A stretch of 64,000 nucleotides of DNA. Origin: an uncultured Bacteroidales bacterium (GTDB lineage Bacteria; Bacteroidota; Bacteroidia; Bacteroidales; UBA11471). Shown piece after piece: positions 1-64,000 of the stretch. Location of the stretch: contig CANQDQ010000006.1 in assembly GCA_947593515.1 (NCBI GenBank), positions 1 to 64,000 on the forward strand, in the 5' to 3' direction. The number at the start of each line of letters is the position of its first letter. The stretch's first letter is position 1. Under the pieces are notes generated by a model, which made no database searches, had not been told where the DNA came from, and was given only the letters and a program-made list of their open reading frames with translations. The position numbers were made by a program, and so were the translations under genes.

Positions 1-162
1 AATACGATTGTCATAACGGGAAAACCCGCGGAACAAATCGTAAATGTGTACGACATTCAAGGGCGGCTCATCGCCACCACTACGCAAGACGTTATAAAAA
101 ATCTTTCATCGGGATTTTATATCGTATCTGTCGCCGGTAAAACATTCAAAATTACTATTTAG
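1..162 (+). CDS. C-terminal fragment of a secreted protein with T9SS type A-like sorting tail
   Basis: The frame is open from base 1 and ends with TAG at 160-162, leaving 53 residues of a protein that starts outside the window. The pattern VNVYDIQGRLI followed by LSSGFYIVSV and a short basic/hydrophobic end (TFKITI) matches the Por-secretion (type IX secretion, type A) C-terminal sorting domain. In that family the tail directs export across the outer membrane and is then removed. The rest of the protein is not visible, so its activity is unknown. A hairpin terminator follows 21 bases after the stop. Confidence 0.7.
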   Translation, partial: NTIVITGKPAEQIVNVYDIQGRLIATTTQDVIKNLSSGFYIVSVAGKTFKITI

Positions 163-183
163 CAATAGAAATCTCTAAATAAA

Positions 184-209
184 GGCACCTCGGCTTATGC
201 CGAGGTGCC
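184..209 (+). terminator. Hairpin terminator after the T9SS-tail gene
   Basis: A perfect 10-bp inverted repeat, GGCACCTCGG / CCGAGGTGCC, has a 6-base loop. It lies just after the first stop codon. There is no clean T-run afterwards, so termination strength is uncertain, but position and stem quality fit. Confidence 0.6.
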
Positions 210-665
210 GCTGTAAAACGGCTAATTATCCGTTATCCGGTCTGTTGAAGAGATGAACATGACGGTTGAAATTCGAGGGCGCGAACTTGGGATTGGTTTA
301 CTTTAATAATATTTTTTATGAAAACATAGTATTGTTGGATTAAAATAGCCTTGGAAACAGCGATTTCCATTACATGTGATTTTTATTTGGATTCCTTAAC
401 AGGGATCGTTATTAAAAACTGTGCAAAAAGGATAATAGATTGGGTATTTACCCGCTACTTTAATATTTAAAATTAAAAAAGCATACGTCTAATAATAACG
501 AGCATTTAATAAAGCAATGATTCGCGCTATTTGCTGAAAAAAGTGTATCCAAATCAAAGACGATGTGCTTTTTTATGAGGTATTTCCGAGCGGAAAATAC
601 GTCGGGAATACCTCTTTATATATTGAAACCGGTTGCCGCGGGGGGGGGGGGACCGGGGGGGGACG
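210..665. other. Non-coding AT-rich stretch, no gene seen
   Basis: About 450 bases contain no ORF worth calling; the longest ATG frames are under 20 codons. An imperfect inverted repeat (gaggtatttcc at 577-587 against gggaatacctc at 604-614) could be a terminator or a decayed element end. The stretch finishes in the G-rich tract described separately. No transposase remnant or tRNA was recognised. Confidence 0.5.
640..662. repeat. G12-ACC-G8 homopolymer tract
   Basis: Twelve consecutive Gs (640-651), then ACC, then eight Gs (655-662), lie three bases beyond the stop codon of the first HEPN gene. Such runs are exceptional in this otherwise mixed sequence. They could be a slippage-prone site, a G-quadruplex former on the plus strand, or a sequencing/assembly artefact. 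Confidence 0.8.
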
Positions 666-1052
666 TCAGAGCCGGCTTTTTACCCACTGCCGCAGGGCGC
701 TTGTGCGGGTGAGCAGCTCTTTGCAGTAGTTCGGGGTAAGCACTTTCATAAGACGTTCTCGGTCTGAAGGGTTGAGAACGTCCCTATTCAACGGTTCGAG
801 TTCGTCGATGAAATCGATCTGGTCTTCCGAAAATTCGATGATAATACCCGTTTCGCCGGCAAGCTGTCCCAAGTGGCGGACCTCCGAAAGCGGTTCTTCC
901 AGCACATTGCACCAATAGGCTTTCAGTATCGCCTCGATGGTGCGGTGGCACATCAGCCCGATATACATATACCGCTGCGCCGAAAACATGGCGCGCGCCG
1001 TATCGAAATCATAATCCGACAACTCCACCCAACCAACAGCTTTCTCTCTCAT
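666..1052 (-). CDS. HEPN domain protein (copy 1) of an MNT/HEPN module
   Basis: A 128-residue protein of the HEPN family (PF05168-like): an amphipathic helix with DYDFDTARAM, then a second helix with CHRTIEAILKAYW, then LxxLA. HEPN proteins paired with MNT nucleotidyltransferases act as RNase toxins or RNA-binding partners. I cannot find the RNase motif R-x4-6-H anywhere in this copy, so catalysis is doubtful. The start at MREKAVGW is chosen over the ORF-track start because the paralogue begins at the same place and a -7 element (TATATTTG) lies just upstream. It is the last gene of HEPN2-MNT-HEPN1, roughly half identical by eye to copy 2. Confidence 0.8.
   Translation of the reverse strand: MREKAVGWVELSDYDFDTARAMFSAQRYMYIGLMCHRTIEAILKAYWCNVLEEPLSEVRHLGQLAGETGIIIEFSEDQIDFIDELEPLNRDVLNPSDRERLMKVLTPNYCKELLTRTSALRQWVKSRL
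987..1032 (-). repeat. 46-bp direct repeat, copy A (in HEPN1)
   Basis: The 46 bases starting catggcgcgcgccgtatcg recur at 1755-1800 with two substitutions. The block encodes the N-terminal helix of HEPN1. Identity here is far higher than in the rest of the two genes. Confidence 0.85.
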
Positions 1053-1075
1053 AACTCTTTCCCGTTTTGTTTTTG

Positions 1076-1083
1076 CAAATATA
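1076..1083 (-). promoter_or_regulatory. -7 element for HEPN1
   Basis: The minus strand reads TATATTTGC 24 bases upstream of the HEPN1 start, an exact match to the Bacteroidetes -7 consensus TAnnTTTG. No good -33 TTTG was seen. It suggests that HEPN1 can be transcribed separately from MNT. Confidence 0.5.
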
Positions 1084-1158
1084 AACAATTCCTTTGAAAT
1101 ATGCTTGCCATTTGCCCCAAAACGCAACAGCCCGGCGGATATGACTGTTGTCAAGTGT

Positions 1159-1455
1159 TTATATCAAAATTCCTGTTTTGAGAATGTCGGCATAAAGGGG
1201 ATTGCCGGTATCTTCCGTAAGCAGAACGGGTTCTATAAGGTAACTTACCTTACGCCCCAGTTTCCACAGCAAAGGCGTATCTTCAAAATAATTGTCGCTA
1301 CGGTGTGAAACGATTACGGCAATGTCGATGTCGCTCTCCTCCGTATGATTGCCTTTGCTGTACGAGCCAAAAAGATATAAGGCTTTGAGGGGCAAATGCT
1401 CTGCCACCACAGACTTGTATTTTTTCGCTATTTCGATAGCCTGTTTTTTATCCAT
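1159..1455 (-). CDS. mntA: MNT-type minimal nucleotidyltransferase (antitoxin-like)
   Basis: A 98-residue protein with the Pol-beta nucleotidyltransferase signature GSYSKG...SDIDIAV. The G-S and D-x-D motifs that bind nucleotide and metal are intact, and a later acidic residue (IEPVLL) sits where the third acid is expected. In characterised MNT/HEPN pairs this enzyme adenylylates the HEPN toxin and neutralises it. The start MDKKQ is preferred over the longer ORF-track start; it overlaps the end of HEPN2 by 28 bases, indicating one transcript and probably coupled translation. There is one MNT for two HEPN genes, which is unusual. Confidence 0.85.
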   Translation of the reverse strand: MDKKQAIEIAKKYKSVVAEHLPLKALYLFGSYSKGNHTEESDIDIAVIVSHRSDNYFEDTPLLWKLGRKVSYLIEPVLLTEDTGNPLYADILKTGILI

Positions 1456-1820
1456 AGCCTTAGTTCGTTTGTTCGGTTCAATAATTCTTTGCAATATTCA
1501 GGAGTCAGTGATTTCAAAAGTTGTTCTTTGTATGAAGGATAACGCGCTTCTATATTCAGCGGTTCGAGTTCATCGATGAAACACAACTGTTCTTCCGACA
1601 ATTCAGCAATAAGTCCGGACTTCGCTGCAAGCCGATATAAATGGTGAATCTTCAAGGGTGGTTCTTCCAAAACTTCACTCCAATATGCTTTAAGAATCTT
1701 TTCAACCACTTGGTGGCACATAAATCCGACATAAAGGTAACGTTTGGTTACAAGCATGGCGCGTGCCGTATCGAAATCATAATCCGACATCTCCACCCAA
1801 TATGTTACTTTATCATTCAT
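1428..1820 (-). CDS. HEPN domain protein (copy 2) of an MNT/HEPN module
   Basis: A 130-residue HEPN-family protein (PF05168-like) with DYDFDTARAM, CHQVVEKILKAYW and IDELEPLN blocks shared with copy 1. As in copy 1, no R-x4-6-H RNase motif is visible. It is the first gene of the module and overlaps mntA by 28 bases. The start MNDKVTYW is set by alignment to copy 1 and by the TATATTTG promoter element 22 bases upstream. It likely binds or is modified by the MNT protein; which HEPN is the cognate partner cannot be told from sequence. Confidence 0.8.
   Translation of the reverse strand: MNDKVTYWVEMSDYDFDTARAMLVTKRYLYVGFMCHQVVEKILKAYWSEVLEEPPLKIHHLYRLAAKSGLIAELSEEQLCFIDELEPLNIEARYPSYKEQLLKSLTPEYCKELLNRTNELRLWIKNRLSK
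1755..1800 (-). repeat. 46-bp direct repeat, copy B (in HEPN2)
   Basis: This matches 987-1032 at 44 of 46 bases in the same orientation. The two copies are 768 bases apart and flank the whole MNT gene. Confidence 0.85.
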
Positions 1821-1842
1821 TACCTTTATTTTGTATGAAATG

Positions 1843-1850
1843 CAAATATA
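1843..1850 (-). promoter_or_regulatory. -7 element of the HEPN2-MNT operon
   Basis: The minus strand reads TATATTTGC 22 bases before the HEPN2 start. It is the same octamer and nearly the same distance as in front of HEPN1, suggesting that the promoter was duplicated together with the gene. Confidence 0.6.
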
Positions 1851-1963
1851 CACATTTTCTTTGAAAAACATTGTCCGAGATTCCAAAACCTCCAAAAACG
1901 GATAAAAAATCGCGTGAAAGTTTTTTCAACCGAAAATCTTTTCCAAAGCCGAAAAAAATTTTT

Positions 1964-1971
1964 TATATTTG
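1964..1971 (+). promoter_or_regulatory. -7 element of tnaA
   Basis: TATATTTG followed by CC fits the Bacteroidetes consensus. If used, transcription starts near 1978-1980 and tnaA would have a leader of about 180 bases. The -33 region is poor. Confidence 0.45.
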
Positions 1972-1973
1972 CC

Positions 1974-2158
1974 ATGTATGTACGACAAAGTGTGTATATC
2001 GCCAAGCCGTCTTTTCCTGAATATCAAAAGGCGCGATGAGTTCCGGTTCTGAAATCGGGACGGAGTGCCGGTTGTCCGATTTATACAGGGGTGTCCCCCG
2101 CCGCCAAGAAGCATTTGGTGTAAATTTTCCCATATCAAAACCTTAACCCTTTACCTTT
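1974..2158 (+). other. Long tnaA leader with two short overlapping reading frames
   Basis: The space before tnaA holds an ATG frame of 21 codons (1974-2039). Its stop overlaps, as ATGA, the start of a 36-codon frame (2036-2146). Neither contains tryptophan codons, so neither is a TnaC-like leader peptide. A small hairpin (ggggtgtcccc) sits near 2089. No known riboswitch was recognised. Either frame may be chance. Confidence 0.3.
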
Positions 2159-3538
2159 ATGAAACTACCTTTTGCAGAATCATTCCGCATCAAGATGGTG
2201 GAAACCATCCGTAAGAGTACCCGCGAAGAACGCGAACAATGGATAAAAGAGGCAAAATACAACCTCTTCAATCTGAAAAGCGACCACGTGTTTATCGACC
2301 TGCTAACCGACTCCGGAACGGGCGCGATGAGCGACAAACAATGGGCTGAAATGATGACCGGCGACGAAAGTTATGCCGGCGCCCGCTCCTATTATAAAAT
2401 GAAAGCGGCTATCAAGGATATTTTGGGCTTCGACTACTTCCTGCCGACCCACCAAGGTCGCGCCGCCGAAAATGTTTTGTACTCCACCATCGTGAAAGCC
2501 GGCGACGTGCTGCCCGGAAATTCGCACTTCGACACGACCAAAGGGCATATCGAATTTCGGAAAGCCTTCGCCATCGACTGCACCATCGACGAAGCCGCCG
2601 ACACCCAGTTGGAAATTCCTTTCAAAGGCAACATGGACCCGCGCAAACTGGAAGAGGTGCTGAAAAAATATCCGCAGGAGAAAATACCCGCCGTCGTTCT
2701 GACCATTACCAACAACACCGCCGGCGGACAGCCTGTTTCGATGAAAAACATTCAGGAAGTGTCGGCTGTGTGCCGAAAATACGGCGTAAACCTGCAAATC
2801 GACGCCGCCCGCTTCGCCGAAAATGCCTATTTCATCAAAACGCGGGAAGAGGGGTATGCCGACAAATCGATTAAGGAAATCGTGAAAGAAATGTTCTCCT
2901 ACGCCGATATCGCCACCATGTCGTCGAAAAAAGACGCTATCGTGAACATGGGCGGATTCGTGGCTTTCAAAAGCGAAGAGCTGTGGAAAAAATGCCAGAT
3001 GTTCTGCATCATGAACGAGGGATTCATTACCTACGGCGGAATGTCGGGGCGGGATATGAACGCGCTGGCGCAGGGTCTGGACGAAGGCACGGAATTCGAC
3101 TATCTGAAAACCCGCATCAAACAAGTGGAATACCTCGGTGCAAAATTAGATGAATACGGCATTCCCTACCAGCGACCTGCCGGCGGACACGCCATTTTCA
3201 TCGACGCGAAAAAAGTGCTTACGCACGTGCCCAAAGAGGAGTTTATCGCCCAAACGCTGGGCGTGGAGCTGTATCTCGAAGCCGGCATCAGAGGCGTGGA
3301 AATCGGCGCGATATTGGCCGACCGCGACCCCGTTACTCGGGAAAACCGCTATCCGAAACTGGAACTGCTGCGGCTGGCAATCCCCCGCCGCACCTACACC
3401 GACAACCACATGGACGTAGTGGCTGCCGCCTTGAAAAACGTTTATGACCGCCGAGAATCGATCACGCACGGCTACGTGATTACAAAAGAATTTCCTATCA
3501 TGCGCCACTTCACGGTGGAGCTAGAAAAGGCGCGATAA
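2159..3538 (+). CDS. tnaA: Tryptophanase (tryptophan indole-lyase)
   Basis: A 459-residue PLP enzyme of the beta-eliminating lyase family, cleaving tryptophan to indole, pyruvate and ammonia. The PLP lysine lies in SSKKDAIVNMGG. The fold is shared with tyrosine phenol-lyase, so I checked discriminating residues. HFDTTKGH has Asp as in E. coli TnaA, where TPL has Thr. GIRGVEIG has Ile where TPL has its phenol-binding Arg. MRHFT has His where TPL has Phe. These favour tryptophanase. It is monocistronic: a long leader lies before it and a strong terminator after it. No tryptophan permease gene is adjacent, unlike in E. coli. Indole production is inferred. Confidence 0.92.
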   Translation: MKLPFAESFRIKMVETIRKSTREEREQWIKEAKYNLFNLKSDHVFIDLLTDSGTGAMSDKQWAEMMTGDESYAGARSYYKMKAAIKDILGFDYFLPTHQGRAAENVLYSTIVKAGDVLPGNSHFDTTKGHIEFRKAFAIDCTIDEAADTQLEIPFKGNMDPRKLEEVLKKYPQEKIPAVVLTITNNTAGGQPVSMKNIQEVSAVCRKYGVNLQIDAARFAENAYFIKTREEGYADKSIKEIVKEMFSYADIATMSSKKDAIVNMGGFVAFKSEELWKKCQMFCIMNEGFITYGGMSGRDMNALAQGLDEGTEFDYLKTRIKQVEYLGAKLDEYGIPYQRPAGGHAIFIDAKKVLTHVPKEEFIAQTLGVELYLEAGIRGVEIGAILADRDPVTRENRYPKLELLRLAIPRRTYTDNHMDVVAAALKNVYDRRESITHGYVITKEFPIMRHFTVELEKAR

Positions 3539-3550
3539 TACGCAGATAAA

Positions 3551-3586
3551 AAAGCGACGTCGGGGGTCGTATGACCCTCGACGTCG
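3551..3586. terminator. Bidirectional terminator between tnaA and tRNA-Phe
   Basis: A 14-bp stem (cgacgtcgggggtc / gaccctcgacgtcg, one G-T pair) has a GTAT loop. An A-run (aaaaaa) on its left gives a T-run on the minus strand, so it best serves tRNA-Phe, and it probably also stops tnaA transcripts. Confidence 0.85.
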
Positions 3587-3590
3587 TGTG

Positions 3591-3663
3591 TGGTACCACC
3601 AGGAATCGAACCGGGGACACAAGGATTTTCAGTCCTTTGCTCTACCAACTGAGCTATGGCACC
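3591..3663 (-). tRNA. tRNA-Phe (GAA)
   Basis: 73 bases on the minus strand fold as a complete cloverleaf: acceptor GGTGCCA/TGGTACC, D stem GCTC/GAGC, anticodon loop CTGAAAA with anticodon GAA, T loop TTCGATT. The discriminator is A and CCA is not encoded. Confidence 0.97.
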
Positions 3664-3678
3664 ATGTATTTTGCGGTG

Positions 3679-3686
3679 CAAATATA
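3679..3686 (-). promoter_or_regulatory. -7 element of tRNA-Phe
   Basis: The minus strand reads TATATTTGC 16 bases before the tRNA 5' end. A CTTGG at a spacing of about 20 may be the -33 element. Confidence 0.6.
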
Positions 3687-3854
3687 GTATGTTTTTTGCA
3701 ACGCTCCAAGTTTTCCCGCAAAAATTTTTACAAGAAATTTTCAATGAACATTTTCGGCAATTACGAAGTTTATTTTTCACCTGTCGGGTGCAACGTTTTG
3801 CTCTCGATTTTCAAAAAATATCGGGAAAAAAGGCGGTCAAATTTTTTCTTTCAC

Positions 3855-3862
3855 TACCTTTG
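3855..3862 (+). promoter_or_regulatory. -7 element of the lipoprotein cluster
   Basis: TACCTTTGC lies 27 bases before the ATG at 3889, an exact TAnnTTTG match. Confidence 0.65.
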
Positions 3863-3888
3863 CACTTTGGTTTTGTAAAACATATCTG

Positions 3889-5028
3889 ATGAAAATAAAA
3901 ATTCTTTCTACCTCGTCATGGCGGTATGCAACGCTACTGCTGTGTGCGCTGGCAGCAGTACAATGCAGCGACAACGCCGAAGAAAGCATAATGCCGGAGC
4001 CTCCATACGAGAGTCGGTGGTATTATTCGTATGACGCCGAAAGCGTGCTTACCGCCGCCGATTTTTCTATCGACGGATTCATTCCTTATACGCTGGGGAG
4101 TGCCGGCGATACGCTTTTTGTGGCAAACAATGCCGACAGCAGTCTGTTGGTTATCGACGCAAACAGCGAGCGGGTACTGCGCACGGTAAAGCAGTGGTCG
4201 TTCAACGGTGAACAGCATCGTTTCGAAAGTACGATAGAGGCTATCGTGCCGAGCGGCGACCGGCTGTATGTAGCCGAGCGGCAGTCGCGCATCCACTGTT
4301 TTTCGCTATCTTCGTGGGAGTACGTGGGGTGCATCGGCAATGGCAATTGGTGGAACGATGTTTTCCAAGCACAAGCCGCCACCGCAGTAAACGGATTTGT
4401 CTTTGCCCGCGACAAAGACGGAAAGATAAGCCTTTACCGCGAAACCGACGTTACGCCGGAAAATTATCAGAACGTGCGCCGCTACTGTCAAAGTGCGGGC
4501 ATCGGCGCAACGAACAACAATTTTGCCACGCATTGTATGCGGCTCGACGGGCAAGGGCATATCTTATTGACGGATTACAACAACAAACAAATTTATACCC
4601 TCGACGCCGAAAAAGCCGTAAACATGGAAAACGGCGCTTCCATCGACATCGCAGAATTGACTCTGACGCCCGATTTTGCCCCCACCGGTATGGATATAAC
4701 ACCCGATTTCTATTTTGTTGCGGGAGGAAACAGAGCCATAAACATTTACGACAGAACAAAAAAGGCTTGGACCAAGAAACTGGAAAGCATACGGGGTTAC
4801 ACTTTTTCGCAACCGACTTGCGTACAGGCTCTTTCGGACTCCGTGCTATGGATTTCAGACCTCCATAAGGATAAGCATTCGTTAGTGAAATTAGTAGTTC
4901 ATAAAAACGAAATTCGGGAATACGTGCACGAAAATACGACGAAAGTTCTCCCACACGAAACCCGCAGCAGCGACGAATTATTCATCGCCCTGCGCACCCT
5001 CGAAATCGAAGAAAATCCGGAAATATAA
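3889..5028 (+). CDS. Beta-propeller-like lipoprotein
   Basis: 379 residues. The N-terminus is a lipoprotein signal peptide with lipobox AAVQC, so the protein is probably anchored to a membrane through Cys26 or so. The remainder shows repeated short hydrophobic strands of the kind DTLFVANNADSSLLVID, DRLYVAERQSRIHCF and GHILLTDYNNKQIYTL, typical of NHL/YVTN-type beta-propellers that bind ligands or proteins. No catalytic motif is evident. It begins a cluster with the metallopeptidase lipoprotein 33 bases downstream, which also ends in propeller-like strands, so the two may form a surface complex. The specific function is unknown. Confidence 0.7.
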   Translation: MKIKILSTSSWRYATLLLCALAAVQCSDNAEESIMPEPPYESRWYYSYDAESVLTAADFSIDGFIPYTLGSAGDTLFVANNADSSLLVIDANSERVLRTVKQWSFNGEQHRFESTIEAIVPSGDRLYVAERQSRIHCFSLSSWEYVGCIGNGNWWNDVFQAQAATAVNGFVFARDKDGKISLYRETDVTPENYQNVRRYCQSAGIGATNNNFATHCMRLDGQGHILLTDYNNKQIYTLDAEKAVNMENGASIDIAELTLTPDFAPTGMDITPDFYFVAGGNRAINIYDRTKKAWTKKLESIRGYTFSQPTCVQALSDSVLWISDLHKDKHSLVKLVVHKNEIREYVHENTTKVLPHETRSSDELFIALRTLEIEENPEI

Positions 5029-5061
5029 AAACATTTGTGTCTCTTCCTTAAAGTAATCCAC

Positions 5062-7164
5062 ATGGTCATAAATCATCAACGAAACTTCCGCTTTTTATTG
5101 GCGGTCTGCACCTGTCTGACAGTTTGGAGTTGCAGCGACGACAACGAAACCCGTACACTTTCTGAAAACAAAGATTTTTCGGGCACGATACACATCTCCA
5201 CACTCGACGATTATACCGCCCAAAACCACATGATCATGCTCCAAGACGACGAGCCGGAAAGCGTATTTCTCGACGCATCGCAACGGTCGTTTTATCCGAG
5301 CCAGCCCGTACAAGTGTCTATCACCGAGAATCAGGAACTTTTGCTCCGCGCCTATTCTCCGCGCCGCATCAACAATTTGAAAATCTGGACAGCGATAGAG
5401 GGCTTTGAGGAGGAATTTTTGTTGGCACAATTCGACATCGTACCGCCGTTTTTGGAATTTCGGACGCGACTGCCTTTCGTCGAAGCCGACCAAGAGTACC
5501 GGACACTTTCGGGAAAAGACATCAAAATCATGAAGAACCCCTATTTGGGGTCAGGCGACTTGTCGCTGCGCATTGATTGCGACGACCCTTATTACAAAAA
5601 ATTCGAGACCATCAAGACGACATGGCGGGTAAATTTCTCCAATTTCGACTATCCGAATCACAATTATTGGCTTGCCATGAATCCCGGACATTGCCGCGAA
5701 GCCGTAGCCATGTCGTTGAATATGGCATATCTGTTCTCTACCAAAGAATATGAAGACTCTTTGCGAGCAAATGATATGCGCTTCGAAAATCGTACCGTCC
5801 CCATATCCGCAGAAACACTGCTCACGCAATCGCGCACCCGCAACAATTTTGCTTGGGGTACGCTGCATGGCGTGGGCGGATTGGGCGGAGGCTCGACGCT
5901 CGGACTGCAAGATGTCTGCTTCTTGGGACACTATGCCGACGATGTAAGCGAATCGGCAGCCCTCTTCCATGAATTCGGACACGGTATGGGTTACGGCGAC
6001 GGCGACAATACGGTCATCAGTGAAATCAACAATGGTTACAGTTGGCGGAAAATGTGCCATGCCATCTATGTTCATCAAAGCCTTACCAAAGAGTTGCCGA
6101 TATATTCCCGCCGGTTCATGCACAACCGCCGCAACCATTACGACCAATGGAGCAACGATCGGCTTGCCTATTACGGGGCGGCAGGACGCTACTACGGGAG
6201 CAAATATGTCATCGAAGACCCCGAGCTCGACGAGCTGGACGGCGGACTTGCCCGCGGCGGGGAATTTTTGAAAACCGACTCCTCCGGCAACGAAGGCGGG
6301 GCGCTGCGCTTCAAACTCAACTACGAAACCGCAAAAGTCGAAAAGAAAAATTATGCGCCGCGCGACATTTATGTATATAACAACCGCCTCTATGTAACCA
6401 ACGACATACGGCAGAAAGATTATAGCATCGATGTTTTCGACTTATCATCGCAGGAGCCGAAACTTTTGAAACGAATCACCTCATGGAAAGATCCGAAATC
6501 GGGCGAGGAGGTTGCTCTCGGAATACCTACAGGTATCTGCCGTTCTTACGATAAAATCTATATTGCCGGCTTCGGCAGCCGCATCTATGTGCTGAATAGC
6601 GACACCTACGCTTGCGAAGATTTTTTGTGCCCTTCGGGCGGCGCATATTCTGTCGCCATAGACAACGGTGTAATATACAGTATTCTGAATGCCGTGCGTG
6701 CCATGCCCGAACATAGCGTAGCCGCACAGACGCTGGGCACCGTACCCACGATTGCATCGAGTACGGGCTGGAAAAATTCGAATCTCAATACCGTCGCTCG
6801 CGACCAAGAGGGGAATATCTACGCCACCTTGTATGACGAAAAGAAAATCGTTAAAATAGACATCAGCCACCTGCTGTCCGGGAAATTGAACATCTCCCGC
6901 GAACTGACATTCGAAAACGCACCGCAGGGAGTATGTTTCGACGACGACAATCGTATGTTCGTAACATTCGGAAACAGCGCTGCCATACGTTTTGCCCAAG
7001 TAGATGCCGGCACGGGAAAAATCGTCAACGACTTGACTAAAATAGGGAATATCGAGCTGAAAAAACCACAGAAATGTATCATACGCCGGCATACGCTTTT
7101 CATCACAGACCGTAATACCGACGATTTCTGTTTGTATGCCATTCCGGTAGAAGACTTGAAATAA
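5062..7164 (+). CDS. Lipoprotein with HEFGH metallopeptidase motif and C-terminal beta-propeller
   Basis: 700 residues from the ATG at 5062; the ORF-track start at 5035 is a TTG and would spoil the signal peptide. The lipoprotein signal ends TVWSC. In the middle, LFHEFGHGMGYGDG contains HExxH, the zincin motif with two zinc-binding His and the catalytic Glu. The following GxG and Asp/Glu residues could supply the third ligand. The last 250 or so residues look like a beta-propeller (NRLYVTND, DKIYIAGFGSRIYVL, NIYATLYDEKKIVKID). The family is not certain; a gluzincin or metzincin acting on surface or host glycoproteins is an inference. It lies between another propeller lipoprotein and two glycosyltransferases. 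Confidence 0.7.
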   Translation: MVINHQRNFRFLLAVCTCLTVWSCSDDNETRTLSENKDFSGTIHISTLDDYTAQNHMIMLQDDEPESVFLDASQRSFYPSQPVQVSITENQELLLRAYSPRRINNLKIWTAIEGFEEEFLLAQFDIVPPFLEFRTRLPFVEADQEYRTLSGKDIKIMKNPYLGSGDLSLRIDCDDPYYKKFETIKTTWRVNFSNFDYPNHNYWLAMNPGHCREAVAMSLNMAYLFSTKEYEDSLRANDMRFENRTVPISAETLLTQSRTRNNFAWGTLHGVGGLGGGSTLGLQDVCFLGHYADDVSESAALFHEFGHGMGYGDGDNTVISEINNGYSWRKMCHAIYVHQSLTKELPIYSRRFMHNRRNHYDQWSNDRLAYYGAAGRYYGSKYVIEDPELDELDGGLARGGEFLKTDSSGNEGGALRFKLNYETAKVEKKNYAPRDIYVYNNRLYVTNDIRQKDYSIDVFDLSSQEPKLLKRITSWKDPKSGEEVALGIPTGICRSYDKIYIAGFGSRIYVLNSDTYACEDFLCPSGGAYSVAIDNGVIYSILNAVRAMPEHSVAAQTLGTVPTIASSTGWKNSNLNTVARDQEGNIYATLYDEKKIVKIDISHLLSGKLNISRELTFENAPQGVCFDDDNRMFVTFGNSAAIRFAQVDAGTGKIVNDLTKIGNIELKKPQKCIIRRHTLFITDRNTDDFCLYAIPVEDLK

Positions 7165-7193
7165 AAAAAACATTCTCCTCCCTATACCGAAAC

Positions 7194-8114
7194 ATGTTCT
7201 CTTTTATCGTCTGCTCCATCAAACCCGAAGAAACCAAAGCGTTAGAGCAAAACATTGCTGCCACTGTCGGCGTACCGTATGAATATATTTCTTTCGACAA
7301 TCGGAAATTCCAATACGGTTTGACAAAGGTTTACAACCTTTGCGCCCGGAAAGCCCGATACGACTACCTCTGTTTCTTGCACGAAGATGTCCGGTTTCTG
7401 TCCGAAGGATGGGGCAAAGAAATCTCAGCGCAGCTTTCAAAAGAAAATTGCGGCGTCATTGGTTTTGCCGGCAGTACGGTAAAGTTGAAGTCTTCGACAC
7501 AATGGGCTGTTTCCAAGCAGACGACACGCATACATCTCATACAGCAAATGCGTTTCGGAAAGGAAAAACAAGTCGAAAACAATCCCGATAAAAATGATTT
7601 TTCGCCGGTCATCACGCTCGACGGACTTTGTCTGTTCGTAAAGCGTTCGGTTTGGGAGCAAACTCCATTCGACGAAACGACATTCACCAACTTTCACTGT
7701 TACGACTTGGATTTCTCGCTTTCCGTAGCACAACGCTATACCAATTACGTTTGCCATACCATTTCGATAGTCCATTTTTCTTCGGGTTCTTATTCGCCGG
7801 CGTGGCATCAAGAAACAAAAAAGCTGAATGACAAATGGGCTTCCCGTCTGCCGATGTCGGTAACGCCAATGACTGCACAGGAACAGGTAAAATTGCAAAA
7901 ATATTCCTCTTTCTTTTCTGAATTTCTCCAAATTAAAAATAGTTGGAGAAAAGGTGATTTTCTTCATAAAAATTTTTCAGATGCTTTCGCCTTATTTCAA
8001 AACAACCTCTTTCAAACAAAAGCGTGGGAGCTGATTTTTTTGAGTTATCCCAAATATAAACTCGTAGCACGGCATTCTGCGAAAAAGGCTCAACCGACAC
8101 CTGTCATCAAGTAA
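7194..8114 (+). CDS. Glycosyltransferase, Glyco_tranf_2_5-like
   Basis: 306 residues with a GT-A style start (SFIVCSIKP) and the sequence YLCFLHEDVRF, which resembles the HED/DxD sugar-nucleotide and metal site of the Glyco_tranf_2_5 family (PF13712). A later GLCLFVKRSVW and FHCYDLDFSL also fit that family. It is soluble and probably cytoplasmic. It follows the peptidase lipoprotein by 29 bases and precedes another glycosyltransferase by 18 bases, so all four genes may be one transcript. Acceptor and donor are unknown. Confidence 0.75.
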   Translation: MFSFIVCSIKPEETKALEQNIAATVGVPYEYISFDNRKFQYGLTKVYNLCARKARYDYLCFLHEDVRFLSEGWGKEISAQLSKENCGVIGFAGSTVKLKSSTQWAVSKQTTRIHLIQQMRFGKEKQVENNPDKNDFSPVITLDGLCLFVKRSVWEQTPFDETTFTNFHCYDLDFSLSVAQRYTNYVCHTISIVHFSSGSYSPAWHQETKKLNDKWASRLPMSVTPMTAQEQVKLQKYSSFFSEFLQIKNSWRKGDFLHKNFSDAFALFQNNLFQTKAWELIFLSYPKYKLVARHSAKKAQPTPVIK

Positions 8115-8132
8115 TATCGTAAATCCCAAGAA

Positions 8133-8915
8133 ATGGCTCCCCGTGTAAAAATCGTCATACCGCTCTATCGGGCGGAACTCTCCCCACTCGAAGAACTTTC
8201 GATACAACACACCGCCGAAGTGTTGCACAATTATCCACTCTGTTTCGTCCTGCCGGAGGGTCTGCCGCAAGAGAGCTTCAAACGCCTCGTACCCGACGCC
8301 GAAATCATTCCGGTAAGCGATGAATGGCTGGGCAGCAAAAACGGCATCGCCGGCTACAACCGCATGATGCTGTCAAAAGCGTTTTACGACCTTTTTGCCG
8401 ATTGCGAATATATATTGATATGCCACTCCGACGCATGGGTGTTCCGCGACGAATTGGAGGCGTGGTGCAACATGGGCTGCGACTGCATCGCCGCCCCATG
8501 GATACGCCGTAAAATTTACGACAATGCTTTCGTCAAATGTTATTACCGTATCGTACAGTTTTATGCGAATCGCCGCAACCGCCCGACGCGGGAGTCGCTG
8601 CACGGAAAGGTCGGAAACGGGGGATTCTCGCTCCGGCGGGTAGAGGCTTTCCGCTCCGCCTGTGAGCGATACAAGGAGAAAGCCGATTTTTTCTTGCAGA
8701 ACAAATCGCCGTTTTTCAATGAAGACGTCTTTTGGGCGACCGTACCCGATGGATTCCGTTACCCGACAGAAGCAGAGGCATTACGGTTTGCTTTCGACAC
8801 CCATCCTCGCTATTGCTACAAGGAAACGGGCGGCAGATTGCCTTTCGGGTGCCACAGCTGGTCGAAGCCGCGATTCTATAAATTCTGGAAAGATTTTATC
8901 CCAACTCGTTCGTAA
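8133..8915 (+). CDS. DUF5672-type glycosyltransferase
   Basis: 260 residues. KIVIPLYRAELSPLE at the N-terminus, CHSDAWVFRDELEAW in the centre, and GNGGFSLR followed by FNEDVFW are the hallmark blocks of DUF5672 glycosyltransferase-like proteins. It is encoded immediately after the Glyco_tranf_2_5 gene. It ends 5 bases from the convergent RNase H gene without a visible terminator between them. It probably builds surface glycan together with its neighbour; the substrate is unknown. Confidence 0.8.
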   Translation: MAPRVKIVIPLYRAELSPLEELSIQHTAEVLHNYPLCFVLPEGLPQESFKRLVPDAEIIPVSDEWLGSKNGIAGYNRMMLSKAFYDLFADCEYILICHSDAWVFRDELEAWCNMGCDCIAAPWIRRKIYDNAFVKCYYRIVQFYANRRNRPTRESLHGKVGNGGFSLRRVEAFRSACERYKEKADFFLQNKSPFFNEDVFWATVPDGFRYPTEAEALRFAFDTHPRYCYKETGGRLPFGCHSWSKPRFYKFWKDFIPTRS

Positions 8916-8920
8916 TCGGA

Positions 8921-9550
8921 CTATTTTCGACCGAAATCGGCGGGGACTTCGCCCCACTCGCGGGTTTCCCATTTGACGATGCGGTTGGCATACGTGTTTT
9001 CGCGCAGCCATTTTTCGGCACGGGCTATGAGGTCGAACACGGGAGCATTGCGGTCGGTATGCGCCAATTTCGTTTTGCACTGCTTCGCCCGCACCCACGC
9101 TATGGCGTTGCGGCTGTCGGAGCAGACGGTCATGTCGCTGCCTTTCTTTTTCAGAAGAGCCAACGCGTGCACCAACGCCAAAAATTCGCCGACATTGTTC
9201 GTGCCGTCGGCAAACGGTCCTATCCGGAATATCTCCTGCCCCGTGCGCACATACACGCCGCGATATTCCATCGTTCCGGGATTGCCGAGGCAGGAGGCAT
9301 CGACCGCCAGCGTATCGAGTACCCATTCGGGTATTTTCGCGGCAGCGGCACGGGCAGACGTTTCGGCCTTCGGTTTCGCAGAATATGCGGTGTAGCCGTT
9401 TTCGAACGCCGCTTCCGCCTCTTCTTTCGTGGAAAAACTTTTATATTTTGCCGAAGGATAGTTTTTTACCTGCAAGCGACACTCCGTCCACGAAGTATAA
9501 ATGCCCGGCGAAACGCCTTCCCATACCACGTAATATTTCGGTTTATCCAT
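8921..9550 (-). CDS. rnhA: Ribonuclease H with N-terminal Cauli_VI (viroplasmin) domain
   Basis: 209 residues. Residues 1-45 (YYVVWEGVSPGIYTSW, FSTKEEAEAAF) form the viroplasmin-like RNA/DNA hybrid-binding domain. The catalytic domain carries Asp in VDASCLGNPG, Glu in NVGEFLALVHAL, Asp in CSDSRNAI and a final Asp in ADFGRK, the DEDD set of RNase HI. It degrades RNA in RNA-DNA hybrids. The start MDKPKYY replaces the longer track start, since the -7 element TACTTTTG is 22 bases upstream. Confidence 0.9.
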   Translation of the reverse strand: MDKPKYYVVWEGVSPGIYTSWTECRLQVKNYPSAKYKSFSTKEEAEAAFENGYTAYSAKPKAETSARAAAAKIPEWVLDTLAVDASCLGNPGTMEYRGVYVRTGQEIFRIGPFADGTNNVGEFLALVHALALLKKKGSDMTVCSDSRNAIAWVRAKQCKTKLAHTDRNAPVFDLIARAEKWLRENTYANRIVKWETREWGEVPADFGRK

Positions 9551-9571
9551 GCCTGTAAAAAATTTTATGCA

Positions 9572-9579
9572 CAAAAGTA
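9572..9579 (-). promoter_or_regulatory. -7 element of rnhA
   Basis: TACTTTTG on the minus strand, divergent from the aroK promoter about 40 bases away. Confidence 0.6.
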
Positions 9580-9611
9580 AGGATATTTATTGACTTCTGC
9601 GCAAAAAATCC

Positions 9612-9619
9612 TATTTTTG
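9612..9619 (+). promoter_or_regulatory. -7 element of aroK
   Basis: TATTTTTGC lies 34 bases before the aroK ATG. A TATTGAC segment about 18 bases upstream may provide the -33 TTG. Confidence 0.65.
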
Positions 9620-9652
9620 CCGTGCTATATCGAAAGCATCGACAGGGATAAC

Positions 9653-10195
9653 ATGAAACGTATTTTTCTGATCGGATATATGGGGGCGGGCAAAAGTACG
9701 CTCGGCAAAACGCTGGCGCGAAAACTCAACGTCGGCTTCATCGACCTCGACCGCTATATCGAGTGCCGCCTCCACAAAACAATTCCCGAAATTTTTTCGG
9801 AAAGCGGAGAAAGCTCGTTTCGTGTTCTCGAAAAAAATCTGCTGCACGAAGTGTGCGATTTCGAAAACGTAGTCATCGCCGGCGGCGGCGGAACGCCTTG
9901 TTTCTTCGACAACATCGACTACATAAACACGCACACGACCTGCGTCTATCTGCAAACTTCGGTCGATGAACTGTTTGAACGGCTGAAAAAATACCGGGAC
10001 TCACGCCCCCTGCTGCAAAACAAAAACGACGAAGAATTGCACGCATTCATCGAAAAAAATCTCTCTTCGCGAGAGAATTTCTATAAACAAGCTGCCATAC
10101 ATTTCGACACGGGAAGATTAGCAACCGCGCAAGAAATAACGGCAAGAACCGAGCAACTGGCTCAAATTATTTTCAAGAAAAACGACAATAAGTAA
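9653..10195 (+). CDS. aroK: Shikimate kinase
   Basis: 180 residues, the usual family length, from the ATG at 9653; the track start would put the coding region across the promoter. Walker A GYMGAGKST is at residues 8-16, followed by the shikimate-binding DLDRYIE, a second Arg region (SSFRVLE) and the glycine-rich AGGGGTP. The lid segment includes RDSRPLL. It phosphorylates shikimate in chorismate synthesis. korA begins 95 bases downstream with no clear promoter, so read-through is possible. Confidence 0.95.
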   Translation: MKRIFLIGYMGAGKSTLGKTLARKLNVGFIDLDRYIECRLHKTIPEIFSESGESSFRVLEKNLLHEVCDFENVVIAGGGGTPCFFDNIDYINTHTTCVYLQTSVDELFERLKKYRDSRPLLQNKNDEELHAFIEKNLSSRENFYKQAAIHFDTGRLATAQEITARTEQLAQIIFKKNDNK

Positions 10196-10290
10196 GTTTT
10201 TTCTTCCTTTTATTGTCAAAATGTCGATTTTTTATTTTCTTTGCCCCGTCCAAAAATAAAAGCCATTCCACACATATTAAAACAGGCATT

Positions 10291-12138
10291 ATGTCAGAAG
10301 AAACAAAAGTGAATGTATTGGAAAAAGTGGTCGTCCGCTTCTCCGGCGACTCCGGCGACGGTATGCAGCTTGCCGGCAACCTTTTCTCCAACCTCTCCGC
10401 CGCTATCGGGAACGAAATTTCGACTTTTCCCGATTATCCGGCAGAAATTCGCGCCCCGCAAGGAACGTTGGGCGGCGTATCGGGATTTCAAGTGCACATC
10501 GGGAAAGGCGTCTATACGCCCGGCGACAAAGCCGACGTACTCGTCGCCATGAATCCCGCCGCACTCAAAACCAACATCAAGTACGTGAAACCGACGGGCA
10601 TCGTGATTTTCGATACCGACTCTTTCCAGAAAAGCGACCTCGAAAAAGCGGCATTCGCCACAGACGACCCGTTCAAGGAGCTGGGCATCGTGCAACAGCT
10701 CGTACCCGTCGCCATCTCGTCGATGGTCAAAGATTCGCTGACAGATTCGGGGCTCGACATCAAAGCCGCTCTGCGCTGCAAAAATATGTTCGCGCTCGGA
10801 CTCGTATGCTGGCTCTTCGACCGTCCGCTCGACCAAGCCGAACACCTGCTTCACAATAAATTCGCCAAGAAGCCGTCGGTACTCGAAGCCAACGTCAAAG
10901 CCATGACCGACGGCTACAACTACGGACACAACATTCATGCCTCCGTATCGACCTGCCGCATCGAAACCGCCAACGTGAAAAAAGGCATATACACCGACAT
11001 CACCGGCAACCGCGCAACGGCTTACGGACTCATCGCTGCATCGGAAAAGTCGGGTCGTCCGCTTTTCCTCGGCAGTTACCCCATCACCCCCGCCAGCGAC
11101 ATTCTGCACGAACTCGCCAAACGGAAAGACCTCGGCGTGAAAGTGGTGCAGGCAGAAGATGAAATTTCGGGCATTTGCACCGCTATCGGCGCTAGCTTTG
11201 CCGGCAATTTGGCAGCGACTTCCACCTCGGGACCCGGTCTTGCGCTGAAAAGCGAAGCCATCGGTCTCGCCGTTATGGCGGAGCTGCCGTTAGTGGTCAT
11301 CGACGTACAACGGGGCGGCCCCTCCACCGGTCTGCCCACCAAGTCGGAACAAACCGACCTGCTCCAAGCGCTCTACGGACGCAACGGCGAATCGCCTGCC
11401 GTCGTGCTGGCGGCCTCCACGCCGACAAACTGCTTCGACATGGCTTTCGAAGCGGCAAAAATAGCCCTCGAACACATGACGCCGGTAATCCTGCTCACCG
11501 ACGCTTTCATTGCCAACGGCTCGTCGGCATGGCGCATTCCCGACATGAACGAATATCCCGACATCAAACCCAACTACGTGAAGCCGGAAATGCTCGCCGA
11601 CAACTGGAAACCTTACAAACGCGACCCCGAAACATTCGTCCGCTACTGGGCGATACCGGGCACGGAAGGATTTATGCACCGTCTCGGCGGTCTTGAAAAA
11701 GATTGCACGACGAGCGCCATATCCACCGACCCTGCCAACCACCAGAAAATGACGAACCTGCGGCAGGCGAAAATAGATTACATCGCCACGTGCATTCCCA
11801 AGCTCAACGTACAGGGAAATCCAGATGCCGACCTGCTCGTCGTAGGCTGGGGCGGTACATACGGACACCTCTATTCCGCCGTCAGCGAACTGAATGCCGA
11901 AGGCAAGGCCGTCGCTCTTGCGCATTTCAACTACATTAACCCGCTGCCCGCCAATACCGCCGACGTGCTGAAATGCTACAAAAAAGTGGTCGTTTGCGAG
12001 CAAAACAACGGACAATTCGCCACGCAGCTGCTCTCGAAAGTACCCGGACTCTCCGTTTCGCGATTCAACCGCGTACAGGGACAGCCGTTCATGGTGAGCG
12101 AACTGAAAGAGCATTTCATCAAACTTATGGAGGAATAG
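10291..12138 (+). CDS. korA: 2-oxoglutarate:ferredoxin oxidoreductase, alpha (gamma-alpha fusion) subunit
   Basis: 615 residues. An N-terminal gamma domain (FSGDSGDGMQLAG) is fused to the alpha pyrimidine-binding domain (SYPITPASDILHELA, AEDEISGICTAIGASFAG, TSTSGPGLALKSE). This is the usual arrangement in Bacteroidetes KorA. With KorB it converts 2-oxoglutarate and CoA to succinyl-CoA, reducing ferredoxin, or runs in the reductive direction. The start at 10291 (MSEETKV) is chosen because the upstream track extension is low-complexity and lacks homology. korB follows after 4 bases. Confidence 0.93.
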   Translation: MSEETKVNVLEKVVVRFSGDSGDGMQLAGNLFSNLSAAIGNEISTFPDYPAEIRAPQGTLGGVSGFQVHIGKGVYTPGDKADVLVAMNPAALKTNIKYVKPTGIVIFDTDSFQKSDLEKAAFATDDPFKELGIVQQLVPVAISSMVKDSLTDSGLDIKAALRCKNMFALGLVCWLFDRPLDQAEHLLHNKFAKKPSVLEANVKAMTDGYNYGHNIHASVSTCRIETANVKKGIYTDITGNRATAYGLIAASEKSGRPLFLGSYPITPASDILHELAKRKDLGVKVVQAEDEISGICTAIGASFAGNLAATSTSGPGLALKSEAIGLAVMAELPLVVIDVQRGGPSTGLPTKSEQTDLLQALYGRNGESPAVVLAASTPTNCFDMAFEAAKIALEHMTPVILLTDAFIANGSSAWRIPDMNEYPDIKPNYVKPEMLADNWKPYKRDPETFVRYWAIPGTEGFMHRLGGLEKDCTTSAISTDPANHQKMTNLRQAKIDYIATCIPKLNVQGNPDADLLVVGWGGTYGHLYSAVSELNAEGKAVALAHFNYINPLPANTADVLKCYKKVVVCEQNNGQFATQLLSKVPGLSVSRFNRVQGQPFMVSELKEHFIKLMEE

Positions 12139-12142
12139 AGCA

Positions 12143-13156
12143 ATGGACAACAAAGTATATACAGCCAAAGATTATAAAAGCGACCAATATGTGCGCTGGT
12201 GTCCGGGTTGCGGCGACCACGCCGTCGTAAACACGCTGCAAAAGGCAATGGCGGAGCTGGGAATACCCCCGCACCGGATAGCCGTCATATCGGGTATCGG
12301 CTGCTCCTCGCGCCTGCCCTACTACATGAACACCTACGGATTCCACACCATTCACGGGCGCGCTGCCGCCATCGCCACGGGCGTGAAAACCGCCAACCCC
12401 GAACTGACCGTATGGCAGGTGAGCGGCGACGGCGACTGCCTCGCTATCGGCGGTAACCATTTCATTCACGCCCTGCGCCGGAACATCGACCTCAACATTT
12501 TGCTGCTGAACAACAAAATCTACGGACTGACCAAAGGGCAATACTCCCCGACGAGCGACCGCGGAGCCATTACGAAATCGTCGCCCTACGGTACGGTGGA
12601 AGACCCGTTCGTACCGGCTGAACTGACCTTCGGCGCACGCGGACACTTCTTTGCCCGCTCTATCGACGTCGACCTCGAAGTCGCCAAAGAGTGCATGGTG
12701 GCTGCCGGACGCCACAAAGGCGCCGCCGTCGTGGAGATTCTGCAAAACTGCGTCATCTTCAACGACAAGATTCACAGCTTCGTCGCCGACAAGGAATTTC
12801 GTGCCGACCGCACCATTCACCTGCAACAGGGCAAGAAAATGATTTTCGGCAAGAACAACGACAAAGGTCTCGTGCTCGACGGCTACACGCTCAAAGCCGT
12901 AACCATCGGCGAAAACGGCGTAACCCTCGACGATATTCTCACCCACGACGCCACAACGCCCGACAACTTCCTGCACCAGCGTCTGGCAATGATGGACGGA
13001 CATGAACTGCCGCTGGCTGTCGGCGTGATACGTGCGGTGGAATTTCCGACATACGACCGCGAAGTCGAAGCACAAATCGAATCGATACGTTCGAAAAATC
13101 CGACGAAAACGCTGCGGGAACTTCTGCTCTCCGGCGAAACGTGGGAAGTGAAATAA
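12143..13156 (+). CDS. korB: 2-oxoglutarate:ferredoxin oxidoreductase, beta subunit
   Basis: 337 residues. WCPGCGDHAV at the N-terminus, GIGCSSRLPYY, and the thiamine diphosphate motif GDGDCLAIGGNH followed by LLNNKIYGLTKGQYSPTS are diagnostic for the KorB/PorB TPP-binding subunit of 2-oxoacid:ferredoxin oxidoreductases. The short form without a ferredoxin domain matches the two-subunit KorAB type. It is co-transcribed with korA (4-base spacer) and ends at a strong terminator. Confidence 0.95.
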   Translation: MDNKVYTAKDYKSDQYVRWCPGCGDHAVVNTLQKAMAELGIPPHRIAVISGIGCSSRLPYYMNTYGFHTIHGRAAAIATGVKTANPELTVWQVSGDGDCLAIGGNHFIHALRRNIDLNILLLNNKIYGLTKGQYSPTSDRGAITKSSPYGTVEDPFVPAELTFGARGHFFARSIDVDLEVAKECMVAAGRHKGAAVVEILQNCVIFNDKIHSFVADKEFRADRTIHLQQGKKMIFGKNNDKGLVLDGYTLKAVTIGENGVTLDDILTHDATTPDNFLHQRLAMMDGHELPLAVGVIRAVEFPTYDREVEAQIESIRSKNPTKTLRELLLSGETWEVK

Positions 13157-13171
13157 GAAACGTCCTTTCAT

Positions 13172-13208
13172 AAAAAAGGGGAACGCAACAAACGGCGTTC
13201 CCCTTTTT
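13172..13208. terminator. Terminator between korB and the M16 peptidase gene
   Basis: AAAAAAGGGGAACGC / GCGTTCCCCTTTTT with a short loop; A-run and T-run on opposite sides make it usable from both convergent genes. Confidence 0.9.
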
Positions 13209-13221
13209 CGTATCGTTGCTT

Positions 13222-14448
13222 TTACTTATAAATAAGCGTTGAAAGTGCGGATTCATCGAAAATTTCGTTCGCGACCTCCAACAGTTGCGACGCCGTTACC
13301 GCTTCGATGCGGGCGATGGATTCCTCCAACGATTCGTATTTGCCGTATCGCAAAAAAGATTTTCCCATGCCCAACGCCGTCGTCTCGTTGCTCTCCGTAC
13401 CGATAGCCATTTGTCCGATAAGCTGCCGCTTGGCATTTGCCAGCTGCATGACAGTAAGCACATTTTCCCGCAAACGGCGCAACTCCCGATGCAAAATTTC
13501 CAGACAAGCCTCCGTCTTTGACGGGTCGGTGCCGAAATAGACGGCAAAGACGCCCGTATCGGTATAATTCGTTACCGACGATTCCACCGTATAAACGTAG
13601 CCTTTCCTTTCACGCAGTGCCACATTGAGACGGCTGTTCATGCCGGGACCGCCGAGCAGATTGTTCAACAGAAACAGGGCGAAACGCCGCTCGTCGAACA
13701 AATGGCAGGCTCGGCTACCCACCAAGGCGTGCGCCTGATGCGTATCGATGCGCCGCGTCTTCGTAAACGGAGTGAAACCGGCGGGGGCAGTACGGACGAG
13801 CGGCACGCCGGCTGCATCGTCGGCATCGCCCATATAACGGTTCAAAGTCGATAAAACGCGATGAAACGGCACGGCGCCCAGAAAGAAAAAGACCAGCCTC
13901 GACGGAATGTAATGCTGCTGCAAAAAGCGTCGTCCCGTTTCCGACGTAAAAGAGGCAAGTGTTTTCTTGTTTCCCAAAATAGGGTGCCCCAGTGCGTGCG
14001 TAGGGAAAAGCAAATCCTCGAATTCATCATATATCGCCTCTGCCGGCGTGTCCTTGTAGGAATTTATTTCGTCGAGTATCACCTCTTTTTCGCGGACGAT
14101 TTCCGGCTCGGGAAACTGCGAATGGCGTATCAAGTCTGCCATCAACTCCACCGCCCGCGACAGATGTTCATTCAGAAAAACGGAATACACGACCGTTTCT
14201 TCTTTCGTCGTATAGGCATTCAATTCGCCGCCGACATTCTCCATACGGTTGAGAATGTGCCACGAGCGGCGCCGCTCCGTGCCTTTGAACAAAAGATGCT
14301 CCACGAAGTGCGCCAAGCCCTCCTCGCCCTTTTTTTCGTCGCGCGTCCCGGCATCGACGACAAATCCGGCATACGAAACCGCCGTAGTGCCTTGCCTATA
14401 AATGATACGCAAACCGTTCGGCAATGTATATGTCTGACAATCGATCAT
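13222..14448 (-). CDS. M16 family zinc peptidase (insulinase/MPP-like)
   Basis: 408 residues. The inverted zinc motif HFVEH (H47-x-x-E50-H51) is followed by LLFKGTERR, and about 75 residues later by EKEVILDEI with the third zinc-ligand Glu. The C-terminal half has the RKGYVYTVESS block of the R/Y pair region. This resembles processing-type M16B peptidases (mitochondrial processing peptidase and PqqL families) that act as single- or two-subunit clamps. No signal peptide is seen, so it is probably cytoplasmic. The start MIDCQTY is preferred; it is preceded by aaaagga and a TATTTTTG promoter element. Confidence 0.9.
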   Translation of the reverse strand: MIDCQTYTLPNGLRIIYRQGTTAVSYAGFVVDAGTRDEKKGEEGLAHFVEHLLFKGTERRRSWHILNRMENVGGELNAYTTKEETVVYSVFLNEHLSRAVELMADLIRHSQFPEPEIVREKEVILDEINSYKDTPAEAIYDEFEDLLFPTHALGHPILGNKKTLASFTSETGRRFLQQHYIPSRLVFFFLGAVPFHRVLSTLNRYMGDADDAAGVPLVRTAPAGFTPFTKTRRIDTHQAHALVGSRACHLFDERRFALFLLNNLLGGPGMNSRLNVALRERKGYVYTVESSVTNYTDTGVFAVYFGTDPSKTEACLEILHRELRRLRENVLTVMQLANAKRQLIGQMAIGTESNETTALGMGKSFLRYGKYESLEESIARIEAVTASQLLEVANEIFDESALSTLIYK

Positions 14449-14471
14449 TCCTTTTCTCTGTTTTTCGGCGG

Positions 14472-14479
14472 CAAAAATA
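14472..14479 (-). promoter_or_regulatory. -7 element of the M16 peptidase gene
   Basis: The minus strand reads TATTTTTGC 23 bases before the start. Confidence 0.6.
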
Positions 14480-14563
14480 CGACAAAAACCGCGCATCGAA
14501 AAGAAAAGCGCGGTTTACTGCAATAAAATGGCGGAAAATGAATCGCGTATCGGAAAGATTCCG

Positions 14564-14571
14564 TATCTTCG
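14564..14571 (+). promoter_or_regulatory. Possible -7 element of the SIS isomerase gene
   Basis: TATCTTCG matches the consensus with one change, 24 bases before the ATG at 14596. Confidence 0.4.
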
Positions 14572-14595
14572 TAACGTCATACAAGAACAACCGAC

Positions 14596-15219
14596 ATGAC
14601 TTCGACGGTAAACATACAATCCATTCTGCAACAGGAAGCACAAGCGATATTGAACATTCCCGTGAACGACCAGTTCGACAAAGCAATCGCACTCATCACG
14701 GAACAGGTGCACCGCAAAAAAGGCAAACTCGTAACCAGCGGTATGGGGAAAGCGGGACAAATAGCCATGAACATCGCTACCACCTTCTGCTCCACCGGTA
14801 CGCCTGCCGTATTTCTGCACCCGAGTGAAGCGCAGCACGGCGACTTGGGCATCTTGCAGGAAAACGACATCATGCTGGTCATTTCCAATTCGGGAAAAAC
14901 GCGCGAAATACTCGAACTTCTCACACTGGCAAAGCGTTTATATCCCGACCTGCTGTTCATCGTCATTACCGGCAACGACCGCAGCGAGCTGGCGCAAAAA
15001 GCCGACGTATGCCTCTACACCGGAGCTCCCGCCGAAGTGTGCCCGCTCGGACTTACTCCCACCACCTCCACCACCATGATGACCGTCATAGGCGACATAC
15101 TGGTGGTCGGCGTCATGCAGACGACCGGATTCGACGCCGCCCAATACGCCCTGCGGCACCATGGCGGCTATTTGGGACAACGCTCCCGCCAACAATGCCA
15201 AAAAGACCCGAAAGAATAA
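14596..15219 (+). CDS. SIS-domain sugar-phosphate isomerase, KpsF/KdsD-like without CBS domains
   Basis: 207 residues forming one SIS (sugar isomerase) domain: TSGMGKAGQIAMN, HPSEAQHGDLG, VISNSGKTREI and CPLGLTPTTSTTMM, the latter typical of arabinose-5-phosphate isomerases. Enterobacterial KdsD carries two further CBS domains that are absent here, as in many Bacteroidetes homologues. The likely role is ribulose-5-P to arabinose-5-P conversion for Kdo synthesis. The PfkB-family kinase starts 4 bases downstream; a phosphosugar isomerase paired with a sugar kinase could also belong to another sugar pathway. Confidence 0.85.
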   Translation: MTSTVNIQSILQQEAQAILNIPVNDQFDKAIALITEQVHRKKGKLVTSGMGKAGQIAMNIATTFCSTGTPAVFLHPSEAQHGDLGILQENDIMLVISNSGKTREILELLTLAKRLYPDLLFIVITGNDRSELAQKADVCLYTGAPAEVCPLGLTPTTSTTMMTVIGDILVVGVMQTTGFDAAQYALRHHGGYLGQRSRQQCQKDPKE

Positions 15220-15223
15220 GAAT

Positions 15224-16153
15224 ATGCGTAAAGTCATCGGCATCGGAGAAACTATCTTCGACATCATCTTCAAAAACAATGTTCCGACCCGTGCAGTGCC
15301 GGGCGGCTCGACGTTCAACAGCATGATTACGCTCGGACGCATGGGCGTTCCCGTGCACTTCATCACGGAAGTGGGCAACGACAAAATCGGGAACATGATT
15401 CTCGACTTCATGCGCGACAACAACCTGACGACCGAAAATGTCGATGTTTTCGACGACGGGCGCGCCCAATCGCCGGTATCGCTGGCGTTCCTCAACGATG
15501 AAAACGATGCCCAATACGCATTCTATCAGCAATATCCGGAAAAACGGCTCGATTTTGTATGGCCTATCGTTGAAGCCGGCGACCTGCTTATTTTCGGTTC
15601 GTATCACGCCGTCAATCCGCAACTGCGCGACAAAATGACCGAATTTCTCTCCTACGCCCGCGACCAAAAAGCCATCATCTACTACGACGTGAATTTCCGA
15701 AAGACGTATGCCCACGAGGCGATGCGCGTCATGCCGGCATTCCTCGAAAATCTCGAATATGCCGACATCGTTCGCGGTTCGGGCGAAGACTTCGAGACGC
15801 TGCTCAAAGAGAGTTCCCCCGAACGTATCTACCGCAACCACATCTCTTTCTACACGCCGAATTTCATTTTCACCGACGGTGGAAAAGGCGTTGACATTTT
15901 CTGTAATGCCGGCAGCCGACACATCGACATACCCCCGATAAAGACAGTCAGCACCATCGGAGCCGGAGATAATTTTAACGCAGGTACACTTTTCGGATTG
16001 CTGCTTGAAAACGTATCGCGCGACGAGTTGAACAACCTGTCGCTCGCCCGTTGGTGCGAAATCATAAAGCACGGAATTGCTTTTGCATCAGAGGTTTGCC
16101 AATCATACGACAATTACGTTTCCAAAGAATTTGCGGCTACTTATCCGCGATAA
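15224..16153 (+). CDS. PfkB-family carbohydrate kinase
   Basis: 309 residues from the ATG at 15224. It has the ribokinase/PfkB signatures: GETIFDIIF near the N-terminus, PGGSTFNSMITLGRMG, and the ATP/catalytic motif TIGAGDNFNAG with the catalytic Asp. It phosphorylates a sugar or nucleoside with ATP; the substrate cannot be assigned (ribokinase-, fructokinase- and adenosine-kinase-like members share these motifs). It sits in a two-gene operon with the SIS isomerase. Confidence 0.88.
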   Translation: MRKVIGIGETIFDIIFKNNVPTRAVPGGSTFNSMITLGRMGVPVHFITEVGNDKIGNMILDFMRDNNLTTENVDVFDDGRAQSPVSLAFLNDENDAQYAFYQQYPEKRLDFVWPIVEAGDLLIFGSYHAVNPQLRDKMTEFLSYARDQKAIIYYDVNFRKTYAHEAMRVMPAFLENLEYADIVRGSGEDFETLLKESSPERIYRNHISFYTPNFIFTDGGKGVDIFCNAGSRHIDIPPIKTVSTIGAGDNFNAGTLFGLLLENVSRDELNNLSLARWCEIIKHGIAFASEVCQSYDNYVSKEFAATYPR

Positions 16154-16232
16154 AACCGGCGTTTGGAAATCTTTATCCGAACTAATATTCCTTAAAGGAA
16201 TTAAAGTTCCTTTTTCGGAAAAAAGAAATTTC

Positions 16233-16240
16233 TATTTTTG
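16233..16240 (+). promoter_or_regulatory. -7 element of the tyrosine phosphatase-like gene
   Basis: TATTTTTGC lies 18 bases before the ATG. Just upstream an inverted repeat (attccttaaaggaat, 16187-16201) could be an operator or the end of the previous transcript. Confidence 0.6.
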
Positions 16241-16257
16241 CTTTCAGGAAAATAGAA

Positions 16258-17313
16258 ATGAAACATACGTCGAATTTTTGGCCTTTTTTTATCGCACTCT
16301 CGTTGGCGGCTTGCTCTTCGCAACCCGAGATAGAAACGATATGCGAGGATTTGGGAGAGAGCCATTACCTTATCAAATGGGACGTCCTGCCCGAAACGAA
16401 AGGCAGCGTAAAAATATTCGTATCTTCCGACCCCGAAAATTTCACGGCACGCGAACCGATAACGCAAGTCCCTATTTCCGACAAAATCTGCGAATTGCAA
16501 CTCGGCGGCAAACCGTGTTCCCGTCCCTACTTTCTGCTGCGATTCAATCGCCGGTACGACCGCATTGTCGCCGCGCGCACACCCTATAAAATAGAAGGCA
16601 ACTTCCGCGATATCGGCGGCTACAAAACCGCTGCGGGAAAAGCCGTGCGGTGGGGAGCCGTATTCCGCACGGGCGTCATACCCCCGCTCGACAAGGAAGG
16701 ATTGCGAAAATTCCAAAGTCTGCATATCTGCACATGGATCGACTTCCGCGACTCCACCCGCTACATCGAACCCGACTCCGCACTATGTCTCAAACAGATA
16801 CATCACCTGCCTATCAACCTCATTACATCGAGCAGCATTTATGAACAACTCGGCAACGAAACACTGCGACGAGGCGATGCCAACATCTTCATGCAAGACC
16901 TCTTCATGGACCTCATCGAAAAAGGAAAACCGATTTATCGGGAAATGTTCCGACTGTTGAGTGAAAAAGAGAACTATCCCGTCGTTCTTTGCGACAAATA
17001 CGGAAAAGATTATGTAGGCTTCGCCACCGCTCTGATACTCTCCGCGCTCGACATTCCGGAAGAAACGATATACCGCGATTTCCTCCTCAGCAACCGGCAC
17101 CTCGACCGCAAAGCCATTCGCATCGACAGCAACGAAAGCACCACCGACACGCAAGAGGCAGCCACCGCCCTGATGACCACCCAGAAACAACAGCTCTCCT
17201 GCGCCATGCAGCGCATCAAAAAACAGTATGGCAGCATACAAAACTATTTGCAGGAAGAATTAGACCTTACCCCCGCCAAACAACACGAATTGCAAGCAAT
17301 TCTATTGTATTGA
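16258..17313 (+). CDS. Lipoprotein resembling tyrosine phosphatase, probably catalytically dead
   Basis: 351 residues with a lipoprotein signal (LAACSS). The body matches the Y_phosphatase3 type of bacterial tyrosine-protein phosphatase: NFRDIGGYKT, WGAVFRTG and the C-terminal ALDIPEETIYRDFLLSN. At the P-loop, where the family has HCTAGKDRTG, this protein reads LCDKYGKDYVG. The Cys (residue 245) is kept, but the His before it is Leu, one residue is inserted, and the phosphate-binding Arg is Tyr252. PTP chemistry needs that Arg, so this is likely a binding-only homologue. An unusual fibronectin-like N-terminal segment precedes the domain. It appears monocistronic. Confidence 0.8.
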   Translation: MKHTSNFWPFFIALSLAACSSQPEIETICEDLGESHYLIKWDVLPETKGSVKIFVSSDPENFTAREPITQVPISDKICELQLGGKPCSRPYFLLRFNRRYDRIVAARTPYKIEGNFRDIGGYKTAAGKAVRWGAVFRTGVIPPLDKEGLRKFQSLHICTWIDFRDSTRYIEPDSALCLKQIHHLPINLITSSSIYEQLGNETLRRGDANIFMQDLFMDLIEKGKPIYREMFRLLSEKENYPVVLCDKYGKDYVGFATALILSALDIPEETIYRDFLLSNRHLDRKAIRIDSNESTTDTQEAATALMTTQKQQLSCAMQRIKKQYGSIQNYLQEELDLTPAKQHELQAILLY

Positions 17314-17360
17314 TTTCTTTATTTTTCCCACTAAACCTTTTTTTATTTATATAAATATAT

Positions 17361-17368
17361 TATCTTTG
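17361..17368 (+). promoter_or_regulatory. -7 element of the DPM1-like glycosyltransferase operon
   Basis: TATCTTTGC lies 25 bases before the ATG at 17386, in a very AT-rich spacer. Confidence 0.65.
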
Positions 17369-17385
17369 CGTCAAATGTAAAATCT

Positions 17386-18096
17386 ATGGCGCAGCACTCT
17401 TTATCCATCATTATTCCTGCCTATAATGAGGAACAGACTATTCGCAAACTCTTGGATAAAGTATGTGCCGTTACCTTAATCGAAGGCATATCAAAAGAAA
17501 TTCTCGTCATCGACGACGGCTCGTCCGATTCCACAAATGACATTGTAGCAGAATACATTTCATCTCTCGGCGTCAAAAATATACGACTTATCTCACAAGA
17601 AAGGAATCAAGGGAAAGGCGCCGCGCTACGGAAAGGAATCGAGGTCGCTACGGGCGATTTCATCATCATACAAGACGCCGACCTCGAATACGACCCCGAA
17701 GATTACAATCTGCTGTTGCCACACCTGCTCAATGGTGAAAAAGTCGTTTATGGTTCGCGCTTCCTGCGGAAAGAAAACAAACATTCATATCAAAGTTTTT
17801 ACTACGGAGGGCTGTTGGTTACATTTTTTACCAACTTGCTGTTTTTACAAAAATTGACAGACGAGCCCACCTGCTATAAAGCCTTTGAAACGAATTTTCT
17901 CAAATCTATTCCGTTGAAGTGTACCGGATTCGAGTTTTGCCCCGAAGTAACGGCTAAAACCGCCAAAAAAGGAATCAAAATAAAAGAAGTGCCCATACAT
18001 TACTATCCCCGAAGCATCGAACAGGGAAAGAAAATAAAATGGACGGACGGACTCGATGCCTTGTGGACTTTGCTGAAATACCGCATTATCGATTAA
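17386..18096 (+). CDS. Family 2 glycosyltransferase, polyprenyl-phosphate sugar synthase (DPM1)-like
   Basis: 236 residues. It has the GT2 start SIIIPAYNEEQTI, IDDGSSDST, the NQGKGAALRKG block and the metal-binding QDADLEYDP, all typical of the dolichol-phosphate mannose synthase branch that loads a sugar onto polyprenyl phosphate. There are no C-terminal membrane segments. The gene two downstream encodes a polytopic protein with features of GT-C enzymes that use such lipid-linked sugars, so together they may decorate an extracytoplasmic acceptor. Confidence 0.85.
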   Translation: MAQHSLSIIIPAYNEEQTIRKLLDKVCAVTLIEGISKEILVIDDGSSDSTNDIVAEYISSLGVKNIRLISQERNQGKGAALRKGIEVATGDFIIIQDADLEYDPEDYNLLLPHLLNGEKVVYGSRFLRKENKHSYQSFYYGGLLVTFFTNLLFLQKLTDEPTCYKAFETNFLKSIPLKCTGFEFCPEVTAKTAKKGIKIKEVPIHYYPRSIEQGKKIKWTDGLDALWTLLKYRIID

Positions 18097-18098
18097 AT

Positions 18099-18620
18099 AT
18101 GAAAAAAAACAAACAACCGACCTCCTATAAATACCGCTCTTGGATATTGAAAAACATCCTTGCCGGTGGAATATTCTTGTTCCTCATTGCCCAAATCGTG
18201 GGAAAACAACCATCATACAACTGGGTATATAAAAGTTTGCTCAAAGGCAATATGGAACTTATAAAAAAATATCCGAATCTTCCTCTCGATAAACGTTATG
18301 AAATGAAACTCGGTTTCAGTTATACCTATTTGGATTATCTTAAAAAGAAAACGCCCGAAGATGCGGTTATCCTCTATCCCGATGGCGAACAATTTTTTCC
18401 GAAAGGCAAAAAAAGTCCGTTTGAAGGAGATGTTGCCAATAAATTGTGGGCTTTACGATTTCTTTATCCCCGTAAAATAATTTCTGCAAAAGAGGCGGAA
18501 ACGTCTATTTACAAAGACGACATCACGCATATTGCTATTGTCAATGGTTCGGGCTTTGAATACATAAATTATACAGGGGAACATTTTGAACACGGAATAT
18601 TACCGATAAAAACAAAATAA
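18099..18620 (+). CDS. Hypothetical protein with one N-terminal membrane segment
   Basis: 173 residues from the ATG at 18099. A basic N-terminus is followed by a single hydrophobic helix (ILAGGIFLFLIAQIV, about residues 18-33), leaving a soluble domain of about 135 residues outside the membrane. The middle includes AVILYPDGEQFF and ALRFLYPRKI. I do not recognise the family. It is tightly placed between a DPM1-like transferase (2 bases) and a polytopic membrane protein (7 bases), so it is likely an accessory of that sugar-transfer system. Confidence 0.7.
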   Translation: MKKNKQPTSYKYRSWILKNILAGGIFLFLIAQIVGKQPSYNWVYKSLLKGNMELIKKYPNLPLDKRYEMKLGFSYTYLDYLKKKTPEDAVILYPDGEQFFPKGKKSPFEGDVANKLWALRFLYPRKIISAKEAETSIYKDDITHIAIVNGSGFEYINYTGEHFEHGILPIKTK

Positions 18621-18627
18621 AAACGAC

Positions 18628-20016
18628 ATGATTCTATCTTTCGGAATTTTTTTATCCATAATATTGGGATTCTTTTCCATCAATACGATTTCGCCGAGAT
18701 TTTCGCTTTCCGAAAAAATCGGTCTTTCGTTTCCTGTCGGTATGGCAATTACCATAATCGTCATGCTTTTGCTCGACTTTGTAGGTATCCCGTTTTCCCC
18801 TGCCTCGCTTCTGAGCGCACAATTTGTCCTCATCACAGGGCTATTTATTCTCTGTATGCATTTCCATAAAAAAGAATCGTTATATTCCATTGTCCGTTCT
18901 CTTCGGAATTTTCCGCAAGGACTCAATTTCGTATGGCTGCTGTTCGTCTTCTTAATCCTCTATTTCGAATACATGAATTTTTCCAAAAGTATGTATTTCC
19001 CGCCATTCGATCGCGACAGTCTGGCAGGCTTTGAAACAATCGGTTATATTGCCGCACAAGAACATACATTCAAGGGACTGAGCATTTTCGACGGAAATTA
19101 CATTCCTACCATTCATGCCGCCGGCAGTTACATCAATTATACCCCTTTGGTACAATTGTGCTATGCCTACGTATATACATTGGGAGCGGAAACATCGAAA
19201 ATCATTCCTTCGCTCATGTTCCTCTTTTTTCTTATCGCCTTATACGGCAGCGCACAACGAATCGTGTCTAAAACAGGAGCTGCCATATTGACGTTTTTTA
19301 CGCTCATTACCCCCGAAATGATTGCTTTTTCATCGCTTTCCGCCACAAACGACATACACATGGTATATGCCTCTTTGGGCATTATCTATTTATCGATTTA
19401 TATGCGGGAACGACAGCAAAAAGACTTATATCTTTCCTCGCTTTTACTGGGACTGAATATGTTATGTCGCAACGAGGGGGTAGTGTTTGTCGGAGCAGCC
19501 ATGTTCATTCTTGCGGTCGATGCGTTTCGGAAGAAACAATATAAACCGACGATTATCGGCGCCGCTTTGATGATTCTGCCCTTTTCTTTCTGGTATATTT
19601 TTATGACAGCAAACAGACTGTATGCCGAAAGCATTATTATTGCAAAACCTTTTTGGGATACGGAAAAAATCGACATGATACTCCGGTATATGTCGGGATT
19701 CTTTACGACAACCACGTACTATGGGTGGTCTTTTTATTTCTTCTTCTTTTCGCTTTTGGCAAATCTGTTTTTCATTTATAAAAAGAAAGACAGCGCTGTT
19801 CTGCCCGTCGCCATCGTCTTGGCTGCCGTTGCCTATATGCTGATTTTGTATCATATAGATTATAAATGGGATAGCATTCAAAACGTGCTCTCTTTTTCAG
19901 CCAAACGGTTTTTGTTTTGCTTTATTCCTCTTGTCTGGTATTATGGCTTTACTTCATATGCCGCACAATACTTATTGAAAAAATTAGATGCGATATTATC
20001 CTTAAAAAGAGAATAA
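18628..20016 (+). CDS. Polytopic membrane protein, probable GT-C-type glycosyltransferase
   Basis: 462 residues with around ten hydrophobic segments. After the first few helices comes an acidic loop (PPFDRDSLAGFE), and later a loop with RNEG; acidic first-loop motifs are typical of GT-C transferases (PMT/ArnT-like) that use polyprenyl-phosphate sugars. I infer a role with the DPM1-like gene at the start of the operon. It could also be a polymerase- or ligase-like protein; no family-specific signature was found. Confidence 0.6.
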   Translation: MILSFGIFLSIILGFFSINTISPRFSLSEKIGLSFPVGMAITIIVMLLLDFVGIPFSPASLLSAQFVLITGLFILCMHFHKKESLYSIVRSLRNFPQGLNFVWLLFVFLILYFEYMNFSKSMYFPPFDRDSLAGFETIGYIAAQEHTFKGLSIFDGNYIPTIHAAGSYINYTPLVQLCYAYVYTLGAETSKIIPSLMFLFFLIALYGSAQRIVSKTGAAILTFFTLITPEMIAFSSLSATNDIHMVYASLGIIYLSIYMRERQQKDLYLSSLLLGLNMLCRNEGVVFVGAAMFILAVDAFRKKQYKPTIIGAALMILPFSFWYIFMTANRLYAESIIIAKPFWDTEKIDMILRYMSGFFTTTTYYGWSFYFFFFSLLANLFFIYKKKDSAVLPVAIVLAAVAYMLILYHIDYKWDSIQNVLSFSAKRFLFCFIPLVWYYGFTSYAAQYLLKKLDAILSLKRE

Positions 20017-20021
20017 TCACG

Positions 20022-20029
20022 TATCTTTG
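20022..20029 (+). promoter_or_regulatory. -7 element of the DEAD-box helicase gene
   Basis: TATCTTTGC, only 6 bases after the stop of the membrane-protein gene. It implies a leader of about 100 bases, which can form a small cgcct/aggcg hairpin. Cold-shock helicase genes often have regulatory leaders, but none is recognisable here. Confidence 0.6.
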
Positions 20030-20136
20030 CGCGCAAAATGCCGGAACAGTCTGCCGATTTTCATTTTCCCGCCTCGTTGAAATAGGCGTTTGCAGTCCTG
20101 TTTTTCGGAAAAATTCATCATTTCAAAACCTGACGA

Positions 20137-21909
20137 ATGAAATCATTTGAAGAACTGGGCGTCTGTGCCGACATACTGCGCGCCATTACCGAAATCGGCT
20201 ATGAAGCCCCCATGCCTGTACAAGAAGAGGTTATTCCCCTGCTGCTGAACGAAAACACCGACATCGTAGCTCTCGCCCAGACGGGAACAGGCAAGACGGC
20301 GGCATTCGGACTGCCCATCATACAGAAAACCGACCTCTCCGTCGCCGCACCGCAAACGCTCATTCTCAGCCCTACGCGCGAACTGTGCCTGCAAATTGCC
20401 GGCGACCTCAACGATTATTCGGCTTATATCAACGGATTGCGAGTGCTTCCCGTATATGGCGGGTCGAGCATAGAGAGCCAAATACGCTCGCTCCGCAACG
20501 GCGTGCATATCATCGTCGCCACGCCGGGCAGACTTATCGACCTGATTCATCGGGGCGTGGTGCATCTCGACCACGTCCGCACCGTCATTATGGACGAAGC
20601 CGACGAAATGCTCGACATGGGCTTCACCGACAGTATCAATGAAATTCTGGAACAGGTGCCCGCCGAGCGGCAAATGCTGCTTTTCTCGGCAACCATGCCG
20701 CCGGAGATAGAACGCATCGCCAAAAACTATATGCACGCGCCGCGCGAAATCGTCATCGGCAGCAAAAACGAAGGGGCGGCAAACGTGAAGCACGTCTACT
20801 ACCTCACCCACGCCAAAGACAAATACCTCGCCCTCAAACGCATTGCCGACTACTATCCCAATATCTACGGCATCATATTCTGCCGCACCCGCCGCGAAAC
20901 GCAAGAGATTGCCGACGCGCTGATAAAAGACGGTTACAATGCCGATTCGCTGCACGGCGACCTCTCGCAACAGCAGCGCGACGCCGTGATGCAGAAATTC
21001 CGACTGCGAAACCTCCAATTGCTCGTGGCAACCGATGTCGCCGCACGCGGACTCGACGTCGATGACCTTACCCACATCATCAACTACGGACTGCCGGAAG
21101 ATATTGAAACCTACACGCACCGCAGCGGGCGGACGGGTCGCGCCGGAAAAACGGGCACGTCTATCGCCATTATCCACACCAAAGAGAAAAACCGTATGCG
21201 CAACATCGAGCGCATCATCGGGAAAAAATTCGAAAAAGGCACCATTCCTTCGGGCAAACAGATTTGCGAAAAACAGCTGTTCAACCTCATCGACCGCCTC
21301 GAAAAGGTGAAAGTGAACGAAGAAGAAATAGCACCATACCTGCCGATTACACTCAAACGGCTTTCGTGGCTCTCGACCGAAGACCTCGTGAAACGGGTCG
21401 TTTCGCTCGAATTTAACCGACTGCTCGAATACTACGCCGATGCCGTCGAACTCGACGTGCCCGAAGAAAACAAAAAGGAAAAGCCCGCACAGGAGAAACG
21501 GCAGCGGGGTCGCTCCCGCAATGCTGCCGAAGGCTTCGGGCGTCTGCGCATCAATCTGGGAAAAGCCGACGGATTTTTTCCGAACACGCTTATCGATATG
21601 ATTAATCGGAACACCTCCGGTCGCCGCATCGTCATCGGCAGAATCGACATTCTGCCGGAATTTTCCCAATTCGAAATCGAGGAACGCGACGTGCCAATTG
21701 TCGTTTCGGCACTGAAAAATTTGAATTTCTTCGGGAAACGGGTGCAGATAGGCAAAAAGGATTCTGCAAAAGAAAACAACGTTCCGACAGAGAAAAAAGC
21801 ACGATTTCATCGAAAAAAAGAGGATTTCGTAACCGACCGGCCTGCCCAAAAAGGCTATCGTTTCGACGACCGGAAAAAACAGTATAAAAACGCACGAAAG
21901 AAAAAATAA
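20137..21909 (+). CDS. deaD: DEAD-box RNA helicase, DeaD/CsdA-like
   Basis: 590 residues. Helicase motifs are in order: Q-motif region (YEAPMPVQEEVIP), Walker A AQTGTGKTAAF, PTRELCLQ, TPGRLIDL, MDEADEMLDMGF, SATMP, then VATDVAARGLDVDD and HRSGRTGRAGKTG. Residues around 470-545 ([35 protein letters not shown]) form the DbpA/CsdA RNA-binding domain. The C-terminal tail is basic and Lys/Arg-rich. Expected roles are unwinding structured RNA, ribosome assembly and RNA decay. Confidence 0.92.
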   Translation: MKSFEELGVCADILRAITEIGYEAPMPVQEEVIPLLLNENTDIVALAQTGTGKTAAFGLPIIQKTDLSVAAPQTLILSPTRELCLQIAGDLNDYSAYINGLRVLPVYGGSSIESQIRSLRNGVHIIVATPGRLIDLIHRGVVHLDHVRTVIMDEADEMLDMGFTDSINEILEQVPAERQMLLFSATMPPEIERIAKNYMHAPREIVIGSKNEGAANVKHVYYLTHAKDKYLALKRIADYYPNIYGIIFCRTRRETQEIADALIKDGYNADSLHGDLSQQQRDAVMQKFRLRNLQLLVATDVAARGLDVDDLTHIINYGLPEDIETYTHRSGRTGRAGKTGTSIAIIHTKEKNRMRNIERIIGKKFEKGTIPSGKQICEKQLFNLIDRLEKVKVNEEEIAPYLPITLKRLSWLSTEDLVKRVVSLEFNRLLEYYADAVELDVPEENKKEKPAQEKRQRGRSRNAAEGFGRLRINLGKADGFFPNTLIDMINRNTSGRRIVIGRIDILPEFSQFEIEERDVPIVVSALKNLNFFGKRVQIGKKDSAKENNVPTEKKARFHRKKEDFVTDRPAQKGYRFDDRKKQYKNARKKK

Positions 21910-21940
21910 ATATACACTCTTTCCAAGTGTAAAATTTTTG

Positions 21941-21948
21941 TACTTTTG
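21941..21948 (+). promoter_or_regulatory. -7 element of the GH3-family gene
   Basis: TACTTTTG lies 22 bases before the ATG at 21971. A weak hairpin (tacact/agtgta) with a short T-run upstream may end the helicase transcript. Confidence 0.6.
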
Positions 21949-21970
21949 TATCTTAAAAATAAAAGTACTC

Positions 21971-23485
21971 ATGAGTTTTACGTCGTTTTTCATCAATCCG
22001 TTTTTCGCCGGACGGCAGCACCGCCACGACGAATATGCAACTCATGGCGATACGTTACAAAAAGAGCAGCTGCAATACCTGCTCCGCATGGCGCGGCAAA
22101 CGGAATTCGGACAAGAGCATCATTTCAATGAAATACGCGATTATGCCGACTTTGCCGCCCGCGTGCCCGTTGTCGATTACGAGGGCATGAAGCCCTACAT
22201 CGACCGTATGCTGCACGGGGAAAACAACTTGATATGGCCGTCGAAAATAAAATGGTTTGCCAAATCGTCGGGAACGACCAACGACAAAAGCAAATTCATT
22301 CCCGTCAGCGACGAATGTCTGAAAAAAGATCATTACCAAGGCGGCTTCGATTCGGTGGCTGCCTACCTGCGCCACAACCCGCACAGCAAAATGTTTGCCG
22401 GAAAAAATCTCATTCTCGGCGGCAGTCATGCCATCAACCCGCTTTCTCCGGAAATTTCATACGGCGACCTGTCGGCGGTGCTGCTCCAAAACAGCAGTCT
22501 GATTGTCAACCTCCTGCGCGCACCGCGTCTGAAAATCGCCCTGATGAGCGAATGGGAAGAGAAAATAAAAGCCATCGTCGGCGACACGATACACCGCAAC
22601 ATCGTAAGTCTTTCCGGCGTTCCGTCGTGGATGATGACCCTTATCAAGCGAATCCTGCAAGAGTGCAAAGCCGATAACCTGTGCGAGGTATGGCCGAATC
22701 TCGAAGTGTTTTTCCACGGCGGCATCAGCTTCGAGCCGTACCGTCATTACTACCACGAACTGATACCTTCGGGCAATATGCACTATGTGGAAACCTACAA
22801 TGCCTCCGAAGGATTTTTCGGCATACAGAACGACCCCGACCGGCACGATATGCTGCTGATGCTCGACCTCGGCGTGTTCTACGAATTTATGCCGCTTGCC
22901 GACATCGACTCCGACAATCCGCACCTGCTGCCCGTCTGGGAAGTGAAAGAGGGCGAAAACTACGCCCTCGTCATCTCCTCGTGCAACGGATTGTGGCGAT
23001 ACCTCATCGGCGACACCGTGAAAATCACTTCGACAGCTCCCGTAAAATTCATTATCTCGGGACGCACGAAACACTATATCAACGCTTTCGGCGAGGAGTT
23101 GATGGTTTCGAATGCCGAAAAAGGACTGGCGGAGGCTTGCAAAGCCTGTCATTGCAAAATCGTCAATTACAGTGCCGCGCCGGTATTCATGTCCGATAAA
23201 AGTCGCGGACGGCACCAATGGCTTATCGAGTTCGAAAAAGCGCCGGAAGATATGGAGGCTTTTGCCGACCGGCTCGATACGGCGCTGCAACAGGTAAACT
23301 CCGACTACGAAGCCAAACGCTACAAAGGCATTTTCCTCGACCGGCTCGAAGTCATTACAGCTCGTCCGCACCTGTTCGACGACTGGCTGCGCGAAAAAGG
23401 GAAACTCGGCGGACAGCACAAAATTCCCCGCCTGAGCAACAATCGCGACCTGATAGAAGAAATGTTGAAACTAAACCGTAAATAA
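21971..23485 (+). CDS. GH3-family acyl-adenylate/amidosynthetase-like protein
   Basis: 504 residues of the GH3 family (the plant auxin-conjugating family, also widespread in Bacteroidetes). It has the adenylate-forming signatures [16 protein letters not shown] (phosphate-binding loop), [11 protein letters not shown] and [11 protein letters not shown]. Plant members form acyl-adenylates and conjugate amino acids; the bacterial substrate is not known. The start MSFTSFF at 21971 is preferred, with a promoter just upstream. metG follows by 16 bases. Confidence 0.88.
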
Positions 23486-23501
23486 CAGAAAAACAGAACG
23501 T

Positions 23502-25544
23502 ATGGAAGAAAAGAAATTCAAACGCATTCTTGTAACGACAGCACTCCCCTATGCCAACGGTCCCGTACACATCGGACACCTCGCCGGCGTGTATGTACCC
23601 GCCGACATCTACGTCCGCTACCAACGGCTCAAAGGCAGAGACGTGCTCCACATCGGCGGCTCCGACGAACACGGCGTTCCCATCACGCTGAAAGCGCGGA
23701 AAGAGGGCGTTACGCCGCAAGACATCGTCGATCGCTATCATGCAATCATCAAAAAATCGTTTGAAGAGTTCGGCATTTCATTCGACATCTACTCGCGCAC
23801 GACGTCGGAAATTCATTGCAAAACGGCGTCCGATTTCTTCCGCAAACTTTACGATAAAGGCGTATTCATCGAAAAAACTTCGGAACAATACTACGACGAA
23901 GAGGCGCAGCAATTCCTCGCCGACCGCTATATCACCGGCACCTGCCCGCACTGCAAAAACGAGCGGGCATACGGCGACCAATGCGAGGCGTGCGGTACAT
24001 CGCTCAACGCCACCGACCTGATAAATCCGAAATCGGCTATCAGCGGCTCCACCCCCGTATTGCGGGAGACGAAGCACTGGTACCTGCCGCTCGACCGTTA
24101 CGAGAATTTTCTGAAAGAGTGGATTCTCGAAGGGCATAAGGAGTGGAAGCCGAATGTGTACGGACAGTGCAAATCGTGGCTCGACTTGGGTTTGCAACCG
24201 CGCGCCGTGAGCCGCGACCTCGACTGGGGCGTGCCCGTTCCCGTCGAAGGTGCCGAAGGCAAAGTGCTCTACGTATGGTTCGATGCCCCTATCGGCTACA
24301 TATCGAACACGAAGGAATTGCGCCCCGACGATTGGGAAAAGTATTGGAAAGACCCCGAAACGAAGTTGGTACACTTCATCGGAAAAGACAACATCGTGTT
24401 CCACTGCATCGTGTTCCCCGCTATGCTGAAAGCCGAAGGCAGCTACATTCTCCCCGAAAACGTGCCGGCAAACGAATTTCTCAACCTCGAAGGCGATAAA
24501 ATTTCGACTTCCCGCAACTGGGCGGTATGGCTGCACGAATATCTGGAAGATTTTCCGGGCAAACAGGACGTGTTGCGCTATGTCCTCACGGCAAATGCGC
24601 CCGAGACCAAAGACAACGATTTCACGTGGAAAGATTTTCAAGCCCGCAACAACAACGAGCTGGTGGCTATTCTCGGAAATTTCATCAACCGCTCGATGGT
24701 GCTCACACACAAATATTTCGACGGGAAAGTGCCGGCTTGCGGCGAACTCACCGACTACGACCGCGCCACACTCAAAGAGTTTTCCGACGTAAAAGAACGG
24801 GTGGAAAACTGCATCGAAAACTACCGTTTCCGCGAAGCGTTGAAAGAGGCGATGAACCTCGCCCGCATCGGCAATAAATATTTAGCAGACACCGAACCGT
24901 GGAAAATAGCCAAAAGCGATATGCCCCGCGTAGCGACAATTCTCAACCTCTCTCTGCAAATCGCCGCCAACCTGTCTATCGCTTTCGAGCCGTTCCTGCC
25001 TTTCACCGCCAAGAAAATACGCGCGATGCTCGGCATGGCAACCGTCGAATGGGATATGCTCGGCCGCATCGACATTCTGCCGGAAAACACGCAGCTGGCA
25101 GAGCCGATACTTCTCTTCGAGAAAATCGACGACAGCGTGGTCGAAGCGCAAATCAAGAAACTGAACGATACAAAAGCCGCCAACGAAAAAGCGGCGCACA
25201 AAGCAGAACCCGTCGCTCCTACCATAGAATTCGATGACTTCCTGAAACTCGATATTCGCGTGGGAACGGTGTTGGAATGCCAAAAAGTGCCCAAAGCCGA
25301 CAAACTGCTACAATTCAAAATCGACGACGGACTGGGCGGGCGCACCATCATATCGGGCATAGCCAAACACTACAAGCCCGAAGATTTGGTCGGAAAGCAG
25401 GTTTGTTTCATTGCCAACCTCGCCCCCCGCAAGCTCAAAGGCATCGAATCGCAAGGCATGATTCTCTCGGCAGAAGATGCCGACGGACGTTTGGTCGTCA
25501 TCACCCCCGACACGCCCGTTGCCGGCGGCTCTTGTGTAAAATGA
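23502..25544 (+). CDS. metG: Methionyl-tRNA synthetase
   Basis: 680 residues. Class I HIGH motif at residues 23-26 (PVHIGHLAG), a zinc-knuckle insert with [18 protein letters not shown], and the second signature in the form KISTS ([10 protein letters not shown]), the usual KMSKS variant of this enzyme. The C-terminal 110 residues ([39 protein letters not shown]) form the EMAPII-like tRNA-binding/dimerisation domain. It charges both initiator and elongator tRNA-Met. It probably shares a transcript with the GH3 gene and is followed by a terminator hairpin. Confidence 0.97.
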
Positions 25545-25561
25545 TTTTTCTAAAACGCCTG

Positions 25562-25595
25562 TTTGTCCCGACGGCGCACCGTCGGGACAAATTTT
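25562..25595 (+). terminator. Terminator hairpin after metG
   Basis: A perfect 13-bp stem TTTGTCCCGACGG / CCGTCGGGACAAA with loop CGCA, followed by TTTT. It ends only 7 bases before the ATG of the flippase gene, so any read-through transcript would carry the hairpin at the ribosome-binding region. Confidence 0.85.
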
Positions 25596-25602
25596 CGACA
25601 AT

Positions 25603-27060
25603 ATGCGGGAGAATCTGAAAAAACGGACGCTCAATGCCCTCGTTTGGAGTTTCATCGACAAATGCGGGCAACAACTTCTGTATTTCTCCTCCGGCGTCGT
25701 TTTGGCAAACCTGCTTACGCCCGAAGACTTCGGAAAAGTCGGCGTTCTCACTCTTTTCATCACCCTGTCGGGAATATTGACGGACAGCGGTTTCGGCTCG
25801 GCGCTCATACGCAAAAAAGAGGCGACGGAAGCCGATTACAGCACAGTGTTTTACTTCAATCTTTTAGTCGGGGTCGTTCTCTACGGAATCCTGTTTTTCA
25901 CGGCGCCCGTCATCGCCCGCTTCCTCGAAATACCGGAACTTACGCTGATTGCCCGGCTGCTTTTCCTGTCGATTGTCTTTCAAGGATTCGGACTTATCCA
26001 ACAGGTACGACTCACCAAACATATCGCCTTTTCCCGACTGGCGCGCATCAATATCATTGCCATTCTCGGCGGCTCTTTGCTCGCCATTTTTCACGCGCTG
26101 TATTACCGAAACGTTTGGGCGTTGGTGGTTTTGCAACTGAGCATCGCCGCGATACGCACTTTGCTGTTATGGCTGTTCGGACGCTGGCGTCCCTGTCCGA
26201 TATTCCGAAAAAGCGCATTGGACGAATTTTTCGCATACAGCAGCCGGCTCATCGGCACCGGCATACTCAATGCCATTTACAATAACATTTACCCGCTGCT
26301 TATCGGAAAAGGATATAGCACCGTTACCGTCGGATACTATATGCAGGCGCATAAATTCCAAGAGGCGCCGTCGTCGCTTATCTCTTTGATTTTCCGCAGC
26401 GTGGCGTTTCCCGTGCTGTCGGCTATCCATGACGAACACGAACGCATGATACGCATATTCCGCAAATATATACACGCGGTGGCATTTTTCATTTTCCCCG
26501 TTATGATGCTGTGTATCGTCGTAGCGGAGCCATTGGTACGCATCTTGCTGTCCGACAAATGGATAGAATCCATACCCTACTTGCAGCGCCTCTGCATCGC
26601 CGGCGCGTTTTCACCGTTCATCATTCTCTATTACGACCTGTTCAACACGATAGGACGGTCGGACATCAATCTGAAAACGGAGCTTGTGAAAAAACTGCTG
26701 CTGACAGGCGGCATCATACTTTGCTTCGGACATGGAGTGTTCGCGCTCATCTGGCTGTGGGTGGGCTACACGCTGGCATCGTTGGCGGCATCGACCCTGT
26801 TAGGGCGACGATTTACCGGCTATCGGGTCGGGCAATTCGCTGCCGACATCGTGCCCTGCCTGCTGCTCGCCCTTGTCGCCGGAGGCATCGCGTGGGCAAG
26901 TTATGCCCTCTGCCACACGCTGTTGTCGAAACTTTTGATTCCGACGGCAATCTACATTTTCGTCTATTTGCTTGCCGCCCGCGTGGCAAAAATCGAAATG
27001 TGGAAAGAAATTCGTATCTTGTTCACGCGGGAAAGCACCCCGCCTACATCTGAAAAATAG
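25603..27060 (+). CDS. Polysaccharide flippase, Wzx/MOP-superfamily
   Basis: 485 residues with about 12-14 hydrophobic segments. The N-terminal ALVWSFIDKCGQQLLYFSSGVVLANLLTPEDFG pattern and SGFGSALIRKKEATEADYSTVFYFN match the Polysacc_synt_3 (PF13440) branch of Wzx flippases that move undecaprenyl-linked oligosaccharides across the inner membrane. It is paired with a glycosyltransferase 3 bases downstream but lies outside any large capsule or O-antigen locus in this window. Confidence 0.88.
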   Translation: MRENLKKRTLNALVWSFIDKCGQQLLYFSSGVVLANLLTPEDFGKVGVLTLFITLSGILTDSGFGSALIRKKEATEADYSTVFYFNLLVGVVLYGILFFTAPVIARFLEIPELTLIARLLFLSIVFQGFGLIQQVRLTKHIAFSRLARINIIAILGGSLLAIFHALYYRNVWALVVLQLSIAAIRTLLLWLFGRWRPCPIFRKSALDEFFAYSSRLIGTGILNAIYNNIYPLLIGKGYSTVTVGYYMQAHKFQEAPSSLISLIFRSVAFPVLSAIHDEHERMIRIFRKYIHAVAFFIFPVMMLCIVVAEPLVRILLSDKWIESIPYLQRLCIAGAFSPFIILYYDLFNTIGRSDINLKTELVKKLLLTGGIILCFGHGVFALIWLWVGYTLASLAASTLLGRRFTGYRVGQFAADIVPCLLLALVAGGIAWASYALCHTLLSKLLIPTAIYIFVYLLAARVAKIEMWKEIRILFTRESTPPTSEK

Positions 27061-27063
27061 ATT

Positions 27064-27816
27064 ATGAAAACACCCGTTTTTTCGATTATCACGATTACTT
27101 TCAATGCGGAAGCGACGCTCGAACCGACCCTGCAATCGGTCGCAGCCCAGACTTTCACCGATTACGAATACCTCATCATCGACGGGGCATCGCGCGACAA
27201 CACCGTCGGCTTGGCGCATCGTTACGACAAATACATCGCCCGCATCGTCAGCGAACCCGACAAGGGTCTTTACGATGCCATGAACAAAGGCATGACGTTG
27301 GCTTCGGGCGAATACTTGATTTTCCTGAATGCCGGCGATGCGCTTTTTGCACCCGATACATTAGGCAAAATCAACGATTTCATCGAAAAATCTCACCCTG
27401 ATATTCTCTACGGGGAAACGGCTATTGTCGATAGCGACAGAAATTTCATCGCCATGCGGCGGCTGAAAGCCCCCGAACAATTGACATGGAAAAGTTTCCG
27501 CATGGGTATGTTGGTGTGTCATCAGGCGTTTATCGCCCGACGGGAACTTGCGCCGGCATACGACCTCCGCTATCGCTTCTCCGCCGACTTCGACTGGTGC
27601 ATTCGCTGCATGAAAAAAGCCGGTTCCATCGTCAATACGCACAACACGCTCATCGATTACCTGAATGAAGGGACGACCACCCGAAACATGAAAGCCTCGC
27701 TCAAAGAGCGCTATCGCATCATGACAAAATATTACGGGCATATTCCCGTGCTGCTGCGGCATCTTTGGTTTGCCGTGCGATTCGCGGCTGCGCGGGCGAT
27801 GCACCGGCAGGTATAA
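27064..27816 (+). CDS. Family 2 glycosyltransferase (WcaA-like)
   Basis: 250 residues. GT2 signatures SIITITFNAEATLEPTLQSV, YLIIDGASRDNT, SEPDKGLYDAMNKG and LNAGDALF are the common pattern of glycosyltransferases in polysaccharide loci. The catalytic-base region SADFDWCIR follows. It starts 3 bases after the flippase stop, so the two are co-translated and probably work on one glycan. The convergent alkD-like gene ends 1 base away. Confidence 0.88.
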   Translation: MKTPVFSIITITFNAEATLEPTLQSVAAQTFTDYEYLIIDGASRDNTVGLAHRYDKYIARIVSEPDKGLYDAMNKGMTLASGEYLIFLNAGDALFAPDTLGKINDFIEKSHPDILYGETAIVDSDRNFIAMRRLKAPEQLTWKSFRMGMLVCHQAFIARRELAPAYDLRYRFSADFDWCIRCMKKAGSIVNTHNTLIDYLNEGTTTRNMKASLKERYRIMTKYYGHIPVLLRHLWFAVRFAAARAMHRQV

Positions 27817-27817
27817 A

Positions 27818-28552
27818 TCATTTGCGCAGGAAACGGGCACGCTCGTCTGCCGAAAACCGCTCTATCGCATATCGCAGCATCGTGCGGGGCATGCGGGTGT
27901 AACGCTCTTCCAGAAACGAAACCAAAAGCGGCTTGTCGCGCTTCCCTACTTCGCGCAACATCCACCCGACCGCCTTTTGTATCAAATCGTGCTTGTGGGT
28001 CAAGAGTTTATCGGCAAGACGCAGGGTATCGGCAAAATCATTCTTCCGGATATATTCGAACGTAGCGACGATTGCAATCCGCTGCTCCCAAAGAAGTGTC
28101 GAGGCTGCCAGCCGGTCGAGCAGCGAGCGGTCGCGGGATAACAGGTGAGCACCGACAATCTGCCGTGCCGAAAGATCGACCAAATCCCAATTGTTGATAT
28201 ACTTCGTATGCGCCAAATAGAGGGAGAATATTTCGTCCCGCGTTTTCTCATCGGCTTTCGGATATTGCAGCGTCCAAATGAGCAATGCCAGCAAACGGCA
28301 TTCGTGCACAGGGTCGGCAAGCAGGGGCAGCACCTCTGCCGGCGACAAGCGTGCGACAAACTCCCGTGCAATGCGCCTCACGTCGGGAACATACACGCCA
28401 ATGAACGCGTCGCCCTCGCCATATTCGCCGACACCGGTTTTGAAAAATCGGGCAAGCATCGCCACCCGCTGCGGTGCAGCGGCGGCAAACAAACGCTCTC
28501 GCGCCTCCTTCGCACACGGATTCATCGAAAAAACTTGCGTTTTTTGTGTCAT
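27818..28552 (-). CDS. AlkD-like DNA alkylation repair (HEAT-repeat) protein
   Basis: 244 residues. FIGVYVPDVRRIAREF, HECRLLALLIWTLQYPKA, INNWDLVDLSARQIVG and LIQKAVGWMLREVGKRD are the conserved blocks of the DNA alkylation repair family (PF08713), whose HEAT-like repeats excise N3/N7-alkylated purines without base flipping. The start at 28552 overlaps the dehydrogenase stop as ATGA, supporting it over the internal Met at residue 10 and indicating translational coupling. Confidence 0.88.
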   Translation of the reverse strand: MTQKTQVFSMNPCAKEARERLFAAAAPQRVAMLARFFKTGVGEYGEGDAFIGVYVPDVRRIAREFVARLSPAEVLPLLADPVHECRLLALLIWTLQYPKADEKTRDEIFSLYLAHTKYINNWDLVDLSARQIVGAHLLSRDRSLLDRLAASTLLWEQRIAIVATFEYIRKNDFADTLRLADKLLTHKHDLIQKAVGWMLREVGKRDKPLLVSFLEERYTRMPRTMLRYAIERFSADERARFLRK

Positions 28553-29517
28553 AACAGATTGACCTTGTCGATATGCCCGCCTTCAAAAAAATGGATAATG
28601 TTGCGTGAAACATGGGCAGCCATTTCGTGGCGTATCTCTACGGTCTGCGTTCCCACGTGCGGGGTCAAAACGACATTGTCGAGCCGCGTCAGCTCCGGAA
28701 TGGGATAGTTGCCGTGCTCGAATACATCGAGTCCCGCCGCCCATATCGTACCGGTGCGCAACGCCTCCGCCAGCGCCGCTTCATCGACTAACGGACCGCG
28801 TGCCGTATTGACGAGCACCGCTGTCGGTTTCATCTTGTGCAGCTCCTCCGCCCCGATGACATGATACGTTTCCGCCGTATGCGGCGCGTTGAGCGAAACG
28901 GCGTCGGACACGCGCAACAGTTCGGCGAGCGAAAGATACGTGGCACCGTAACGCCGTTCGGTTGCTTCGTCGAGCCGGTGGCGGTTGTGATACACAATTT
29001 TCATGCCCGCAGCCACAGCCCGTCGGGCAAGCGCCTGCCCGATGCGCCCCATACCTATGATGCCCAGCGTCGCGCCGTACAGGGAGTGCCCGAGGTTAGT
29101 CAGCAATTCGACTTTCACCGAGCCGGGCGTGCGCAGCCGTCGGTCGAGTTCCGAAATGCGGCGGAATGTCGCCAGCAGCAACCCCATGGCAAGGTCGGCG
29201 GTAGGCTCGGTAACCGGGTCGGGCGTATTGGTTACCTGTATGCCTTTCTGCGTGGCGTATGCCACATCTATATTATCATAGCCCACGGCATAGTTCGAAA
29301 TGATTTTAAGTTTCGGCGCCGCGTCCATCAATCGCTTATCGACAGGGAAATTGAACATGGATTGCAGCGCGTCGTAATCGGGAATCATACCCAGCACTTC
29401 GTCGTACGTGAACGACTCCGCCCCCTCCGGTGGAAAAGTTACATCGTATTTCTGCATCAACTCGGCATAACCGTCGCGCCACATATTGTATGTTACCAGC
29501 ACTTTTTTCTTTTCCAT
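28549..29517 (-). CDS. D-isomer-specific 2-hydroxyacid dehydrogenase
   Basis: 322 residues. The NAD-binding GIIGMGRIGQALARRA, the substrate Arg in VNTARGPLVDE, the Glu in DVFEHGNYPIPEL and the catalytic His in TPHVGTQT are all present. This is the glyoxylate/hydroxypyruvate reductase-like branch; the physiological substrate is not determined. It forms an operon with the AlkD-like gene (ATGA overlap). Confidence 0.9.
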   Translation of the reverse strand: MEKKKVLVTYNMWRDGYAELMQKYDVTFPPEGAESFTYDEVLGMIPDYDALQSMFNFPVDKRLMDAAPKLKIISNYAVGYDNIDVAYATQKGIQVTNTPDPVTEPTADLAMGLLLATFRRISELDRRLRTPGSVKVELLTNLGHSLYGATLGIIGMGRIGQALARRAVAAGMKIVYHNRHRLDEATERRYGATYLSLAELLRVSDAVSLNAPHTAETYHVIGAEELHKMKPTAVLVNTARGPLVDEAALAEALRTGTIWAAGLDVFEHGNYPIPELTRLDNVVLTPHVGTQTVEIRHEMAAHVSRNIIHFFEGGHIDKVNLL

Positions 29518-29534
29518 ATCGACAAATTTTTAAG

Positions 29535-29542
29535 CAAAAGTA
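29535..29542 (-). promoter_or_regulatory. -7 element of the dehydrogenase-alkD operon
   Basis: The minus strand reads TACTTTTGC 18 bases before the start; a second match, TATTTTTG, lies at 29544-29551. Confidence 0.55.
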
Positions 29543-29640
29543 GCAAAAATATTTCATTCCGTTCATTCGGGGCATCTCCTTCATTTCACATTCCGTTGAA
29601 AATAATCCGAGAAAGACGATGCGTTTCGCCGGCAAAAACG

Positions 29641-29648
29641 TATTTTTG
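29641..29648 (+). promoter_or_regulatory. -7 element of the SpmA/SpmB-like gene
   Basis: TATTTTTGC lies 23 bases before the ATG at 29671. It supports the short start instead of the 28837 start in the ORF track. Confidence 0.65.
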
Positions 29649-29670
29649 CCGAAAACAATTCTCTGCGCGC

Positions 29671-30903
29671 ATGGTACTCAACTATATTTGGATTTTCTTT
29701 TTTATTACGGCATTCATCGTCGCCGTTGTCCAAACGCTGTTTTTCGGGAATCTCGGCATTTGGAACGACATCATGAATTCGACGTTTTCATCGGCAAAAA
29801 CGGCTTTTGAAATTTCGTTGGGGCTGACGGGCGTTCTGTCGTTGTGGTTAGGATTGATGAAAATCGGCGAGCGCGGCGGAGTCATCGCCACATTTTCGCG
29901 CTGGATAAGTCCGCTGTTCTACCGCCTCTTTCCCGATCTGCCAAAGAATCACCCTGCCTTCGGCTCGATATTCATGAATCTGTCTGCCAATGTGTTGGGG
30001 CTCGACAATGCCGCTACACCGCTGGGATTGAAAGCCATGAAAGAGATGCAGGAAGTCAATCCCGACAAAGAGCGCGCCAGCAATCCGATGATTATGTTTC
30101 TGGTACTCAATACGACCGGTCTGACGCTCGTGCCGCTCGGCGTCATGGTGTATCGGGCGCAAATGGGTGCTGCCAATCCGTCGGACATATTCCTACCGAT
30201 ACTTATCGCCACTTATGTATCGACCCTCGTGGGGTTGGTTGCCGTGTGCCTGAAACAGCGTATCAACCTCTGCGACAAAGTGATACTCGGATTTCTCGGC
30301 GGATTGACCTTGCTAATCGGCGGAATTTTGGCATTTTTCCTGCAACTGCCGCAAGAAAAAATTTCACTCTATTCGAGCTTTATTGCCAACGGACTGTTAT
30401 TCTGCATCATCATCGGTTTTCTTGCGGCGGGAATCCGCAAACGCATCAACGTATATGAAGCCTTCGTCGAAGGGGCGAAAGAGGGTTTCAAAACTGCCGT
30501 AACGATTATTCCCTATTTGGTGGCGATACTCGTTGCCATCGCCGTCTTCCGCGCGTCGGGTGCAATGGACTACATCATCTCCGGCATCACGACCGGCGTG
30601 AAGGCATTGGGCATCGATGCCGACTTCGTGGGCGCACTGCCGACGGCTCTCATGAAACCGCTCAGCGGCAGCGGGGCGCGCGGCATGATGGTCGATGCGA
30701 TGAACACATACGGCGCCGACTCCTTCGTGGGGCGCGTAGCGTCCACCATACAGGGCGCAACCGACACAACATTCTATATATTAGCCGTTTACTTCGGAAG
30801 CGTAGGCATACGCAACACCCGTTATGCCGCCGGCTACGGGCTGCTGGCAGATTTTGCGGGCATCGTCGCCGCCATCGTCGTCGCCTATATTTTCTTCCAT
30901 TAA
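29671..30903 (+). CDS. Fused SpmA/SpmB-type nucleoside-recognition (Gate) membrane protein
   Basis: 410 residues, about ten hydrophobic segments. The first half has the SpmA block (MNLSANVLGLDNAATPLGLKAM) and the second the SpmB block (PTALMKPLSGSGARGMMVDAM, TQGATDTTFYILAVYFGSVG-like). In spore formers these are separate spore-maturation proteins; Bacteroidetes carry this fused form without making spores. A transporter function is suspected. The track ORF begins 834 bases earlier only because the antisense of the dehydrogenase is open in that frame. Confidence 0.88.
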   Translation: MVLNYIWIFFFITAFIVAVVQTLFFGNLGIWNDIMNSTFSSAKTAFEISLGLTGVLSLWLGLMKIGERGGVIATFSRWISPLFYRLFPDLPKNHPAFGSIFMNLSANVLGLDNAATPLGLKAMKEMQEVNPDKERASNPMIMFLVLNTTGLTLVPLGVMVYRAQMGAANPSDIFLPILIATYVSTLVGLVAVCLKQRINLCDKVILGFLGGLTLLIGGILAFFLQLPQEKISLYSSFIANGLLFCIIIGFLAAGIRKRINVYEAFVEGAKEGFKTAVTIIPYLVAILVAIAVFRASGAMDYIISGITTGVKALGIDADFVGALPTALMKPLSGSGARGMMVDAMNTYGADSFVGRVASTIQGATDTTFYILAVYFGSVGIRNTRYAAGYGLLADFAGIVAAIVVAYIFFH

Positions 30904-30947
30904 ATCTTTTTTCCTATCGGGTTGAGCGATAATCGCGACAAAAACGC

Positions 30948-30955
30948 TACCTTTG
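30948..30955 (+). promoter_or_regulatory. -7 element of the ybeY-mnmG operon
   Basis: TACCTTTGC lies 28 bases before the ybeY ATG. Confidence 0.65.
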
Positions 30956-30983
30956 CACGTTTTCGATTTCAACGTATAATATC

Positions 30984-31439
30984 ATGGCTATCAGTTATTA
31001 CGCCGAAGATACCCCAATGCCGCCCCTCAAAAAACGGGAAACAAACGCGTGGATACGCAGCGTGGCGTCCCTGTATGGCAAACAGTGCGGCGACATTTCC
31101 TACATCTTCTGCACCGATGAGAAGATTCTCGAAGTGAATAGGAAATTTCTGCAACACGACTATTATACGGACATCATCACGTTCGATTATACCGAAAAAG
31201 AACGCATCTCCGGCGATATATTCATCAGCCTCGACATGGTGCAAAGCAATGCGCTCGCCTTCGGAACGACTTTCGGAAACGAACTGTACCGCATCATCAT
31301 ACACGGCATACTGCACTTGTGCGGCATAAACGACAAAGCGCCGGGCGAACGGGAAATCATGACGCAGAAAGAAAACGAGGCTCTCGCGCTGCTCCCCGCC
31401 GCACAAAAGAGCCGGATAGAGCAACTGCAACGAAAATAA
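30984..31439 (+). CDS. ybeY: Endoribonuclease YbeY (rRNA maturation)
   Basis: 151 residues. ITFDYTEKERISGDIFIS is the conserved substrate-strand region and HGILHLCGINDK carries the metal-binding His residues (H-x3-H-x5-) of the UPF0054 family. The third ligand, often His, is Asp here, as in relatives I recall. It is a single-strand-specific RNase in 16S rRNA 3' maturation and ribosome quality control. mnmG starts 4 bases downstream. Confidence 0.93.
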   Translation: MAISYYAEDTPMPPLKKRETNAWIRSVASLYGKQCGDISYIFCTDEKILEVNRKFLQHDYYTDIITFDYTEKERISGDIFISLDMVQSNALAFGTTFGNELYRIIIHGILHLCGINDKAPGEREIMTQKENEALALLPAAQKSRIEQLQRK

Positions 31440-31443
31440 ATCT

Positions 31444-33321
31444 ATGAAATTCGACTATGATGTAATCGTGGTAGGTGCCGGTCATGCCGGTTGCGAAGCG
31501 GCTTCCGCAGCAGCTCGACTCGGCTCGGAAACGCTGCTTATCACTATGGATATGAATAAGATAGCCCAGATGAGTTGCAATCCGGCTATCGGCGGCATAG
31601 CCAAAGGGCAAATCGTGCGTGAAATCGACGCGCTCGGCGGACAGACCGGCATCGTTACCGACAAAACCACCCTCCAATTCCGTATGCTCAACCGCTCGAA
31701 AGGTCCTGCCATGTGGAGTCCGCGCGCGCAAAGCGACCGCCAAAAATTCATTCAGACATGGCGGGGCGTTCTCGAAAATACCGAACATTTGTATCTTTGG
31801 CAAGACAGCGTTAAACGCCTGATTATCAATAAAGACAATGCCGTTTCCGGCGTGATTACCAACATGGAGGTAACTTTCCGCGCCCGCGCCGTAGTGCTTA
31901 CTTGCGGCACGTTCATGAACGGATTGATGCACATCGGTCGCGTACAGCTCAAAGGCGGTCGCGTGGCGGAACCCGCCTCCTACGGCATCACAGAACAACT
32001 TGTGGAAATGGGCTTCACCGCCGGACGCATGAAGACGGGTACCCCCGTGCGCATCGATGGTCGCAGCATACACTACGACCTGATGACCGAACAAAAAGGG
32101 GAAGACGACTTCCACAAATTTTCGTTCCTCGACAACGTGCACCGCACCCTGCAACAACAGAGCTGCTGGATTACCTACACCAACGAAGCCGTACACGACA
32201 TTCTGCGGCAGGGCTTCCCCGATTCGCCGCTCTACAACGGACAAATAAAAAGCATCGGTCCGCGATACTGCCCCAGCATCGAAACGAAAATCGTTACTTT
32301 TCCCGATAAAACCGAACACCAACTCTTCCTCGAACCGGAAGGAGAAACGAGCAGGGAATTTTATCTGAACGGTTTTTCCTCCTCGCTCCCGCTCGACATA
32401 CAGATACGGGCGCTGCAAGAGATTCCGGCATTCAAAGATATTCGTATCTATCGTCCGGGCTATGCCATCGAATACGACTACTTCGACCCGACGCAGCTCA
32501 CGCACACCCTCGAAACAAAACAGGTAAAAGGTCTATTTTTCGCCGGACAAATCAACGGTACGACCGGCTATGAAGAGGCTGCCGGACAAGGACTGGTCGC
32601 CGGCATAAACGCCCACCTGCACAGTCAGGGCGGCGGTGAATTTACACTAAACCGCGACGAAGCCTATATCGGTGTACTCATCGACGACCTTGTAACCAAA
32701 GGTGTCGACGAACCGTACCGTATGTTCACTTCCCGCGCCGAATACCGCATACTCCTGCGGCAGGACGATGCCGATATGCGCCTTACGCCGAAAGGCTACG
32801 AACTCGGACTGGCAAGTGACGAACGTTACCGCCTGCTTCGCGAAAAAGAAGAACACCGGAACCGGATTATCCGTTTCGCCCAAGAGTATTCCGTAAAGAT
32901 GAATCAGATAAATCCGGCACTCGAACAGCAGGGCTACGCCCCCTTGCGGCAAGGGACGAAACTCGTCGATTTGATTCTGCGCCCGCAACTCACCATAGAT
33001 GCCATAGCCTCGTGGCTCCCCGCATTGCACGAACAGCTCGACCTCATTCCGTCGCGGCGGGAAGAAATAACCGAAGCCGCCGAAATCTGCATCAAATACG
33101 AAGGCTACATCGAGCGGGAAAAATTGATTGCCGATAAAATATCGCGCCTCGAAAATATCCGCATCAAAGGAAAATTCGATTACAATACCATACAGCAAAT
33201 ATCCATCGAAGCCCGCCAGAAACTCTCGAAGATAGACCCTGAAACCATCGCGCAAGCCTCGCGTATTCCGGGCATATCGCCGAGCGACATAAACATTCTG
33301 CTGGTTTTATTAGGAAGATAA
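31444..33321 (+). CDS. mnmG: tRNA U34 carboxymethylaminomethyl-modifying enzyme MnmG (GidA)
   Basis: 625 residues. FAD-binding VIVVGAGHAGCEAASAAARLG, the GidA signature CNPAIGGIAKGQIVREIDALGG, GPAMWSPRAQSDR, CGTFMNGLMHIG and GLFFAGQINGTTGYEEAAGQG are all present. With MnmE it installs the cmnm5 group at U34 of tRNAs reading NNA/NNG codons. Full length. The stop codon is directly followed by a parS-like palindrome. Confidence 0.97.
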   Translation: MKFDYDVIVVGAGHAGCEAASAAARLGSETLLITMDMNKIAQMSCNPAIGGIAKGQIVREIDALGGQTGIVTDKTTLQFRMLNRSKGPAMWSPRAQSDRQKFIQTWRGVLENTEHLYLWQDSVKRLIINKDNAVSGVITNMEVTFRARAVVLTCGTFMNGLMHIGRVQLKGGRVAEPASYGITEQLVEMGFTAGRMKTGTPVRIDGRSIHYDLMTEQKGEDDFHKFSFLDNVHRTLQQQSCWITYTNEAVHDILRQGFPDSPLYNGQIKSIGPRYCPSIETKIVTFPDKTEHQLFLEPEGETSREFYLNGFSSSLPLDIQIRALQEIPAFKDIRIYRPGYAIEYDYFDPTQLTHTLETKQVKGLFFAGQINGTTGYEEAAGQGLVAGINAHLHSQGGGEFTLNRDEAYIGVLIDDLVTKGVDEPYRMFTSRAEYRILLRQDDADMRLTPKGYELGLASDERYRLLREKEEHRNRIIRFAQEYSVKMNQINPALEQQGYAPLRQGTKLVDLILRPQLTIDAIASWLPALHEQLDLIPSRREEITEAAEICIKYEGYIEREKLIADKISRLENIRIKGKFDYNTIQQISIEARQKLSKIDPETIAQASRIPGISPSDINILLVLLGR

Positions 33322-33337
33322 TGTTCCACGTGGAACA
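33322..33337. promoter_or_regulatory. parS: parS-like centromere site
   Basis: TGTTCCACGTGGAACA is a perfect 16-bp palindrome that agrees with the conserved ParB-binding parS consensus (TGTTnCACGTGnAACA). It starts on the base after the mnmG stop codon and ends 16 bases before apt. The match to a chromosomal parS is exact at the sites I know to be constrained. ParB binding here is inferred. Confidence 0.85.
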
Positions 33338-33353
33338 ATAAACAAACAACCTC

Positions 33354-33878
33354 ATGGAAATAAACGATATTTACAAACAAGTTCGCGATATTCCCGACTT
33401 TCCGAAGCCCGGAATATTGTTCAAAGATCTCACCACCGTATTCAAAAACGGAGAATCGGTACAGCGGTTGAGCGACGAGCTTTATCGTCTTTACAAAGAC
33501 AAAGGTATCACCAAAGTTGCCGGCATCGAATCGCGCGGCTTCATCATGGGTTCCATACTGGCAGCCCGTCTCGGTGCCGGATTCGTGCCGGTGCGCAAAC
33601 CCGGAAAACTGCCTGCCGAAACGTGGACGGAAACTTTTGAAAAGGAATACGGCTGCGACGCCATCGAAATACACCGCGATGCCCTCGCTCCCGACGACGT
33701 GGTGCTGCTGCACGACGACCTGCTGGCAACGGGCGGAACGATGTTGGCTGCCTATCATCTGATACAGCGATTCCACCCGCGCAAGATATACATCAACTTT
33801 TTATCGGAAATTGTTGTTCTCAACGGGCGAAGCGTATTTCCTTCCGGCGTAGAAATAGAAACGATACTTAAATTCTGA
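33354..33878 (+). CDS. apt: Adenine phosphoribosyltransferase
   Basis: 174 residues. IPDFPKPGILFKDLTTVF, AGIESRGFIMG and the PRPP-binding loop VLLHDDLLATGGTMLAA define Apt. It salvages adenine to AMP with PRPP. It is first in an apt-uvrC-dtd-mazG-deoC run with short spacers. Confidence 0.96.
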   Translation: MEINDIYKQVRDIPDFPKPGILFKDLTTVFKNGESVQRLSDELYRLYKDKGITKVAGIESRGFIMGSILAARLGAGFVPVRKPGKLPAETWTETFEKEYGCDAIEIHRDALAPDDVVLLHDDLLATGGTMLAAYHLIQRFHPRKIYINFLSEIVVLNGRSVFPSGVEIETILKF

Positions 33879-33886
33879 ACGACACC

Positions 33887-35674
33887 TTGTCGAACGAAAA
33901 CGCACATATACGGCATTTGCTTTCCCTCCTGCCCGACTCGCCCGGAGTATATCAATACTTCAACAAAGACGGGAGCATCATCTATGTGGGAAAAGCCAAG
34001 AATCTGAAAAAAAGGGTTCACAGCTATTTCAACCGAAACCACGAATCACCCCGCACATCGATGCTGGTGCGCAACATTCACGATATAAAATACATTGTCG
34101 TCGCCAACGAAGAAGATGCGCTGCATCTCGAAAACTCTCTCATCAAAGAGTATAAGCCGCGCTACAACGTGATGCTTAAAGACGACAAGACCTATCCGTG
34201 GATTACGATACGCAACGAACATTTTCCGCGTGTTGTCCTCACCCGCAAAGTCATACACGACGGCTCCAAATATTTCGGACCCTACGGCAACGTGCAGATT
34301 GCCCGCACCGTGCTCGAATTGATACGCAGCCTCTATCCCATTCGCACCTGTCCCCATGCACTCACGCCGGAAAACATCAAGAATCACCGTTACCGCAAAT
34401 GCCTGCAATACCATATTCACAATTGCAAAGCTCCTTGTGAAGCGCTGCAAGCCGAAGATGAATATCTCGGATATATCGCGCAAATACGCCAGATTCTTAA
34501 CGGAAACACTCAGCAATTGAGCGAACACCTCCTCGAAGAAATGAATCTGCTCGCCGAGCAAATGAAATTCGAGGAAGCACAAGAACTGAAAGAAAAGTAC
34601 CTTTTACTCGAAAAATACAAGGCAAAATCGGTTATCGTCAGCACGACCATACACAACGTCGATGTATTTTCGTATGAGGACGACGACGATAACGCCTATA
34701 TCAATTATATGCACATGCGCAACGGCAGCATCGTGCAAAGCTACACCATCGAATACCGGAAAAAACTCGATGAAAGCAAAGAAGAAATCCTGTCGCTGGC
34801 GATTGCCGAACTGCGCAGCCGCTTCAAAAGCGAATCGCGCGAAATCATCGTTCCTTTCCTGCCCGAATCGGAATTTGAAAACGTAACATTTCTCGTTCCA
34901 CAGCGGGGCGACAAGCGCAAATTGCTCGACGTTTCGACACAAAATGTCAAGCAATACAAACTCGACAAACTGAAAAGCTCGGAAAAACTAAATCCCGACC
35001 AGCGCGTTATACGCATTCTCTCGCGGGCACAAAAAGATTTCAAGCTAAAAACGCTGCCGATGCACATCGAATGTTTCGACAATTCCAATACACAAGGCGT
35101 GCTCCCCGTGTCGTCGTGCGTCGTATTCCGCAAAGCGAAACCATCGCGAAAAGACTACCGGCACTTCAATGTAAAGACCGTCGAAGGTCCCGATGATTTC
35201 GCGTCGATGTACGAAGCTGTGTTTCGTCGGTACAAGCGGCTTTCCGAAGAAGGCGAACCACTCCCCGACTTGGTGGTTGTCGATGGCGGAAAAGGGCAGC
35301 TCAGCGCTGCCGGCGAAGCCTTGAAAGACTTGCAGCTGGACATTCCGATTATCGGCATTGCCAAACGGTTGGAAGAGATATTTTTCCCGAATGATCCGAT
35401 ACCCCTCTATCTCGACAAAAACAGCGAAAGCCTGCGCCTCATACAGCAGATGCGCGACGAAGCCCACCGCTTCGGCATCACGCACCACCGCAACCGCCGC
35501 AGCAAGAAACAGGTGGAATCGGCTCTCGACAAAATCAAAGGCATCGGACCGAAAACGCGGGATTTGCTGCTCACCCGTTATAAGAGCGTCAAACGCATCA
35601 AAGAAGTTCCTTTCGAAGAATTGGCGCAACTTATCGGAGAGGCAAGAGCACGAACTGTCCTTGACAATTTATAG
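33887..35674 (+). CDS. uvrC: Excinuclease ABC subunit C
   Basis: 595 residues from a TTG start at 33887; no ATG exists near the expected N-terminus, and the GIY-YIG domain needs the residues before the first internal Met. Domains in order: GIY-YIG nuclease (PDSPGVYQYFNKDG, IYVGKAKNLKKRV), Cys-containing region (YRKCLQYHIHNC), UVR segment (EQMKFEEAQELKEKY), RNase H-like second nuclease (CFDNSNTQG, VVVDGGKGQLSAA) and C-terminal HhH (IKGIGPKTRDLLL). It makes both incisions in nucleotide excision repair. Confidence 0.95.
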   Translation: MSNENAHIRHLLSLLPDSPGVYQYFNKDGSIIYVGKAKNLKKRVHSYFNRNHESPRTSMLVRNIHDIKYIVVANEEDALHLENSLIKEYKPRYNVMLKDDKTYPWITIRNEHFPRVVLTRKVIHDGSKYFGPYGNVQIARTVLELIRSLYPIRTCPHALTPENIKNHRYRKCLQYHIHNCKAPCEALQAEDEYLGYIAQIRQILNGNTQQLSEHLLEEMNLLAEQMKFEEAQELKEKYLLLEKYKAKSVIVSTTIHNVDVFSYEDDDDNAYINYMHMRNGSIVQSYTIEYRKKLDESKEEILSLAIAELRSRFKSESREIIVPFLPESEFENVTFLVPQRGDKRKLLDVSTQNVKQYKLDKLKSSEKLNPDQRVIRILSRAQKDFKLKTLPMHIECFDNSNTQGVLPVSSCVVFRKAKPSRKDYRHFNVKTVEGPDDFASMYEAVFRRYKRLSEEGEPLPDLVVVDGGKGQLSAAGEALKDLQLDIPIIGIAKRLEEIFFPNDPIPLYLDKNSESLRLIQQMRDEAHRFGITHHRNRRSKKQVESALDKIKGIGPKTRDLLLTRYKSVKRIKEVPFEELAQLIGEARARTVLDNL

Positions 35675-35698
35675 TATAATATTTATAATCAACAACTT

Positions 35699-36151
35699 AT
35701 GAGAATCGTCGCACAACGGGTATCGCACGCATCGGTGAGTATCGGCGGACATATGAAATCGCAAATCGGAAACGGGCTGCTGATACTTGTCGGCATAGAA
35801 GACGCCGACGATGAAAACGATGTGGAATGGGTAAGCAAAAAAATCGTAAATTTGCGCATCTTCGACGACGAAAACGGCGTCATGAATCTTTCGGTCAAAG
35901 ATGTAGACGGAGAGGTGTTGATTGTCAGCCAGTTTACACTGTTCGCCTCTACCAAAAAGGGGAACAGACCTTCCTACATCAGAGCATCGAAACACGAACA
36001 CGCCATACCGTTGTACGAATCTTTTTGCCGGAAAGTTGCCGAAGAAACGGGAAAAATTACCGCAACCGGCGAGTTCGGCGCCGATATGCAAATCGAATTG
36101 CTGAACAACGGACCGGTAACCATCTGCATAGACTCGAAAAACAAAGAATAA
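35699..36151 (+). CDS. dtd: D-aminoacyl-tRNA deacylase
   Basis: 150 residues. The two active-site motifs SQFTLFAST (SQxTL) and NNGPVTI (GPVT) are intact, and the N-terminus RIVAQRVSHASV is typical. It removes D-amino acids (and glycine from tRNA-Ala) from mischarged tRNA. It lies 24 bases after uvrC and 1 base before the MazG-like gene. Confidence 0.96.
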   Translation: MRIVAQRVSHASVSIGGHMKSQIGNGLLILVGIEDADDENDVEWVSKKIVNLRIFDDENGVMNLSVKDVDGEVLIVSQFTLFASTKKGNRPSYIRASKHEHAIPLYESFCRKVAEETGKITATGEFGADMQIELLNNGPVTICIDSKNKE

Positions 36152-36152
36152 A

Positions 36153-36491
36153 ATGACCCTGCAAGAACTGCAAGACAGTGTCGATCGCTGGATAAAAGAG
36201 TACGGCGTCCGCTACTTCAACGAGCTTACCAACATGGCGATACTCACCGAAGAAGTGGGCGAAGTAGCCCGCATCATCGCCCGAAAGTATGGTGAGCAAT
36301 CGTTCAAGGAAAGCGACAAAAACAGCAATTTATCCGATGAAATCGCCGATGTGCTGTGGGTTCTCGTATGCCTCGCCAACCAAACGGGCATCGACCTCAC
36401 GGAAGCCATGCAGCGCAATATTGACAAAAAAACGCAACGCGACGCCCTGCGCCACCGCCAAAACGAAAAAATCAATCCGAATACGAAATAA
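36153..36491 (+). CDS. MazG-like nucleotide pyrophosphohydrolase
   Basis: 112 residues, all-alpha. The metal-binding pattern TEEVGEVARII ... DEIADVLWVLVCLAN corresponds to the E-x-x-E and E/D-x-x-D helices of the MazG/dUTPase-2 superfamily. It likely hydrolyses non-canonical NTPs to monophosphates as house-cleaning. Its position between dtd and deoC is as in Bacteroides relatives. Confidence 0.88.
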   Translation: MTLQELQDSVDRWIKEYGVRYFNELTNMAILTEEVGEVARIIARKYGEQSFKESDKNSNLSDEIADVLWVLVCLANQTGIDLTEAMQRNIDKKTQRDALRHRQNEKINPNTK

Positions 36492-36503
36492 AAATTTCCC
36501 GAT

Positions 36504-37379
36504 ATGGACAGATACAATGAAATGCTGAAAAGCTACAATACCGATTATCGCGATGAAATCGTCCGACAGGAGGTCGAAAAGATTTTGCGCGAAAACATCG
36601 CGCGCAACAGCAATGAGGAAGTGTATCGCTTCCTTTTCGGCTGCATAGACCTCACCTCGCTCAATCCCACCGACAACCAGTCGCAAATCGCCGCCTTCAC
36701 GCGACAGGTAAACGAGTTCGACAACCAAAATCCCGAATTGAATCACGTTGCCGCCGTATGCGTCTACCCCAACCTCGTGGAATGCGTGCGCATGAATCTC
36801 GAAGTTTCCGACGTAAACATCGCAGCCGTAGCCGGCGGATTTCCGTCGTCGCAGACATTCACCGAAGTAAAAGTCGCCGAAACGGCGCTTGCCGTAGCCG
36901 AAGGGGCGAACGAGATAGACACGGTGATGAATGTAGGGCAGTTCCTCAACGAAGAATATGAGGATATTTGCGATGAAATCGTGGAAATAAAGCACGCCTG
37001 CCGCAATGCCCGACTGAAAGTGATTCTGGAAACCGGCGCGCTGGGCAGCTGTTCCAACGTGAAAAAATCGGCGCTGTTAGCTATTTATTCCGGCGCCGAT
37101 TTCATCAAGACCTCGACCGGAAAAATCACTCCGGGTGCAACGCCCGAAGCCTTCTACGTCATGTGTCAAGCAATCAAGGAGTATCACAAAAAGACCGGTA
37201 CCCGCATCGGCATCAAAGCCGCCGGAGGAATCGCCGAAACCGCCGAAGCCGTCAAGTATTACACTCTTGCCGAAGCCGTGCTGGGCGAAGAATGGTTGAG
37301 CAAAGAGTATTTCCGCATCGGCGCAAGCCGCTTGGCAACTGCCCTGCTCGACTCCATCGTTTCTGCCGGGAAAAAGTAG
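36504..37379 (+). CDS. deoC: Deoxyribose-phosphate aldolase
   Basis: 291 residues, of the longer DeoC type. CIDLTSLNPTD, AVAGGFPSSQT, EIDTVMNVGQF, KVILETGAL and the Schiff-base lysine in DFIKTSTGKI are present, plus the C-terminal proton-relay lysine region GIKAAGGI. It cleaves 2-deoxyribose-5-phosphate to acetaldehyde and glyceraldehyde-3-phosphate in deoxynucleoside breakdown. Last gene of the operon; a strong terminator follows. Confidence 0.96.
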   Translation: MDRYNEMLKSYNTDYRDEIVRQEVEKILRENIARNSNEEVYRFLFGCIDLTSLNPTDNQSQIAAFTRQVNEFDNQNPELNHVAAVCVYPNLVECVRMNLEVSDVNIAAVAGGFPSSQTFTEVKVAETALAVAEGANEIDTVMNVGQFLNEEYEDICDEIVEIKHACRNARLKVILETGALGSCSNVKKSALLAIYSGADFIKTSTGKITPGATPEAFYVMCQAIKEYHKKTGTRIGIKAAGGIAETAEAVKYYTLAEAVLGEEWLSKEYFRIGASRLATALLDSIVSAGKK

Positions 37380-37400
37380 AGATTTCCCGATGAATCCGAT

Positions 37401-37439
37401 AAAAAAGGCGGCGGAAACAAGAAATTTCCGCCGCCTTTT
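37401..37439. terminator. Bidirectional terminator between deoC and the prenyl synthase gene
   Basis: AAAAGGCGGCGGAAA / TTTCCGCCGCCTTTT with a 7-base loop. The symmetrical A and T runs serve both convergent genes. Confidence 0.92.
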
Positions 37440-37455
37440 CATTTATATATATACG

Positions 37456-38445
37456 TTATTTCTTTCGTTCCAGCGTATAATCGAGAACCGCCAACAAGGC
37501 TGTCGCCACATCGGAAGGCAAGAACGGTCGGAGAACCTCCGCCGCTTCATCGCGCAAACGCCCCATGACACTCTCGGCATACTCGATTCCACCCGACTTT
37601 TTGGCATATTCGGCAAGCCGGCACACATCGTCGCCGGTAAGCTCCTGTTTCCGAATCAACGCCGCGATTTCGCTCCGCTCCGGCTCCGCGCCATGCGTCA
37701 GTGCATAGATGAGCGGCAGGGTTACTTTCCCCTCTTTCAGGTCGCAGCCCGATGTCTTACCCGTTTCCTTTGTGTCGAAATAATCGAAAATATCGTCTCT
37801 TATCTGAAAGCAAAGCCCCAATTTTTCACCGAAACACATCAAGGCATTTTGCTGCTCCGTCGTGGCGCCGGCAGTCAAAGCGCCTATCTGCATACAGACC
37901 TTGAACAGAGAAGCGGTCTTTTGCCGTATGACACGGAAGTAGGCATCTTCGTCGATTTCTTTTTTCTGAACGACGGATATTTGGTCTATCTCGCCTTGCG
38001 CCAGAACAGCGCCCAACTCTCCCAACACGGCAATGACGGAAGTCTCGCCGGTAAGCAGCGCCATACGCAGCACTTTCGACACGAAATAGTCGCCCGCCAG
38101 CACTGCCACCCGATTGTCCCACACGGCATTGAGGGTCTCTCTGCCCCGTCGGAGTTTCGACTCATCGACCACGTCGTCGTGAATGAGCGTGGCATTATGC
38201 AGCAGTTCCACAGCGGCAGCTCCGTAAATGGTTTCCTCCTTTACCGTCCCCGTCATGCGGGCAGCCAACAATACCAATATGGCGCGTATCTGTTTGCCCT
38301 TTGTCTGAAGATAGTAATCCACGATTTGCGAAAGCAGCGGATTCGACGACGACAAAGCCTGCTTCATCACTTCGTTCAACCGTGCCAAATCGCTTTCTAT
38401 CGGACGTTTTATCCTCGACAATATATCATCGTTCATCGTCTTCAT
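37456..38445 (-). CDS. Polyprenyl diphosphate synthase (IspB/octaprenyl-type)
   Basis: 329 residues. The first Asp-rich motif LIHDDVVDES with the following RRGRETLN, and the second QIRDDIFDYF, are those of trans-isoprenyl diphosphate synthases. The residues before the first motif (AVELLHNATLIHDD) are small or non-bulky, consistent with a long-chain product for the menaquinone side chain. The track start at 38469 is a TTG; the ATG at 38445 is used, with 38436 as an alternative. It is transcribed divergently from polA. Confidence 0.9.
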   Translation of the reverse strand: MKTMNDDILSRIKRPIESDLARLNEVMKQALSSSNPLLSQIVDYYLQTKGKQIRAILVLLAARMTGTVKEETIYGAAAVELLHNATLIHDDVVDESKLRRGRETLNAVWDNRVAVLAGDYFVSKVLRMALLTGETSVIAVLGELGAVLAQGEIDQISVVQKKEIDEDAYFRVIRQKTASLFKVCMQIGALTAGATTEQQNALMCFGEKLGLCFQIRDDIFDYFDTKETGKTSGCDLKEGKVTLPLIYALTHGAEPERSEIAALIRKQELTGDDVCRLAEYAKKSGGIEYAESVMGRLRDEAAEVLRPFLPSDVATALLAVLDYTLERKK

Positions 38446-38494
38446 TACAAAAAAAGTATCGGCTTTCAAACAAATACCTCTACCTATTTGGTTG

Positions 38495-38502
38495 CAAAAA
38501 TA
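38495..38502 (-). promoter_or_regulatory. -7 element of the prenyl synthase gene
   Basis: The minus strand reads TATTTTTGC about 50 bases before the start. Confidence 0.6.
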
Positions 38503-38583
38503 AGAATAAAACCCGAAGTATCGGCAGAATTTTGTAAATTTACCTCGCGGATTTTTCCGCCAACCCGTTACACAAATACCGCC

Positions 38584-41370
38584 ATGAGCGAAAAGAGATT
38601 GTTTCTATTGGACGCATACGCCCTTATCTATCGGGCATATTACGGTTTTATCAAAAATCCCCGCATCAATTCCAAAGGGGTAAATACGTCGGCGATATTC
38701 GGCTTCGTGAATACCCTCGAAGACCTGATACGCAAAGAAAATCCGACCCACCTTGCCGTCGGATTCGACCCTGCCGGCGCCACATTCCGGCACGAGGCTT
38801 ACGACCGGTACAAGGCGCAGCGCGAAGAAACGCCCGAAGTAATCCGGCAGTCGGTGCCCGTCATCAAAGAAATCATACAAGCCTACAACATTCCCATCAT
38901 CGAGGTGCCCCGCTACGAAGCCGACGATGCCATCGGCACGTTGGCGAAGAAAGCCGAACAAGCCGGATTCGAGACCTACATGATGACTCCCGACAAAGAC
39001 TACGGGCAATTGGTGTCGCCGCATATCTTCATTTACAAGCCGAAATTCGGCAGCAGCGACTTCGAGGTGCGCGGCGAGAAAGAGATAAAAGAAAAATACG
39101 GCATCGCCCGCCCCGAACAGGTCATCGACATCTTGGGGCTAATGGGCGACACCGCCGACAACATTCCGGGCTGCCCGGGCGTCGGCGAGAAAACCGCGAT
39201 AAAACTCATACAAGAATACGACTCCATCGAAAACCTGCTGACGCAGACTGCCACCCTCAAAGGCGCACTGAAAACGAAAATAGAGAGTAACGAGGAACAA
39301 ATACGCTTCTCCAAATTCCTCGCCACCATCAAAACCGACGTGCCGGTATCGTTCGACGAAGAATCGCTGCGCCGCTCCCCCATCGACGAGCCCCGCCTCC
39401 GAAAAATTTTCGACGAACTCGAATTTCGGACTCTCTCCGAGCGTGTCTTCGGAAAGAGCGCCGCACCCGCGTCTGGCACACCCGACACCCCCGTCGCTCA
39501 ACCCTCGCTCTTCGACATATTTCCGACCGAAACACCGGAAGAAGAAAAATATGCGACTCTCAGCGAGTTAAATTCTACTCAGCACGTTTACAAACTTCTT
39601 GACAAAGAGGAAGATATACAAGAATTAGCCCGTCAATTGGAGGGGTGCGATTTTTTTGCATTCGACACGGAAACGACCGGAGTCGAGCCGATGAACGTCG
39701 AATTGGTCGGAATGTCGTTCGCCATGAAAGAACACGAAGCATATTACATACCCGTACCGCCCGAAAGAGAGAGAACCGAACGAATTGTTAAAATATTCAA
39801 ACGCGCTTTGGAGAATCCGGTAAGTTTGAAAATCGGACAAAACATCAAATACGACTATATCGTGCTGCGCAATTACGGCGTATGCCCCGGCGGGAAATTT
39901 TTCGACACGATGGTCGCCCATTACTTGCTGCAACCCGAACAGCGGCACAACATGGACTACCTCGCCGAAATATACCTCCGCTACAAAACCGTTCACATCG
40001 ACGAACTGATTGGCGCGAAAGGGAAAAACCAACTCTCCATGCGACAGGTCGCCCCCGAGACGGTGTGCCCCTACGCCGCCGAAGATGCCGACATCACCCT
40101 GCAACTCAAAAACAAATTGGAGCAGGAATTGAAACGGGAAGATCTCGAAGAACTCTTTTACACCATTGAAATGCCGCTGGTGCGCGTCCTCGCCGAAATG
40201 GAAATAAGCGGCGTGCGCATCGACACCGATACCCTGCGGCAGTCGTCGAAAGAACTGACCGGCAAACTCGATGAAATCGAGCAGGAGATTTACCGCCTTG
40301 CCGGAATGCCGTTCAACATCAGCTCCGCCCGACAGGTGGGCGAAATCCTTTTCGAGCGACTGAAAATCGACGAGAAAGCCCGCAAGACCAAAACCGGACA
40401 ATACTCCACCACCGAAGAGGTGCTCGAAAAACTGCGGTACCGCCACCCCATCGTCGATAAAATACTCGAATATCGCGGACTGCGCAAGCTGCTCAGCACC
40501 TATGTCGATGCCCTGCCCGAGCTGATAAATCCCCGCACGGGAAAGATACATACCTCTTTCAACCAAACGATTACCGCCACCGGACGGCTCAGTTCGAGCA
40601 ACCCCAATCTGCAAAACATTCCCATACGCGACGACGAGGGGCGTGAGATACGCCGCGCATTCATTCCCGAACCCGGCGAACTCTTTTTCTCCGCCGACTA
40701 TTCGCAAATCGAATTGCGCATCATGGCGCACCTCAGCGGCGACGCCGCCATGATAGACGCTTTCTGCTCGGGGCAGGATATTCATGCCGCCACCGCCGCC
40801 AAGATTTACAAAATACCCCTGAACGACGTTACGAAAGAGATGCGCCGCAAGGCAAAAACCGCCAACTTCGGCATCATCTACGGCATATCCACATTCGGAC
40901 TTGCCGAACGCCTAAACATTCCCCGCAGCGAAGCCAAGCAGCTCATCGACGGATATTTCGAAACATTCCCCCAAGTGAAAGCCTATATGGAGAAAAGCAT
41001 CGAAATCGCGCGACAGAAAGGCTACGTGGAAACCCTCAACAAACGCAAGCGCATGCTGCCCGACATCAACTCGCACAACAGCGTTGTGCGCGGATATGCC
41101 GAGCGAAACGCCATAAACGCCCCCATACAGGGCAGCGCCGCCGACATCATAAAAATAGCGATGGTAAGCATCTTTGAGCGTTTCGCACGGGAAAACATAC
41201 GGGCAAAAATGATTCTGCAAGTGCACGACGAACTCAATTTCACCGTACCCGCCGACGAAATCGACACCGTGAGCCGCATCGTCAAGGAAGAAATGGAGGG
41301 CGCCGCCAGCCTGCGCGTACCCCTTACCGCCGATTCCGGCGTCGGTGCCAACTGGCTCGAAGCGCATTAA
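38584..41370 (+). CDS. polA: DNA polymerase I
   Basis: 928 residues from MSEKRLFLLDAYALIYRAYY; the track ORF runs 398 codons further upstream only through antisense of the prenyl synthase. Domains: 5'-3' exonuclease/FEN (1-290: YEADDAIGTLA, TPDKDYGQLV, GDTADNIPGCPGVGEKTA), 3'-5' exonuclease with FDTETTGVEP (Asp and Glu kept, so proofreading is probably active), and the family A polymerase with motif A DYSQIELRIMAHLS, motif B (RRKAKTANFGIIYG) and motif C VHDEL. It functions in Okazaki fragment maturation and repair. Confidence 0.97.
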   Translation: MSEKRLFLLDAYALIYRAYYGFIKNPRINSKGVNTSAIFGFVNTLEDLIRKENPTHLAVGFDPAGATFRHEAYDRYKAQREETPEVIRQSVPVIKEIIQAYNIPIIEVPRYEADDAIGTLAKKAEQAGFETYMMTPDKDYGQLVSPHIFIYKPKFGSSDFEVRGEKEIKEKYGIARPEQVIDILGLMGDTADNIPGCPGVGEKTAIKLIQEYDSIENLLTQTATLKGALKTKIESNEEQIRFSKFLATIKTDVPVSFDEESLRRSPIDEPRLRKIFDELEFRTLSERVFGKSAAPASGTPDTPVAQPSLFDIFPTETPEEEKYATLSELNSTQHVYKLLDKEEDIQELARQLEGCDFFAFDTETTGVEPMNVELVGMSFAMKEHEAYYIPVPPERERTERIVKIFKRALENPVSLKIGQNIKYDYIVLRNYGVCPGGKFFDTMVAHYLLQPEQRHNMDYLAEIYLRYKTVHIDELIGAKGKNQLSMRQVAPETVCPYAAEDADITLQLKNKLEQELKREDLEELFYTIEMPLVRVLAEMEISGVRIDTDTLRQSSKELTGKLDEIEQEIYRLAGMPFNISSARQVGEILFERLKIDEKARKTKTGQYSTTEEVLEKLRYRHPIVDKILEYRGLRKLLSTYVDALPELINPRTGKIHTSFNQTITATGRLSSSNPNLQNIPIRDDEGREIRRAFIPEPGELFFSADYSQIELRIMAHLSGDAAMIDAFCSGQDIHAATAAKIYKIPLNDVTKEMRRKAKTANFGIIYGISTFGLAERLNIPRSEAKQLIDGYFETFPQVKAYMEKSIEIARQKGYVETLNKRKRMLPDINSHNSVVRGYAERNAINAPIQGSAADIIKIAMVSIFERFARENIRAKMILQVHDELNFTVPADEIDTVSRIVKEEMEGAASLRVPLTADSGVGANWLEAH

Positions 41371-41437
41371 CCGAGCCGCACATTATTTATATAAAAGATT
41401 AAAAAGAGAAGAACGCGGCTACGTTACAGCTTTTTTG

Positions 41438-41445
41438 TACCTTTG
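41438..41445 (+). promoter_or_regulatory. -7 element of the ychF operon
   Basis: TACCTTTGC lies 28 bases before the ychF ATG. Confidence 0.65.
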
Positions 41446-41472
41446 CCGCAACAAAGTAAAAATCGGAATAGA

Positions 41473-42576
41473 ATGTCCTTACAATGTGGAATCGTCGGGC
41501 TGCCGAATGTCGGCAAATCGACACTTTTCAACTGCTTATCCAATGCCAAAGCCCAATCGGCGAATTTTCCTTTCTGCACCATCGAGCCGAATGTGGGCGT
41601 CATCACCGTTCCCGATGAACGGCTGAACAAACTTGCCGAGTTAGTGCACCCGCAGCGCATCGTCCCCACAACGGTCGAAATCGTCGATATTGCAGGACTG
41701 GTGAAAGGAGCAAGCCAAGGCGAGGGGTTGGGCAACAAATTCCTCGCCAACATCAGGGAGACCGACGCCATACTGCACGTACTCCGCTGCTTCGACGACG
41801 ACAACATCACGCACGTCGACGGGTCGGTCGATCCGGTGCGCGACAAAGAAATCATCGACTACGAACTGCAAATCAAAGACCTCGAAACCATCGACAGCCG
41901 CATTTCCCGCGTACAGAAACAGGCGCAGACGGGCGGAGACAAAACCGCCAAAATCGCCTACGAAGTGCTGAGCCGCTACAAAGAGGCGCTGGAACAGGGA
42001 AAAGCCGCCCGCACTGTTACGTTCGAAACCAAAGACGAACAGAAAATAGCCCACGACCTTTTCTTGCTCACCAACAAACCGGTGATGTACATCTGCAACG
42101 TCGATGAAGCAAGCGCCGTCAAAGGCAACGCCTATGTGGAGCGGGTGCGCGAAGCTGTCAAGGGGGAGGACGCCGAAATTCTCGTCGTCGCCGCCAAAAT
42201 AGAATCGGAGATAGCCGAATTCGAAACCTACGAAGAACGGCAGATGTTCCTCAACGAAATAGGACTCGAAGAGTCGGGCGTGTCGCGCCTTATCCGCTCG
42301 GCATACAAGCTGCTCAACCTCGAAACCTATTTCACCGCCGGCGAACCCGAAGTGCGGGCATGGACGTACCTGCGGGGCAGCAAAGCGCCCCAGTGCGCCG
42401 GCATCATACACTCTGATTTCGAGAAGGGTTTTATCCGCGCCGAAGTCATCAAATACGACGACTACATCGCTCTCGGCTCGGAAGCCGCCTGCAAAGAAGC
42501 CGGAAAAATGAACATCGAAGGCAAAGACTATGTGGTGCAGGACGGCGACATCATGCACTTCCGTTTCAACGTATAG
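41473..42576 (+). CDS. ychF: Redox-regulated ATPase YchF (Obg family)
   Basis: 367 residues. P-loop GLPNVGKSTLFN, DIAGLVKGASQGEGLGNKFLANIRE (switch II region), NKP in place of NKxD (LLTNKPVMY), and the C-terminal TGS domain ending AGKMNIEGKDYVVQDGDIMHFRFNV. The altered G4 motif explains why YchF prefers ATP. It binds ribosomes and modulates stress responses. The LOG-family gene starts 10 bases downstream. Confidence 0.95.
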   Translation: MSLQCGIVGLPNVGKSTLFNCLSNAKAQSANFPFCTIEPNVGVITVPDERLNKLAELVHPQRIVPTTVEIVDIAGLVKGASQGEGLGNKFLANIRETDAILHVLRCFDDDNITHVDGSVDPVRDKEIIDYELQIKDLETIDSRISRVQKQAQTGGDKTAKIAYEVLSRYKEALEQGKAARTVTFETKDEQKIAHDLFLLTNKPVMYICNVDEASAVKGNAYVERVREAVKGEDAEILVVAAKIESEIAEFETYEERQMFLNEIGLEESGVSRLIRSAYKLLNLETYFTAGEPEVRAWTYLRGSKAPQCAGIIHSDFEKGFIRAEVIKYDDYIALGSEAACKEAGKMNIEGKDYVVQDGDIMHFRFNV

Positions 42577-42586
42577 CGCGCCCGTC

Positions 42587-43174
42587 ATGAGAGAAATCCG
42601 TTCCGTATGCGTGTATTGCGGGTCGAGCTCCCAAGTACCGGCAGCCTATTTCGAGGCGGCGCGGACATTGGGCAAACTGCTTGCCGACAAGCGGATTCGC
42701 TGCATCTATGGAGCAGGCGGACAAGGACTGATGGGTACGCTCGCCGACACCGTGATGCAGAACGGGGGCGAAATCACCGGCATCATACCGCAATTCATGT
42801 ACGACAACGGTTGGTGCCACCCTGCATTGAAAGAGGTGGAAATAACGCCGGACATACACAGCCGGAAAAAACGCATGGCAACGCTTGCCGACGGCGTCAT
42901 CGCCCTGCCGGGCGGCTGCGGCACGCTGGAAGAGTTGCTCGAAATCATTACATGGAAACAGCTCGGGCTCCACACCAAGCCGATAGTCCTGCTCAATACC
43001 GACGGCTATTACGACCCGCTGATAACGCTGCTCGACCGCGCCGTCGAACAACGCTTCATGCGCACCGAACACCGCCGGATATGGCAAATCGCCGCCACGC
43101 CCGAAGAGGCGGTCGAGGCGCTATACACCGCACCCGAATGGGACAGAACCCTGAGTAAACTCGCTGCGATATGA
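42587..43174 (+). CDS. LOG-family nucleoside 5'-monophosphate phosphoribohydrolase
   Basis: 195 residues. VCVYCGSSSQVPAAYFEAA, YGAGGQGLMG, HSRKKRMATLADG and the LPGGCGTLEELLEI motif (PGGxGTxxE) mark the LOG / so-called lysine decarboxylase family. These enzymes release the base from nucleoside monophosphates, as in cytokinin activation in plants. Bacterial roles are mainly in nucleotide clean-up. It overlaps the DUF4271 gene by 4 bases (ATGA). Confidence 0.93.
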   Translation: MREIRSVCVYCGSSSQVPAAYFEAARTLGKLLADKRIRCIYGAGGQGLMGTLADTVMQNGGEITGIIPQFMYDNGWCHPALKEVEITPDIHSRKKRMATLADGVIALPGGCGTLEELLEIITWKQLGLHTKPIVLLNTDGYYDPLITLLDRAVEQRFMRTEHRRIWQIAATPEEAVEALYTAPEWDRTLSKLAAI

Positions 43175-44373
43175 CCGACTCCGCCGATACGCTTTCCGTT
43201 GCACCGCCCGTCGTCGATACGGGAGTTGTCGCGACCGACACGCTCCGCCAAAACGGAGCAATTGCCGATACGACAACCGACATCACAGCCTCCGGCAGCG
43301 AAGCGGCAATCCCTGCTATCGCCGCAGATACGACAACGGCAGCCCCCGTGCCGGCAGACAGCATCGCCGCTCCCGTCGATATCCTCCAAGCTGTTATCCC
43401 GACCGCTGCACAGGCATCGCCCGACAGCTCGGTTACAACCATCGTACCGCCGAGCGATACTCTCGTGCAGAAAACGGCTCCGGCAGCGGCCGACACCGGT
43501 CATCATGAAAAGTCGGTTTCCCTCTCTCCGAACGCAGCCGACACCCTCGCAAAACCTTCTGCCGAAACGCCCCGACCGACCCCGACCGATACCGCTACAT
43601 TTTTCCCCTTCACCACCGACACTTCGGCATTTGGCAATCACGTCGATACGGCAGCCGTTTCGACGACGGAAATTCCGACCATACCAATATACGACGGTCG
43701 AGCCGGCGTCCGCCGCAACCCGGAACTCCCGTTCAAAGACGGCGGGTTTTTCGTCCTGCTCTTTGCTGAACTCGTACTATTCTTCATTTTCTTTCTCCGC
43801 CGGAAAGAAATCGTTTCGTGGCAAACCGACGGCGATACGACCTACACCCGAACATTCAACCACAACAAACGCCTCTCGGGTATGAATTTCGGACTGCGGA
43901 CACTCTTCCTTCTTTATACCTTTTTGGTCGAAGGCTCTCTTGCCGCCGTACTCCTCTTTACCCAAAACGTGCCGCTTCCTTTCGGCGGAGGGTTTGCCCT
44001 TCACGCCTTGATACTGGCGCTTCCTTTCGCCCTCTTTTTCCTGCTGCAACAAGGCATATATCTGCTATTGACAAACGTATTCGGCGCCAACGCCGGCGGA
44101 CGGGAATGGTGCGACCGGCACCTTATCATCAACCTGCTGCTCGGCATCGGAATATTTCCGTTCACACTGCTCGCCGCCTACCTGCCCGAAAGTAACACAT
44201 TTTGTCTTTTTTCCGCCATTACCCTCTATTTGATAGCCCGTTTGCTTTTCATTTTGAAAGGAGCAAAACTTTTTTTACGAGATTTTAGCAGTTTGCTTTA
44301 CTTTATTTTGTACCTTTGCGCTCTTGAAATAGCGCCGCTGTTTTTCCTTGTCAATGCAGCGACCCTGTTTTAA
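43171..44373 (+). CDS. DUF4271 membrane protein with Asp-Thr-rich N-terminal region
   Basis: 400 residues. The C-terminal half (from about residue 180) is a polytopic domain with about six hydrophobic segments matching the position and pattern of DUF4271, which precedes hemD in Bacteroidales. The first 170 residues are low-complexity, rich in Ala, Thr, Pro and Asp with recurring DT dipeptides, and have no signal peptide, so they probably stay as a disordered cytoplasmic tail. The function is unknown. It overlaps the LOG gene by 4 bases, and hemD begins 2 bases after it. Confidence 0.75.
   Translation: MTDSADTLSVAPPVVDTGVVATDTLRQNGAIADTTTDITASGSEAAIPAIAADTTTAAPVPADSIAAPVDILQAVIPTAAQASPDSSVTTIVPPSDTLVQKTAPAAADTGHHEKSVSLSPNAADTLAKPSAETPRPTPTDTATFFPFTTDTSAFGNHVDTAAVSTTEIPTIPIYDGRAGVRRNPELPFKDGGFFVLLFAELVLFFIFFLRRKEIVSWQTDGDTTYTRTFNHNKRLSGMNFGLRTLFLLYTFLVEGSLAAVLLFTQNVPLPFGGGFALHALILALPFALFFLLQQGIYLLLTNVFGANAGGREWCDRHLIINLLLGIGIFPFTLLAAYLPESNTFCLFSAITLYLIARLLFILKGAKLFLRDFSSLLYFILYLCALEIAPLFFLVNAATLF
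44311..44318 (+). promoter_or_regulatory. Internal promoter -7 element for hemD
   Basis: TACCTTTGC lies inside the 3' end of the DUF4271 gene, 57 bases before the hemD ATG, with a TTTG at 44292. It may uncouple hemD-rnpA expression from ychF. Confidence 0.45.
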
Positions 44374-44375
44374 GA

Positions 44376-45158
44376 ATGATTGTAGGACTAAAAAATATTT
44401 TAGCTTTGAAAATCAAAAAGATACTTATTTCTCAACCTCAACCGTCCGAAAAATCTCCCTATTTCGAGATTGCCAAAAAGTACGGTGTGGACATTGTTTT
44501 CCGTCCTTTCATCAAAGTAGAAGGGCTCACCTCCAAAGAATTTCGGCAGCAAAAAATTTCATTGCCCGAATACACGGCGGTCATCTTCACCGCGCGGACG
44601 GCTATCGACCACTTTTTCAGATTGTGCGAGTGCCTGCGCGTAACGATTCCGGAAACGATGAAATATTTCTGCACGACCGAAACCATCGCCCTCTACCTCC
44701 AAAAATACATCGCTTACCGCAAACGCAAAATTTTCTTCGGCAACACGGGCAAGCTCAACGACCTTATACCCGCTCTGGCCAAACACGCCGACGAAAAATA
44801 CCTGCTCCCCGTTTCCGACGTAAACAACGGAGAATATCCGCTGCTCGACCAGCATAACATCAACTATACCAAAGCCGTGATGTACCGCACGGTAAGCAAC
44901 GATTTCAAACCCGGCGAACCGTTCGACTACGATATGCTCGTCTTTTTCAGTCCGGCAGGAATACAGTCGCTGCTCAAAAATTTCCCGAACTTCGAGCAGG
45001 GCGACATCAAAATCGGGAGCTTCGGTCCGACGACCGCCAAAGCCGTGCACGACGCGGGGCTGCGGCTCGACGTAGAGGCGCCGCAACCCGAACTCCCGTC
45101 GATGACGGCGGCACTGGAACATTTCTTGAAAGAACAGAGCAAAGCGGCAAAAAAATAA
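44376..45158 (+). CDS. hemD: Uroporphyrinogen-III synthase
   Basis: 260 residues of the HemD family, whose sequence is poorly conserved. LISQPQPSEKSPYFEIAKKYG, AVIFTARTAIDHFF, FFSPAGIQSLLKNF and KIGSFGPTTAKAVHDAGLRLDVEAPQPELPSM are family blocks. It closes and inverts ring D of hydroxymethylbilane. The ATG at 44376 is used; a TTG at 44406 (giving xKIKKILISQP) aligns better with relatives I remember and may be the true start. It sits in the conserved DUF4271-hemD-rnpA order. Confidence 0.85.
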   Translation: MIVGLKNILALKIKKILISQPQPSEKSPYFEIAKKYGVDIVFRPFIKVEGLTSKEFRQQKISLPEYTAVIFTARTAIDHFFRLCECLRVTIPETMKYFCTTETIALYLQKYIAYRKRKIFFGNTGKLNDLIPALAKHADEKYLLPVSDVNNGEYPLLDQHNINYTKAVMYRTVSNDFKPGEPFDYDMLVFFSPAGIQSLLKNFPNFEQGDIKIGSFGPTTAKAVHDAGLRLDVEAPQPELPSMTAALEHFLKEQSKAAKK

Positions 45159-45177
45159 CCTTATCCGCATTTATACC

Positions 45178-45224
45178 AAACCTTGCCGCCATATTCCGAA
45201 ACGGGAACGGGCGACAAGGTTTTT
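45178..45224 (+). terminator. Hairpin and T-run between hemD and rnpA
   Basis: AAACCTTG / CAAGGTTT outer stem with an inner cgcc/gggcg pairing, then TTTTTCTTTTTTT. It looks like an intrinsic terminator or attenuator; rnpA would then depend on read-through or an unseen promoter. Confidence 0.6.
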
Positions 45225-45243
45225 CTTTTTTTCGATACGACAC

Positions 45244-45663
45244 GTGGAAACGAAACAGCTTGAAAACGACAACCGCCGACTCACCCGTGCAGAACGCCTG
45301 CGGGGCGAAATCAGGGTAAACAGCCTTTTTGCCGAAGGACACTCGTTCGTCGTCTATCCTTTCCGCGTCGTATTCCGCACGCAACCGCCGAAAACCGCTG
45401 CGGGTGCGGCTTTTCTGGTAAGCATTCCCAAACGGAATTTCAAGCGCGCCGTCAAACGCAACTTGCTGAAACGGCGCATAAGAGAGGCGTTCCGTCTCCA
45501 CAAAACGGCGCTCAACGATACGCTCGGTCGCGCCGGCATGGCGCTCGACATGGCGATTCTCTATTTGGACAAAGAGGTTCTTCCCTACGAAATCCTCGCA
45601 AAACAGATGCGGGAGCTGCTTGCCCGCCTGTCGGACAGGATAGCCTCCGAGATGAAAAAATAG
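45244..45663 (+). CDS. rnpA: Ribonuclease P protein component
   Basis: 139 residues from a GTG start at 45244. [20 protein letters not shown] at the N-terminus and the RNR signature [20 protein letters not shown] are diagnostic. It binds RNase P RNA to mature tRNA 5' ends. yidD follows after 5 bases. The dnaA-rpmH neighbours seen in many phyla are absent, as is usual in Bacteroidetes. Confidence 0.93.
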
Positions 45664-45668
45664 CTGCC

Positions 45669-46559
45669 ATGCGCACGTTTTTCCGAAAAATCTTTACCGC
45701 CCTGCTCCTGCTGCCCATTTCTTTTTATAGGGCTTGCATTTCACCGCTGCTGCCGGCGTCGTGCCGGTACGTGCCCACCTGTTCGCAATACGCGGCAGAG
45801 GCGATACGGCGGCACGGTCCGCTGCTCGGGCTATGGTTGGGAATAAAGCGGATATGCCGCTGCCACCCGTGGGGCGGGAGCGGGTACGACCCCGTGCCCG
45901 AAACACGGCTTTACGACCTGCACACCCACGCGTTGAAAGCAACGACCGCCGACGAATATGCCGTCTGCAACCCCTATCCCCGCTATCCGCTGTCGGTGGT
46001 GGCACAGCACCCCGAATGCCGCTTTTCCGTCGGCATACACCCCTACGAGAGCGGCAACGCCGATGAAAAAACATGGGCAGAGGTCGTCACAGCAGCAGCC
46101 CTGCCCCAAGTCGCAGCGATAGGGGAGTGCGGACTCGACACGACCCGCGACACGCCGCTGCCGCAACAGCTCGACATTTTCTGCCGCCACATCGCGCTCT
46201 CCGAACAAACGGGAAAACCTCTTATCATACATTGTGTCAAGGCATTCGATACGCTAATAGCCCTCCACCGCCAATACCGCCCGCAGCAGGCGTGGGTCGT
46301 ACACGGCTTTCGCGGCAAGCCGCAGCAGGCGGAACAGTTGCTCCGCGAAGGCTTCGTCCTCAGTATCGGCGTGAAACACAATCCCGATATTTTCACGGTA
46401 TGCCGCCCCGAAAACTGCCTGTTGGAAACCGACGAAGACGAAACACCCGTCGCCGCGCTCTACCGGCAAGCAGTCCGAGCATGGAAAATGCCCCGCTACC
46501 GCGCCGTCGCACAACTGGCACGCTCGTTTGCCGAAAAATTTCATCTCGACCGAGAATAA
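45669..46559 (+). CDS. YidD-TatD fusion: membrane insertion factor joined to metal-dependent hydrolase
   Basis: 296 residues in one uninterrupted frame. Residues 1-76 are a full YidD: hydrophobic N-terminus, [25 protein letters not shown], then [13 protein letters not shown], where the separate protein normally ends. Directly after come LYDLHTH (H85, H87), [22 protein letters not shown] and LLETDED, the full metal ligand set of TatD-type hydrolases. Relatives have two adjacent genes, yidD and TatD; here the stop is lost. A GTG at 45894 could still start TatD separately. YidD helps insertion with YidC, and TatD acts in DNA repair or quality control. Confidence 0.85.
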
Positions 46560-46597
46560 AATCGTTCGCTTTTTCGGCTTTATTGCCGACAAAACAT

Positions 46598-46605
46598 TAT
46601 CTTTG
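46598..46605 (+). promoter_or_regulatory. -7 element of tyrS
   Basis: TATCTTTGC lies 27 bases before the tyrS ATG. Confidence 0.65.
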
Positions 46606-46631
46606 CGGCACTTTCAAAAAAACAGACTTCG

Positions 46632-47924
46632 ATGAATTTTGTAGAAGAACTCAAATGGAGAGGTATGCTCCACGACATCATGCCCGGCACCGAAGAACAG
46701 CTGCAAAAAGAAATGACAACGGCATATATCGGTTTCGACCCCACTGCCGACTCGCTGCACATCGGGAATCTGGTAAGCATCATGATACTGCGCCACTTCC
46801 AACGCGCGGGACACAAACCCATAGCTCTCATCGGCGGCGCCACCGGCATGATAGGCGACCCCTCGATGAAATCGCAGGAGCGCAACCTGCTCGACGAAGC
46901 GACACTGCGCCATAATCAGGAGTGCATCAAACGGCAGCTTTCCAAGTTTCTCGATTTTGAATCGGACGCGCCCAACGCCGCCGAACTGGTGAACAACTAC
47001 GACTGGATGAAAGACTTTTCTTTCCTCGACTTCATTCGCGAAATCGGCAAGCACATCACCGTCAATTACATGATGAGCAAAGACTCCGTAAAACGCCGTC
47101 TGGCGGGCGAAGGCACTTCGGGACTTTCGTTCACCGAATTTTCGTACCAGCTCGTGCAGGGCTATGACTTCACCTTCCTCAACAAAACGAAAAACTGCAA
47201 ATTGCAGATGGGCGGCTCCGACCAATGGGGCAACATCACCACCGGAACGGAATTGATACGCCGCATGAACGGCGGCGAAGCCTACGCACTCACCTGCCCG
47301 CTCATCACCAAAGCCGACGGCGGGAAATTCGGCAAGACCGAATCGGGCAACATATGGTTGGACCCCAACTACACGACACCCTACAAATTCTACCAGTTCT
47401 GGCTCAACGTAAGCGACGCCGACGCCGAAAAATACATCAAGATATTCACCGACCTGCCGCAGGAAGAAATAATGGCCCTCATCGCCGAACAGCAGGCGGC
47501 GCCGCATCTGCGTCCGCTGCAAAAACGGCTGGCGAAAGAAATAACCGTCATGGTGCACTCCGAAGCCGATTACAACGCTGCCGTCGAAGCGTCGGGAATC
47601 CTCTTCGGAAACTCCACATCGGAACAGCTGCACCACCTCGACGAAAAGACGCTGCTCGCCGTATTCGAGGGCGTGCCGCAATTCGAGATTTCGCGCGACG
47701 AGCTCTCTGCCGGCATACGGGCTGTCGAACTGCTTACCGAAAAAGCCGCCGTATTCCCCTCGAAAGGAGAGATGCGCAAAACCGTGCAGGGCGGCGGCGT
47801 GTCGGTCAATAAAGAAAAGCTCGCGGCTTTCGATGCCGTATTGTCCGCCGATATGCTTCTCAACGGCAAATATCTGCTTGTGCAGAAAGGCAAGAAAAAT
47901 TATTACCTGTTGATTGCAAAATAA
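46632..47924 (+). CDS. tyrS: Tyrosyl-tRNA synthetase
   Basis: 430 residues, TyrRS of the TyrS1 type. The HIGH-like motif is [18 protein letters not shown] and [11 protein letters not shown] form the Tyr-AMP pocket, and the KMSKS equivalent is [10 protein letters not shown]-terminal S4 RNA-binding domain (GGVSVN...[17 protein letters not shown]) recognises the tRNA-Tyr arm. It has its own promoter; a tRNA-Gln gene follows. Confidence 0.97.
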
Positions 47925-47942
47925 AAAATAAACCGTTTTTCG

Positions 47943-47973
47943 TTTGCAATTAAAAAAACTTGCCGTATCTTTG
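47943..47973 (+). promoter_or_regulatory. Complete promoter of tRNA-Gln (-33 TTTG, -7 TATCTTTG)
   Basis: TTTG at 47943-47946 and TATCTTTG at 47966-47973 are separated by 19 bases, the best full match to the Bacteroidetes promoter in the window. The tRNA starts 39 bases beyond. Confidence 0.8.
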
Positions 47974-48012
47974 TTCCGCTTTTTAGGGCAATGTCCCGTA
48001 AAAGACAAGGAT

Positions 48013-48083
48013 TGTCTTATGGTGTAATGGTAGCACAACAGGTTTTGGTTCTGTTTGTCTTGGTTCGAATCCGAGTAAGACAA
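48013..48083 (+). tRNA. tRNA-Gln (TTG)
   Basis: A 71-base cloverleaf: acceptor TGTCTTA/TAAGACA, D stem GTGT/GCAC, anticodon loop TTTTGGT with anticodon TTG, T loop TTCGAAT, discriminator A, no encoded CCA. Confidence 0.96.
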
Positions 48084-48086
48084 CGC

Positions 48087-48124
48087 GAAAAATCCTTTCT
48101 CTCGTACGGGAGAAAGGATTTTTC
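48087..48124. terminator. Terminator after tRNA-Gln
   Basis: GAAAAATCCTTTCTC / GAGAAAGGATTTTTC with an 8-base loop; the long A/T flanks let it work in both directions, including for the minus-strand gene ending at 48126. Confidence 0.88.
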
Positions 48125-48125
48125 T

Positions 48126-48631
48126 TTATAGCCATTTGATGTTCAGCCACAACAAAAGCACCAAAGAAGCAAATGCATACCCGTAAACGATTATACATTT
48201 TACCACTTTTTCCTTTACCGGCATTTGACGAAATTTTTGTATGTATTCCCAAGATTTATCTCCGATAGCCCATTCAAATATAAAGAAAACAACAAAAAAA
48301 TTGTTAATGAAACTATCAAAAAAGAGAGTTTTTTCGCAAAATCGAAGTAAATGTACACCAAAGACCAAATACTCCAAATGAGAGAAACGTGCGGAATAAA
48401 CGGAAATATCGCAGATTTTGAAAAATAGAGATTGGCATATTCATTATAAGGAGACCATAACTCTTTCGTTGTTTCCTTTATCCGCTCCCGTTTCGCGGGA
48501 AACAAACAATAGCAAAACGCAAAAAGAATAATAATAATTATCTTTCTCAATAACTTAATCGGGAAATAGAGATAATAGGTCGAAAGGTTTATCCACTCTT
48601 CCAATCTATTCCGGCGTTGTTGCTTTTTCAT
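48126..48631 (-). pseudogene. Membrane protein gene split by a frameshift at a homopolymer
   Basis: Two overlapping minus-strand frames make one plausible protein: 48631-48215 (N-terminal part, basic start and three hydrophobic segments) and 48377-48126 (C-terminal part: IFEWAIGDKSWEYIQKF, then a last hydrophobic segment LVLLLWLNIKWL). The frames differ by one base. Adding one T to the T7 run (plus-strand A7 at 48294-48300) would give a single 168-residue product. I do not recognise the family. The gene is distinctly AT-rich compared with its neighbours, suggesting acquisition. It could be a pseudogene, a phase-variable gene or a sequencing error. Confidence 0.6.
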
Positions 48632-48659
48632 AAATCGTTTTTCCTGTATTCCCCCTGCA

Positions 48660-48667
48660 CAAAGTTA
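48660..48667 (-). promoter_or_regulatory. -7 element of the split membrane-protein gene
   Basis: The minus strand reads TAACTTTG 28 bases before the ATG at 48631. Confidence 0.5.
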
Positions 48668-48705
48668 AAAATTAATCCGAAAGAAGCGAAGCAAAGGGAG
48701 GAGGA

Positions 48706-48741
48706 AATAAAAAACCACCCGCCTTTGACAAAGGCGGGTGG
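48706..48741 (-). terminator. Terminator of tRNA-Asn
   Basis: A perfect 12-bp stem CCACCCGCCTTT / AAAGGCGGGTGG with loop GAC. On the minus strand it is followed by TTTTTATTTCC. Confidence 0.9.
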
Positions 48742-48744
48742 TAG

Positions 48745-48818
48745 CTCTTCAGGTAGGACTTGAACCTACGACCCTCTGATTAACAGTCAGATGCTCTAAC
48801 CGACTGAGCTACTGAAGA
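48745..48818 (-). tRNA. tRNA-Asn (GTT)
   Basis: A 74-base cloverleaf on the minus strand: acceptor TCTTCAG/CTGAAGA, anticodon stem TCTGA/TCAGA with loop CTGTTAA and anticodon GTT, T loop TTCAAGT, discriminator G, no encoded CCA. Confidence 0.96.
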
Positions 48819-48843
48819 AGGTAACATTTCTAAAAATGCAGGG

Positions 48844-48851
48844 CAAAAGTA
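48844..48851 (-). promoter_or_regulatory. -7 element of tRNA-Asn
   Basis: The minus strand reads TACTTTTGC 26 bases upstream of the tRNA. Confidence 0.6.
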
Positions 48852-48874
48852 ATGCGTTATTTCCAATTATACAA

Positions 48875-48882
48875 TATATTTG
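48875..48882 (+). promoter_or_regulatory. -7 element of the S41 peptidase operon
   Basis: TATATTTGC lies 43 bases before the ATG at 48925. It supports that start, because the ORF-track start at 48880 would lie inside the promoter. Confidence 0.6.
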
Positions 48883-48924
48883 CGGAAAATTTTGTTTTTC
48901 TATCGAATATCAATACGCGAAAAT

Positions 48925-50595
48925 ATGCGTCGAACAATTGTACTTGCCCTCTGTTTTGCCGTCGCCGCAGCGATGCCGTGCACGGCGCAAAAAAAGAAAA
49001 ATCCCGCTTTCGATGCCACGCAGGGCATCGGCATTTTCGGCTCCGTGCTGAAAGAACTGAACACTTTTTACGTCGATACGCCCGACGTCGAAACGCTCGT
49101 GGAGGAGGGCATCAATGCCATGCTCTACACGCTCGACCCCTATACGGTATATATCCCTGAGACGGAGAGCGACGATTTCAAATTCATGACGACAGGCGAA
49201 TACGGCGGTATCGGCTCTCTCATCAGCACCCGCGACAGCTTTACCTATATCGCCGAACCGTATGAGGGGCTTCCCGCGCAGATGTGCGGTCTGAAAGCCG
49301 GCGACAAGATACTGCGCATCGACTCCGTTTCGGCGGTAGGACTTCCGTCCGAAAAGGTGAGTGAGCGCCTCAAAGGTCCGGCAAATACCATTGTAACCGT
49401 CGTAGTGGAGCGCCCTGAAACGCTCGACACGCTCACGTTCGACGTCGTGCGCAAAAAAATCGTCCTGCCTGCCGTTCCCTATTACGGTGTGCTGCGCGAC
49501 GGCATCGGCTACATCTATCTGCAAAGTTTCACCGACAAGGCAGCCGCCGAAGTAAAAGAGGCTCTGCTCGACCTGAAAAAGAATCATCATATCGATGCCC
49601 TTATTCTCGACCTGCGCAGCAATCCGGGCGGCATTCTCGACGAAGCCCTGCAAATCATCAACTATTTCGTGCCCAAAGGCGTCGAAGTGTTATCGACGCG
49701 GGGGCGCGTAAAACAGTGGGACCGTACCTACAAAACGACACAAAAACCTATCGACGAGAATATTCCGCTTGCCGTGTTGATAAACAGTGAATCGGCGTCG
49801 GCATCGGAAATCGTATCGGGTACGCTGCAAGACCTCGACCGCGCCGTCGTACTGGGCGAACGCTCTTTCGGGAAAGGGCTCGTGCAATCGACCCGCCCGC
49901 TGCCCTATAACGGCATGCTCAAAATCACGACATCGAAATACTACATTCCCAGCGGACGGTCGATACAAGCCATCGACTACTCGCACCGCAACGCCGCCGG
50001 TCGGGCTGAACGCATACCCGACAGCCTGACAACGGCCTACACCACCGCCGGCGGACGCATCGTGCGCGACGGCGGCGGCATCACCCCCGACATAAAAATA
50101 GAACTGCCGCAGATTCCCAACATCGTCTATTACCTCGTAACCGACCGACAAGTTTTCGACTACGCGACACGTTTCGAGCAGCAGCACCCGACCATCGCTC
50201 CGATAGAAGAATTTGTCATCACGGACGAGATATACAACGACTTCAAAACCTACGTCAAGGGAAAAGATTTCAAATACGACCGCCGCAGCGAAAAAGCGCT
50301 TGAAGAATTGCGCAAATGGGCGAAATTCGAGGGCTATTACGACGATGCCGAAGACGAAATAAATTCGTTGACCCAAAAGCTGTCGCACAACCTCGACCGC
50401 GACCTCGATGCCTTCCGCAAAGAGATAGAAGAACAACTGGCTGCGGAAATCGTCAAACGGTACTACTACCAAAAAGGCGAAATCAAAGAGAATCTCAAAC
50501 ACGACCCCATCGTACAAAAAGCCGAAGAGATACTCCTCGACCGGAACCGGTACGATGTCTTGCTCAAACCGGCACCCACCGAAAAAGAAAAATAA
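48925..50595 (+). CDS. C-terminal processing peptidase, S41A (CtpA/Prc-like)
   Basis: 556 residues with an Sec signal peptide (TIVLALCFAVAAAMPCTAQ), so it is periplasmic. The PDZ domain (GLPAQMCGLKAGDKILRID) lies near residues 110-180. The S41 catalytic domain has DLRSNPGGILDEA, nucleophile Ser in NSESASASEIVSG and the general-base Lys in GERSFGKGLVQ. The C-terminal 130 residues are charged and helical. The family trims periplasmic or secreted proteins near their C-termini. It is followed 2 bases later by the NUDIX gene. Confidence 0.93.
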   Translation: MRRTIVLALCFAVAAAMPCTAQKKKNPAFDATQGIGIFGSVLKELNTFYVDTPDVETLVEEGINAMLYTLDPYTVYIPETESDDFKFMTTGEYGGIGSLISTRDSFTYIAEPYEGLPAQMCGLKAGDKILRIDSVSAVGLPSEKVSERLKGPANTIVTVVVERPETLDTLTFDVVRKKIVLPAVPYYGVLRDGIGYIYLQSFTDKAAAEVKEALLDLKKNHHIDALILDLRSNPGGILDEALQIINYFVPKGVEVLSTRGRVKQWDRTYKTTQKPIDENIPLAVLINSESASASEIVSGTLQDLDRAVVLGERSFGKGLVQSTRPLPYNGMLKITTSKYYIPSGRSIQAIDYSHRNAAGRAERIPDSLTTAYTTAGGRIVRDGGGITPDIKIELPQIPNIVYYLVTDRQVFDYATRFEQQHPTIAPIEEFVITDEIYNDFKTYVKGKDFKYDRRSEKALEELRKWAKFEGYYDDAEDEINSLTQKLSHNLDRDLDAFRKEIEEQLAAEIVKRYYYQKGEIKENLKHDPIVQKAEEILLDRNRYDVLLKPAPTEKEK

Positions 50596-50597
50596 AT

Positions 50598-51134
50598 ATG
50601 GCTGTCGAAACCACACCGCTGCTCGAGCCTTACCGTTTCTGTCCGCGCTGCGGGTCGGACAAGTTTGTCGGAAACAATGCCCAGTCGAAACGCTGTCTGT
50701 CGTGCGGGCTGGAATATTACGTTAATCCCCGTGCTGCCGTGGTGGCACTCATCACCGACAAAGCCGGAAACATACTCGTGTGCCGGCGCGCCAAAGAGCC
50801 GGCGCAAGGAACGCTCGACCTGCCCGGCGGATTCACCGACCTGAACGAAACCGCCGAAGAAGCTGTCGCGCGCGAGGTGCTCGAAGAGACCTCTTTGGTC
50901 GTAACCCGCTGCCGCTACCTCTTTTCCCTGCAAAACCGCTACCTCTACACCGGCGTCGTCATACCGACGATGGATCTCTTTTTTGCCTGCGAAGTCGCCG
51001 ACCTTTCGCCGCTCTCGGCACACGACGATGTGGCAGCCGTCCGCTTCCTTCCCCGTGCGGAAATAAAGCCGGAACTGTTCGGTCTCGCCTCTGTACGTAA
51101 AGGCATTGCCCGTATTTTGGAAGAAAACTTTTAG
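50598..51134 (+). CDS. NUDIX hydrolase with N-terminal zinc ribbon
   Basis: 178 residues from the ATG at 50598. A zinc ribbon ([10 protein letters not shown] ... [10 protein letters not shown]) precedes the NUDIX fold with box [24 protein letters not shown], which carries every consensus residue (Gx5Ex7REUxEExG-like). This resembles the NudC/ADP-ribose pyrophosphatase branch, though without the NADH-pyrophosphatase SQPWPFPxS motif, so the substrate is open. It is the second gene after the S41 peptidase. Confidence 0.9.
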
Positions 51135-51189
51135 TGCTTTTTCCGAAATTTTGTTCAGAGCAGAATTTTTATTTTTCACAAGTTATCGC

Positions 51190-51197
51190 TACCTTTG
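51190..51197 (+). promoter_or_regulatory. -7 element of mutS
   Basis: TACCTTTG lies 27 bases before an in-frame ATG at 51217 and 99 bases before the ATG at 51289. Confidence 0.6.
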
Positions 51198-51288
51198 TTC
51201 GGATAAAAAAGAGCCGATGAGGCACGTTGCCCGATGCCCGCCGACCGATAAACGAACCCATAAAACTTTCCTGCCTGTGGCAAAAGAG

Positions 51289-53895
51289 ATGACCGAAACA
51301 CCGCTGATGAAGCAATACATCGAGATGAAAGCCGTTCACCCCGATGCCATTCTGCTGTTTCGGGTAGGCGACTTTTACGAAACCTTTTCCGACGATGCCA
51401 TTACGGCGTCCGAGATACTGGGCATTACGCTCACCCGTCGGGCGAACGGCGTGGCGCAATACGTCGAACTCGCCGGATTTCCGCATCACGCCCTCGACAC
51501 TTATCTTCCGAAACTCGTGCGGGCAGGCAAGCGGGTGGCTATCTGCGAACAGCTCGAAGACCCCAAACTTACCAAAAAGTTAGTGAAACGCGGTATCACC
51601 GAGTTGGTAACGCCGGGTGTCGCCATCGACGACAACATTCTCGACCACAAGGAAAACAACTTTTTAGCCGGCATACATTTCGGGAAAAACAGCTGCGGCG
51701 TCGCCTTTCTGGACATTTCCACCGGCGAATTTCTGACCGCCGAAGGCAATTACGACTACGTGGACAAACTGTTGGGAAATTTCCAGCCCAAAGAGATTCT
51801 TTTCGAGCGGGGCAAACGGAAAACCTTCGAGGAACATTTCGGCACCCGCTATTTCACCTTTGAACTCGACGACTGGATTTTCACCGAAGAGGCAGCCACC
51901 GAGCGGCTGCTGCGCCATTTCGGCACCAAAAACCTGAAAGGATTCGGCGTGCAGCACCTCCCGCTCGGCATCATCGCCTCAGGCTCGCTGCTACACTACC
52001 TCGACATCACCCAGCACACGCACATCGCGCACATACTTTCGCTCTCCCGCATCGAAGCCGACCGCTACGTGCGCCTCGACAAATTCACCATACGCAGCCT
52101 CGAACTGCTCGGCACGATGAACGAAGGCGGCAAAAGCCTGCTCGACATCATCGACCGTACCGTATCGCCGATGGGGGCGCGGCTGCTGCGGCGGTGGCTC
52201 TCGTTCCCGCTGAAAGAGATACAGCCCATACGCGACCGGCAGGCTGCCGTCGAATACTTCTTCCGCAACCCCGAAGCCAAAGAGCTTATCGACAAACAGC
52301 TGTCGCTCGTCGGCGACCTCGAACGCCTGCTCTCCAAAGTGGCGGCAGGTCGCATCACCCCGCGCGAAACGGTACAGCTGCGGGTATCGCTTGCCGCCAT
52401 AGAGCCGATACGCGACTGCTGCCAGAATGCCGACGAAGAAGTGGTGCAGCGCATCGCAGCGCAACTCAACCCGTGCGCCCTCATACGCGACCGCATCGAA
52501 CGGGAAATTTCGCCCGACGCCCCGACGCTCGTCAATCGCGGCGGCATCATCGCCGCAGGCGTAAACGCCGAACTCGACGAACTGCGCGAAATTTCCTATT
52601 CGGGCAAAGACTATCTGCTGCATCTGCAACAGCAGGAAAGCGAACGCACCGGCATCTCCAGCCTGAAAATCGGCTACAACAACGTATTCGGCTACTACAT
52701 CGAAGTGCGGAACACGCACAAAGACAAGGTGCCCGAAGAGTGGATACGCAAACAGACCCTCGTGGGCGCCGAACGCTATATCACGCAGGAACTGAAAGAC
52801 TACGAGGAGAAAATACTCGGCGCCGAAGAAAAAATCCTGACGCTCGAAACAAAACTCTTCAACGACCTCGTGCAGGCGATTGTCGATTTCATTCCCGCCA
52901 TACAGCTCGATGCCAACCTGCTGGCTCGCCTCGACTGCCTGCTCTCCTTTGCCAAAGCCGCAGAAGAATATCACTACATACGCCCCGATGTAAACGACTC
53001 TTTCACCATCGACATCAAAGAGGGGCGGCACCCCGTCATCGAACGGCAGATGCCGCCGGGCGAAAGTTACATATCGAACAGCGTGATGCTCGACAACGAC
53101 CACCAGCAAATCATCATGATTACGGGTCCGAACATGGCGGGAAAATCGGCGCTGCTGCGGCAAACGGCACTGATTGTCATCATGGCGCAAATCGGGAGTT
53201 TCGTGCCCGCCGAAGCCGCACACATCGGGGTGGTCGATAAGGTATTCACCCGTGTCGGCGCCTCCGACAACATATCGCTCGGCGAATCGACCTTCATGGT
53301 GGAGATGAACGAAGCCGCCGACATACTCAACAACCTTTCCGACCGCAGCCTCGTGCTTTTCGACGAACTGGGTCGCGGCACGAGCACCTACGACGGCATT
53401 TCCATTGCTTGGGCTATCGTCGAATACATACACGAACACCGCCGCGCCCGCGCCAAAACGCTCTTTGCCACGCATTACCACGAATTGAACGAAATGGAAA
53501 AGACTTTCCGCCGCGTCGCCAATTACAATGTGTCGGTAAAGGAGGTGGACAATCGGGTGATTTTCCTGCGCAAACTCGTACGGGGCGGCAGCGAACACAG
53601 CTTCGGCATACATGTGGCAAAACTTGCCGGTATGCCGCAAGCCGTCGTACAACGCGCCGGCGAAATACTGCACCAGCTCGAAAGCGACAACCGCAAAAAC
53701 GGCATCGCCAAGCCGAAGGTCGAACCGAAAGAAACGACGACGCAAGGCGGTGTGCAACTCAGCTTCTTCCAGCTCGACGACCCCATATTGAGTCAGGTGC
53801 GCGACGAAATACTCCACACCGACATCAACAACCTTACCCCCGTCGATGCCCTCAACAAACTCAACGACATTCGCAAAATCATCACCGGAAAATAA
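51289..53895 (+). CDS. mutS: DNA mismatch repair protein MutS
   Basis: 868 residues from [10 protein letters not shown], the usual MutS start; an upstream ATG at 51217 would add 24 residues without homology. The mismatch-reading F-x-E motif is F29-Y-E31 in RVGDFYETF. The connector, lever and clamp domains follow, and the ATPase has [13 protein letters not shown] (Walker A), [12 protein letters not shown] (Walker B) and the ATHYHEL motif. The C-terminal tail includes SFFQLDDP. It initiates mismatch repair with MutL. The U32 gene starts on the next base after the stop. Confidence 0.97.
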
Positions 53896-55158
53896 ATGAA
53901 ACGGTCTGACTTTGAAATCATGGCACCCGTCGGTTCTTACGAATCGCTTGCCGCCGCCATACAAGGCGGTGCCGACTCCATATACTTCGGCATCGAAGGG
54001 CTGAATATGCGCGCCCGCAGCTCCAACAACTTCACCATCGACGACCTGCACGAGATAACCCGCATCTGCCGTGAAAACGGACTGAAAAGCTACCTCACCG
54101 TCAATACGATCATTTACGATAACGACACGGAGCTGCTGCACCGCATCATCGATGCCGCCCGCGATGCCGGACTCTCGGCTGTCATCGCCGGCGACATCGC
54201 CGCCATGTCCTATGCCCGCAGCGTAGGAGTGGAGGTGCACCTCTCTACCCAGCTTAACATCTCCAACACGGAGGCGCTGAAATTCTACGCGCAATTCGCC
54301 GATGTCGTAGTGCTGGCGCGGGAACTCAACCTCGACCAAGTGGCACACATTCATCGGGAAATCGAACGGTTGCACATAACCGGTCCTTCCGGAAAACCGA
54401 TACGCATCGAAATGTTTGCGCACGGCGCCCTCTGCATGGCTGTTTCGGGCAAATGCTACTTGAGCCTCCACGAGCTGAATGCGTCGGCAAACCGCGGCGC
54501 GTGCATGCAGGTGTGCCGGCGTGGCTACACGGTGCGCGACCGCGAAAGCGACATCGAACTCGACGTGGAAAACCAATATATACTCTCGCCGAAAGACCTG
54601 AAAACGATACACTTCATCAACCTGATGATGCAAGCGGGCGTGCGGGTGTTCAAAATCGAGGGGCGCGCCCGCAGTGCGGAATATGTGCGCACGGTGGCGG
54701 AATGCTATCGGGAAGCGATAGAGAGCGTACTCGACCATACGTTCGGCGACGAAAAAATAGCCGATTGGGACAGCCGCCTGAGCAAGGTGTTCAATCGCGG
54801 ATTCTGGAACGGCTACTATATGGGGCAGCGGCTCGGCGAATGGAGCCACACCTACGGCTCGGAAGCCACCCGCGTAAAAGTGTATGTCGCCAAAGGCGTG
54901 AAATATTATTCCCGTCTGGGCGTGGCGGAGTTCGTCATGGAAAGCGGCGAATTGCACGTCGGCGACGAAATCGTCATTACCGGTCCGACCACCGGCGCTA
55001 TCATGACGACGGCAGAGGAGATACGGGTGGATTTGAAGCCCGTCGCCAAAACCGTCAAGGGAGAACATTTTTCCATAAAACTCGACCAGAAAATACGTCC
55101 GTCGGACAAACTCTACAAATGGGAGAAAAATACGAAAGCGGAAAATCCGAAAAATTGA
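53896..55158 (+). CDS. U32 family protein (TrhP/YegQ-like, tRNA 5-hydroxyuridine synthesis)
   Basis: 420 residues. The U32 signature EMFAHGALCMAVSGKCYLS and the later NRGACMQVCRR provide the conserved Cys set that holds an iron-sulfur cluster in characterised members. The N-terminus is a TIM-barrel-like region (IMAPVGSYESLAAAIQGGADSIYFG). Although classified as peptidase U32, TrhP homologues hydroxylate U34 of tRNA using prephenate. It is encoded 0 bases after mutS and so is co-translated. Confidence 0.9.
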   Translation: MKRSDFEIMAPVGSYESLAAAIQGGADSIYFGIEGLNMRARSSNNFTIDDLHEITRICRENGLKSYLTVNTIIYDNDTELLHRIIDAARDAGLSAVIAGDIAAMSYARSVGVEVHLSTQLNISNTEALKFYAQFADVVVLARELNLDQVAHIHREIERLHITGPSGKPIRIEMFAHGALCMAVSGKCYLSLHELNASANRGACMQVCRRGYTVRDRESDIELDVENQYILSPKDLKTIHFINLMMQAGVRVFKIEGRARSAEYVRTVAECYREAIESVLDHTFGDEKIADWDSRLSKVFNRGFWNGYYMGQRLGEWSHTYGSEATRVKVYVAKGVKYYSRLGVAEFVMESGELHVGDEIVITGPTTGAIMTTAEEIRVDLKPVAKTVKGEHFSIKLDQKIRPSDKLYKWEKNTKAENPKN

Positions 55159-55179
55159 TTTCCGTACCGAAGTTTTTTC

Positions 55180-55187
55180 TACTTTTG
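55180..55187 (+). promoter_or_regulatory. -7 element of the TPR/outer-membrane barrel operon
   Basis: TACTTTTG lies 27 bases before the ATG at 55214. Confidence 0.65.
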
Positions 55188-55213
55188 TCCGACAAAGCAA
55201 TTCTTGTGTGAAG

Positions 55214-58200
55214 ATGAAAAAAAGAAACTTATATTTATTCCTTTTCCTTTTGTTTTTTTGCGGAACTCCGCTTCTGTCATCGGCGCAGAAACACATTCGC
55301 ACCGAACAGCCGACCCACACCCGCGAACTGGCAAAACAGATGTACCGCCAGGGCAATTATGCCGGCTGCATCGACCTGATGCGCAGCTACCGCCCTCATG
55401 CCGCCGAGCCTGCCGACAAGGCGGCTGCCGATTACTACATCGCCGCCGCTGCCTATCGCGCCAAAGACCGCGACGCGCTCGCCCTGCTCGAAAGCTATAC
55501 CGTCGCCTATCCCGAAACGCCGCAGTCGGAAGAAATAAAACTCCTCACGGCGCACGCATATTTCGACAAGGGCGATTTCAAAAAGTCCGCCGCTCTGTAT
55601 AACGCTATCGACCTCGACCGCCTTACACCCGACCAACAAGCCGATTTGCTGCTACACTTGGGCATCGCCTATACGCATCTCGGCAAAAACGATGATGCCG
55701 AGCGCTGTTTCGGCGCCGTCATCGCCGTAGGCGGCGAAAAGAAAAATGCCGCGCTCTACCGCAATGCCTATCTGCATTATGTCGAAAAAGAGTATGAAAA
55801 GGCAGGAGAGGGGTTTGCCTATCTGCTCGACGACAAAGAATTTGCACAGCCGTCGTCGGCATTTCTTACGCAATCGTACTTTGCCCGAAACGAATACAAA
55901 AAAGCCATCGACGAGGGAAACCGCTATTTGCAAACCTATCCGAAAGACAGCGTGTATTATGAAATAACGCGTGTCATCGGCGAAAGCCATTTCCGTTCCG
56001 GCAGGCCGAAAGAGGCGGTCGAATATCTTTCCGACTATACCGCCCACACGGCCGCTCCGCTGCGCAGCAGCCTCTACACGCTGGGGGTAGCCTGCTATGA
56101 AAGCGGTGCTTGCGAAGACGCCGTTTCCACGTTAGGTCGAGTTACCGACCAGACCGACGCTTTAGCGCAAAATGCCTACCTGTATATCGGACAAAGCTAT
56201 TTGAAGCTAAACGACAAGACCAACGCCCGACTTGCCTTTGAAATGGCATCGCGCTACACGTTCGACCGGAAAGCGCAGGAAACAGCGCTGTACAACTACG
56301 CCATGCTGCTGCATACCGGCACATTCTCGCCATTCGCCGAGTCGGTTACCGTCTTTGAAAAATTCCTCAATCTCTTTCCGACGTCGCGCTATGCAAGCAC
56401 GGTCAGCGACAATCTGGCGGACGTATATCTGACGACCCGCAACTACGAAACGGCATTGCGCTCCATCAACAAAATAAAACGCCCCGACGCCAAAATACTC
56501 AAAGCCAAACAGCGCATTCTCTACCGGCTCGGCACGGAGCGTTTCGCCGACAACGACCTCGACCGCGCCGCCGACTATTTTGCCCAAGCCATACGGGTGG
56601 GCAGCTACGACAAGGAAGCAAAAGCCGACGCCTACCTGTGGCACGGCGAATGCCTTTACCGAAAAGGGAAATACGCCGAAGCGGCGAAAGACGGGATAAA
56701 CTACCTGAACACCGCCGTCCGCAAAAATCCGCAAGCCTATTACAATCTGGGATACGCCTACTTCAAGCAGCACGATTTCACCAACGCGGCACGCCGATTC
56801 GGCGACTACCTCAGTGCCGAACAACAAAGTCCTGCAAATATGCCGCGCATCGCCGACGCCCACACTCGTCGGGCAGACTGCCTGTATGCCCAACGCGACT
56901 TCGTAGGGGCGGAGGCTTATTACGGCAGAGCCGTCGAACTCTGTCCCGCCACCGGCGACTACGCCCTTTACCAAAAAGGCATCATGGCTGGGCTGCAAAA
57001 AAATCCGACCGAAAAGGCGGCAATCATGCAAGAGGTCGTCCGGAAATATCCCGAATCGGATTATGCCGATGATGCCCTGCTCGAAGAGGGCTTGACCCAC
57101 GTCGCCCTTCGGGACGGAAAAGCCGCCGGCTGTTTCCTGCAACTGCTCGACAACTATCCGCAGCAGGAAACCGCACGCAAAGCAGGGCTGCAACTCGGCA
57201 TGGTCTATTACAACAGCCGGCAGCCGCAAAAAGCCATCGACGCCTACAAGCGTGTCATTTCCACCTATCCGGGCAGCGACGAAGCCCGCCTCGCGCTTCA
57301 AGACCTCAAAGCCATTTACATCGAGCAAAACAAGGTCGATGACTACGCCGCCTACCTCAAAACCGTATCGGGCGACGTGAAGACCGAAGTTTCGGAACTC
57401 GACTCGCTCTCGTTCCTCGTTGCCGAGCGAGCATTCCTGAAACAGCCCGACGCCGCGTCTGCCGCCCAACTCGAACAGTATCTCAAAAAATATCCCGCCG
57501 GCGCTTACACGCTGCCGGCACACAATTACCTGTCGCGCTACCACTACGACAAAAAAGCCTACGGCAAAGCCCGCAAGGAACTCGATTACATCTTGAAGCA
57601 GCCGAACAATCCCTATACGGGCGATGCGCTGCTGCGGCTGGCGGACATACAGGAGCACGATAAAGAGTACGCCGAAGCCTTCCGGAGCTATCAAAAGCTC
57701 GAACCGCTCGCTCAAAACAAAGAGGTGCGGCAGACCGCCCGAGTGGGCATGATGCGCACGGCGCAAAAGTGCGGTATGCACAAGGAGGTTATCGCCGTTA
57801 CCGACAAACTGCTGGCAGAACCCTCCTTGTCGCCCGAATGCGCCCGCGATGCCCATACCGCCCGCGCCGAAAGTTTCATGGCGCTCGGCAACACGGCAAA
57901 AGCGGCAGCGGAATGGGAAGTCCTCGCCCAAGACCCGCGCACCGAAATCGGAGCCAAATCGGCATATCTGCTGGCACAATATCACCTCGACAACAACAAC
58001 GACACCGAAGCCGAAGCCGTCGTAACCCGCCTGCTCGAAACCGGCACGTCGCACCAGTATTGGCTGGCGCGCTGTTTCATCGTGCTTTCCGACGTATATG
58101 CCTTGCGTGGCGACTACTTCCAAGCCAAACAATACCTGTTGAGTTTACAGAACAATTACAAAGGCGACGACGACATCGAAAAACTCATAGCCGTCCGTCT

Positions 58201-58249
58201 CCAAAAATTGCAAACCGCCCAAAACAGCACCAATTCCGACAACCGATGA
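55214..58249 (+). CDS. Large periplasmic TPR-repeat protein
   Basis: 1011 residues from the ATG at 55214; the track start is a GTG two codons earlier. A signal peptide (LYLFLFLLFFCGTPLLSSAQ) is followed by tetratricopeptide-type helical pairs along almost the whole length, for example AYFDKGDFKKSAALYNAI, AYFKQHDFTNAARRFGDYL and GDYFQAKQYLLSL. It has no enzyme motif and is a scaffold that holds protein partners. Its stop overlaps the start of the outer-membrane barrel gene as ATGA, implying that the two act together in the cell envelope. Confidence 0.88.
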   Translation: MKKRNLYLFLFLLFFCGTPLLSSAQKHIRTEQPTHTRELAKQMYRQGNYAGCIDLMRSYRPHAAEPADKAAADYYIAAAAYRAKDRDALALLESYTVAYPETPQSEEIKLLTAHAYFDKGDFKKSAALYNAIDLDRLTPDQQADLLLHLGIAYTHLGKNDDAERCFGAVIAVGGEKKNAALYRNAYLHYVEKEYEKAGEGFAYLLDDKEFAQPSSAFLTQSYFARNEYKKAIDEGNRYLQTYPKDSVYYEITRVIGESHFRSGRPKEAVEYLSDYTAHTAAPLRSSLYTLGVACYESGACEDAVSTLGRVTDQTDALAQNAYLYIGQSYLKLNDKTNARLAFEMASRYTFDRKAQETALYNYAMLLHTGTFSPFAESVTVFEKFLNLFPTSRYASTVSDNLADVYLTTRNYETALRSINKIKRPDAKILKAKQRILYRLGTERFADNDLDRAADYFAQAIRVGSYDKEAKADAYLWHGECLYRKGKYAEAAKDGINYLNTAVRKNPQAYYNLGYAYFKQHDFTNAARRFGDYLSAEQQSPANMPRIADAHTRRADCLYAQRDFVGAEAYYGRAVELCPATGDYALYQKGIMAGLQKNPTEKAAIMQEVVRKYPESDYADDALLEEGLTHVALRDGKAAGCFLQLLDNYPQQETARKAGLQLGMVYYNSRQPQKAIDAYKRVISTYPGSDEARLALQDLKAIYIEQNKVDDYAAYLKTVSGDVKTEVSELDSLSFLVAERAFLKQPDAASAAQLEQYLKKYPAGAYTLPAHNYLSRYHYDKKAYGKARKELDYILKQPNNPYTGDALLRLADIQEHDKEYAEAFRSYQKLEPLAQNKEVRQTARVGMMRTAQKCGMHKEVIAVTDKLLAEPSLSPECARDAHTARAESFMALGNTAKAAAEWEVLAQDPRTEIGAKSAYLLAQYHLDNNNDTEAEAVVTRLLETGTSHQYWLARCFIVLSDVYALRGDYFQAKQYLLSLQNNYKGDDDIEKLIAVRLQKLQTAQNSTNSDNR

Positions 58250-59988
58250 AACGATATATTCCCATACTGCTTTTCCTCGCCGTATATGCTGCGGCAGACG
58301 CCCAGCAGAAAAACGACGACCCGCTGCGGCGCGAAGTCGTTATCGAAAAAGAGTTCACCCCGATTGTGCGCGATGCGTCAAAAATCAACTCCATACCCGA
58401 ATTGGAAGTTTCGGCTTCGACGCACCCCGACACCCGATACGCCGATTGGAACACCCCTTATAACACCGGCAACGCACTTACCCCGCTTTCGGCGGGCGAC
58501 AACGGCGCCGAAGTACCGGACAGGCAGCACGGCTATGCCCGCTTCGTTATCGGCAACTACCTGAACATAAACGCCAACGCCGGCGTGCGCATCGTCGATA
58601 CCCAAAAAGACAGACTGCTGCTGTGGTACGGGCACAACTCCTGCAACGCACATCTTTCTTTTCTCGAAAAAGAAGGAAAGACGTGGCAGCGCCGCAACGA
58701 CAACAAACTGCGCCTGAAATACACGCACGATTTCACAAAAGGTCGCTGGAACTTCGACGCCGACTACCGCTACAATACCTTTAACTACTATGGCATGCCG
58801 CTGAACGATATTCCCTCGAGGGTATCGGGAAGCAACCAGCAAACCGTACAGCAATACGGATTTACAACCTCTTTCCTCTCGGCGCCGGACAAAACATTCA
58901 ACTACACCATCGAAGCCGCCTACCACGGCTACAACAACGATTTGGGTCTGTACTACGGCGAGCGCGGCGGCATCGAAAATCATGTTACCGTAGCATTCGA
59001 CGGAAACGTCGCGATAAACGACCGCCACAAAGCGGGCATCGCCCTAAGTATGGATAACCTGCACTACAACCGGTGTCAAACACAACCGATTGCCGACGAC
59101 CCTGCTCTTGAAGGAGAGAAAAACACCCACACGATCATCGGCTTGGAACCCTATTTCGCCATCGAAAAAGAGGCGCTCCGATTCAAAGCGGGAGTATCGA
59201 TAGACTTTTCTTTCAATTACGGTACCATATTCCGTATTGCGCCCGACGTGAAATTCGAGTGGCATTTCGACAAAGCCGGCGTGCTCTACACCGAACTCAC
59301 CGGCGGAAAAAGCCTCAACACGTGGCGCCGCATGAGTGCGCTGACGGAGTATATCGACCCGACAACCATTCTGCCCGACACCTATACCCCAGCCGACTTC
59401 ACGCTCGGATTCCGCTCCTCCGTCCTCAAAAAATTTCATTTTGCTCTCTACGGCGGTATAAAATATTGTGTCGATGCCCTTTTCGACTGCCGAATGGAAC
59501 ATCTCGATGTCTCCGCATCTTCTACGATGGCAACCCGCAGCGTCATCGGCTTCTACTCCGACGACGCCTACGCATGGAAAGTCGGTGCCGAAATGCAGTA
59601 CTCCCTGCTGGATATTCTCACCGCCCGGCTGGCATGGGAGCACAACGAATGGCGCAGCGACGGGGCGCGAATACGCTTTTCGCAGCCGCGCGACGAGTGG
59701 AACGTCGATGTTACTGTTACCCCCATAAAACCGCTCGACATAAAAGCAGGGTTCTACTATGCCGGCGGCTTGGGCTATGTAAATCAATCGTGGGGAAACA
59801 TCGTCTACGATGAAGCAGGCGCCCTGCCCAACATCGCCAATCTCGATCTCGGCGCCACGTACCGGCTTAACAAAATGATACATTTTTCGCTGCAATTCAA
59901 TAATCTGCTTTCGCGAAAGTATGATTTATTTTATGGAATGCCGGCGCAACGCTTTCATTTTCTGGTAGGTATGGGCATCGTTTTCTAA
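58246..59988 (+). CDS. Outer-membrane beta-barrel protein (TonB-receptor-like, no plug)
   Basis: 580 residues from the ATG at 58246; the track extension of 159 codons upstream overlaps the TPR gene and is spurious. It has signal peptide ILLFLAVYAAADAQ, then REVVIEKEFTPIVRDASKINSIPEL, a block seen in Bacteroidetes barrel proteins. Amphipathic strands with alternating aromatics follow to the terminal strand, ending in Phe (HFLVGMGIVF), which suits BAM recognition. No TonB box or plug domain was seen, so it is probably a plain barrel. Coupled to the TPR gene by ATGA. Confidence 0.8.
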   Translation: MKRYIPILLFLAVYAAADAQQKNDDPLRREVVIEKEFTPIVRDASKINSIPELEVSASTHPDTRYADWNTPYNTGNALTPLSAGDNGAEVPDRQHGYARFVIGNYLNINANAGVRIVDTQKDRLLLWYGHNSCNAHLSFLEKEGKTWQRRNDNKLRLKYTHDFTKGRWNFDADYRYNTFNYYGMPLNDIPSRVSGSNQQTVQQYGFTTSFLSAPDKTFNYTIEAAYHGYNNDLGLYYGERGGIENHVTVAFDGNVAINDRHKAGIALSMDNLHYNRCQTQPIADDPALEGEKNTHTIIGLEPYFAIEKEALRFKAGVSIDFSFNYGTIFRIAPDVKFEWHFDKAGVLYTELTGGKSLNTWRRMSALTEYIDPTTILPDTYTPADFTLGFRSSVLKKFHFALYGGIKYCVDALFDCRMEHLDVSASSTMATRSVIGFYSDDAYAWKVGAEMQYSLLDILTARLAWEHNEWRSDGARIRFSQPRDEWNVDVTVTPIKPLDIKAGFYYAGGLGYVNQSWGNIVYDEAGALPNIANLDLGATYRLNKMIHFSLQFNNLLSRKYDLFYGMPAQRFHFLVGMGIVF

Positions 59989-60050
59989 CCGTTTCACGGC
60001 AAAAAATTTTTTTAACGGTTAAATATCGGATTTTCAAACGCATTTTTTTC

Positions 60051-60058
60051 TACTTTTG
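60051..60058 (+). promoter_or_regulatory. -7 element of topA
   Basis: TACTTTTGC lies 29 bases before the topA ATG. An inverted repeat taaccgtt/aacggtta (59986-60021) just upstream may close the previous transcript. Confidence 0.65.
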
Positions 60059-60087
60059 CAGGCGGAAAATTAAATTCGCGAGAGAAG

Positions 60088-62424
60088 ATGTCGAAAAATT
60101 TAGTCATAGTAGAGTCCCCTGCGAAAGCAAGAACCATAGAAAAATTCTTAGGGAGCGATTATAAAGTATTGTCGAGTTACGGTCATATACGCGACCTGAA
60201 AAAAAGAGATTTCAGTATCGACATAAACCACAACTTCACCCCGCTGTACGAAGTCCCCGAAGACAAGCTGAAAATCGTCGATACCCTGAGAAAGGAGGCG
60301 GACAAAGCCGACGTCGTATGGCTCGCGTCCGATGAAGACCGCGAAGGAGAAGCCATAGCATGGCACCTGTACGAGGTGCTGCACCTGACGCCCGAAAAGA
60401 CCCGCCGCATCGTCTTCCACGAAATTACGAAGACGGCGATACTCCACGCCATCGAAAATCCGCGCGACATCGACCTCGACCGCGTAAACGCCCAACAGGC
60501 TCGACGCATTCTCGACCGCATCGTCGGGTTTGAATTGTCGCCCGTCCTTTGGAAAAAGGTGAAACCCGCGCTCTCCGCCGGTCGCGTGCAATCGGTTGCC
60601 GTGCGCCTCATCGTCGAACGGGAGCGGGAAATCGAACAGTTCCGCAGCGAAGCCTCCTACCGCGTCGTCGCCACCTTTATCATACCCACCGACAGCGGTG
60701 CCGTAGAAATGAAAGCCGAGCTCAACAACCGACTCAAAACCAAAGAAGAGGCGCTCGCCCTGCTCGACGCCTGCAAAGATGCGACGTTCACGATAGAAGA
60801 CATACAGGTGAAGCCCGCCCGCAAATCGCCCGCGCCGCCTTTCACCACCTCCACCCTGCAACAGGAGGCATCGCGCAAACTCGGACTCTCCGTAGCGCAA
60901 ACCATGATTATCGCGCAGCGGCTGTACGAATCGGGATTCATCACCTACATGCGTACCGACTCCGTCAATCTCTCGTCCCTCGCCCTGAATACCTCCAAAA
61001 CGGAAATTCTGGCAAACTGGGGAGAGGCATACCTCAAAACACGCAACTACCAGACGAAAACCAAAGGGGCGCAGGAAGCCCACGAGGCGATACGTCCGAC
61101 CTATATCAACCACCACGACATCGAGGCGCCCGCATCGGAAAAGAGACTCTACGACCTCGTGTGGAAACGCACCATCGCCTCGCAGATGAGCGATGCCGAG
61201 ATAGAAAAGACAACCGCCACGATCGGCATATCGGGACGACCCGAAAAATTCGTCGCCACCGGCGAAGTAGTGAAATTCGACGGATTCCTGCACGTCTATT
61301 ACGAATCGAGCGACGACGATGCCGAGAACGGCGAAAACAACGGGAAAATGCTGCCCCCGCTCAAAGCAGGAGCCAAACTCATAACGAGTGAAATAGAGGC
61401 AACCGAGCGTTTCTCGCAGCGCCCGCCGCGTTACACGGAGGCATCGCTCGTGCACAAGCTCGAAGAGCTGGGCATCGGACGCCCCTCGACCTATGCCCCG
61501 ACCATATCCACCATACAGCAGCGCAACTATGTGGAGCGCGGCGACCGTCCGGGCACGGAACGCACTTACAACACGCTGCTGCTGAAAAAGGGAAAAATCA
61601 CCGACAAAAACAAAACCGAAACCGTCGGTGCGGAAAAGAGCAAACTGCTGCCCACCGACATCGGCATTGTCGTAAACGACTTCCTGACCGAGCATTTCCC
61701 CGACATTCTCAACTACAATTTCACCGCGCAAATCGAAGAAGAATTCGATAAAGTGGCAGAAGGCAAACTCGTGTGGAACAATACGCTGCACGAATTTTAC
61801 AAACTTTTCCACCCCGCTGTCGAAGATGCCACGTCGCAGCGCCTCGACCATCGGGTGGGAGAGCGCATCATCGGCACCGACCCCAAGAGCGGTCGTCCCG
61901 TGTCGGTAAAAATAGGGCGCTTCGGTCCGCTGGTGCAAATCGGCTCGCCCGAAGACAAAGAAAAACCGCTTTTCTCCTCGTTGCAGAAAGGGCAGTCCAT
62001 CAATACCATTACGCTCGAAGAAGCATTGAAACTCTTTGAACTGCCCCGCACATTAGGTGAACTCGACGGCGATGCCGTAACGGTTTCGACCGGACGGTTC
62101 GGTCCGTACATACGCCACAACAACAAATACATCTCCCTGCCCAAAGAGTACGAACCGCAAACCGTAACGTACGAAGAGGCGGTGGAAGTAATCCGAAAAA
62201 AACAAGCGGAAGAAAAACAGCGCCTTATCAAAAGTTTCGACGACGGCAGCGGCATCGAAATTCTGAACGGACGATTCGGTCCGTACATCAGTTGCAACGG
62301 CAAGAATTACAAAATCCCGAAAAGCGCCTCTCCCGAGAATCTCACGAGCGAGGATTGCCGGAAAATCATCGAAAACGAAACGATGCCCAAGCCGGCGCGC
62401 CGCCGTCGTTTTCCGAGAAAATAA
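60088..62424 (+). CDS. topA: DNA topoisomerase I
   Basis: 778 residues. The TOPRIM domain has VIVESPAKARTIEKFLG and ASDEDREGEAIAWHL with the acidic metal triad. The active-site Tyr is in SGFITYMRTDS. The C-terminal third lacks the Cys4 zinc ribbons of E. coli TopA and instead has repeated GRFGPYI blocks (IGRFGPLVQ, TGRFGPYIR, NGRFGPYIS), the C-terminal domain seen in Bacteroidetes and actinobacterial enzymes. The tail is basic (PARRRRFPRK). It relaxes negative supercoils. Confidence 0.97.
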   Translation: MSKNLVIVESPAKARTIEKFLGSDYKVLSSYGHIRDLKKRDFSIDINHNFTPLYEVPEDKLKIVDTLRKEADKADVVWLASDEDREGEAIAWHLYEVLHLTPEKTRRIVFHEITKTAILHAIENPRDIDLDRVNAQQARRILDRIVGFELSPVLWKKVKPALSAGRVQSVAVRLIVEREREIEQFRSEASYRVVATFIIPTDSGAVEMKAELNNRLKTKEEALALLDACKDATFTIEDIQVKPARKSPAPPFTTSTLQQEASRKLGLSVAQTMIIAQRLYESGFITYMRTDSVNLSSLALNTSKTEILANWGEAYLKTRNYQTKTKGAQEAHEAIRPTYINHHDIEAPASEKRLYDLVWKRTIASQMSDAEIEKTTATIGISGRPEKFVATGEVVKFDGFLHVYYESSDDDAENGENNGKMLPPLKAGAKLITSEIEATERFSQRPPRYTEASLVHKLEELGIGRPSTYAPTISTIQQRNYVERGDRPGTERTYNTLLLKKGKITDKNKTETVGAEKSKLLPTDIGIVVNDFLTEHFPDILNYNFTAQIEEEFDKVAEGKLVWNNTLHEFYKLFHPAVEDATSQRLDHRVGERIIGTDPKSGRPVSVKIGRFGPLVQIGSPEDKEKPLFSSLQKGQSINTITLEEALKLFELPRTLGELDGDAVTVSTGRFGPYIRHNNKYISLPKEYEPQTVTYEEAVEVIRKKQAEEKQRLIKSFDDGSGIEILNGRFGPYISCNGKNYKIPKSASPENLTSEDCRKIIENETMPKPARRRRFPRK

Positions 62425-62443
62425 AACATTTCCCTGTTTAGGG

Positions 62444-62476
62444 CAACGGCGTGGAGATTGACTCTCCACGCCGTTG
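62444..62476 (+). terminator. Terminator after topA
   Basis: A 13-bp stem CAACGGCGTGGAG / CTCCACGCCGTTG with a 7-base loop that can close by a further A-T pair; only a short T-rich tail follows. Confidence 0.8.
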
Positions 62477-62598
62477 TTATATAAACTCTTCACTATTACT
62501 GCGATAAGCAAACGACCGGCTGGCATTGTCTCGATTGCCTGTTTTTCCAACAAATAAAAAAATTTTTAGTTATCTTCATTGAAAACAATAAATATTAT

Positions 62599-62606
62599 TA
62601 TCTTTG
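62599..62606 (+). promoter_or_regulatory. -7 element of the exported protein gene at 62633
   Basis: TATCTTTGC lies 26 bases before the ATG, with a TTG about 17 bases further upstream. Confidence 0.65.
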
Positions 62607-62632
62607 CGCCAATATCTTTAATTTACAATATT

Positions 62633-63484
62633 ATGAAAAGAAAAAACAACTGTTCCGATTTCTGCCTTTTTCAGACAGGCAGAAATTTTCTGTGGAAGAA
62701 ATTTTCATTTCTTCTGATGTGTGCGTTTCTGGGTTCGCTCTCTACAACCGCACAAACAAAAGTGGGAGATGCCATTGTGAAAGATGGAATTCCCTGCATC
62801 GTAATTCAAGTGTACGACGAAGCCGGAAATCATGGATTGGCAATGTCATTGTCTCCAACAACAAAAGCTCTTAAAACAGCAAAAAAGACCGGAGAAATGA
62901 AATGGTTCTATTCTCCGAAAAAACTGAAAGGCTCTGCAAAAAAATTACAACGGAAATACTGGAAAGAATATTACAATCGCACAAAATGCGACAGCTTAAA
63001 AATCCAAACTTCAAATATTTCTGCGCGAACAAGACCATCGACAAGCCATAGCGGCAAAGAGAATATGAAAAACGTTATCGACTATTGCAACGAAAAAGAC
63101 ATCGAAATGGAAATGTACTTTCCGGAATATGCGTGGGCGCAGAGTCTCGGCGAAGGTTGGTTTATTCCCGGCGTAAATGAATTGGAATCATTGGTCAAAT
63201 TACAAGGTTTCGATGGAATACGAGATAGAAAAAGACCGTCTAAAATTTCGAAGATTAGGAAAAAATTTTGGGCTAATTGGAATAATTCTATCCTTTCCCT
63301 TTCCCAAAATGGAGATGATATATTTCTATTTAAAGATGTCACAATTCCTTTTTCTTTTATTGCATCTTCAACTCTCGTAGGTGCAACTCCAACTGTTTTA
63401 CTTCCTTTCTCGAGAATAGGAGTATGTTTTTATGTTATGGCAGTGGAGGGGGCGAGGACATATACTGCCATATGTGAATTTTGA
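62633..63484 (+). CDS. Exported hypothetical protein, possibly DUF1566/Lcl-like at its C-terminus
   Basis: 283 residues from the ATG at 62633. An atypically long N-terminal region (about 20 residues) precedes a hydrophobic signal-like segment (FSFLLMCAFLGSLSTTAQT). A Lys-rich middle follows, with a later SLGEGWFIPGVNELESLVKLQGF that resembles the opening of DUF1566/Lcl-type domains (W.lPt..EL..L), and a hydrophobic end TYTAICEF. I cannot assign a function. The 3' half is AT-richer than core genes nearby. The next gene is another exported protein. Confidence 0.55.
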   Translation: MKRKNNCSDFCLFQTGRNFLWKKFSFLLMCAFLGSLSTTAQTKVGDAIVKDGIPCIVIQVYDEAGNHGLAMSLSPTTKALKTAKKTGEMKWFYSPKKLKGSAKKLQRKYWKEYYNRTKCDSLKIQTSNISARTRPSTSHSGKENMKNVIDYCNEKDIEMEMYFPEYAWAQSLGEGWFIPGVNELESLVKLQGFDGIRDRKRPSKISKIRKKFWANWNNSILSLSQNGDDIFLFKDVTIPFSFIASSTLVGATPTVLLPFSRIGVCFYVMAVEGARTYTAICEF

Positions 63485-63511
63485 TTTCCATAAATTAATA
63501 AAAAGATAAAA

Positions 63512-64000
63512 ATGAAAACAAAACTTATTTCGACATATTTCTCTCTGTTATTTCTGTTTGCCTCGTGTTCCACGCCGCTGCACGTTACTCCGGTGAAACA
63601 GACCGAAAAAATCTATGAGAAAGAAAACATGGAATTTATCGGTTTCAAAAATATCAACAAAAACAACCCGCTTCTCAAAAACTTCGGAGCGGAACTTGAA
63701 CGTCACCGCATCGCACTGAATCGTCAGGATTTCTATATGGGCGTCTATTCGTTTCAAGAATTGGAAAATTACAAATCGACGATGCGTTATATTTCGTTCG
63801 TCGATGTTTCCGCCGTCCACAATACATGGGACGACTCCATATACGACAAAGAAGGCTTGTTGGCAGGCGGGTGGGTTATTGCCGGCGTAACTTGCTTTAC
63901 GCTTTTTCCCGTATATGTGCCGATGATGTGCGCTTCCAACAAAAACTACTGCCAGCTCGACGTCATGTGCAAATGTACGCTGTATGTATATGATACGGAA
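63512..64000 (+). CDS. Partial lipoprotein of unknown function
   Basis: The frame from ATG 63512 stays open to the window edge (163 codons). MKTKLISTYFSLLFLFASCSTP is a lipoprotein signal with lipobox FASC. The body has FIGFKNINKNNPLL and a hydrophobic, Cys-containing stretch (GVTCFTLFPVYVPMMCASN) followed by CQLDVMCKCTLYVYD. The family is not recognised. The ORF track omits it because no stop is present. It lies 27 bases after the previous gene and may be co-transcribed. Confidence 0.7.
   Translation, partial: MKTKLISTYFSLLFLFASCSTPLHVTPVKQTEKIYEKENMEFIGFKNINKNNPLLKNFGAELERHRIALNRQDFYMGVYSFQELENYKSTMRYISFVDVSAVHNTWDDSIYDKEGLLAGGWVIAGVTCFTLFPVYVPMMCASNKNYCQLDVMCKCTLYVYDTE

Follow-up and report, generated by a model that had tools for sequence, protein, structure and literature searches.

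The locus analyzed here raises the question of whether a 16-bp palindrome, TGTTCCACGTGGAACA, located at 33322–33337 between mnmG and apt, is a parS centromere site of the chromosome, and whether its position marks the region of the replication origin. For the whole stretch of 64,000 nucleotides (the window; C6:1–64000), the original prediction had claimed that a perfect parS-like palindrome abuts the stop codon of mnmG ahead of apt, that a centromere site has been kept beside mnmG, and that this part of the chromosome lies near the origin. The first of these claims was exact. The gene mnmG (gidA; 31444–33321, plus strand) is an ORF with a TIGR00136 match of 805 bits, and the next gene here, apt (33354–33878, plus strand), encodes adenine phosphoribosyltransferase. 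The junction consists, in order, of ...GGAAGATAA (the end of mnmG), TGTTCCACGTGGAACA, ATAAACAAACAACCTC, and the ATG of apt. The first base of the palindrome, which has no strand, is the base right after the TAA stop codon of mnmG, and the apt start codon (33354) lies 16 bp beyond its end. The palindrome fits the degenerate parS motif TGTTNCACGTGNAACA exactly, as expected of a parS site. Elsewhere in the window, the only Rfam families found were three tRNA genes, for Phe (3590–3663), Gln (48013–48084), and Asn (48744–48818).

A parS site is expected in few, unscattered copies. The window contained no second match to TGTTCCACGTGGAACA, even when 3 mismatches were allowed, and in the 2.26-Mb genome, a draft of 44 contigs with 99.4% completeness whose assembled contigs are covered by this count, the site was the sole match at 0, 1, or 2 mismatches. 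Ten further places were found at exactly 3 mismatches versus 7 for the reversed control, indicating that these places represent background. The count of the 16-mer that had been proposed as a check on the original prediction thus gave one copy and not many, whereas the chance expectation of one given 16-mer in 2.26 Mb is approximately 5e-4. In the order, exact TGTTNCACGTGNAACA was present in 95 of 148 genomes, versus 1 of 148 for the reversed control. A chance match was ruled out by these order-wide numbers together with the uniqueness of TGTTCCACGTGGAACA in the window and in the genome. Order relatives having any exact copy had 1–3 per genome; the perfect motif was missing from the other 53 genomes, some of which had one-mismatch forms at mnmG, and in others none was seen.

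The position of the site was compared among relatives. In the family, all four available genomes had exactly one TGTTNCACGTGNAACA, directly after the TAA of mnmG, in the arrangement TAATGTTCCACGTGGAACA. Among 80 named mnmG loci of Bacteroidota (Bacteroidales, Flavobacteriia, and Cytophagia), 74 had a parS within 130 bp after the mnmG stop codon at up to 2 mismatches, and the reversed control had none; the number rose to 76 of 80 when the position just before mnmG was included. The distance from parS to the mnmG stop codon ranged from 2 to 123 bp across these loci. At the genome level, a site was located within 2 kb of mnmG in 55 of 56 genomes and within 150 bp in 51 of 56, the 56 being those among the matches listed and not a random draw. 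These results bear out, on a phylum-wide scale, the claim that the centromere site has been kept beside mnmG, and the check for a site after mnmG in other Bacteroidales showed conservation.

The closeness of apt suggested another reading, in which the palindrome is an operator for apt or for an mnmG-apt unit, with a purine-type repressor binding it in the 5' leader of apt. The distance of 16 bp to the apt start codon is compatible with this, and in 46 of the 76 loci with a callable next ORF, the plus-strand gene that follows is apt. However, another gene followed in the remaining 30, and the site kept to mnmG there, which indicated that it tracks mnmG and not apt. Moreover, a site stands just before mnmG in flavobacterial loci, one copy in each genome is not the pattern of a regulon, and the consensus is that of parS, for which a matching ParB is present. 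The apt operator was consequently dropped as the main reading on the independence of the site from apt as a neighbor, and we consider it very unlikely.

Several arrangements around mnmG were observed in addition. The flavobacterial site just before mnmG is a second parS-like site, so that mnmG is bracketed. Many Prevotella-like loci (within L017–L096) often have a second parS-like site 0.6–1.9 kb after mnmG. Tandem arrays with a spacing of approximately 37–45 bp were found in two loci: four parS-like sites before mnmG in L090 (approximately −2028 to −1913 relative to the mnmG end) and three in L117 (1411–1516). As exceptions, three named loci (L051, L064, and L081) lacked any parS-like site in the stretch examined when up to 2 mismatches were allowed, and one genome (G066) had mnmG and the exact site on different contigs (C36:11536 for the site and C1:28266–30113 for mnmG), with no site near mnmG.

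An alignment of 80 sites showed that positions 2–4, 6–11, and 13–15 are near-invariant and that positions 1, 5, 12, and 16 are variable, giving a conserved core of GTT..CACGTG..AAC. The bases at positions 5 and 12 were combined nearly independently (C-G in 29, C-A in 22, T-A in 19, and T-G in 9 sites). This near independence points to two half-sites read by protein monomers, unlike an RNA hairpin, which would be the basis of a reading of the palindrome as an RNA stem-loop acting as the intrinsic terminator of mnmG or of minus-strand transcription. A consensus scan did give a terminator-like match on the minus strand. An intrinsic terminator should have a stable hairpin, kept pairing, and a T-run; in contrast, the fold of the site was no better than those of shuffled sequences (z = −0.56), there was no T-run after the palindrome on the mnmG strand, and the C-A and T-G combinations showed that pairing is not kept. 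The RNA terminator was ruled out on these three grounds, and the stem-loop reading appears to us extremely unlikely. Taken together, the linkage to mnmG where apt is not next and the half-sites lacking base-pair coupling indicated that both the apt operator and the RNA hairpin are incorrect readings of the site.

The protein expected to read such half-sites was found in the genome, as the original prediction required. A canonical chromosomal parB is located at C11:18135–18665 (TIGR00180, 193 bits), with parA immediately upstream, and no other TIGR00180 match was found in the genome. The encoded protein has ParB_N, HTH_ParB, and ParB_C domains, and its closest solved structures are those of Spo0J/ParB. 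In parS-specific variants, R173 is invariable and G201 is preferred (PMC7383237). The four specificity positions of that set were R-Y-K-G in the ParB of this genome, so that both R173 and G201 are of the parS type (residues are numbered as in PMC7383237, with a manually derived offset of 10 relative to chain 6t1f). The ParBs of Bacteroides fragilis and other relatives were closely alike around the specificity residues, and a ParB was found in all six genomes checked. The genome therefore encodes a chromosomal ParB with parS-type residues and a ParA, as a parS site would call for. The Noc-binding site (NBS) is likewise a related 16-bp palindrome, bound by a ParB paralogue, but Noc has Q173/R201. 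No Noc paralogue with Q173/R201 was found in this genome, in which the sole TIGR00180 match is R173/G201; since this is the only such match and the sequence of the site is that of parS, a Noc-binding site was ruled out.

To locate the site relative to the replication origin, nucleotide skew was analyzed along C6. An origin is usually recognized by a minimum of the cumulative GC skew. GC skew was negative in every 4-kb interval of the window (1–64000), the whole of which is placed to one side of the predicted origin by GC skew and four-fold sites. Both GC skew and AT skew inverted at C6:70,232, the cumulative GC minimum, 6.2 kb past the right end of the window and 36.9 kb (approximately 37 kb) from parS. 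At four-fold-degenerate sites of genes on both strands, the skew was −0.17 and −0.11 on the left and +0.17 and +0.29 on the right. Because these sites agree for genes on both strands, the inversion reflects replication skew, and gene direction was ruled out as its cause. The minimum is inside the 5' end of a gene (69370–70347) that we take to be nadA from a reading of its sequence. Beside it, an AT-rich intergenic gap at C6:70348–70634 (287 bp, 21% GC; 6.3 kb past the window) was noted as a candidate origin, and two DnaA-box-like TTATCAACA motifs on opposite strands are present in and just beyond this gap. The proximity of the site to an origin, at 36.9 kb with the origin placed by skew, agrees with what is expected of parS.

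The same place was indicated by relatives. Two congeneric genomes (G002 and G003) had their skew minimum there as well, with parS 35.6 and 37.5 kb away; the contig of a further genome (G001) ends short of nadA. The gene neighborhood of the candidate origin is common to G002, G003, and B. fragilis (around 4,492,900). In the complete genome of B. fragilis Q1F2, the skew minimum within the 240 kb examined was at approximately 4,492,976, at nadA (4,491,949–4,492,863), with parS at 4,597,162, dnaA at 3.644 Mb, and parB at 0.178 Mb. Accordingly, parS is 0.10 Mb from the minimum, dnaA 0.85 Mb, and parAB approximately 0.9 Mb, and parB is approximately 0.78 Mb from parS. In another complete genome consisting of a single contig (G122), the skew inverts in the interval 1.62–1.66 Mb; mnmG is at 1.673 Mb together with two one-mismatch sites, and dnaA is at 0.467 Mb. 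The skew of a further genome (G146) was noisier yet consistent. In a published study of twelve gut bacteria, including two Bacteroidetes, coverage-supported origins were located at parS clusters and did not systematically coincide with dnaA, and the two Bacteroidetes had ParABS and origin-proximal parS clusters (PMC10197239). As dnaA of B. fragilis is 0.85 Mb off the minimum, in keeping with that study, the lack of dnaA in the window is no argument against origin proximity; dnaA is no guide to the origin in these genomes.

The direction of the genes on C6 suggested the opposite reading, in which the parS is real but the inversion at C6:70 kb marks the terminus, leaving the site away from the origin. 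Of the 45 genes to the left of the inferred origin, 36 are on the plus strand and point towards the inversion; this opposes the usual co-orientation and would fit a terminus with an inverted skew. Nevertheless, the change of GC skew from negative to positive has the usual polarity of an origin, also at four-fold sites on both strands, and the coverage-supported origins of two Bacteroidetes are at parS (PMC10197239). In B. fragilis, sampled skew placed the opposite switch near 1.9–2.0 Mb; this switch is also where, on weak evidence, the sampled DNA had its two best dif-like sites. We retained the origin because of the skew polarity, the published coverage, and the positions of these dif-like sites, and regard a terminus as highly improbable. 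The conclusion that the parS site lies near the replication origin, and with it the claim made for this part of the chromosome, is thus supported by a skew inversion 36.9 kb away. Of the comparison with GC skew and dnaA that had been proposed, the skew part stood, and dnaA proved misleading as an origin guide.

A loading site for Smc-ScpAB would go with an encoded canonical Smc. None was detected in this genome, in which the best SMC_prok_B score was 24 bits versus a cut-off of 567, and none of the 148 genomes of the order exceeded the curated cut-off, with scoring limited to the few best candidates of each genome. A coiled-coil match on C17 was dropped as an Smc candidate; it fits no Smc family and looks like a lipoprotein-type coiled coil. 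No known condensin was found in two Bacteroidetes in the earlier study (PMC10197239). Because canonical Smc was not detected in this genome or the 148-genome sample, Smc-ScpAB loading at parS is probably absent here.

On the sequence evidence, TGTTCCACGTGGAACA is almost certainly the chromosomal parS, and apparently the sole one, of this Bacteroidota bacterium. By analogy with its family, the single chromosomal ParB encoded on C11 would very probably bind the 16-mer as a dimer, with one monomer per half-site. CTP-dependent clamping and spreading are known for ParB, and here ParB with CTP would likewise clamp and spread into the adjoining DNA. The ParA encoded next to it would then move the origin-proximal complex, leading to early separation of the replicated origins, and the Smc-ScpAB loading step is probably missing.

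The site is a fresh instance of a well-known element, parS. It has the same 16-bp palindrome, with the GTT-CACGTG-AAC core, as the chromosomal parS of the ParABS systems of Bacillus subtilis (Spo0J) and Caulobacter (ParB), whose consensus is TGTTTCACGTGAAACA, and it resembles them also in its few copies, its place near the predicted origin, its cognate R173/G201 ParB, and the adjacent ParA. Unlike those sites, it is attached to mnmG and present in a single copy, parAB and dnaA are elsewhere, and no canonical Smc was detected. In many bacteria, gidA, gidB, parA, and parB form an origin cluster. The present locus is like that cluster in having mnmG/gidA and parS together near the origin, but parAB is outside the window, on another contig. 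What is noteworthy is how firmly parS has stayed at mnmG in most of the sampled Bacteroidota, with parAB and dnaA relocated elsewhere; in the part of the literature on parS with gidA or Bacteroides that we covered, no description of this linkage was found.

As a rather doubtful conjecture, the Bacteroidota centromere may have been selected to stay at mnmG despite the relocation of dnaA and parAB, for example through useful spreading of ParB over mnmG, and may also work without any condensin of the Smc type; segregation and folding of the origin region would then fall to ParA-ParB alone or to an undescribed condensin. In practice, parS by mnmG offers a simple fragment-level marker of the origin region for draft Bacteroidota genomes and metagenome bins, in which dnaA misleads. 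For the organism itself, the system is compact, with what appear to be a single parS, a single ParAB, and no canonical Smc, which could allow the role of ParABS to be studied separately from Smc loading.
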